A stretch of 36,832 bases of DNA, taken from assembly GCA_003229375.1 (NCBI GenBank), contig QIDP01000087.1:1-36832 (forward strand), written 5' to 3'. The position numbers were made by a program, and so were the translations under genes. This DNA comes from Nitrospirota bacterium (GTDB lineage: Bacteria > Nitrospinota > Nitrospinia > SZUA-224). The notes under the pieces were generated by a model. It had not been told where the DNA came from, searched no databases, and saw only the letters and a program-made list of their open reading frames with translations. This document shows, piece by piece, positions 1-36,832 of this stretch (position 1 is the stretch's first letter; each line of letters starts with the position of its first letter).

Positions 1-368
1 AAAAGAAAAGTTGAATTCGGCTTAATTTTTTTGTCCTCAGGTGGGCATTTTTAATTGCCGAAACCTGGGTAATTCTATTTGCCATTGACAAGTTGGAGAA
101 TCTATCAAAGATATTGATAGGAAGATAGACTTAACAGAAAGAAGGGTAAGGCAGATTTGTAGAAAAAAAACTTAATTTCTCAGACGATGTTATAATGGCT
201 CCATGTTGCTTGCTGCTTGAAAACAATTGTTGACATATTGTTACTAAAAAGTGTAGAGTAATTCTGTGGATAATATGGTATAAGGGGGAATTTAATACTC
301 AATTATTTACGCAGTATTAAAGATTATTTAACAAATTGACGATTAGAATCTAAGGGGTATCATATTGT
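1..368. other. Gene-free left flank
   Basis: No convincing gene is visible. A TTGACA hexamer lies near 230-235 but has only a weak -10 partner (TGTAGA), so I do not call a promoter. A short open stretch around 86-165 reads like a helix-turn-helix fragment but is under 30 codons. The cassette that starts at 369 is preceded by an AAGGGG stretch near 350-356, a possible distant ribosome binding site. Confidence 0.4.
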
Positions 369-1183
369 ATGAGTATTGCAGCAGCATATTTTGTTTCTGA
401 AGGAATAGTATTAGGGGCCGATAGCTCGACAACTGTTATGATCTCAACCCCAGAAGGAGGTGGTGTTGTCCAGCTACTTACCCACTCCCAAAAAGTTTTC
501 GAGGTAGGAAGTAACTCAAGGTTAGGAATTTGCACTTGGGGTGCGGGTAGTATAGGAAAAGCCATCGGACAATTATCGCCCAGCTAGCAGATGAAGTAAA
601 TAATGAAACTACTGTCCAAGATGCAGCAGAAAAACTCATTAATATAGCTGAGCCAGCGGTCAAAGAAGCAGGAATTGATTTTGTTGGCTATTACTTAGGA
701 GGGTGGAATCCTGGAAGCCATGAGCTATCCTGTTTTCATATTGAAATCAGAAAGGAAGCAAGTCAAATAAAACCTCTTGTTTTGGGATTGTGTATGTTTT
801 CCGGTACTCCAGTTTTTTTTTCAAGAGTCTTTAGAGGATTTGATCCACGATTACAAGATAGTTTAAGAAATGAATTAAAACAAGTTCTTCATAATGATGC
901 TGTAAAGAATTTTGATGATATCTTCAATAAGGCATTTGAAAAGGCGTCTGCACCATTAATTGCTGCAGGACATAAAGACCTTCCAATCCGTGAAGCAATT
1001 GATTTTGTCTATTCGTATTTGCATATTACAGTAAAAGCAGAGAAATTCAGTTTTGGTCCCCCTAGTTGCGGAGGGCCTATCGAGATTGGATTTGTATCTA
1101 CCGACCGTCTTTTTAGGTGGGTTCGTCATAAGGCTTTTTCCTCGGCAATCATAGAACAGGAGGGTAACTACGATGTCGGATAA
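369..1183 (+). pseudogene. Proteasome-like Ntn-hydrolase, split by a -1 frameshift
   Basis: The N-terminal part resembles a 20S proteasome/HslV-type Ntn-hydrolase. After removal of Met the chain starts with Ser, and the Asp of GIVLGADSS falls at position 17, matching Thr1/Asp17 spacing in proteasome beta subunits. QKVFEV then resembles the Lys33 region. This suggests a Ser1 nucleophile, an inference from spacing. Frame 3 stops at 585-587, but frame 2 is open from 551 to 1183 and continues the protein (SHRTIIAQLADEV, later GIDFVGYYLGGWNPG). One added A in the AAAA run at 557-560 gives an uninterrupted protein of about 270 residues. So this is either a one-base loss, a sequencing error or -1 slippage on A_AAA. 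The end overlaps the next start by 11 bases, indicating translational coupling. The natural substrate is unknown. Confidence 0.6.
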
Positions 1184-1448
1184 TGTTATTTTTATATCAG
1201 AAAATATTGCTATAGTTCAATCTCAAGATTCCAGTAGTTTAGTGCCTTCAACTATCAGTGTTCAAGAATTACAAGAGCTTTATGGCACTGTATCTCTTCC
1301 GGTTGCTCCAAGTGAATCTATAGTTGAAGATCAATTTGTCAATATTAAGTTGCTTTTTGGTTCTTGGATTGAAAGTGGAGACGAAGACAAACAACTTGAA
1401 GAATTATATAACTCAAGACTTATTCCTTCAAATTCACTTAATGAATGA
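1173..1448 (+). CDS. Small acidic protein between the Ntn-hydrolase and VapC
   Basis: This 91-residue protein is not one I recognise. It is acidic and soluble, with no signal peptide or membrane segment. An AGGAGGG ribosome binding site lies 8 bases before the ATG. Its start overlaps the preceding Ntn-hydrolase gene, and its stop overlaps the PIN toxin start in an ATGA arrangement. A small gene directly upstream of and coupled to a VapC toxin is normally the antitoxin, so an antitoxin role is a reasonable inference. However, no ribbon-helix-helix, AbrB or Phd motif is visible. The alternative is an adaptor or substrate of the upstream Ntn-hydrolase. Confidence 0.6.
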   Translation: MSDNVIFISENIAIVQSQDSSSLVPSTISVQELQELYGTVSLPVAPSESIVEDQFVNIKLLFGSWIESGDEDKQLEELYNSRLIPSNSLNE

Positions 1449-1839
1449 AATATCTTATCGATACGGACATTTCCTCTTACTACCTTCGCGGCAGATACAA
1501 CCTCTTTGATGTCTTTGAAAAAAAGGCATACAGAATATAAGACTTTCGAGAATAACTATAGCAGAATTGGAAGTTCTTGCTCATAGAAATCCAAGCTCTA
1601 AAATAAATCTATCAACGATCCATTTTCTCTCTCAAAATTTGGGAGTTTTGGAGGTTAATAGAAAAACATGGCGATTTTTTTCCATGGTAAAAGCCGAAAC
1701 CTTGAATAGCGGAATGAAGAAAGGCGACATTGATATTCTTATAGCTTCAATTGTCAAGCAATATAAAATGATTTTGGTAACTAACAACACGTCACATTTC
1801 AAGGATCTCATTAAAGTAGAAAATTGGATAGATAATTGA
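1445..1839 (+). pseudogene. VapC-type PIN-domain ribonuclease toxin, frames joined by -1 shift
   Basis: The zero frame starts ATG at 1445 with the classic PIN opening MKYLIDTDISSYYLRG (acidic Asp6) and stops at 1538-1540 after 31 residues. The -1 frame, open from 1519, continues with GIQNIRLSRITIAELEVLAH (conserved Glu), GDIDILIA (conserved Asp) and LVTNNTSHF, ending KVENWIDN. Together they make a normal VapC of about 131 residues, a Mg-dependent RNase of type II toxin-antitoxin modules. The join falls on GAA AAA AAG, containing the slippery heptamer A_AAA_AAG at 1519-1525. It may therefore be read by programmed -1 frameshifting or transcriptional slippage, or it may be a dead gene or a sequencing error in a 7-A run. 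It is coupled to the upstream small gene through ATGA. Confidence 0.7.
1519..1525 (+). promoter_or_regulatory. A_AAA_AAG slippery heptamer in vapC
   Basis: In the zero frame of the toxin the codons are GAA AAA AAG. The heptamer A_AAA_AAG is the best-known bacterial -1 slippery sequence (E. coli dnaX and many IS elements). A -1 step here leads directly into the frame encoding the rest of the PIN domain, which is what makes the match meaningful. I see no strong Shine-Dalgarno just upstream and no obvious downstream stem-loop, so stimulatory elements are not evident. The 7-A run could equally allow RNA polymerase slippage. Confidence 0.45.
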
Positions 1840-1978
1840 GATAGTCCGCAAAAGCTTTGGTCCGGGCCCACCTAAAAAAAATTACCACATCCCAGCAGTG
1901 ACCATGCAGGTAAGAAAAGACAAAAAAGGCTTTATTCAACAGAAAGATACAAATTAGTCTATTTCCGAAACTTTAATT

Positions 1979-2048
<70 letters not shown>

Positions 2049-2055
<7 letters not shown>

Positions 2056-2086
2056 TCATTAAGTGTACCCCGCATCATTAAGTGTA
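2049..2086. repeat. 19-bp tandem duplication at the tRNA-fMet 5' end
   Basis: CCCCGCATCATTAAGTGTA occurs twice in a row, at 2049-2067 and 2068-2086. The first copy includes the first seven bases of the tRNA; the second lies in the leader. It looks like a simple local duplication. A partial attachment-site origin is possible, but no integrase is present. Confidence 0.8.
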
Positions 2087-2122
2087 AGACTAACATGATT
2101 AATAGTAAATTGTCAAGGTGTT

Positions 2123-2470
2123 TTATTTTCTTTTCTGAACAAATTCCAGGACGAGTTCGCCGGGTTTAACCAGACCAAGATCCTCTCTTGCAATCTTCTC
2201 TATATAAGAAAAATCTGTTTTAAGGGCATGTATCTCTCTCTTTAATCTCTGATTCTCATTCTGTAGTCTATCTATATCTGCTTTAATAACGACAAGCTTT
2301 TTATTCAGGTGATAGATGTGTATTATACCTTTTTCGCTGAAAACGGTAATAAGTATCAGAAAAACGAAGAAAACCACACTTACAATAAGAAGTATCAATA
2401 TCCTTTTCTTGTTGTCTTTCTCTTTCCTCTTTTTATTTTCAGCAGGGGCTTTTTCCCTTACTTTAGACAC
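2123..2470 (-). CDS. FtsB/DivIC-family septum-formation protein
   Basis: This 115-residue protein has a lysine-rich cytoplasmic N terminus (residues 1-22), one membrane helix (about 23-44) and a periplasmic coiled coil (about 52-85, QNENQRLKREI). It ends with the family's YIEKIAREDLGLVKPGE motif. FtsB/DivIC proteins bridge early and late divisome proteins with FtsL and FtsQ at the septum. Position directly after enolase matches the common eno-ftsB order. It follows eno by 61 bases on the same strand and is probably co-transcribed with it. Assignment to the family is firm; FtsB versus DivIC naming is not. Confidence 0.88.
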   Translation of the reverse strand: MSKVREKAPAENKKRKEKDNKKRILILLIVSVVFFVFLILITVFSEKGIIHIYHLNKKLVVIKADIDRLQNENQRLKREIHALKTDFSYIEKIAREDLGLVKPGELVLEFVQKRK

Positions 2471-2531
2471 TCAGCAAAACCCTCACCAAAATAAAGTAGA
2501 CAGCAGACAACATCCCATCTTCGGGTCATCT

Positions 2532-3866
<1,335 letters not shown>

Positions 3867-3927
3867 TCACGGACAAACAAGTTTGTCCATGCCACCCCAT
3901 AGATAGAGACCCCACCCGCAACACTGC
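3867..3927. repeat. Dispersed palindromic repeat, copy A
   Basis: This spacer between hemL and eno carries an inverted repeat, GGACAAAC-AA-GTTTGTCC at 3871-3888, followed by ATGCCACCCCATAGAT...GAC and CCGCAACACTGCG. Related copies lie at 13038-13113 and, inverted, at 19411-19491, sharing the palindrome, ATGCC and CCGCAACAC blocks. It is non-coding and REP-like. Its role, if any, is unknown. Confidence 0.75.
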
Positions 3928-3971
3928 GTTTCATTCCACTCTGTGCCGACTCATCGACACGAGGGTTTCAC

Positions 3972-5255
3972 CTAATCACCTACGTGCTGAAACGCCTTAT
4001 CTGCTGCTAAAATACTCCTCTCAATATCCTCATCAGAATGGGCAGTCGAAACAAAACCTGCCTCGAATTGTGATGGTGCCAGATATATCCCCTCCTGTAT
4101 CATAGTTGAAAAGTATTTAGCAAATCTCTCTGTATCCGAGGTCCTGGCCGATGTATAATCTTTTACCTTTCTATCTGTAAAGAAGACAGAGAACATAGAA
4201 CCTACCCTGTTAAGATAGATAGGTATGCCAGATCTTCCGGCATTTTCCTCTAATCCCTGACAAAGCCTGACTGTCTTTTCTTCTATCTCGTCATACACCC
4301 CTTGTTCTGATAGGGTCTTTAAGGTCTCTATACCCGCGGTCATTGCAAGAGGGTTTCCGGAGAGTGTCCCTGCTTGATAAACAGGGCCGGAAGGTGCGAT
4401 CCTCTCCATAATTTCTCTCTTCCCGCCATATGCACCCACAGGAAGCCCTCCGCCAATTATCTTTCCCATACATGTCAGGTCAGGCATCACATTATACAAC
4501 TCCTGTGCACCACCATAGCCAACCCTGAAACCTGTAATGACTTCATCAAAGATTAATAGTATACCATATTCCTCTGTCAATCCTCGCAGTACCTCAAGAA
4601 AACAGTCTGCCGGGGGTATTACACCCATATTCCCTGCTATCGGCTCAAGAATGACACAGGCAATATCCTTTCCCTCTCTCTTTAATACCTCCTCTACCCT
4701 CTCCAGATCATTAAAGGGTACCGTGATCGTATCTTTTGCAACATCTGCCGGGATGCCGGGACTATCAGGGATACCAAGGGTGGCTACCCCGGAACCTGCT
4801 TTTACAAGCAAGCTATCTGCATGACCATTATAACACCCCTCAAATTTTATGATCTTATCCCTCTCTGTATAACCCCTTGCCAGTCTGATGGCACTCATCA
4901 CAGCCTCTGTGCCTGAGTTTACCATCCTCACCTTCTCCACAGAAGGAACTGCCTCCACTACCAGCCTTGCCAGCTCAATTTCTAATTCGGTCGGTGCGCC
5001 AAAGCTTGTCCCATTATTCATAATCTCCTGTAAGGATGAAATCACACGGGGATATGCATGCCCGAGGATCATCGGCCCCCATGATCCCACATAATCTATA
5101 TATTCTCTTCCATCCACATCATATATCTTTGAACCTGCTGCCCTTTTTATAAATAACGGGTCTCCCCCTACAGCCCTGAATGCCCTTACAGGACTGTTGA
5201 CACCACCCGGAATATATCTCTTTGCCTCTTCAAAAAGCTCTTTTGAACGTTTCAT
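3972..5255 (-). CDS. hemL: Glutamate-1-semialdehyde 2,1-aminomutase
   Basis: PLP enzyme converting glutamate-1-semialdehyde to 5-aminolevulinate in the C5 tetrapyrrole (haem, corrin) pathway. Its 427 residues match the family. [11 protein letters not shown] opens the protein and [15 protein letters not shown] (113-127) binds phosphate. FDEVITGFR (236-244) is the PLP aspartate region, and Lys265 in [16 protein letters not shown] is the Schiff-base lysine. [13 protein letters not shown] follows. It starts one base after the mtnP stop, so the two are co-transcribed. No other haem genes are in the window. Confidence 0.97.
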
Positions 5256-5256
5256 T

Positions 5257-6114
5257 TTATTTAATATACTTTCCTATAATCAGATCAAGTCTTTTTTTTG
5301 TCTCTTCAGGAATAAGATCCCTTGATGTGAGTATAGCATTCTTCAATGCCCCGGCGCATTCACATCTTCTTTCTGTAGGAATCATCAACACGGCTTCTCT
5401 TATAATCTTTTGAGCTATGGTTACATTCTTATCTATTATCTCTAAAATAGCCTCTACAGATACACTCTCTTCATACCAGCAATCATAGTCCGTGGCTAAT
5501 GCGACCGTAGAATAACATATCTCTGCCTCCCTTGCAAGCTTTGCCTCTGTAACATTTGTCATACCGATAATATCCACTCCCCACTGCCTATAAATATCAG
5601 ACTCTGCCCTGGTTGAGAACTGTGGTCCTTCAATGCATAGATATGTTCCGCCTTTATGTATAGAGGCCCCTACATCCTTACCAGCCTTAAATACGATCTT
5701 GCTCAGTTCCTGACAGATAGGATCAGCAAAAGAAACATGTCCTACAATCCCTTCACCAAAAAAGGTACTCTTCCTCTCCCTTGTACGGTCAAAGAATTGC
5801 TCGGGGACAACAATGTCTCCCGGGACTATCTCCTTCTTCATGCTCCCAACTGCACTTACAGATATTATCCATTCAACCCCAAGGGATTTCAATCCATAGA
5901 TATTTGCCCTGAAATTCAGTTCAGAGGGGAGGATGCGATGCCCCCTGCCATGTCTTGGAAGGAAAACAATCTCCCTGTCTTTTAAGCTCCCGATAATATA
6001 TTCATCTGAGGGGTCACCAAAAGGTGTATCTAACTTTACCCTCTCCACATCTTTGAGATCATCCATTTCATAAAGACCGCTTCCACCTATTATCCCTATT
6101 CTTTTTTTATTCAT
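5257..6114 (-). CDS. mtnP: S-methyl-5'-thioadenosine phosphorylase family
   Basis: Purine nucleoside phosphorylase superfamily enzyme, most likely cleaving methylthioadenosine with phosphate in methionine/polyamine salvage. The chosen ATG (285 residues) lies 10 bases after the upstream coiled-coil stop, with AGGAG 7 bases before it; an upstream in-frame extension overlaps that gene and is not needed. Motifs include [51 protein letters not shown] and [14 protein letters not shown], then [10 protein letters not shown]. The MTA-versus-MTI or guanosine specificity cannot be proven by eye. It is followed by hemL with one base between. Confidence 0.9.
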
Positions 6115-6124
6115 AACCAAACTC

Positions 6125-8410
6125 CTACCCTTCTTTTGCCTCAGATAAATCCTTTGTTTTTCTCTCTGCTTCACCTAAGAGAAATCTCAACTCTGCTATC
6201 TGCTCTCCTGCCCTATTGATCGTCTTTTCCTCTTCTGATAGATTCTTAATCTTAGCCATAACATCCTCTGCCAGGATATTCAACTCGTTTATCCTCTTCT
6301 CTGTCTTGTCTATTATGGACATCTTCCTTCCAAGGAGATTAATCTTATCCTCAGTCTCATTCGTAATCGAGATCAACTTATCGATATTATAACTCACCTT
6401 CTTCACATGCTCCATATCCTTTACACTTCTATCCTTCTCAGCCTTTATATCCTCAACTACTGATCTCAAACTGCTAATCTCGTTCCGGGTCTCCTGAACG
6501 ATTACCTCCTTCTGATTAATATCGGTGATCTTCTTTTCCACATCTTCTGTCAATGAGAAAAGGAAACTTATCTTCTTCTCTGTATCGGTAATCAGATCTT
6601 CGCTCTCCTTCAATCCCTCAATCCTCTTATATATATCTTCACTCATAGAATTCAATTGTGTGATCCTGGCTTCGGTCTCATTGACAATCTCTCTCTTCTT
6701 ATCGATCTTCTCTATACTATTATCCAGCTCTGCAATCTTTCTGGTTATCTCTCCTCTGGTCTCATCTAGTTTATTAAATTCATTTTTCCCTTCCTCCAGT
6801 TCCTTTAGTTTATAATTGATATCCTCCTCAATTATTCCCATCTTTGAGCTGAGCTGGTTTATCCTCTGCTCCTGTTTGTTAATCTCTGTCTTCTCCCTGG
6901 TCGCATCCAGTATCTTTTCCTCAATCTCCTTTATAAGCAATTTGATATTATCAACCTTCCTATCTGCCTTCTCAATGAACTCCACCTTCTTAGATATCTT
7001 ATCTATCTTTAAATCCGCCTCTTCAATGAAAAAATCAAGCCCATCCAGCCTCTTCTCCATCTTTTCTACCATGGCCTTCCTCTGCAATTGACTCTCCATC
7101 TTTACATCAAGGCTTATAACAGTCGAACTCAGATCATTAACCTTTTTCTCCACATGTTCAACTAACTGTCTCTTTTTTGAGAGATCCTCTATCTGTTCCT
7201 TTGAAACCTCATAAAGTTTATTAACCTTAGCAAGACTATTTTCAATCTCATCAGCTATCTTCAGCCCTTCATAAAACCTCTCAACCCTTTTTTCCTCCTT
7301 TTCCGCAAGCTGGCCAAACTCCTTTATCTTATCTACGGAGGTATTGATGAGCTTAATATCCTCCTTCAGAAGCCTCATCTTATTACCTATGTTGTCAATC
7401 AAAAGAGTATTTAAACGGTTTATCTTCTCCTCTGTATTATTAACTATCTCTCTATCTTCCTTAACCTGGACAATCTTTGTCTCGATATCTGTACTCAGTG
7501 CATCCAGATCTTTTAGGCGATTGCCAATTTTTTTGATCATCTCACTCTTTAGAGATATGTTCTTTGCCTCAATCTTCAGATTATTCATCTCTCTGGTTAA
7601 AATATCTATATCTTTTCTAGTCTCCCCGATAACATTGTTCTGCTTAAGGAGTTGATCTGTATCAGCCTGCATATGTTCCAGCATTGATTGTAATCTTTCT
7701 ACATTCTCTTTAAGCCCTTCAACCGCGGCCTTATCCTTAGAGGCCCTTTCAATCTTATCATCTATGGTCTTCACTATATCCTTTAGGGCTGATATCTTAT
7801 CCTTTGCCCCCTTCATAAGATGCTTAAAATTGTTAACCTCATCCATCCGTGAGAAGATACCCTCTGACATCCTCTCTAATTTAATTACATTCCTGTCAGC
7901 CCTTCTGACCAGTTTGTTCTCTTCAGAGAGCCTCTTCATCTTAGATTCCATATCCCATATAAGGACATTCAGCCTTCCCATGTCTTCATTAGCCTTTTCC
8001 ACCAGCCCTCTCTGGAGTGAGAGATTCTTGACCTTTCTGTTTACGTGCTCGCTTAACAGATTCAGATTGTCAACATCCCTCTTGGCGTTTTTGTACATAG
8101 AATCCATATCCTTTACAACCCCCTGTATCTCCCGCAGCCTGACATCTATCTTTCTAAGATCCTCTGATTCCTTGTTAATCCTTTCAATATATCCGGTAAG
8201 AACAGGCATATTATTATCAATCTTTTTGATCAGGCTGATCTTTTCAGAAAGGTCTTCTCTGTTCTTCTCTATATACTCGATCAGCATCTTAAGATTCTTT
8301 CTCTCCTGCAGTGCTTCCCTTGTTAAATTCCTTAATTCCTTGATATCCTCCTTTTTAATATATGCCCCTGAAGAATCCTTTATTTCTGCCGATCTATCAT
8401 CTCCTGGCAT
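6125..8410 (-). CDS. Long coiled-coil protein of about 31-residue repeats
   Basis: I do not recognise a named family. The 761 residues are almost wholly charged coiled coil without signal peptide, membrane segment or enzymatic motif. From roughly residue 60 onward the chain is a degenerate tandem repeat with period about 31, of the form TExKIxxLNxLxEDIxxKIxxLxExxxxIxx. Examples spaced by 31 are TRKDI, IGNRL and TEEKI in the middle, and TEARI, TEKKI and TRNEI near the C terminus. A cytoskeletal, scaffold or spacer role is an inference. It lies downstream of another coiled-coil gene and just upstream of mtnP. The opposite strand contains long shadow ORFs that mirror the repetitive codons. Confidence 0.85.
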   Translation of the reverse strand: MPGDDRSAEIKDSSGAYIKKEDIKELRNLTREALQERKNLKMLIEYIEKNREDLSEKISLIKKIDNNMPVLTGYIERINKESEDLRKIDVRLREIQGVVKDMDSMYKNAKRDVDNLNLLSEHVNRKVKNLSLQRGLVEKANEDMGRLNVLIWDMESKMKRLSEENKLVRRADRNVIKLERMSEGIFSRMDEVNNFKHLMKGAKDKISALKDIVKTIDDKIERASKDKAAVEGLKENVERLQSMLEHMQADTDQLLKQNNVIGETRKDIDILTREMNNLKIEAKNISLKSEMIKKIGNRLKDLDALSTDIETKIVQVKEDREIVNNTEEKINRLNTLLIDNIGNKMRLLKEDIKLINTSVDKIKEFGQLAEKEEKRVERFYEGLKIADEIENSLAKVNKLYEVSKEQIEDLSKKRQLVEHVEKKVNDLSSTVISLDVKMESQLQRKAMVEKMEKRLDGLDFFIEEADLKIDKISKKVEFIEKADRKVDNIKLLIKEIEEKILDATREKTEINKQEQRINQLSSKMGIIEEDINYKLKELEEGKNEFNKLDETRGEITRKIAELDNSIEKIDKKREIVNETEARITQLNSMSEDIYKRIEGLKESEDLITDTEKKISFLFSLTEDVEKKITDINQKEVIVQETRNEISSLRSVVEDIKAEKDRSVKDMEHVKKVSYNIDKLISITNETEDKINLLGRKMSIIDKTEKRINELNILAEDVMAKIKNLSEEEKTINRAGEQIAELRFLLGEAERKTKDLSEAKEG

Positions 8411-8434
8411 CTTTTCTCCTCCGTTAAAATATTA

Positions 8435-8526
8435 AAGTGCCTAAAATGCCTAAAGTGATCTAAAGTGCCTAAAGTTAATGGAATATAATCTTTTAACTTT
8501 AGCTCACTTTAGGCATTTTAGGCACT
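8435..8526. repeat. Palindromic hairpin with 9-nt iterations (RTGCCTAAA family)
   Basis: The spacer between the two coiled-coil genes is a large inverted repeat. Its left arm iterates RTGCCTAAA units (GTGCCTAAA, ATGCCTAAA, then GTGATCTAAA), and the right arm, ending ATTTTAGGCACT, mirrors about 30 bases with one or two mismatches. Related elements lie at 27050-27150 and 36792-36832. It is non-coding, probably a mobile or REP-like hairpin. It would form a strong stem in a read-through transcript. Confidence 0.88.
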
Positions 8527-8542
8527 ACTTAATTATCCTATA

Positions 8543-10192
8543 TCAAGAAATATTATGTAGTAATTCCTTCTCAATATGCATATCCATTTTAAGCCTATCC
8601 AGCTTATCTACTATTTGAAAATTCTCCGTCAGCAGGGATTCTATCTCCTCTTTATCGATTAAACAACTGATCAATCTTTTATAGTTCTCTCTGCATCTTG
8701 CGGAGAAAGACATCCTGTCTTTCTGATATTCATCAGCCCTCAATCTCTCCTGCTTTACACATTCCTTCATAGCCGGGATATCATTATAGATATAAAGAAG
8801 GTTATCTTTTAGAGAAATAATTTCTGAGTTAACGGCGAGTATATCTTTATATAGCTTAGATCCATCCACACAGGAGGAGTCAAGCATCTCTAAAACCATG
8901 GATAGTTCTATCCTTACGTCGATCAGAGAGGAATTAAGAACGGTCGTATCATCTTCAAGTTTTCCAATATATCCTTCCATCATTTCTATATTGGCAATAT
9001 GTTCATTGATAAATATATCTCTCTTCTTTTCCTCCTCCTCCAATTCCAGCAACAGCTCCTCCTGTGAATCCTTTGAGTGATTAGATTCCTTTAAAAATAG
9101 TGCAATATCATTCTTGTCTTCATACAGAAGCTTCCTTGCTGTTAATAGCTCACCCCTGAGCATTGAATAGTCTGATGACTGTTTAATATCATTATCAAGA
9201 TATCTCTCTATCCTGGAGTGCTCTTCTCTCTTTTCTATGATCCTCATTTTAAGCCTGCTGCTACGCCCTGAAAGGTCTGTATTGGCCACCTCATAGCTTT
9301 CTAATTCAGAAGTAAGGATATTTAATCTCGAGTTAGACATATCGATTTTTTTTACATTATTGAGGGATTCTGTATTCATAAGTGCAATTTTATCCTTATC
9401 ATCGTTAAATCTTTTAGACACTCCTCTATAGTGATCTATTTCACTTTTAACCTCCCTCAATCTATCACTCAAGAATTTTTTGCTATAGTCGTATAACCTC
9501 TCAATCTCTTTTATATTATCTATCTCTTCTGATAGTGTGGTCATCCTGTTATATAAACCCTTTATCTTCCCTAAGAGGATCGATCTTAATCTGCTATAAT
9601 CTATCTTGACCTTATCAAATCTATTTCCACATCTCTCTTTCTCTCCTAAGATGGATTTTTCAAACATATGCTCTGTGTATTCTCCAAACCTTGTATTCAG
9701 GGTATTTAGCTTATTATGAAGATCAATGGCTATAGACTTAATCTCTCTAATATCCCTTTCTTTCTGCTCTCTAAACGATCTTAAAGAGGAAACATCAACC
9801 CCCATGCTATCATTCTTTAACCCCTTACCATATGGAATAGCACCGAATACAACAGGATGAATAATCTTTGAAAGAGGAGTACTATCTTTTGCAGCCATCT
9901 TCAGGACACCTTCTTCCACCAGCCTAAGATAAAAATCATCTATCTCCTTTTGGTTGGAAAGGATGAGAAGAAGTTTTATATGATTCAGGATAGCCTTTGA
10001 TTTTATTCGTTCGGAGAGGGATGGGCAGAGATCTTTGTTATTATCGATTATATCATTGCACTCTATCCTTATATGATTAACATCCGTGGCATAACTACCT
10101 CTTTCCTTTAATAAACTCTTTTCCTTTAAAAAGGTCTTCAATCTATCAGAAAGGAGTAGTTTTTTTATGTCAATCAATTCCAATTGTTTCAT
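8543..10192 (-). CDS. Coiled-coil protein of unknown function
   Basis: This 549-residue soluble protein is not one I recognise. Residues 1-130 look globular and helical (SERIKSKAILNHIKLLLILS, then a region with HPVVFGAIPYGKG). Residues about 140-540 are charged coiled coil without the regular 31-residue repeat of its neighbour. No signal peptide, membrane helix, P-loop or metal motif is visible, and there are a few scattered cysteines. It precedes the 761-residue coiled-coil gene on the same strand, so the two may form a joint assembly. The ATG at 10192 has only a weak upstream GAG, and a MITE-like repeat lies 10 bases further up. Confidence 0.8.
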   Translation of the reverse strand: MKQLELIDIKKLLLSDRLKTFLKEKSLLKERGSYATDVNHIRIECNDIIDNNKDLCPSLSERIKSKAILNHIKLLLILSNQKEIDDFYLRLVEEGVLKMAAKDSTPLSKIIHPVVFGAIPYGKGLKNDSMGVDVSSLRSFREQKERDIREIKSIAIDLHNKLNTLNTRFGEYTEHMFEKSILGEKERCGNRFDKVKIDYSRLRSILLGKIKGLYNRMTTLSEEIDNIKEIERLYDYSKKFLSDRLREVKSEIDHYRGVSKRFNDDKDKIALMNTESLNNVKKIDMSNSRLNILTSELESYEVANTDLSGRSSRLKMRIIEKREEHSRIERYLDNDIKQSSDYSMLRGELLTARKLLYEDKNDIALFLKESNHSKDSQEELLLELEEEEKKRDIFINEHIANIEMMEGYIGKLEDDTTVLNSSLIDVRIELSMVLEMLDSSCVDGSKLYKDILAVNSEIISLKDNLLYIYNDIPAMKECVKQERLRADEYQKDRMSFSARCRENYKRLISCLIDKEEIESLLTENFQIVDKLDRLKMDMHIEKELLHNIS

Positions 10193-10201
10193 CTCATAAG
10201 C

Positions 10202-10356
10202 TAATTAGTGTCTGAGCGAAAATTAGTGTCTGAACCAAAACTGCCAGGGTACAAGGCGCATGAAAATTTTGTAACCGGAGTGTATTAAAATAGATGAGGA
10301 TTACAAAATTTTCATGCAACGCAGTAGATGGGTAGTCTTAGCTCAGACTCCAATTA
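10202..10356. mobile_element. 155-bp MITE-like inverted-repeat element
   Basis: Terminal inverted repeats of 16 bp, TAATTAGTGTCTGAGC at 10202-10217 and its near-complement GCTCAGACTCCAATTA at 10341-10356, enclose an inner perfect 17-bp inverted repeat at 10258-10274 and 10301-10317. A second copy of ATTAGTGTCTGA starts near 10222. There is no open reading frame. The right end supplies the last codons and TGA stop of asd. It looks like a non-autonomous transposable element or large REP-type hairpin. Confidence 0.75.
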
Positions 10357-11353
10357 AAATTTCAGCGATCTGAATAGCATTTAGTGCAGCCCCTTTACGG
10401 ATATTATCCGATACTATCCAGAGGTTAAGCCCCTTCTCTATCGACTCATCCTCCCTGATCCTTCCTACAAAGACCTCATCCTTACTGGCTGCCTTTACAG
10501 CTAACGGATATTCTAATGCATCGATGTTGTCAACGACCTTTACGCCAGATGCATTTGATAACAGCTCCCGCGCCTCATCTGCAGTCAACTTCTTCTCTGT
10601 CTCGATATTAACCGATTCAGAATGACCATAAAAGACAGGTACCCTCACCGCTGTCGCTGTAATAGCAATGGTATCATCCTCCAGAATCTTTCTTGTTTCA
10701 TTGACCATCTTCATCTCTTCCTTGGTATAACGATTTTCCTCAAAGGTGTCTATCTGAGGAAGGCAGTTAAAGGCTATCTGGTGAGGATATACCTGACATT
10801 TAACCTCCCTGCAGTTAAAGATATCTCTTGTCTCCTGTGATAATTCCTCTATTGCCTCTTTACCTGTCCCTGATACCGATTGATAGGTAGAGACAACAAT
10901 CCTCTTTATCCTGACAGCATCATGGATAGGTTTAAGCGCCACTACCATCTGGATAGTAGAACAGTTAGGATTTGCAATTATCCCTTTATGCCTTGCAATT
11001 GCATGGGGATTGACCTCCGGTACCACCAGAGGCACCTCAGGGGCCATCCTGAATGCACTGCTATTATCGATTACTATTGCCCCTGCTTTTACTGCTAAAG
11101 ATGCAAATTCTTTACTCCTGTCAGCGCCTGCTGAGAAGAGAGCGATATCAATCCCATTAAAGGAGTTGCTGTCTGTCTTTGTTACAGTTATATCTTTTCC
11201 GCCAAACTCCAGCTTCTTCCCCTCTGATCTATCAGAGGCAAGTAATTTTATCTCCGTTACAGGAAACTCCCTCTCCTCCAGTATCGAGATCATCTCATTT
11301 CCAACCGCTCCTGTTGCCCCCGCAACAGCAACAGAATACCTCTTGATAGACAC
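10343..11353 (-). CDS. asd: Aspartate-semialdehyde dehydrogenase
   Basis: NADPH-dependent reduction of aspartyl phosphate to aspartate semialdehyde, the branch point to lysine/diaminopimelate, threonine and methionine. I chose the GTG one base after the leuB stop, giving 336 residues that begin SIKRYSVAVAGATGAVGNEM, the family's usual start; an ATG 24 bases upstream would overlap leuB. AGATGAVG (11-18) binds NADP, Cys131 in ANPNCSTIQ is the nucleophile, and STYQSVSGTG and GHSESVNIET are conserved. The stop codon lies inside the terminal repeat of the adjacent MITE-like element, so the C terminus may have been remodelled slightly. Confidence 0.95.
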   Translation of the reverse strand: MSIKRYSVAVAGATGAVGNEMISILEEREFPVTEIKLLASDRSEGKKLEFGGKDITVTKTDSNSFNGIDIALFSAGADRSKEFASLAVKAGAIVIDNSSAFRMAPEVPLVVPEVNPHAIARHKGIIANPNCSTIQMVVALKPIHDAVRIKRIVVSTYQSVSGTGKEAIEELSQETRDIFNCREVKCQVYPHQIAFNCLPQIDTFEENRYTKEEMKMVNETRKILEDDTIAITATAVRVPVFYGHSESVNIETEKKLTADEARELLSNASGVKVVDNIDALEYPLAVKAASKDEVFVGRIREDESIEKGLNLWIVSDNIRKGAALNAIQIAEILIGV

Positions 11354-11354
11354 T

Positions 11355-12428
11355 CTACCCCTTCTCCTCCTCAACATACCTGGCTACGAGGTCACCTATC
11401 TCTGTAGTACTGCACCCCATCTCCCCGGCTGAAAGACTCTTTATATCATTGGATATAACCTTCATAATACCCTTTTCAACAATAGAAGCCGCTTCTGACT
11501 CACCAAGGGACTCTATCATCATCTGGGCAGCAGATATGGCGGCTAAGGGATTTATCATATTCTTTCCTGTATATTTTGGGGCCGATCCACCAATCGGTTC
11601 AAACATTGAGGTAGATTCAGGATTTATATTTCCTCCGGCAGCAATACCCATTCCCCCCTGAATCATGGCCCCGAGATCCGTAATAATATCACCAAACATA
11701 TTATCTGTTACAATCACATCAAACCATTCAGGATTTTTAACCATCCACATACAGGTGGCATCCACATGGGCGTAATCGGTCTCTATATCGGAATATTCCC
11801 TTGATACCTCTTTAAATGTCCTTTCCCAGAGATCAAAGGCATATGTCAATACATTTGTCTTGCCGCAGAGGGTGAGTTTCCTCTTCTTATTTCTCTTCCT
11901 GCAAAACTCAAATGCATATCGTATACACCTCTCAACACCTTTCCTGGTATTGATAGACTCCTGAATCGCTATCTCGTCAGGTGTCCCCTTTTTCAAAAAT
12001 CCGCCGGCCCCTGTATACAACCCCTCTGTATTCTCCCTTACTACCACAAAATCTATATCATCAGGCCCTTTATCCTTTAACGGTGTATCCACCCCCGGAT
12101 ATAACTTAACCGGCCGGAGGTTTATGTATTGATCAAGAGAAAACCTGAGATTCAGAAGTATCCCCTTTTCCAATATCCCGGCCTTGACCTCCGGATGTCC
12201 TATTGCACCGAGATAGATGGCATCCATCTCTCTTAATTCCCCGATCGCTGAATCAGGAAGAATTTGTCCTGTACGGAGATACCTTTCACCTCCAAAATCA
12301 TAAGTTGTCAGATCTAACTCAAATCCCCCTCTCTTAGAGGCAGATTTAAGCACTTTTAGTCCCTCATTAACCACCTCCGGCCCTGTTCCATCACCCGGAA
12401 TTACTGCTATCTTATATGTCTTAGCCAT
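11355..12428 (-). CDS. leuB: 3-Isopropylmalate dehydrogenase
   Basis: Beta-decarboxylating dehydrogenase of leucine synthesis. Its 357 residues start [23 protein letters not shown]. Substrate and metal residues appear in [36 protein letters not shown] and [18 protein letters not shown], and NAD binding in [26 protein letters not shown]. Members of this family also include isocitrate and tartrate dehydrogenases; the adjacent leuD supports leuB. It lies between leuD (41-base gap with a palindrome) and asd (one base), a compact leuD-leuB-asd operon. Confidence 0.94.
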
Positions 12429-12440
12429 AAAATATCCTCT

Positions 12441-12514
12441 CTGTTCACAGTTATCAGTTTACAGTTTTTTCAATTTCCTTTCTGTCTGTTTTCATTAACT
12501 GTAAACTGTGAACG
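12441..12514. repeat. Palindrome spanning the leuD 3' end
   Basis: Left arm near 12442-12466 (GTTCACAGTT...CAGTTTACAGTT) and right arm 12497-12514 (AACTGTAAACTGTGAAC) form an imperfect inverted repeat with a T-rich loop. The leuD stop at 12470-12472 lies inside, so the last dozen or so codons of leuD come from the repeat. It may act as an intra-operon attenuator or be a small mobile hairpin. Confidence 0.7.
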
Positions 12515-13006
12515 GTTACCTATTTTCTTTACAATATGTTGTATCAATCCCCCATCATCAATCAATTTCTGCATAAAGCGGGGTATGGGCAGGGCCCTGT
12601 ACTCCTCTTTTTTGGTAATATTAATTATTATACCTGAATCGACATCCACTTCGATCTCATCTCCCTCTGAGATCATATCAGATGCCTCAACCGACTCAAA
12701 GATAGGAAGCCCCATATTAAAAGAGTTACGATAAAATATCCTTGCAAATGTCCTGGCAATCACGCAGGAGATCCCGGCCCCTTTTATGGCAATAGGTGCA
12801 TGTTCACGGGAGGAACCACATCCAAAATTCTTCCCTGCCACTATGACATCCCCTCTCTCTATCTTCCTGACAAAATCCGGATCTACATCCTCCATGCAAT
12901 GCCTGGCAAGCTCCTCCGGATCAGATGTATTTAAATAGCGCGCAGGAATGATAGCATCCGTATCAATGTCTTGTCCAAATTTCCATACACTTCCCTTGAT
13001 TTTCAT
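12470..13006 (-). CDS. leuD: 3-Isopropylmalate dehydratase small subunit
   Basis: Swivelling-domain subunit of isopropylmalate isomerase, working with LeuC, which is not in this window. The ATG chosen gives 178 residues starting [24 protein letters not shown] lies just upstream. An in-frame extension upstream would run into the dispersed repeat. Family landmarks are [32 protein letters not shown] and [15 protein letters not shown]. The tail after about residue 163 ([14 protein letters not shown]) is encoded by a palindrome and does not look like ordinary LeuD. A good sigma70 promoter lies at 13135-13163. Confidence 0.93.
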
Positions 13007-13037
13007 TTCCTCTAAAAATACCTCCTCACCCCATCTC

Positions 13038-13113
13038 TCACGGACAAACAAGTTTATCCATGCCCCTCCTATAGACTCATTTCATGTATTCATCCAACCG
13101 CAGCACCGCAACA
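13038..13113. repeat. Dispersed palindromic repeat, copy B
   Basis: It lies in the leuD leader. The palindrome GGACAAACAAGTTTATCC is followed by ATGCC, ATAGACTCATTTCATGTATTC and CCAACCGCAGCACCGCAACAC. It matches inverted copy C (19411-19491) over most of its length and copy A (3867-3927) in the palindrome and CCGCAACAC blocks. In leuD mRNA it would be a 5' UTR hairpin. Confidence 0.8.
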
Positions 13114-13134
13114 CTTTATCAATTCTAATAAACA

Positions 13135-13163
13135 AGTATAATGATGAAATATGGCATTGTCAA
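13135..13163 (-). promoter_or_regulatory. Sigma70-type promoter of leuD-leuB-asd
   Basis: On the minus strand TTGACA (13163-13158) is followed after 17 bases by TATACT (13140-13135), a near-consensus promoter. Transcription would start near 13128, giving a leader of about 120 bases that includes repeat copy B. Confidence 0.8.
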
Positions 13164-13194
13164 ACGCTTTTTTCCCATTTTTGAGATTTTGATC

Positions 13195-13223
13195 TTGACA
13201 ACTAATATGTGTTGTAGTTTAAT
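13195..13223 (+). promoter_or_regulatory. Sigma70-type promoter before the structured RNA
   Basis: TTGACA (13195-13200), a 17-base spacer and TTTAAT (13218-13223) give a strong plus-strand promoter. Predicted start is near 13230, shortly before the left arm of the long paired region at 13256. No coding sequence follows for 460 bases. Confidence 0.75.
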
Positions 13224-13255
13224 AACTAAATATTTATTAATTTGTAATTTATAGG

Positions 13256-13479
13256 GGGGTTTCTCTGCTCTACTGATACTATGCAGGAGGAGAAGTTTAC
13301 TCGATGCGAGCTAACTAAGGGAACAACTTGAGTATACCTACTTTTTAATAAGGGGGGGGGCTCCAAGAGTTAACCGCATATGGGTTCTGCTCTCAAGTTC
13401 TCTGTCTTGAGTCTATAATCTGTAAGTTAAAGCTTATGACTCAAGGTTTAATTCCGGAGAAAAGGGAGCAGAGGATCCC
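13256..13479 (+). ncRNA. Candidate structured RNA of about 224 nt, class unknown
   Basis: The ends pair: GGGGTTTCTCTGCTCT near 13256-13271 with AGGGAGCAGAGGATCCC at 13463-13479. Inside are AACTTGAG (13325-13332) with CTCAAGTT (13392-13399), CTTGAGTC (13406-13413) with GACTCAAG (13438-13445), and a small CTCG-ATG-CGAG hairpin near 13300. A strong promoter lies just upstream and no ORF fits. The closing helix and size recall 6S RNA, but the inner branched helices do not clearly match that fold. It could be a 6S relative, a long leader of the downstream mltD-like gene, or a new class. The fold is my reading by eye. Confidence 0.45.
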
Positions 13480-13593
13480 ACTGTAACTAATTATTTCATC
13501 ACTTATATCGGTTCTTCTCCCCGGGATAATATCTCTTCTCCCCTCTTCAGGACGTCTTTGAGCGATCTTTAATCACAAAATGTCATCATTTTC

Positions 13594-13622
13594 TTGACAG
13601 TATGATAGTAATCCGGTATTAA
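13594..13622 (+). promoter_or_regulatory. Sigma70-type promoter of the mltD-like operon
   Basis: TTGACA (13594-13599), a 17-base spacer and TATTAA (13617-13622) precede the TTG start at 13692 by about 70 bases. The stretch between the structured RNA and this site (13480-13593) shows nothing else definite. Confidence 0.6.
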
Positions 13623-13691
13623 AAAAGAGATTTTAATTGAAGAGAAATATATATTTATAGTATATATTATATGGTCTGAAGGGAGAAAAAG

Positions 13692-15575
13692 TTGAAAAAG
13701 AGATTTAGATTTGTTCTCTGTTTTGTCCTCATCTGCCAGTTCGTTATAATCTCCAGGGGTGAGGGAAAAGAGGCTTTATACAGGAAGGAGCTATTCCCTG
13801 TTGACGGGTTAGAGAAGCAAGTCAACTTCTGGAAAAAAATATATACCCAATATACCACTGATCAGGCTGTTATTCACGATACAAAGAATCTTGATATAAT
13901 TTATGAGGTTATAGATTTTAAAAAGGTATTTGGCGATGTCAAAATAACAGAAAAAATGAAGAGGAGACTAACAAAGAAGATCAAAAAAAGATACAGGAAT
14001 ATAGTCAGCGGTCTTGCCAAAGAGGATCCTGATAATCTTAAGGGTGATGCGAAGAGGGTTTACGAACTGGTAAAAAGAGATTTCAGAAAGGCTGCAAGGA
14101 ATATCCGTGCACAGATTGGACAAAGGGATAGATTTGAGGAAGGATTAAGGCTATCGGGTCTGTATGCTGACAAAATGAAGGAGATATTCAGAGAGTTTAA
14201 TCTTCCGGAGGAGCTAACAGTTCTCCCGCATGTAGAATCATCTTTCCAATTCAATGCCTATTCAAAATTTGGCGCTGCAGGGATATGGCAGTTTACGAGG
14301 TCAACAGGAAGGCTTTTTATGCGTATCAACTATGAAGTAGATGAGAGACGGGATCCTATACTATCGTCTGCTGCTGCTGCTAAACTCCTGAAGATGAACT
14401 ATAAAGCATTAGGTAATTGGCCACTTGCTGTCACTGCCTATAATCATGGACTGTCAGGCATGAAGAGGGCAAGAAGACAGGTCGGCTCGGATAAAATAGT
14501 AGATGTGATAAATGGTTATAATAGTTACATCTTTGGTTTTGCCTCAGAAAATTTCTATGCCGAATTCCTGGCAGCCCTTGAGATAGTGAAGAACTATAAA
14601 AAATATTTCGGTGACATAGATTTTAAAGACCCTATACAATACGATATCTTTGCAATTCCTGATTATATTACTATATCGGCAATAACAAAATATTTTAACA
14701 TCTCTAAGGAGGAGATAGCATTTTTAAATCCTGCCCTCCGCAGACCGGTTTTATCTTCTCAGAAGCTGATCCCTAAAGGTTTTAAATTGCATATACCCCG
14801 GGGTGAGGGTAATAAAGCATCACGGCTCTATGCCCGGATACCAAAAGAGGAGAAACATAAAAATCAGAAGAGGACAGAATGGTATAGTGTAAGGAGAGGA
14901 GATACCCTGATCAAGATAGCCAGAAGGTTTGACACCTCTGTTGCATCATTAGAGGGCTTAAACCGGATCGCTAATTCAGGCTATATCTTTAGTGGACAGG
15001 TATTACGGATCCCCTATGAAATAAAATCGGGAAGACACAAGGTGTCAGGTCCAAAACTCATCTCCAACGTTGTAAAAAAAGATACCGGCAAGGATACAGT
15101 CTCTTCATTCCTGTCATCAAAGAAGGAGGAATACGGGGGCCATGTTGATAAAAAGAAAGGTGGCATAGGATTGATAGAGGTAGAACATGATGAGACCCTT
15201 GGACATTATGCTGACTGGCTGAAATTACCTACTCAAACAGTACGGGATTTAAATGGGTTACGGTATGGCCAACATATAAAGATCGGACAAAAAATAAAGT
15301 TATCCTTTGTTAAAGTAACCCCTGAAGAGTTTAAGGAAAAAAGGAGGGAGCATTATAAGGGTATCGAGGAAGACTTCTTCAGCAAATATTTTGTAGAAAA
15401 TACCATTATCACCACTGTAGGAGCCGGGCAGACTGTCTGGAATCTGTGTCGCGAAATCTATGACATTCCCTATTGGCTGCTTAAAAAGTATAATCAGGAT
15501 AAGAATCTATTGAAACTGGCCAGGGGGGAGTCTTTGGTTATCCCCATCGCATCAACATTTTCAGGTGAAAGGTGA
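13692..15575 (+). CDS. MltD-like lytic transglycosylase with LysM repeats
   Basis: A secreted murein hydrolase cutting the MurNAc-GlcNAc bond with formation of 1,6-anhydro-MurNAc. A TTG start with GGGAG upstream gives 627 residues. Residues 1-23 form a signal peptide (MKKRFRFVLCFVLICQF). The family-1 SLT/GH23 domain spans about 165-300, with catalytic Glu182 in LPHVESSFQFNAYS, then GAAGIWQFTRSTGR and LAVTAYNHG. About 310-370 is a degenerate LysM-like unit. Clear LysM repeats follow near 393-440 (YSVRRGDTLIKIARRF), about 495-540 and about 570-620. It is coupled by GTGA overlap to the SUMF1-domain gene. Domain order matches MltD, but no lipobox is seen. Confidence 0.9.
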   Translation: MKKRFRFVLCFVLICQFVIISRGEGKEALYRKELFPVDGLEKQVNFWKKIYTQYTTDQAVIHDTKNLDIIYEVIDFKKVFGDVKITEKMKRRLTKKIKKRYRNIVSGLAKEDPDNLKGDAKRVYELVKRDFRKAARNIRAQIGQRDRFEEGLRLSGLYADKMKEIFREFNLPEELTVLPHVESSFQFNAYSKFGAAGIWQFTRSTGRLFMRINYEVDERRDPILSSAAAAKLLKMNYKALGNWPLAVTAYNHGLSGMKRARRQVGSDKIVDVINGYNSYIFGFASENFYAEFLAALEIVKNYKKYFGDIDFKDPIQYDIFAIPDYITISAITKYFNISKEEIAFLNPALRRPVLSSQKLIPKGFKLHIPRGEGNKASRLYARIPKEEKHKNQKRTEWYSVRRGDTLIKIARRFDTSVASLEGLNRIANSGYIFSGQVLRIPYEIKSGRHKVSGPKLISNVVKKDTGKDTVSSFLSSKKEEYGGHVDKKKGGIGLIEVEHDETLGHYADWLKLPTQTVRDLNGLRYGQHIKIGQKIKLSFVKVTPEEFKEKRREHYKGIEEDFFSKYFVENTIITTVGAGQTVWNLCREIYDIPYWLLKKYNQDKNLLKLARGESLVIPIASTFSGER

Positions 15576-16396
15576 AGAGGTTGAAGATATACAATCTTTA
15601 CAAGATATGGAATAATCGAAAAACTTTTGCTAACCTGTCAATCCTGATTCTATCTATCATTATTATATTAACAATATATACGAGAAAAAATGGGGAAGGG
15701 GTAGTCATACCGGAAGATATGGTCTTTATACCGGATGGATTCTTTACTATGGGAAGTAATGAAGAAAACAATAATGAAAGACCTGCCCGCAAGGTCTATC
15801 TTAAGGCATTCTTTATTGATAAATACGAGGTGAGCAATGCCCTCTACAAAAAATTTATTGAGACCACAGACCACAGAAAACCGAAATACTGGGATGACGG
15901 GCGTTTCAATGCCCCCGGTCAACCTGTAGTGGGTGTAAGTTATGACGATGCTGTTGCCTTTGCTAAGTGGGCAGGCAAGAGATTACCAACAGAGGCAGAA
16001 TGGGAGAAGGCTGCAAGGGGAAAGGATCAGAGGATATGGCCCTGGGGCAATAAATGGGCTACTGATAAGGAGGATCCTTATGCCAATATCTATGGAGAGG
16101 ATGACGGCTATGAATTCACCGCCCCTGTTGATTCCTATACCCGGGGAGCAAGCCCGTATGGCGCCCTCAATATGGCTGGTAATGTATGGGAGTGGTGTGC
16201 GGATTGGTATGATAAGGACTATTATCTTAATAGTTCGCTCTTTAATCCTAAAGGGCCGGCAAAGGGAACCATACGTGTCCTCAGGGGAGGCTCATGGGTT
16301 AATAAGGCCGGCAGCATACAAACAACAAAACGGATCAGGAATTATCCGGATGTGAGGACAGATTTTTATGGTTTCCGTTGTGCAAAATCACAATAA
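15572..16396 (+). CDS. Membrane-anchored SUMF1 (FGE-sulfatase) domain protein
   Basis: 274 residues from a GTG that overlaps the preceding stop. One membrane helix (about 20-36) acts as an uncleaved anchor, and the C-terminal domain faces the periplasm. Residues about 48-272 are a formylglycine-generating-enzyme fold: PDGFFTMGSNEE, FFIDKYEVSNALYKKF, KRLPTEAEWEKAARG, NMAGNVWEWCADWYDKDYY, VLRGGSW and YGFRCAKS. The paired cysteines of true FGE active sites are absent after RGGSW, so it is probably not a sulfatase-maturing enzyme. It may be a binding or structural SUMF1 protein working with the transglycosylase. The latter role is inferred from coupling. Confidence 0.87.
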   Translation: MKRLKIYNLYKIWNNRKTFANLSILILSIIIILTIYTRKNGEGVVIPEDMVFIPDGFFTMGSNEENNNERPARKVYLKAFFIDKYEVSNALYKKFIETTDHRKPKYWDDGRFNAPGQPVVGVSYDDAVAFAKWAGKRLPTEAEWEKAARGKDQRIWPWGNKWATDKEDPYANIYGEDDGYEFTAPVDSYTRGASPYGALNMAGNVWEWCADWYDKDYYLNSSLFNPKGPAKGTIRVLRGGSWVNKAGSIQTTKRIRNYPDVRTDFYGFRCAKSQ

Positions 16397-16427
16397 AGAA
16401 AAAATATAAAAAAAACGCTTTTTTCTT

Positions 16428-16456
16428 TTGACAATTTACTATTGTTGATGTATAAA
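16428..16456 (+). promoter_or_regulatory. Sigma70-type promoter of hup
   Basis: TTGACA (16428-16433), a 17-base spacer and TATAAA (16451-16456) give a near-consensus promoter. The start would be near 16463, about 60 bases before the hup start. Confidence 0.85.
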
Positions 16457-16524
16457 GGTTTAACGTAGCTGTTTAAGCGTAGAAGTAGATGTTATATGAC
16501 TTTAATAAGAAAGGGGTGATAAAA

Positions 16525-16797
16525 TTGACCAAGGGTGAAATCGTAGAGGCCATTTCAAAAACTGCCAAGATATCAAAGGCAGCAGCAAACGAATCTGTAA
16601 AGTGCTTTATTGACTGTATAACTAAAAGCCTAAAAAAGAAAAAATCCGTAACACTGGTTGGCTTCGGTACATTCTCTGTTTCTGCTCGAAAGGCACGGAA
16701 GGGAAGAAATCCTGCTACCGGTGAAGAGATAAAGATAAAGGCTCGAAAGGTTCCGAAGTTCAAACCCGGCAAGGCACTGAAAGATGCTATAAAGTAA
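16525..16797 (+). CDS. hup: HU-family nucleoid protein
   Basis: Histone-like DNA-binding protein that bends and compacts DNA as a dimer. I chose the TTG at 16525 because GGGGTG lies 6 bases upstream and the product then begins LTKGEIVEAISKTAKISKAAA, the usual HU N terminus, with 90 residues, the exact family length. An ATG at 16489 would add 12 residues. TLVGFGTFSVSARKARKGRNP and TGEEIKIKARKVPKFKPGKAL form the beta-arm and C-terminal region. It has its own promoter and is followed by a strong hairpin. HU versus IHF-like is not decided by sequence alone. Confidence 0.95.
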   Translation: MTKGEIVEAISKTAKISKAAANESVKCFIDCITKSLKKKKSVTLVGFGTFSVSARKARKGRNPATGEEIKIKARKVPKFKPGKALKDAIK

Positions 16798-16886
16798 AGG
16801 TTAAGAGAGTAGCACTCGTATCATTTACAAAGATAATGCGTGGCGATTGCCTTATCTATCCGGAAGTCAGTCGTCTGAAAAGAATT

Positions 16887-16916
16887 AAAGGCGGGGGAAA
16901 TGCTGCCCCCGCCTTT
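16887..16916. terminator. GC-rich hairpin between convergent genes
   Basis: AAAGGCGGGGG (16887-16897) and CCCCCGCCTTT (16906-16916) form a perfect 11-bp stem with an 8-base loop. On both strands the stem ends in a short T run, so it can serve hup and the convergent gene ending at 16944. The T tract is short, so termination may be partial. Confidence 0.85.
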
Positions 16917-16943
16917 CGCTCTATGCTTCTTCACTTTTTTGTT

Positions 16944-18716
16944 CTAAAATTGTGGCGACTGCATAAGGGTAATAATGGCTGATTTCTGGGTACTGCTTAT
17001 GGATGTTGATCCATCAAGTGTTCCGCTTATATTCCCTGCAAGAGCGCTTAAAGCATCAGAGAACTTTTTTTCCAGCGTCTGCTGCTCACTCATATCCTCT
17101 CCGGCATCCCCCTGATCACCAAAACGGTCAAACTCAATAATCATGATATCTTCCTGGATACCAAAAAGGGAAGCATAATTGCTGTCTATCCCTCCCCCAA
17201 AAGTACTTCGCTCTGAATTCCATGTGCCTCCAGCACCCTCACACGCCTCCTTCATAATCCCGGTACAAACACCGGTATCTACATCCCAGTTTCCTCCAAG
17301 GTTAGTACAAGCTGTCGAATCAATACTACCACCGCTGCAATAACCCATCCAGTTAACAGCAGATGGAATGCTGGTGGTAGTATCTCGTGTGTAGCCGATA
17401 CTGCCGCCTGCTATCATTATGTCCGATATCCAGTCAGTAAGGATAACCATGGTCAACGGCCAGTTTGATGTGTTTCCATCACTTTTATAAAATTTAAAAT
17501 ACCCGGCGCTTACCCCTGCGCCTCCTACACCAGCAGCAGTGTCCATTTTGGCCATCATGGTTGTGATACGCGCGTCTGAGGCAGCAGTGTCTGTAATGAA
17601 CTGGTTAAAGGCGGTATTCATTGCTGAATTAAGTGTGTTCTGGGCAGCCTCAATTTCGTCCTTTGTCTCATTACCGTCAAAGACCTGCTCCATAACCTTA
17701 AAAACTGTTATCATACTATTTATAAGGGTAGTGGCAGCGGCTGTATAATTAGTTACATCGCTGCTTGATGCGTTCAGAGTTGTCAGTGCGGCTGCATATT
17801 TTTCAATACTGCGGTCTGCCCTCAGCTTTTGAATCCCTCCTCCAATACTTGAATCAATGGCCTGTTTGGTTGCATTGGATAAGGTGTTATTGTTGCTTGC
17901 GGCGGTCATTAACGGTACTACAATAGCCCCCATAGCGTTAAATGCCTCTAAAACACGATCCTGAGAAAAACCTGTATCCGTAGCAGCCTGTACTAAAAAC
18001 TTTAGCAAGGCCGAAGCAGCTTCACCCCTTTTATCCAGCTCAGAGCTAGTGCTGGTTGCATCTACTGAATCCTTTATAAATTTGGTGTAGCCTGTTTCAG
18101 TATTGGCAAAACGACTGATTATATTGCTACGGTATGAGGATAACATGGCGGCGCTTACGCCGTTGTTTGTCAGATATTCAACAAAACCTCCGCTTCCGTT
18201 GATTCCACGATTTGCAAAATTCGCCATCAGGCTCAGTTCTGAGGCTGTTATTCCTTCAGAGCGTACAATGGCAAACCCGAAAACTACCAGGATAGGGTCA
18301 TCTATTCCGGCAGATGCAGATGCCTCAAGGAGCGCATCAGTCTGACTGTTTGTCAGGCCTGAGACGCCCAGAGGCAATGCATCACCGGAATTGGGACATG
18401 GAGCTATAGATCTGCGGGCCGTGTTACCTAAATCGTCTTTTACAGTAATAAGGAGAAAGTTACAGGAGCTATTGTCAGGTACCCCGCTTAAGGAAAACGA
18501 TATCTTTCCATCAGAATCTGCAACAGCGCTTGTTGATATCCCTAAAGAATTTCCGTTTGTTTCAGAAGTGACTGTTCCGTCAGAATTTAGTTTTTCAAGC
18601 GTAATTGTGTAAGTTTCACCATAGGTTAAGGCATTGGCCTCAGAACCTGTTAGAAGTGAAACAACAAAAAACAGCATACCTATCAATAAATAATCAATAA
18701 TCTTTGAAACTCTCAT
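16944..18716 (-). CDS. Large secreted protein of unknown function
   Basis: I chose the ATG at 18716 (590 residues, MRVSKIIDYLLIGMLFFV), with GGAGG about 11 bases upstream. A signal peptide ends near residue 30 (LLTGSEANA). Residues 35-105 look like a beta-rich carboxypeptidase-regulatory or Ig-like domain (SDGKISFSLSGVPDNSS). About 110-400 is helical and rich in Ala, Ser, Thr and Asn. Around 445-510 there are two cysteine motifs of the ACxxxGGxW type (ACTNLGGNW, ACEGAGGTW). No catalytic motif is seen. It is probably exported with the small lipoprotein just upstream. A surface or outer-membrane role is an inference. Confidence 0.8.
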   Translation of the reverse strand: MRVSKIIDYLLIGMLFFVVSLLTGSEANALTYGETYTITLEKLNSDGTVTSETNGNSLGISTSAVADSDGKISFSLSGVPDNSSCNFLLITVKDDLGNTARRSIAPCPNSGDALPLGVSGLTNSQTDALLEASASAGIDDPILVVFGFAIVRSEGITASELSLMANFANRGINGSGGFVEYLTNNGVSAAMLSSYRSNIISRFANTETGYTKFIKDSVDATSTSSELDKRGEAASALLKFLVQAATDTGFSQDRVLEAFNAMGAIVVPLMTAASNNNTLSNATKQAIDSSIGGGIQKLRADRSIEKYAAALTTLNASSSDVTNYTAAATTLINSMITVFKVMEQVFDGNETKDEIEAAQNTLNSAMNTAFNQFITDTAASDARITTMMAKMDTAAGVGGAGVSAGYFKFYKSDGNTSNWPLTMVILTDWISDIMIAGGSIGYTRDTTTSIPSAVNWMGYCSGGSIDSTACTNLGGNWDVDTGVCTGIMKEACEGAGGTWNSERSTFGGGIDSNYASLFGIQEDIMIIEFDRFGDQGDAGEDMSEQQTLEKKFSDALSALAGNISGTLDGSTSISSTQKSAIITLMQSPQF

Positions 18717-18761
18717 TATGATGTACGCCTCCATAAAAAGATTTTATTTTATTCCATATTT

Positions 18762-18899
18762 TTATTTTCCTGAGCCGGAAACAGTGGACTCATTACTGCT
18801 GCCGCTATCGCTACCGCTACCTCCATCACAGCCTGGAAACAGGCTTATGGTTAAAATTGTCAAACATACAACCATAAATGCAAAAAGTTTCCTTTTCAT
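18762..18899 (-). CDS. Small probable lipoprotein (45 aa)
   Basis: ATG at 18899, preceded by GGGAGGG about 9 bases upstream, opens a 45-codon ORF. It starts MKRKLFAFMVVCLTILTISL, a good lipoprotein signal, then FPGC with a possible lipidation Cys24, and ends in a Gly/Ser/Asp-rich tail (DGGSGSDSGSSNEST). It lies 45 bases upstream of the large secreted protein on the same strand, so the two likely form a unit. The lipobox is imperfect (FPG before Cys). Such short lipoproteins can anchor or assist exported partners; no function can be assigned. Confidence 0.7.
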   Translation of the reverse strand: MKRKLFAFMVVCLTILTISLFPGCDGGSGSDSGSSNESTVSGSGK

Positions 18900-18986
18900 T
18901 TGTCAAATCCCTCCCTTCTGATTTTATTAATTAGTGTCCTTCATTAAACCTCAATACAAAATGCAAACTCCCTTTAATCTGTATCT

Positions 18987-19040
18987 GTAACTATTCAGCT
19001 ATTCATCCCCCCCTTTTCCAAAGGGGGACTGAATAGTTAC
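18987..19040. repeat. 54-bp palindrome
   Basis: Outer arms GTAACTATTCAG (18987-18998) and CTGAATAGTTAC (19029-19040) are perfect complements, and an inner CCCCCTTTT/AAAGGGGG pairing lies between them. It sits in the leader of the small lipoprotein gene and may be a mobile palindrome or a bidirectional stop. Confidence 0.75.
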
Positions 19041-19410
19041 CCGTATCTTTTAAAAGGTCTTCACACTGTACTAATTCTGTGATTTATAAGATAGTTTGTT
19101 ATCGTCACCTCCTCCCGGTGCTTTATAACGCAAATATAGTAATTTCCAAATAAATATATAACCGATTTTTTTAATTGCAATAGGAAAACCGGATAAATTT
19201 TTTATGTCTTTGATTTAAGTGGCAAGAAAAATGGTATTTACTAATAAATTCAATATGCTATAAACTTTAAGAATTCGATTTGTTATTGTTGAAGAAAAAT
19301 AACTAACAAACTGAGAGTTATAATATTAACCCTGGGGGCTAATAATTTAACCACAAAGAACTCAGAGGAAATACCTATGCCAACTTGTTGGCACAAAGGG
19401 GATGAAAAGC
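19041..19410. other. Gene-free stretch between the lipoprotein leader and rnpB
   Basis: No gene is visible. On the minus strand an AGGAGGTG near 19112 precedes a possible 15-codon ORF, too short to call. A small palindrome TGCCAAC-TT-GTTGGCA lies near 19378-19393, beside dispersed repeat copy C. Confidence 0.4.
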
Positions 19411-19491
19411 GGTGTTGCGGTGCTGCGGTTGGGAGAATACATGAAATGAGTCTCTACGAGTGGGTGGCATGGACAAACTTGTTTATCCGTG
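19411..19491. repeat. Dispersed palindromic repeat, copy C (inverted)
   Basis: On the reverse strand it reads CACGGATAAACAAGTTTGTCC, ATGCCACCC, AGACTCATTTCATGTATTC and CCAACCGCAGCACCGCAACACC, in the same order as copy B at 13038-13113. It is 81 bp, non-coding, downstream of rnpB. Confidence 0.8.
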
Positions 19492-19547
19492 CTTTTGTGG
19501 AAGAGTGAGTATTTTCAGGTGAAATATTACACTGTTCTTAAGAAATA

Positions 19548-19950
19548 AACACCGGAACAGATAATAAGCCGGATTCTGTCTTCTAAAGGGCTCACGCCCG
19601 ATAGAATGGTAGTCATTCATCTGGTCCTGATATTGCTATCAGGATCAAGCGACCTAACCCGAAGGCATCGGACGAGCAGCCCTCAAACGCCTTCCTATTT
19701 GGTCTTGCTCCGGGTGGGGTTTACCTAGCTCCTGCTGTCACCAGCAGGACTGGTGAGCTCTTACCTCGCCTTTTCACCGTTATCCCGACTTAGTAAAAGT
19801 CAGGACTGTGTATTTTCTGTGGCACTTTCCTTATTCCGTACCATAGTCAGGCCGGAACACTCCGTGTTACGGAGCACCCTGCTCTGTGGAGTCCGGACTT
19901 TCCTCCCCTCGATCTTATCAAGGAGCGATTACCTAATCTACTCCGGTGTT
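19548..19950 (-). ncRNA. rnpB: RNase P RNA, bacterial type A-like
   Basis: The catalytic RNA that matures tRNA 5' ends. The reverse strand carries the conserved CR-I block GAGGAAAGTCCGGACTCC near its 5' end, the GGTAAACCCCACCCGGAGCAAGACC block and the terminal ACAGAATCCGGCTTA. The ends pair as P1 (AACACCGGA with TCCGGTGTT). About 400 nt fits. It follows the zinc-ribbon gene by some 28 bases on the same strand and may be processed from that transcript or have its own start. The end points are set by the P1 helix and are approximate. Confidence 0.95.
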
Positions 19951-19978
19951 TATTAAAATATGAGTAGATGAGTTATTC

Positions 19979-20695
19979 TCATTTACCCATAATCTCTGCC
20001 CAGAAGAGAAATCTACTACAATGGGGACAGTGGATAATACTGCTCATTTTCTTTATCTCTATACCCATCTGCGGTGGCAGCTCTTTATAACACCCCTTAC
20101 ACGCATTATCGCCGAACTGAACCACTGCTAATCCCTTCTTCAAATCCATGAGTTTCGTATAGTTCTCATATAGCTTCCCATCAAGAGAAAGGACTATCTC
20201 ATCATGTCTCTTTGATTTCTCATCAAGTAGAATATTCAGTCTTGCTATCTCATCCTCCTTCTGATGACTTATCTCCTGAAATCTCCTCTTTTCCTCTATT
20301 AGCTCCTCTTTTTTCCTCTCCGAATCTCTTTCCTTCTCCTCCAGGATTTCCATCAGATTCAACTCCTCATCCTCAAATCTATCAATCTTTTTCTTGATAC
20401 TATCGATTTCTGCTAAAAGGGCAGAATATTCCTTGTTAGTTTTCACCTCAGGTAGTTTTCTTTTGGTCTTCAATATAAGATCGCCTTCGATCTGAACATC
20501 CTGTTCCTTCTTAATCCTTTCCTTCTTAATCCTTTGGATATTTTCCATCAGAAAATCTATCTCTTTTCGGGCACTCTGGAATCTCTCTCTGTGTGTATCA
20601 AGTTCTCTTGGTATATCTTCTTTTTTATTCTCAATATCCTTAATCTCAGAATCCACATTCTGTAAATCTACCAATAATTTCAACTGATCCATCAT
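19979..20695 (-). CDS. Coiled-coil zinc-ribbon protein (DUF164/CT398-like)
   Basis: ATG at 20695 gives 238 residues starting MMDQLKLLVDLQNVDSEI; upstream in-frame codons are less likely. Residues 1-180 form a long antiparallel coiled coil with the family's VKTNKEYSALLAEID motif near 87-101. Residues about 195-232 form a zinc ribbon with CKGC and CPHC pairs, NACKGCYKELPPQ and IHCPHCSRFLFW. This widespread family is often next to rnpB and RNase HI or dnaG-rpoD, as here. The exact role is not settled; links to secretion and nucleic-acid processing have been proposed for relatives. Confidence 0.88.
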   Translation of the reverse strand: MMDQLKLLVDLQNVDSEIKDIENKKEDIPRELDTHRERFQSARKEIDFLMENIQRIKKERIKKEQDVQIEGDLILKTKRKLPEVKTNKEYSALLAEIDSIKKKIDRFEDEELNLMEILEEKERDSERKKEELIEEKRRFQEISHQKEDEIARLNILLDEKSKRHDEIVLSLDGKLYENYTKLMDLKKGLAVVQFGDNACKGCYKELPPQMGIEIKKMSSIIHCPHCSRFLFWAEIMGK

Positions 20696-20765
20696 AAAAT
20701 TAGAGCTCTTTCGTGAAAAAAAAGTTGAGTGACTCAAGAGTAAATTAAAATGAAAAAATACAAAT

Positions 20766-20826
20766 CAAAATACAAAAATTATCCCTTGCATATTAGAATA
20801 ACTATTCACTAACGACTATTCACTAA
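20766..20826. repeat. Dispersed AT-rich repeat plus tandem 12-mers
   Basis: Bases 20766-20806 match 35843-35884 at about 36 of 41 positions, centred on ATCCCTTGCAT. Next to it ACTATTCACTAA occurs twice, at 20801-20812 and 20815-20826, ending at the tRNA 3' end. Confidence 0.65.
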
Positions 20827-20902
20827 TGGTGGGCCCACCTGGGTTCGAACCAGGGACCTACCGGTTATGAGCCGGTGGCTCTTCCAACTGAGCTATGGGC
20901 CC
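20827..20902 (-). tRNA. tRNA with CAT anticodon (Met elongator or Ile2), CCA encoded
   Basis: The reverse strand gives a cloverleaf: acceptor GGGCCCA/TGGGCCC, D arm TAGCTCAGTTGGAAGAGC, anticodon loop CTCATAA with stem CCGG/CCGG, and T arm GGTTCGAACC. CCA is encoded at 20827-20829. The 1-72 pair is G:C, so it is not the initiator. Without the modification state, elongator Met and lysidine-type Ile cannot be told apart. It lies 15 bases after rpoD. Confidence 0.92.
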
Positions 20903-20917
20903 CTCCAATCTAAAACT

Positions 20918-22672
20918 TCACCTTTCCTCTATAAAGCTCCTCAATCTCTTGCTCCTGCTAGGATGTCTGAGTTTTCTTAATGCCTTTGCCTCTATCTGCC
21001 TGATCCTCTCCCTCGTAACTTCAAAATCCTGTCCAACCTCCTCCAGGGTGTGCTCACTATCAATACCTATGCCAAAACGCTTTCGCAAGACCTTCTCTTC
21101 ACGATTGGCTAAGGTCTGCAGGACCTTACCTGTCTGATCCCTTAGATCCATCTTTATGACCGCATCCATAGGAGAAACAACCTTCTTATCCTCTATGAAA
21201 TCTCCCAGATGGCTATTCTCTTCCTCCCCTATAGGCGTCTCTAATGATATAGGCTCTTTGGCAATTTTCAGTACCCTTCTGACCTTCTCCACAGGAAGAT
21301 CCATCTTCTCTGAGATCTCCTCAGGGGTGGGTTCCCTGCCTATCTCCTGTACCAACTGCCTTGATGTCCTTATCAGCTTGTTAATAGTCTCAATCATGTG
21401 AACAGGTATACGAATAGTCCTCGCCTGATCGGCAATTGCCCGTGTAATTGCCTGACGTATCCACCATGTTGCATACGTACTGAACTTATAGCCTCTCTGA
21501 TACTCAAACTTATCCACAGCCTTCATCAATCCTATATTTCCCTCCTGGATAAGATCGAGAAACTGTAAACCCCTGTTGGTATACTTCTTGGCAATACTTA
21601 CAACCAATCTGAGATTCGCCTCTGACAACTCCCTCTTTGCTAATTTATTCTTCGTCTCACCACGACGGATCGATTTTGATGTCTCGGTCAGATCATCCTT
21701 AAATTCCTCTGTCTCTAATTCAACCCTCCGGATTGTGCGTTTCGCATTTTTGATCTTCCTCTCATAGTCCAGAAGAACATTAATGTCGTATTTCTTTTTA
21801 TTTAATTTAACAACCTCTTTTCCCTTCCATTGCGCCAGATTTTTCTTTAAATCTTCCCACTCTATCCCAAGTTCAGATTGGTATTTCTTGATCGTCCTTT
21901 CTCCCCCTTTTATCCTTTTAACAAAACCATCAATCTCATCTATTATACTCTTAATCAGGTTCGGCCCTATATTTATCTTCCTTATCAACCCTGCAATTGT
22001 CGATTTTAACGCATGTTCTTCTTCAATATATTTTGTCCTTGTCTTCTCCTTCAATCTAGGCTGACCTATTCTGCTCTTCAGCCTCTTCAGCTTATTATAA
22101 TTGATCTTTATATTCTTGATAAGTCCTAATACCCTGCGGGTCTCTTCATATGCCTTATCATCTCCATTAACTTCTTCAACATCACCCCACTTCACAACCT
22201 CCTGTATTGAAATTTTCCCCTCTTTTAACCTTTCTCCTATTGACATAATATATTTAACAGTAACAAGAGAATGAACAACCGCATAAATTACCTCTATCTC
22301 ACCCTCTTCAATCCTCTTGGCAATCTCTATCTCACCCTCCCGGGTTAAAAGAGGAACTGTTCCCATCTCCCGCAGGTATATCCTCACGGGGTCATCTGCT
22401 GTAACAGCAGTTACCCCTAAAACAAGATCTTTTCCCCCTCCGGCTTTTTTCTTGTCATTATCCTTCTCCCCGGTAACCTTCTGACTTTGTTGGTAGGAAT
22501 CGACTAAATCTATATCCATTTCTCCAAACAACATCATTATGTCATCAATCTGTTCCGGAGAGACAAGATCAGGAGGAAGGACATCATTAACCTCATCATA
22601 GGTAAGATACCCCTTTTCCTTACCCATAGATATCAACTGTTTGACCTCACTCATCTTTGCACGCTTTGACAT
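20918..22672 (-). CDS. rpoD: Primary sigma factor (RpoD, sigma70)
   Basis: 584 residues. Region 1.1-like N terminus (1-75, [20 protein letters not shown]), region 1.2 near 93-125 ([17 protein letters not shown]), and a long basic non-conserved segment to about 335. Region 2 at about 340-420 contains [37 protein letters not shown] and [17 protein letters not shown]. Region 3 follows, then region 4 (about 515-580) with [20 protein letters not shown] recognising -35. It recognises the TTGACA/TATAAT-like promoters seen here. It ends the rpsU-dnaG-rpoD macromolecular synthesis operon. Confidence 0.98.
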
Positions 22673-22696
22673 GATCCTTAACAGACCTCCTTTAAA

Positions 22697-24469
22697 CTAA
22701 CTTCTCATTTCCTGTCTTAACTGAATATATCTCTCTTGTAAGATTCTGTATTCTTCAAGTTTTCCCATTTCTATAGCCTCTTTCCTCTGCTGTTTAATGG
22801 TATTAATTTCACATCTTATATCTCTTCTTTTAACTGCTTTTATACAATCATCTACTGCCCTATCAACATTATCATATTCTATGTGGTCTATAACAAGCCT
22901 TGAGACTATTTCCTTTTGATGAGTCTCTAAAAGGAGATCAATAACCTTTCGGGGAGATATCTCCTCGTTTTTATCCAGTAAATCAAATAAAACCGATGCA
23001 ATCTGACCTAGATCATGATCCTCAAAATTCTCCTTAGAGACATATTCTCTGATCCTTCTGATATTACTGTTATCCATCAACATCAATTGAATCAAGCTCT
23101 GTTCAGCTACTACCTTCTTCACCTCCTCTGGGACGTAAGATAAATCAACTCCTTTCCTCTGACGCAATGATGCCTTTCTAAGTTCCATTAAGAGGGCATT
23201 GCTCGATATCCCCATCTTCTCCTCTATGGTTGACATATAACTATCCCTCTCTACACTATTGGGTATCCTGGATAGGAAAGGTAATATCCTGTTTACACCA
23301 TCTACTTGCCCTTCGAGAGAGGAAAGGTTCATCTCTTCCGCAATCCTTTCTATCATATATTCGATGAAAGATACTGCATTTTGGATTCTCTTTAAAAAAT
23401 CATCCCTCCCCCATTTTCTTATAAAACTGTCAGGATCGCTCCCCCCTGGCAATGCAATGACCTTAACCTTCATACCGCGTTCTAAAAGAAGATCATATCC
23501 TTTCTCAGCAGCCGATCTCCCGGCTGAATCAGCATCAAAAACAATGACGGCCTTATCAGTATACCTTCTTAAAAGGAGTACCTGCCTCCCTGTTAGGGCT
23601 GTTCCCGAGACTGACACAACATTCTCTATCCCATGCCGGGATAAAGCGATCAGATCAACATATCCTTCAACTATTAAGGCAAATCCTTCTTTCCTGATTA
23701 TCTCCTTCGCAAGGTTCAAGCCATACAGATTGCTCCCCTTCTTATAGATAGCTGTCTCAGGTGAATTTAGGTATTTAGGTCCTTTCTGATCAGAACTATC
23801 TATGATCCTCCCACCAAAACCTATCACCATCCCTTGTGTATTAAAGATGGGAAAGATAATCCTATCCCTAAACCTGTCGTAATATCCGTCCCTTCTCTCT
23901 TTTGCTATTATAAGACCAACCTTTTCTAATAATGCAGGAGGGACTCCCTTCTTCACAAAATATCTTAACAGATGATCCCATGACAGAGGGGCATAACCCA
24001 ACAGAAAACGATTAATGGTATTACCATCAATATCTCTTTGCTTTAAATAACCTCTCGCCTTTTCCCCTTCTGAAGATTCTGATAGCCTCTTATGAAAATA
24101 GTCTGCAGCTAATTTATTGATCTCGTATAATCTTTTTCTTTTGTCGTTCTCTCCTGAATCACCACTCTTCTTCGGGATAGGAATGCCCTGTCTTTCTGCA
24201 AGATGTGATACCGCATCAACAAATGAGATGCCCTCACTCTTCATCAAAAACTGGTATACATTTCCTCCTGCCCCACAACCAAAACAGTGAAATATCTGCT
24301 TCTCAGGACTCACAACAAAAGAAGGAGTCTTTTCAGAATGAAAAGGACATAATCCTTTGAAATTCTTCCCGCTCTTTTTCAATGGAAGATGATCTGAGAT
24401 TATCTCAACAATATCACATGCTACCCTGACTTCTTCAATCAGTCTGTCTGATATATAATTCATAGCCAT
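22697..24469 (-). CDS. dnaG: DNA primase
   Basis: Synthesises RNA primers for replication. At 590 residues it is normal length. The CHC2 zinc finger uses Cys41, His44, Cys62 and Cys65 (GLCPFHSEKTPS, FHCFGCGAGG). The catalytic core has RFRDRIIFPIFNTQGMVIGFGGR and the TOPRIM domain (about 265-350) with ALIVEGYVDLIAL, VSVSGTAL and VIVFDADSAG. The C-terminal third is the helicase-binding domain. It follows rpsU by 105 bases and precedes rpoD by 24, the classic order. Confidence 0.98.
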   Translation of the reverse strand: MAMNYISDRLIEEVRVACDIVEIISDHLPLKKSGKNFKGLCPFHSEKTPSFVVSPEKQIFHCFGCGAGGNVYQFLMKSEGISFVDAVSHLAERQGIPIPKKSGDSGENDKRKRLYEINKLAADYFHKRLSESSEGEKARGYLKQRDIDGNTINRFLLGYAPLSWDHLLRYFVKKGVPPALLEKVGLIIAKERRDGYYDRFRDRIIFPIFNTQGMVIGFGGRIIDSSDQKGPKYLNSPETAIYKKGSNLYGLNLAKEIIRKEGFALIVEGYVDLIALSRHGIENVVSVSGTALTGRQVLLLRRYTDKAVIVFDADSAGRSAAEKGYDLLLERGMKVKVIALPGGSDPDSFIRKWGRDDFLKRIQNAVSFIEYMIERIAEEMNLSSLEGQVDGVNRILPFLSRIPNSVERDSYMSTIEEKMGISSNALLMELRKASLRQRKGVDLSYVPEEVKKVVAEQSLIQLMLMDNSNIRRIREYVSKENFEDHDLGQIASVLFDLLDKNEEISPRKVIDLLLETHQKEIVSRLVIDHIEYDNVDRAVDDCIKAVKRRDIRCEINTIKQQRKEAIEMGKLEEYRILQERYIQLRQEMRS

Positions 24470-24574
24470 TCAAAAAGACTTATCTTCTTGCTTGTAAAAC
24501 CCTCATCATAAAACACACCCTAAAAAGGCCTTTAATCTATTCCGTCTTCTAACATAACTCGAAAATATTTATAT

Positions 24575-24766
24575 TTAATACCTAAAATAGGTTCCTGATT
24601 TCTTTTTCTTTGCGGCTATAATCTTCTTCTTCCGCTTAACACTCGGTTTTTCATAATATTCTCTTCTTCGTACCTCTGTTAGAATGCCGGACTTCTCACA
24701 CTGTTTTTTAAACCTTCTAAGGGCGTTTTCAAAAGGTTCATTATCTCTAACCCTAACGCCTGGCAA
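24575..24766 (-). CDS. rpsU: Ribosomal protein S21
   Basis: 63 residues from a TTG start with AGGAGGG 7 bases upstream. The sequence begins [20 protein letters not shown], typical of S21, and ends in a basic tail ([14 protein letters not shown]). S21 is a small-subunit platform protein assisting initiation. It opens the rpsU-dnaG-rpoD operon under the promoter at 24828-24856. A second Shine-Dalgarno and ATG upstream (24798) lead into a short out-of-frame ORF. Confidence 0.96.
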
Positions 24767-24827
24767 AATATATCCCTCCTTCCGATATACTTAATCATAA
24801 TCCCTCCCCAAATAAATTTAAATTTTA

Positions 24828-24856
24828 AATCTAACAGTATTAACACTTTTTGTCAA
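24828..24856 (-). promoter_or_regulatory. Promoter of rpsU-dnaG-rpoD
   Basis: On the minus strand TTGACA (24856-24851), a 17-base spacer and TAGATT (24833-24828). It lies directly after the hisF stop, so the macromolecular synthesis operon is transcribed separately from the his genes as well as by read-through. Confidence 0.7.
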
Positions 24857-24857
24857 G

Positions 24858-25646
24858 CTACATCCTAATAATAATTCCCCTCTCTCCTAAATACTCTTTC
24901 GCCTCTCTAATAGTATATTCACGGTAATGAAATATAGAGGCTGCCAAAACAGCATCTGCCTTCCCTTTTGTCAATCCATCATAAAGATGTTCAATATTTC
25001 CAGCACCACCTGAAGCGATTACAGGGATACCAACAGATTCTGATATCCTTCTGGTTAATTCTACATCATAACCCTCTTTTGTTCCATCCCTATCCATACT
25101 CGTAAGAAGTATCTCTCCTGCGCCATAATCCTCCATCTTCCCGGCCCACTCCACAGCATCAATCCCTGTCGATCTCCTTCCACCATGGGTATATATCTCC
25201 CATCGCTTCTGACCACTACTTTTATTGCCAGGATTTATCTCTACAACCTCCCTGGCATCTATAGAGACCACTATGCACTGACTCCCAAACATCTCGGAGG
25301 CCCTCTTTACAAACATTGAATCCTTTACAGCAGCGGTATTTATCGATATCTTATCCGCTCCGGCCTTAAGGAGGGTGCGTATGTCCTTAAGTGTATTGAT
25401 ACCTCCTCCCACGGTCAGGGGCATAAAGACCTTTTCAGCAGATCTATAAACCACATCGATAATAATATCCCTTTTCTCGTGTGAGGCTGTTATATCGAGG
25501 AAGGTCAGTTCATCAGCACCCTCTCTCTCATAGATCTCTGCTACCTCTACAGGATCCCCGGCATCCTTAAGATTCAAAAAATTTACACCCTTTACTACCC
25601 TCCCATCCTTTACATCAAGGCATGGGATTATTCTCTTTGCCAGCAT
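24858..25646 (-). CDS. hisF: Imidazole glycerol phosphate synthase subunit HisF
   Basis: Cyclase subunit of IGP synthase, a (beta/alpha)8 barrel making imidazole glycerol phosphate and AICAR from PRFAR with ammonia from HisH. 262 residues. Catalytic Asp11 ([15 protein letters not shown]) and Asp130 (VVSIDARE) are in place; LTVGGGI and [12 protein letters not shown] bind phosphate. It overlaps hisA by 32 bases, showing coupling, and is the last his gene of the cluster. Confidence 0.97.
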
Positions 25647-26376
25647 CTAAAACCCCATTCACCATTTTAACTGCTTCCTGGAAATCGAGCGCTCCATCGT
25701 ATATGGCCTTTCCTACTATAATACCAGTAACACCATATTCTTCAATATCTAATACCCTCTTTATATCCCCTATCCCGGATACGCCCCCTGATGCAATCAC
25801 AGGGATATCTGTCGAAGAGGCCAATTCCTTTATAGCATCGATATTTGGACCAACCAGCATCCCATCTCTCTTAATATCTGTATAAATGATAGCGGTGATA
25901 CCCAACCCCTCAAACCTCTTCGCTAACATGGATGCCTTTTCCTGTGTAACCTCGGTCCATCCCTTAATAGCTACATAACCATCCCTTGCATCTATACCGA
26001 CAATGATCCTGCCGGGAAACCTGGTACATACATCCTCTACAAATCCCGGATCCTCTAATGCTGCTGTCCCTAATATTACCCTGCTGACACCCCCTGTAAT
26101 ATACTCCTCTATAGTACTCAGATCCCTGATACCACCTCCCACCTCCACCTGAATTCCAAGAGAATCGATCATCTTTTTAATAATATCCATATTCCCGGGT
26201 CTCCCTTCAAATGCACCATCAAGATCCACAACATGGATAAGCTCACCACCCAATTCCTCCCATCTCCGGGCCATTAATATCGGATCATCAGAATAGACAA
26301 TCTCTCTATCCTTTCTCCCTTGAAGAAGTCTAACGCACCTGCCTTTCCTGATGTCTACAGCCGGTATTATAAGCAT
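25615..26376 (-). CDS. hisA: Phosphoribosylformimino-AICAR-phosphate isomerase
   Basis: ProFAR isomerase of histidine synthesis, a (beta/alpha)8 barrel related to HisF. 253 residues. [20 protein letters not shown] holds catalytic Asp8; [16 protein letters not shown] holds the second Asp; VEVGGGIR and VIASGGVSG bind phosphate. Its start follows the hisH stop without a gap and its end overlaps hisF. Confidence 0.97.
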
Positions 26377-27000
26377 TTACTTAGTAAGCTCCCCAAATTT
26401 TCTCAATATATCCAGACCCAATTTCTGACTCTTCTCCGGATGAAACTGAACAGCAAAGAGATTGTCTGACGCAATAGCAGAAGTGAACTCAACTCCATAG
26501 TCGGTAGTCATGGCAATTACATCTCCATCTGCCGGCACAACATAATAGGAGTGCACAAAATAGAAATATGAATCATCAGGAATCTCTTCAAAGATAGACA
26601 CCCTTTTTCTGATCCTTACACTATTCCAGCCCATGTGAGGAATCTTTATGCTAGTGGTAGCGTTGGAATCATCGGGAAACCTGACAACCCTCCCCTTTAT
26701 AATATCGAGCCCCTTATGAATACCAAACTCCTCACTCTCTGTAAAGAGAAGTTGAAGACCCAGGCAGATACCCAGAAATGGCTTACCTCTATTAATAAAC
26801 TCCCTGATCGGGTCAATCAATCCTGCCTTTTCAAGATTTTTCATACAGTCTCTAAAGGCACCCACACCGGGCAGGACAACGGCATCGGCATCCATAACCA
26901 TGTTGGGGTCACCTGTAATAACTGCGGGATATCCCACCTTTTCAAACCCCTTCTGAACACTCCTTAGATTCCCCATTCCATAATCAACAATAGCTATCAT
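26377..27000 (-). CDS. hisH: Imidazole glycerol phosphate synthase subunit HisH
   Basis: Glutamine amidotransferase subunit feeding ammonia to HisF. The ATG at 27000 gives 207 residues starting MIAIVDYGMGNLRSVQKGFE; a TTG 21 bases earlier lies in a repeat and is less likely. The triad is visible: Cys in FLGICLGLQLLF, then His and Glu in VQFHPEKSQ. PGVGAFRDCM is also conserved. A nested repeat of about 180 bases separates it from hisB. Confidence 0.96.
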   Translation of the reverse strand: MIAIVDYGMGNLRSVQKGFEKVGYPAVITGDPNMVMDADAVVLPGVGAFRDCMKNLEKAGLIDPIREFINRGKPFLGICLGLQLLFTESEEFGIHKGLDIIKGRVVRFPDDSNATTSIKIPHMGWNSVRIRKRVSIFEEIPDDSYFYFVHSYYVVPADGDVIAMTTDYGVEFTSAIASDNLFAVQFHPEKSQKLGLDILRKFGELTK

Positions 27001-27015
27001 ATAAGTCTCCCGTCC

Positions 27016-27197
27016 CTTCAAACTGATTTCAGTGAGTTATTCTTTTTAAAAGTGATCTAAAGTGCCTAAAGTTTGAAGTGCCTAAAGTTATTGAATTATT
27101 TTTTATATTAAAATTTGAAATTCCTTAACTTTAGGCACTTTAGATCACTTCAATCAGTAATTGAATAAATATCTTTCTGAATTCAGTTTGAAGTTAC
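27016..27197. repeat. TIR element interrupted by a second hairpin element
   Basis: Outer arms TTCAAACTGATTTCAG (left, from 27018) and CTGAATTCAGTTTGAA (right, to 27192) are inverted repeats. The left flank to about 27042 and right flank from 27151 match the uninterrupted copy at 34141-34226 (reverse orientation), including GAGTTATTCT and ATTGAATAAATATCTTTCTG. Between them sits the RTGCCTAAA hairpin at 27050-27150. The right end overlaps the hisB stop. Confidence 0.85.
27050..27150. repeat. RTGCCTAAA-family hairpin nested in the element
   Basis: Perfect 24-bp arms: 27050-27073 begins AAGTGATCTAAAGTGCC and its complement ends at 27150. The left side repeats GTGCCTAAA. It belongs to the family at 8435-8526 and 36792-36832. 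Its absence from the copy at 34141-34226 shows it was inserted or lost as a unit. Confidence 0.88.
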
Positions 27198-27781
27198 AGT
27201 TTCCCTTTAGTAGATGGAACCCCCTTGACACGACTATCAAAAGATGTTGCCTCATCCAGCGCCCTTGCAAATGCCTTAAAGATAGCCTCCACCAGATGAT
27301 GGAGATTGCTCCCATACATCATATTTATATGAAGGCTTATCCCGCTATTATTGGCAAAGGCCCTAAAGAACTCTTCTACCAGCTCTACATCAAACCCGCC
27401 TATCTTCTCCTTGGGGATATCAACATTATAGACCAAAAATGATCTTCCACTCACATCTAATGCTACCGAGGCAAGGGATTCATTGAGTGGTATAATTGCA
27501 TAACCATATCGTCTGATACCACTCTTATCCCCTAAGGCATCTTTGAATGCCTTACCGAGAGAGATACCAACATCCTCAACAGTATGATGAAAATCGACAT
27601 CCAGGTCACCCCTGGCATTGATCTTCAGATCAAAAAGGCCATGTCTGGCGATCTGGGCAAGCATGTGATCAAGAAACGATACGCCTGTTGCAATCTTATA
27701 TTTACCTTCCCCATCCAGATTAATGTCTATACTGATCTCTGTCTCACCTGTCTTCCGCTTTACATTGGATCTCCTTTGCAT
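27194..27781 (-). CDS. hisB: Imidazoleglycerol-phosphate dehydratase
   Basis: Mn-dependent dehydratase, monofunctional (no phosphatase domain). The ATG at 27781 has AGGAG 6 bases upstream, giving 195 residues; another ATG two codons earlier sits on the Shine-Dalgarno. Metal-binding motifs are [31 protein letters not shown] and [12 protein letters not shown]. The histidinol-phosphatase step must be done by a separate protein not in the window. The stop lies at the edge of the downstream repeat. Confidence 0.97.
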
Positions 27782-27794
27782 GATCATCTCCTAT

Positions 27795-27974
27795 AAAATA
27801 TCAAATACTTAATATCAAATATCAAAATTATAAAGTATATCTACTTTAACAGCGTTCACTATAAACAAATTATAAAATAAATTCTTCATTATCTGTAGTA
27901 GATATTAACGGCTAATTAAAGATATGTTTGCATATTAATTTACTTTTAAAATGTATATTTTGATATTTGATATT
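27795..27974. repeat. AT-rich dispersed repeat with ATATCAAAT termini, copy 1
   Basis: The hisC-hisB spacer begins AAATATCAAATACTTAATAT and ends TTTTGATATTTGATATTA, inverted relative to each other. Bases 27879-27974 match 32617-32712 with about ten differences over 97, including AAAGATATGTTTGCATAT and TTACTTTTAAAATGTATAT. Copy 1 has about 35 extra bases in its left half. It touches the hisC stop. Confidence 0.85.
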
Positions 27975-29046
27975 AGGACTCGCCCAAAGAATCTTTTAAC
28001 CCAATCAAAAAGTCATCATTCTCTTCTGATTTACCAACAGTCACCCGAAGATAGTTTTTCAATCGTCCTCTGTCATCTATTATCTTCTTGATCAATATCC
28101 CCCTTTCAATTAATCTATTGTAAATGATACCGGCCTCCTCATTGGTCTCAAATAGAATAAAATTAGCATCAGAAGGAAAGGGTTTGACCCCATCCATATC
28201 TTCAAGCCCTTTTAATAATCTCTCACGTTCAGATATAATGGAATCGACCTGAGCATCGATCAACTCCCTATTCTCAAGAACAGCCCTTGATACAACCTGC
28301 GATAATACATTGGAATTGTAAGGTAGTTTCACCTTTGCTATTGTCTCTGTCAACACCTTATTCGCCACCAAAAATCCTACCCGTAACCCTGCCATACCGC
28401 TCTTTGAAAGGCTGCGAAGTATGATCAGATTATTAAACTCCTTTAAATAAGAAAGAAAGGTCTTTTTAGAAAAATCAAAATATGCCTCATCAAGCACTAC
28501 TATCCCTTCAAAGCCTTGTATAATTCTCAATATCCTGTCCATTGAGAAACGGTTCCCTGTTGGATTGTTTGGATAAGTGATAAAGATTATCTTGATATCT
28601 CCATCCATCATTCTCTCTTTTATTTCATCTAAAGGGAGATCCCATTTATCATCTAACATTACTTCTACTGTGCCTCTTCCCAGTACCCTGGCTATAATCT
28701 CATACATAGAGAAGCCAGGAACAGGATAAAGGATATTCTCCTGCAACCCGCAAAAGGCTGTAATAATCATCTGTATCAGCTCATCAGAACCATTTCCGAT
28801 AATTATATCCTCAGGTACAACATCTAGTTGTTTGGCAATAACACGTTTTAAATCTGTGGCATTAGGATCCGGATATCTATTTATAAGGGTTTCCTTTACC
28901 TCTTCTATTACCATTGTCCATAAATCATCAGGAAGAGTATAGGGATTCTCCATAGCATCCAATTTAACCCTGCAGGGGATATCCTCCACATGATACCCCT
29001 TTAATTCCCTGATATCTTCTCTGATAAGGTTATCTATATCCTTCAC
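27973..29046 (-). CDS. hisC: Histidinol-phosphate aminotransferase
   Basis: PLP enzyme converting imidazole-acetol phosphate and glutamate to histidinol phosphate. 357 residues from a GTG. MENPYTLPDDLW, IIGNGSDELIQMI, FITYPNNPTGNRFS, VVLDEAYFDF and the PLP lysine in RSLSKSGMAGLRVGF are seen; LRVTVGKSEEN closes it. The hisD end is 66 bases upstream. The family also covers aromatic aminotransferases, but the his context is decisive. Confidence 0.95.
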   Translation of the reverse strand: MKDIDNLIREDIRELKGYHVEDIPCRVKLDAMENPYTLPDDLWTMVIEEVKETLINRYPDPNATDLKRVIAKQLDVVPEDIIIGNGSDELIQMIITAFCGLQENILYPVPGFSMYEIIARVLGRGTVEVMLDDKWDLPLDEIKERMMDGDIKIIFITYPNNPTGNRFSMDRILRIIQGFEGIVVLDEAYFDFSKKTFLSYLKEFNNLIILRSLSKSGMAGLRVGFLVANKVLTETIAKVKLPYNSNVLSQVVSRAVLENRELIDAQVDSIISERERLLKGLEDMDGVKPFPSDANFILFETNEEAGIIYNRLIERGILIKKIIDDRGRLKNYLRVTVGKSEENDDFLIGLKDSLGES

Positions 29047-29112
29047 TATAAAATCTCTCTATTTTCTAATTATCACTGCAATTGGATACCTTCTACCTGA
29101 AAATACCGATTT

Positions 29113-30408
29113 TCACCCCTCACCCTTCCTAATCCTCACTGCCCTTGCATGTGCATCCAGTCCCTCTAATCCGGCAATATCAAGGACAGGATCGGTAATC
29201 TTCCTCAGTCCTTCTTCAGTATATGATATAAGACTGGTCCTCTTTATGAAATCGTAAACCCCGAGAGGTGAGGAAAACCTGCTGGTTCCACCGGTTGGCA
29301 GGACATGGCTGGGGCCTGCCAAATAATCTCCAACAGCCTCCGGCGTATAATGTCCCAAAAAGACTGCCCCGGCATTCTCTACCCTATCCAATATCTTTAG
29401 GGGGTCATCTAGTGCCAATTCCAGATGTTCGGGTCCAATCCGATTCGACAGTTCAATGGCCTCATCCATATCCTTAACAATAAAAATAAAGCCGTTTCTC
29501 CCTAATGATTCCGCAATGATGTCAGATCGGCTTAGCCCATCACATTGAGTAGACAGTATTCTCTTTACATCCTCAGCCAATTCCTCAGAGGTAGTAACCA
29601 GGATAGGTACTGCCATCTCATCATGTTCGGCCTGGGAAAGGAGATCAGCAGCAATATAATCAGCCCTCCCTGTCTTATCAGCAATTATCAATATCTCGGT
29701 AGGTCCTGCTATCATATCTATCCCTACCTTTCCAAAGACCAGCCTCTTTGCTATAGCCACGTAGATATTGCCCGGCCCGGCTATTTTATCCACCTTCGGG
29801 ATATTCCCTGCCCCACAGGCCATTGCAGCAATGGCCTGTGCCCCACCCAGTTTAAATATCTCATCCACACCAGAGATATCTGCTGCTATGAGTACATATG
29901 GATTTATACCATCATGAGATGCAGGGGTACACATAATAATCTTTTTAACACCTGCTACCCTGGCAGGTATCACATTCATCAATACAGATGATGGATATGA
30001 TGCCTTTCCACCAGGAATATAGATACCAACCCGTGCAATAGGACGTATAATCTGGCCAAGAATTACCCCATTACTCTCCTGATAATCCCATGACTTCTCT
30101 ATCTGGTTGTTGTGAAATCCCTCTATCCTCCCTGCGGCACCCCTTATGGATGTTATCTTATCCTCATCCGCTATCCTGTAGGCCTCCTCTATCTCATCTT
30201 TCCTGACCTTTATCTCTGAAAGAGTAAGGTCAACACCGTCAAATCTCTTTGTATATTCTATGAGCGCCTTATAGCCATTTTTACGTACACCTTCGATAAT
30301 ATCCCTTACTATATTTTCAATATCCCTTGTATTTGCATCACCTCTGGAGACAACCCCTTCAACAACCGCTTCATACCCATCTTCCCACGATCTTATGAGC
30401 CTCGTAAC
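29113..30408 (-). CDS. hisD: Histidinol dehydrogenase without a standard start codon
   Basis: Zinc enzyme oxidising histidinol to histidine. The frame is open up to the stop at 30412-30414 and encodes a full His[21 protein letters not shown] near the N terminus, [63 protein letters not shown] (zinc ligands) and GPEHLELAL (catalytic Glu/His). The first ATG/GTG/TTG in frame is the TTG at 29982, about 142 residues too late. A strong GGGAGG (30420-30415) lies 6 bases before GTT (30408) and 9 before ACG (30405); family alignment favours this region. I give GTT as the tentative start (431 residues). An ATA at 30396 overlapping the murA stop is another option. The N terminus overlaps murA by about 16 bases. 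Confidence 0.85.
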
Positions 30409-31670
30409 AGTTCACCTCCCTTTATCCTCCTTATCTTAGCGCCCAATCGCGTTAATTTTTTTTCTATGCACTCATACCCCCTGTCTATATGATAAATCCT
30501 GGAGATGGTAGTATCCCCTTTAGCTGCCAGACCAGCCAGTACCAATGAAGCGCTGGCCCTCAGGTCTGTAGCCATGACCTGAGCCCCACTGAGTGAAGGA
30601 ACACCTCTTACCACTGCGCTGTGTCCATCTACGGTAATATTAGCCCCCATCCTTTTTAACTCTGCAACGTGCATAAATCGATTTTCGAATATCGTCTCCA
30701 TTATCACACTAAGTCCATCAGATAACGACATCAGGACCATCATTTGAGCCTGCATATCAGTTGGAAACCCGGGATAGGGTGAGGTCCTTATATCAACAGC
30801 CCTTATACCAGGACTACCTTTCACCCTGACCCAATCTTCTCCCTCTTCTATGGACACCCCTGCATCACGTAATCTTGCTGTAATGTGATCGATATGTTCA
30901 GGTATACAGTCTTCTATCTTTATATCTCCCCGGGTGATAGCAGCAGCAAGCATAAATGTCCCTGTCTCTATCCGATCCGGTATAATGGAGTAATTCATAC
31001 CCTTTAATTCGGTAACACCCCTTATCTTAATTAGTCTGGTTCCGGCACCACTTATAGACGCCCCCATACTATGCAATACCTCTGATAGACTTACTACCTC
31101 AGGTTCACAGGCAGCATTCTCTATAATGGTCTCTCCATCCGCCAGTACTGCTGCCATCATTATATTCTCGGTGCCGGTCACAGTAGGGATATCAAGACAT
31201 ATGCTGGCACCCTTTAACCTCCGGGCCCTTGCATTTATATACCCTTCCTCCAATTTTATTTCAGCCCCCAATGATTTCAAGCCTTTTAGATGGAGATCAA
31301 TGGGTCGCGCCCCTATTGCACATCCACCCGGAAGTGAAACCCTGGCCTTTCCTAACCGTGCAAGGAGAGGACCGAGAACCAGACAAGAGGCCCTCATGGT
31401 CTTGACCAGGTCATAAGGTGCCTCACTATTATTCAGTCCTGAAGGATCTATCGTAATCTCTCCATTCCCATTCTCCTCTATCCTAATACCTAACCCCTTA
31501 AGAAGTCTATATACTGTCCCTACATCTTCAAGTTTAGGGACATTTCTAATTCTACTCTCCTCAGAGGTCAAAATTGTCGCTGCAAGGATGGGAAGGGCAG
31601 CATTCTTTGCCCCGCTGATCTTTACACTCCCTTCTAACCTTACACCACCAGTTACAATAATCTCTTCCAT
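30393..31670 (-). CDS. murA: UDP-N-acetylglucosamine 1-carboxyvinyltransferase
   Basis: First committed step of peptidoglycan synthesis, transferring enolpyruvate from PEP to UDP-GlcNAc. 425 residues. [18 protein letters not shown] opens the fold; Cys117 in [15 protein letters not shown] is the PEP- and fosfomycin-reactive cysteine; [11 protein letters not shown] and [15 protein letters not shown] follow. It overlaps prmC by 19 bases upstream and hisD by about 16 downstream. The last four residues (LRGS) overlap the hisD start region. Confidence 0.97.
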
Positions 31671-32569
31671 GCCGCTACAACCCTCTCTATCCCGCTATAA
31701 TCCTTCACTAATTCTGGATATTGATTTCCAAAACATATCATTTCTTTTATTATATCACAGATATCCCTTCCCTGTCCTGCTCCTATTTCCATAAATAGAT
31801 AACCACCTTCTTTCAGATATGAGGGCGCCCCCTCCACTATCCTGCGGTGATAATCCAATCCATCCTCTCCCCCATCCAGGGCCCCTAATGGCTCAAAATC
31901 CCTGATCTCAGGAGAAAGATTCTTTAATTCCCCGGAGGGTATATAGGGAGGATTGGAAATAATGATATCAAACTTTAAGGGCCTCCCGATTGATACAGAT
32001 CTCTTTATTTTGCCGTTTAGCGCTGCAAAGAGATCGCCTCTTAAGAATTCTATTTTATTTAATACACCATGATCCCTTGCATTTTCGCTTGCCAGTGATA
32101 ATACCTTTTCATATCTATCAACAGCTACAACCGTACAGCAATCTATCTCCTTTACAAGGCTGATAGCAATATTTCCGCATCCGGTTCCAAGATCGAGGAT
32201 ACTTATCTCACACGAACCTGTCTTATTGAATTCCCTCTTGATAATATTTAGTGCCTTCTCAACAAGCACCTCTGTTTCAGGTCTTGGTATCAGGACATCC
32301 CTGTTCACCTTAAATTCAAGTGACCAGAATTCACGCCTCCCTGTAATATAATGCACGGGTTCCCGACAGACCCTTCTCTTTATGACACCCTTAAATACCT
32401 TCAGTTCAGATGGAGTCAAAGGTCTTTTATAATCGAGATAGAGACCTATACGATTTGTTTCAAGGATATACGACAGCAGGATCTCTGAATCTAAGCGAGG
32501 ATTTAAAATCGCACGTTGGTGAAGGTAGTCGGTAGACCAGCTTAAAAGTTTTTCTATAGTCCATTCCAT
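31652..32569 (-). CDS. prmC: Release factor glutamine methyltransferase
   Basis: Methylates the GGQ glutamine of release factors using SAM. The ATG at 32569 gives 305 residues ([11 protein letters not shown]); a TTG further upstream lies in a repeat. The N-terminal helical domain precedes the Rossmann domain with [15 protein letters not shown] (124-138), [11 protein letters not shown] (catalytic NPPY 206-209) and [11 protein letters not shown]. It follows prfA, its substrate gene, as usual. The Shine-Dalgarno is unclear because a TIR repeat ends just before the start. Confidence 0.95.
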
Positions 32570-32713
32570 TAAAATATCAAATATCAAATATCAAATATCA
32601 AAATAATTAAAAAGTAAATTCTTCATCATATGTAGCAGATATCAACAATTGATTAAAGATATGTTTGCATATCAATTTACTTTTAAAATGTATATTTTGA
32701 TATTTGATATTTT
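32570..32713. repeat. AT-rich dispersed repeat with ATATCAAAT termini, copy 2
   Basis: This prfA-prmC spacer starts with iterated ATATCAAAT and ends TTTTGATATTTGATATTTT, forming terminal inverted repeats. It matches 27879-27974 in its right two thirds. It ends 13 bases from the prfA stop and directly abuts the prmC start. Confidence 0.85.
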
Positions 32714-32725
32714 AGGCCAAGGATA

Positions 32726-33838
32726 TCAAACCTTTTGAGTTTCCAGTTCCATATGTTTAGAATCTTTAAGGTGCGGGTCTTCTCCTTTGAGCGCTTCAGC
32801 CTGATCATATAAGATAAGATTCTCTATTAGCTCGTCCGGTTCCCCGCCAAGGATTAAATCCAATTTATACAATGTCAGACCAATCCTGTGATCTGTAACC
32901 CTCCCTTGAGGGAAATTATAGGTTCTTATCCTCTCACTCCTATCACCTGTTCCAACCTGAACCTTCCTCTTCTCTGCTCTTTCCCTCTGTTGATCCCTCT
33001 CTATTTTATCCAATAGCCTGGCCCTTAATATACTCATTCCCCTTGCGCGATTCTTGTGCTGCGACTTTTCATCCTGGCATGATACTATTATTCCTGTAGG
33101 TATATGGGTAATCCTAACCGCAGAATCGGTAGTATTAACACTCTGTCCTCCCGGGCCGGAAGACCGAAAGACATCTATCTTTATATCTGATGGTTCTATA
33201 TCAACTTCCACCTCTTCTGCCTCAGGAAGAATCGCTACGGTTACAGCAGAAGTATGGATGCGACCCGATGCCTCTGTCTCGGGGATCCTCTGAACACGAT
33301 GCGTACCACTCTCATATTTCAATCTGCTGAAGACACCTTTACCTTCTATTGAGGCTATTATCTCCTTAAATCCCCCTTTTCCTGTAGGATGACTGCTTAA
33401 TACCTCTACACGCCAACCTTCTTTCTCAGCATATCTGGAATACATCCTGAATAGATTAGATGCAAAGAGGGCTGCCTCTTCTCCCCCGGTACCGGCCCTG
33501 ATTTCAAGTATAATATTCTTCTCATCCCTGGGATCCTTTGGGATCAGCAATAGTTTGAGGTCGCGTTCAATCTTATTCCTTTCCTGTTTTAACCCTGACA
33601 GTTCCTGTTCAGCCAGTTCCCGCATATCAGCCTCTTCATCCTTGAGAATCTCTTTGTTCTCCTCTATCTCCTTCAATATCTTCTTGTACCTATGAAACGC
33701 ATCAACTATCCCGGAAATCTCGGAATGTTCCTGCGCATACCTCTGAAACTCCCGCTGATTAGACACAACATCTGGTCTGCTCATCAGCTCATTCAGATCG
33801 TTAAATCTCTTTTCAACTAATTCTAATCTATCGAACAT
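32726..33838 (-). CDS. prfA: Peptide chain release factor 1
   Basis: Reads UAA and UAG stops. 370 residues. The discriminator region [17 protein letters not shown] carries a P-x-T tripeptide (Pro186-Glu-Thr188), as expected for RF1 rather than SPF of RF2. GGQ at 230-232 ([16 protein letters not shown]) triggers peptide release and is the PrmC target. [17 protein letters not shown] is conserved. It sits between rpmE and prmC in a rho-rpmE-prfA-prmC-murA run. Confidence 0.97.
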
Positions 33839-33851
33839 CCCTTATCCCATC

Positions 33852-34094
33852 TTACACATTTAACTTTTCTTTTTCCTTTGCCCCTTCATCTTTCGCCTTT
33901 TTCTGATACTTACGTCTGAACTTTTCAATCCTCCCTGCTGTATCTACAAGTTTCTGTTTTCCTGTAAAAAAGGGATGACACTTAGAACATATTTCCACCT
34001 TTATAGCTTTTACTGTTGAACGTGTATGAATCACCTCACCACACGCACATGTAATAATGCTATCAGCATATTCAGGGTGAATACCTTTTTTCAT
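33852..34094 (-). CDS. rpmE: Ribosomal protein L31, zinc-binding type
   Basis: The ATG at 34094 with GGAGG 9 bases upstream gives 80 residues starting [20 protein letters not shown]. The CxC and CSKCHPF cysteines make the zinc-binding (C+) form of L31, in the intersubunit bridge region of the 50S subunit. [21 protein letters not shown] is the family core; the tail is Lys/Glu-rich. It is followed 13 bases later by prfA. Confidence 0.97.
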
Positions 34095-34140
34095 GATCAA
34101 TTACCTCCTCCTTTAAATTTTAGGTTGGTATTGAAAATTT

Positions 34141-34226
34141 GTAAGTTCAAACTGAATTCAGAAAGATATTTATTCAATGACCGATTAAAGTGTCTAGAAT
34201 AACTCACTGAAATCAGTTTGAAGTTA
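34141..34226. repeat. TIR element, uninterrupted copy
   Basis: The rpmE-rho spacer carries TTCAAACTGAATTCAG near 34146 and CTGAAATCAGTTTGAA near 34207-34222, inverted repeats. In reverse orientation the whole 86 bases match the outer parts of 27016-27197, but with a 10-base AGACACTTTA where that copy carries the 100-base hairpin. Confidence 0.85.
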
Positions 34227-34237
34227 CGAAAATTTTA

Positions 34238-35485
34238 TTACGTATTCATAGACTCCAAAAATTTCTTATTGTTCTCTGATTCCTTAACCTTTTCCAACAA
34301 TAATTCCATACTATCAACAACACCGAGAGGTTGCAGAACCTTCCTCAATATCCATATTCTGTTGAGCTCCTCCGGAGTCAACAGCAATTCTTCTTTTCGG
34401 GTACCTGAATGGCTTATATCAATTGCTGGAAAGACCCTTCTATCCACAAGTTTTCTATCCAGATGTATCTCCATGTTGCCTGTGCCTTTGAATTCCTCAA
34501 AGATGACATCATCCATCCTGCTGCCTGTATCTACCAGCGCCGTAGCAATAATTGTCAGACTACCACCCTCCTCTATATTTCTGGCAGCACCGAAGAACCG
34601 TTTCGGGCGCTGAAGTGCATTGGAATCAATCCCGCCAGAGAGGACCTTGCCACTCGGAGGAACAATAGAATTGTATGCCCTTGCTAAACGGGTAATGCTA
34701 TCTAACAGAATAACCACATCCCGTTTGTGTTCTACTAACCTCTTTGCCTTTTCGATTACCATTTCAGCCACCTGTACATGCCTCTGGGCCGGTTCATCAA
34801 AGGTAGAACTAATAACCTCTCCCTTGACCGAACGCTGCATATCAGTAACCTCCTCAGGACGTTCATCTATCAAAAGAACAATAAGGAAGACTTCGGGATG
34901 ATTGGTGGTTATACTGTTGGCAAGAGACTGGAGCAGCATCGTTTTGCCTGTCCTTGGAGGAGCAACAATTAGCCCTCTCTGCCCCTTACCAAGAGGGGTG
35001 ATCAGATCCATTATCCTTGTAGAATAATCACCATTGGTGGCCTCAAGGATAACCCGCTCATCAGGATAAAGAGGTGTAAGATTATCAAATAGTATCTTCT
35101 CTTTTGCTATCTCAGGATTCTCGGAATTAATTGCCTCCACCTTCAGCAGGGCAAAATATCTCTCGCTATCCTTTGGGGGTCTGATCTGTCCTGAGATGGT
35201 ATCCCCGGTATGCATATCAAACCTCCTGATCTGGGAAGGAGAGACATAGATATCATCAGGACCGGGGAGATAGTTATAGCTTGGGGCACGTAAAAAGCCA
35301 AAACCATCCGGTAGTATCTCCAGTACCCCCTCACCAAATATCAAGCCGTTCTTCTCTGTCTGCCCCCCTAATATCTTAAATATTAGCTCCTGCTTCCTCA
35401 ATCCACTTATACCAGGAATATCTAAATTCTTCGCAATAGCTGTTAATTCTGATATAGTCTTTTTCTTTAATTCACCAATATCCAT
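34238..35485 (-). CDS. rho: Transcription termination factor Rho
   Basis: Hexameric RNA-dependent ATPase that ends transcription. 415 residues. The N-terminal Rho-N helices ([19 protein letters not shown]) and RNA-binding cold-shock domain ([33 protein letters not shown]) precede Walker A at about 175-182 (APPRTGKT), [14 protein letters not shown], the Q loop region ([10 protein letters not shown]) and [12 protein letters not shown]. No insertion is seen in the N-terminal domain. It heads the rho-rpmE-prfA-prmC-murA-his run from a promoter about 290 bases upstream. Confidence 0.98.
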
Positions 35486-35781
35486 CTTTTTCTCCTATAG
35501 TTACATCTAAATTTTCTACAACTTGCTGGAAAATATAAGGAATATACATTATTCCCTTGCCATTGTTTCGATCAGGCACTATTTGTCATTCCACTATTCC
35601 AATTGGGGGCTAAGTTCAATATCTATCATAATATTAAAAAATATGGAATTATATATACGTGATTTCATGAAATATCAGATGAAGGTTTATCGAAATAAAA
35701 TAGATCTCACCCTAAAATTTGAAGGATATTTTATCTTGATTAAATCATTCGTGAGGAATGTTCATATCACATCTAATTATT
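35486..35781 (-). promoter_or_regulatory. Long 5' leader of rho
   Basis: From the predicted transcription start near 35775 to the rho ATG there are about 290 bases with AGGAG just before the start. No convincing ORF lies here. In several bacteria rho is autoregulated by termination in its own leader; a long leader would permit this, but nothing in the sequence proves it. Confidence 0.4.
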
Positions 35782-35810
35782 AAAATACTACACCTCTCTT
35801 TTTTTGTCAA
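35782..35810 (-). promoter_or_regulatory. Sigma70-type promoter of rho
   Basis: On the minus strand TTGACA (35810-35805), a 17-base spacer and TATTTT (35787-35782). The -35 matches the consensus, the -10 four of six. Confidence 0.6.
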
Positions 35811-35842
35811 CATTTTTTTATGGTTATACTTAAATTAAAGAT

Positions 35843-35884
35843 CAAAATGTAAAAATCATCCCTTGCATGTTAGGATAACTATTT
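35843..35884. repeat. Dispersed ATCCCTTGCAT repeat, second copy
   Basis: CAAAATGTAAAAATCATCCC and TTGCATGTTAGGATAACTATT match 20766-20806 with about five differences. Both copies are intergenic and AT-rich. The rest of 35811-36092 holds nothing I can name. Confidence 0.65.
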
Positions 35885-36092
35885 GTTTGTCTGTTCGTTT
35901 TTAAATTTTAATGTGACCTAAGGGTATGGAATTTCCCTTGACTTTGAGGGCCATTGCAGAAAACTATGAACACTATTCTCTGCGACCTGGAAACTAATTT
36001 GTGCCCTCGTGCATATTCTATCACAAAAACTATTTGATAAAATTGAATAAATTTAATAATATAGTCTTGTGAACCATATTTATGGCTTAGGT

Positions 36093-36098
36093 TATAAT
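36093..36098 (+). promoter_or_regulatory. Possible -10 box of the antitoxin-like gene
   Basis: A perfect TATAAT lies about 78 bases before the ATG at 36176. No good -35 is visible 16-18 bases upstream (TGAACC at 17). The promoter is therefore tentative. Confidence 0.35.
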
Positions 36099-36175
36099 GA
36101 AATATCAATATTCAATGGCTTTAGACTTTTTTAAAAGGCTCTTTAGATGCAATTAATAAAAAAGAAGGGAAAGAT

Positions 36176-36364
36176 ATGAACACAGCAAAAGAACAGATGA
36201 CCGGAATTATAAAAGAACAACCGGATGATAGCTCTTACGAAGAAATTCTTCGAGAGTTGGCATTTGCTCGGATGATTGAACGAGGTCTTTCAGATTCCAA
36301 AGAGAATCGAACCATTAGCAAAAAGGAAACAATATGCTATTCTGTACGGTTATCAATTGCATAG
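36176..36364 (+). CDS. Antitoxin-like protein with replaced C terminus
   Basis: 62 residues starting MNTAKEQMTGIIKEQPDDSS; the segment SSYEEILRELAFARMIERGL followed by SDSKENRTIS is a very common bacterial antitoxin sequence that usually continues EExxRRIxxW and is followed by a RelE/ParE-type toxin. Here the tail after KKE is TICYSVRLSIA and overlaps the next gene by 31 bases. No toxin follows within the 350 bases after it. It thus looks like an orphan or truncated antitoxin. Confidence 0.72.
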   Translation: MNTAKEQMTGIIKEQPDDSSYEEILRELAFARMIERGLSDSKENRTISKKETICYSVRLSIA

Positions 36365-36714
36365 ATGGGCGAGTTCAATTACCTGTAATTAGCTATCTGC
36401 AAAAACGATTCAATGTTAAATATGTGGATTCCATTACTGAAGCTGGCTCAAATCTGATTCTATCAGAACGGAAAAACACTGTCTCGATTCAGTCGATTCT
36501 TGAAAGACTGAGAATTTCAATTGAGAATCATAATTCCGTAGGAGTTGCAATTGTTGGCCATCATGATTGTGCCGGAAATCCAGCACCACAGGATGATCAA
36601 ATTATGCACATACAAAAGGCAATACAGTTGCTTAGACAACAATATAAAAGTATAGAAATAATAGGCTTATGGGTTGACAATAATTGGAAAGTACATGAGG
36701 TTATTGAAAATTAA
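36334..36714 (+). CDS. Small beta-carbonic-anhydrase-like protein
   Basis: 126 residues starting at ATG with AAGGA 6 bases upstream. The hallmark residues of beta-carbonic anhydrases are present: Cys9-x-Asp11-x-Arg13 (NCIDGR) and His76-x-x-Cys79 (VGHHDCAGNP), giving a Cys-His-Cys zinc site and the Asp/Arg dyad. It is about half the size of classic beta-CAs and lacks much of their N- and C-terminal parts, fitting the putative short carbonic anhydrase group. Activity on CO2 is unproven. It overlaps the antitoxin-like gene by 31 bases, so the two may be coupled. Confidence 0.8.
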   Translation: MLFCTVINCIDGRVQLPVISYLQKRFNVKYVDSITEAGSNLILSERKNTVSIQSILERLRISIENHNSVGVAIVGHHDCAGNPAPQDDQIMHIQKAIQLLRQQYKSIEIIGLWVDNNWKVHEVIEN

Positions 36715-36791
36715 TCAAGTGGCTAACACTTATAAGGCCTCCCAGTGTTGTCCGGTTAGAAAATTGCATACTGAAAAATACAACGTCATTA

Positions 36792-36832
36792 AGTGCCTAA
36801 AGTGCCTAAAATGAGCTAAAGTGCCTAAAGTT
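36792..36832. repeat. RTGCCTAAA-family repeat cut by the window end
   Basis: AGTGCCTAAAGTGCCTAAA then ATGAGCTAAA and GTGCCTAAAG run to the last base. It is one arm of the same family seen at 8435-8526 and 27050-27150; the other arm should lie beyond the window. Confidence 0.8.

Follow-up and report, generated by a model that had tools for sequence, protein, structure and literature searches.

The 640-nt gap between the divergent leuD (- strand) and mltD-like (+ strand) genes holds an element that we read, with evenly balanced confidence, as a lineage-specific small noncoding RNA gene, putatively transcribed rightwards from a promoter at 13195-13223 of the window (the whole 36,832-nt stretch of DNA analysed). 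The promoter sequence, the pairing potential, a G+C island and the absence of the element from a relative's locus are directly observed. The candidate RNA looks like none of the known classes and so far appears in one species only. The genome from which it comes (G000) is an incomplete assembly of 2.56 Mb in 203 contigs, 93% complete.

Setting, candidate promoters and predicted fold

On the leftward side of the gap, the LeuD-like gene (12470-13051, - strand), with an aconitase C-terminal domain, is followed by an isopropylmalate/isocitrate dehydrogenase gene, and on the other side lies the mltD-like gene (13692-15575, + strand), encoding a lytic transglycosylase that carries SLT and LysM domains. 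Both gene names, leuD and mltD, were assigned from domain and context. The near-consensus promoter described in the original prediction is present: the candidate sigma-70 site TTGACA-17-TTTAAT at 13195-13223 on the + strand (TTGACA 13195-13200, a 17-nt spacer, TTTAAT 13218-13223) matches the consensus at 11 of 12 positions. Only four sites reaching at least 11/12 exist in the whole window on both strands, this one included, and when the 640-nt gap was shuffled 1000 times, 1% of the resulting sequences had a + strand site of this quality. An automated promoter scanner fails to report it because that program accepts only A as the second base of the -10 hexamer. A candidate leuD promoter (TTGACA-17-TATACT, 11/12, 13135-13163, - strand) points away from the element, and a candidate promoter of the mltD-like gene (TTGACA-17-TATTAA, 13591-13626, + strand) lies downstream of it, with 30 of 36 positions identical at locus L033 of G002, a genome of the same genus. 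No terminator-like site was found within 12600-14400.

The putative structured body occupies 13250-13487 on the + strand (fold z -2.8) and forms a 238-nt island of 43.7% G+C between flanks of 30.3% and 31.4%, the edges of the island coinciding with those of the predicted fold. That the ends of the region pair was confirmed, with a closing helix somewhat longer than the roughly 15 bases first described: about 20 bp are predicted (13250-13254/13481-13485 and 13256-13271/13465-13479), most pairs of the 5' arm (13250-13271, + strand) with the 3' arm (13465-13485, + strand) having probabilities of 0.8-0.98, and the core arms 13257-13270/13466-13479 are 86% complementary. At least two further helices had been claimed, and two are indeed predicted within the closing stem. 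Inner arm 1 (13300-13384, + strand) is formed by the helix 13300-13316/13368-13384, with pair probabilities mostly of 0.7-0.9; a weaker helix and nine consecutive G are predicted to form its cap. Inner arm 2 (13399-13460, + strand; CUUGAGUC / GACUCAAG) is the most certain hairpin, its predicted helix 13399-13413/13438-13460 having stem probabilities mostly of 0.93-1.00. No long reading frame is present in the body, as originally stated, the longest stop-to-stop frame lying fully within 13250-13487 being of 44 codons. The nine-G run (13352-13360), in a window of 40% G+C, is a possible slippage site or weak point of the assembly.

The 5' closing strand recurs further inside (13383-13395, + strand), and this inner copy is able to pair with the same 3' arm. 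The duplex of the 3' arm with the stretch around this copy reaches -21.2 kcal/mol vs -29.3 kcal/mol with the outer strand, and when the 5' arm (13254-13272) is kept single-stranded the fold reaches -66.0 instead of -79.7 kcal/mol, a cost of about 14 kcal/mol. As the outer duplex is stronger and its opening is costly, most molecules should be in the closed form at equilibrium. It is an improbable reading that the element represents an RNA class that is new, restricted to this lineage and equipped with an internal switch, in which the 3' arm 13465-13485 would exchange the 5' strand for 13383-13395; the second state would free the 5' end and a GGAGGAG at 13286-13292, otherwise covered by the inner copy.

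Fold statistics and searches for relatives

The fold of 13230-13500 has an energy of -79.7 kcal/mol and a z of -2.83, with 3 of 200 shuffles equally good, and for 13253-13484 this was the case for 6 of 500. The - strand, with z -2.16, is weaker against its own shuffles than the + strand. The most stable long-range pairing within the gap (-30.1 kcal/mol) was reached by none of 100 shuffles (mean -21.0, sd 1.9), and when both ends of the element were tested as a duplex, none of 1000 shuffles was as good. Among 56 real 640-nt segments of the window (mean -22.3, sd 3.9) this pairing ranks second, and the closing helix is less exceptional against real sequence than against shuffles. Moreover, the background z in 306 coarse segments covering the whole window had a mean of -0.56 and an sd of 1.38, and at least 14 of the 306 were at -3.1 or lower, so that a z close to -3 is nothing unusual here; the coarse grid straddled the element, which is therefore not visible in that scan. 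The statistics support an RNA gene without proving one.

A BLAST search with 13240-13500 against 100 genomes recovered no homologue and no match spanning the element. Matches at E up to 1 occurred in 39 of the 100, the best besides the element itself having an E of 0.027 over 19 nt. One place inspected further, the L005 match, proved to be a lone 37-nt piece with no additional similarity and was discarded. A BLAST search of its own genome (E 1 or better) matched the element only to itself. A covariance model (R1) was built from the element sequence entered twice, and its sensitivity is low because it holds a single sequence; run with stricter filters on two overlapping sets of genomes, it matched in 1 of 77 and then 1 of 387, each time the element itself, which was also its sole match in the window. 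A 16-base piece of the 5' arm matched 16 viral contigs, in which R1 found no match. Over 22 loci R1 gave four matches of about 30 nt (E 0.35-0.87), all of them in L033/L044, which are the same locus. No match to the element was found in phage records, and the one match in plasmid records, 36 nt of a Campylobacter plasmid over the AT-rich promoter part (E 0.009), was taken as chance.

As no homologue was found, the element provides no covariation. It resembles the candidate structured RNAs from comparative intergenic screens (e.g. PMC2864571) in being intergenic, structured and of unassigned function; however, those candidates rest on the comparison of homologues, whereas here there is one sequence. 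A literature search on species-specific small RNAs gave nothing relevant.

The covariance-model check proposed with the original prediction was carried out with Rfam, and there was no match to any known class in the element, with nothing relevant either at the gathering score or at E 10; weak matches to snoR17, HIV_GSL3, mir-3689 and TeloSII_ncR43 were all far below the cut-offs. The suggested likeness to 6S RNA was not supported. The element shares with that RNA a length of about 200-250 nt, a candidate promoter of its own and a long closing stem, but the 6S model (RF00013) had no match in it at the gathering score or even with E relaxed to 10, and a 6S locus is present at another place in the genome (G000:C33:6721-6905, 68.9 bits, gathering score 46.4). 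In 6S RNA a single-stranded central bubble lies between the closing stem and the terminal loop (PMC4064990), whereas the predicted fold of the element is branched, with several arms on a junction, a mostly paired interior and no single large central bubble in the model.

SRP RNA and tmRNA were also considered as identities, because neither was found above cut-off in this incomplete genome. The SRP RNA models RF00169 and RF01854 had no match in the element or anywhere in the genome. For tmRNA, which is recognised by its tRNA-like ends and tag frame, ARAGORN reported none in the window, the element included, RF00023 had no match in the element even at E 10, and of the nine matches to the tmRNA model, eight with loci, those eight were called by ARAGORN as tRNAs or as nothing. 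G001 and G002, of the same genus, have clear large SRP RNAs of about 200 bits, making an assembly gap the simpler and likelier reason, and the absence of SRP RNA and tmRNA from G000 is probably due to missing contigs. Thus, despite its size and closing stem, it is very improbable that the element is 6S RNA or another known housekeeping RNA, none of the 6S, SRP and tmRNA models matching here even at E 10. A class A RNase P RNA is found elsewhere in the window (19550-19944, - strand, 294 bits).

Same-genus comparison and alternative explanations

In G002 both leuD and mltD are retained, as are similar promoter blocks, but nothing of the element is seen. The leuD-side block (13130-13172) is identical to its counterpart in L033 at 36 of 43 positions, and the distance between the two blocks is 75 nt in G002 vs 418 nt in the window. 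Rfam had no match in the gap of G002 (L033 1000-1600). When an empty site was sought by alignment with G002, the answer varied with gap costs, and the alignment placing it scored 23.7 vs a shuffle mean of 26.4, with 340 of 500 shuffles equally good. As the middle part aligns no better than shuffles, no insertion point is claimed; in a MAFFT alignment of the two regions the 3' end was not anchored. In the second relative, G001 (58% complete), MltD matched at just 34% identity and LeuD not at all, so this genome is uninformative on the locus. On this comparison, either the present lineage acquired the element or G002 lost it.

The absence from G002 is consistent with an intergenic sequence that is untranscribed or non-functional, evolves fast and pairs or resembles a promoter only by coincidence, as are the moderate z, the comparable or stronger folds elsewhere in the window and the second place of the long-range pairing among 56 segments. 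However, the promoter (1%), the closing helix (0/100) and the G+C island all coincide in one place, and we regard a chance fold as possible, if on the unlikely side. G002 also bears on the leader of the mltD-like gene or operon that had been proposed as an option. The element is on the same strand as mltD and no terminator lies between them, but a promoter-like block resembling that of the relative (30/36) does, the mltD start codon is about 200 nt beyond the end of the element, and G002 has both mltD and this block without the element. A block on the mltD side downstream of the element, together with its absence from G002, makes a conserved mltD leader unlikely, and the leader reading as a whole is disfavoured as quite unlikely. 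The site at 13163-13135 (- strand), on the other side and pointing away, argues against a leuD leader as well, if it is leuD's promoter.

The difference in presence between the two genomes would also suit a non-autonomous, MITE-like mobile element, solitary or decayed, with the closing helix as terminal inverted repeats. A direct repeat flanks the element, near-perfect over 13 bp (TAACTAAATATTT / TAACTAATTATTT) and imperfect at 13223-13246/13484-13507 (75% over 24 nt), and palindromic intergenic elements are indeed present in the genome, with 84 and 34 BLAST matches. On the other hand, BLAST at E 1 or better found the element single-copy in its own genome, the terminal-repeat pattern (up to one mismatch) had four other matches on four contigs, never paired, with one match for the reversed control, and the empty-site alignment was no better than shuffles. 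A mobile origin is therefore unlikely in our assessment.

Two such palindromic elements lie in the window itself. The stretch 8425-8535, with a 31-bp inverted repeat (97% complementary) composed of CTAAAGTGCCTAAAGT-like units, is a dispersed palindromic, MITE- or REP-like element; it has 84 BLAST matches in its own genome, 54 in G001 and 4 in G002, the 84 and 54 standing for fewer elements because both strands of the palindrome are counted. The stretch 10193-10342 is a second dispersed intergenic palindromic element, with 34 matches in its own genome, 21 in G001 and 1 in G002. Like these, the candidate RNA element has an inverted repeat, is intergenic and holds no gene; they are many-copy, whereas it is single-copy with a candidate promoter of its own.

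A candidate small RNA gene

The lineage-specific RNA gene remains our preferred reading. In its favour, an 11/12 promoter stands at the right distance, which occurs by chance in about 1% of cases, and both neighbours have their promoter-like blocks outside the element, these blocks resembling those of G002, which lacks it. The sequence features of the promoter-driven structured RNA without an ORF were upheld, and its transcription stays putative. We infer transcription, the 3' end and every step of action as follows. The transcript would start near 13230 and fold into a compact three-armed RNA of about 240 nt (13250-13487), shielded end to end by the long closing helix. It would constitute an independent unit, flanked by the promoter-like sites of leuD and of the mltD-like gene, which face in opposite directions. 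Since no intrinsic terminator follows the element, Rho or trimming by RNases would be needed to define its end. The RNA would most likely act in trans, by pairing with mRNA or by binding a protein.

We take the element to be a real feature and an orphan RNA-gene candidate. If transcribed, it would join the orphan small RNAs, coming from a groundwater lineage that has seen little study, and would clearly illustrate an RNA gene that one species has at a locus where its same-genus neighbour has none.
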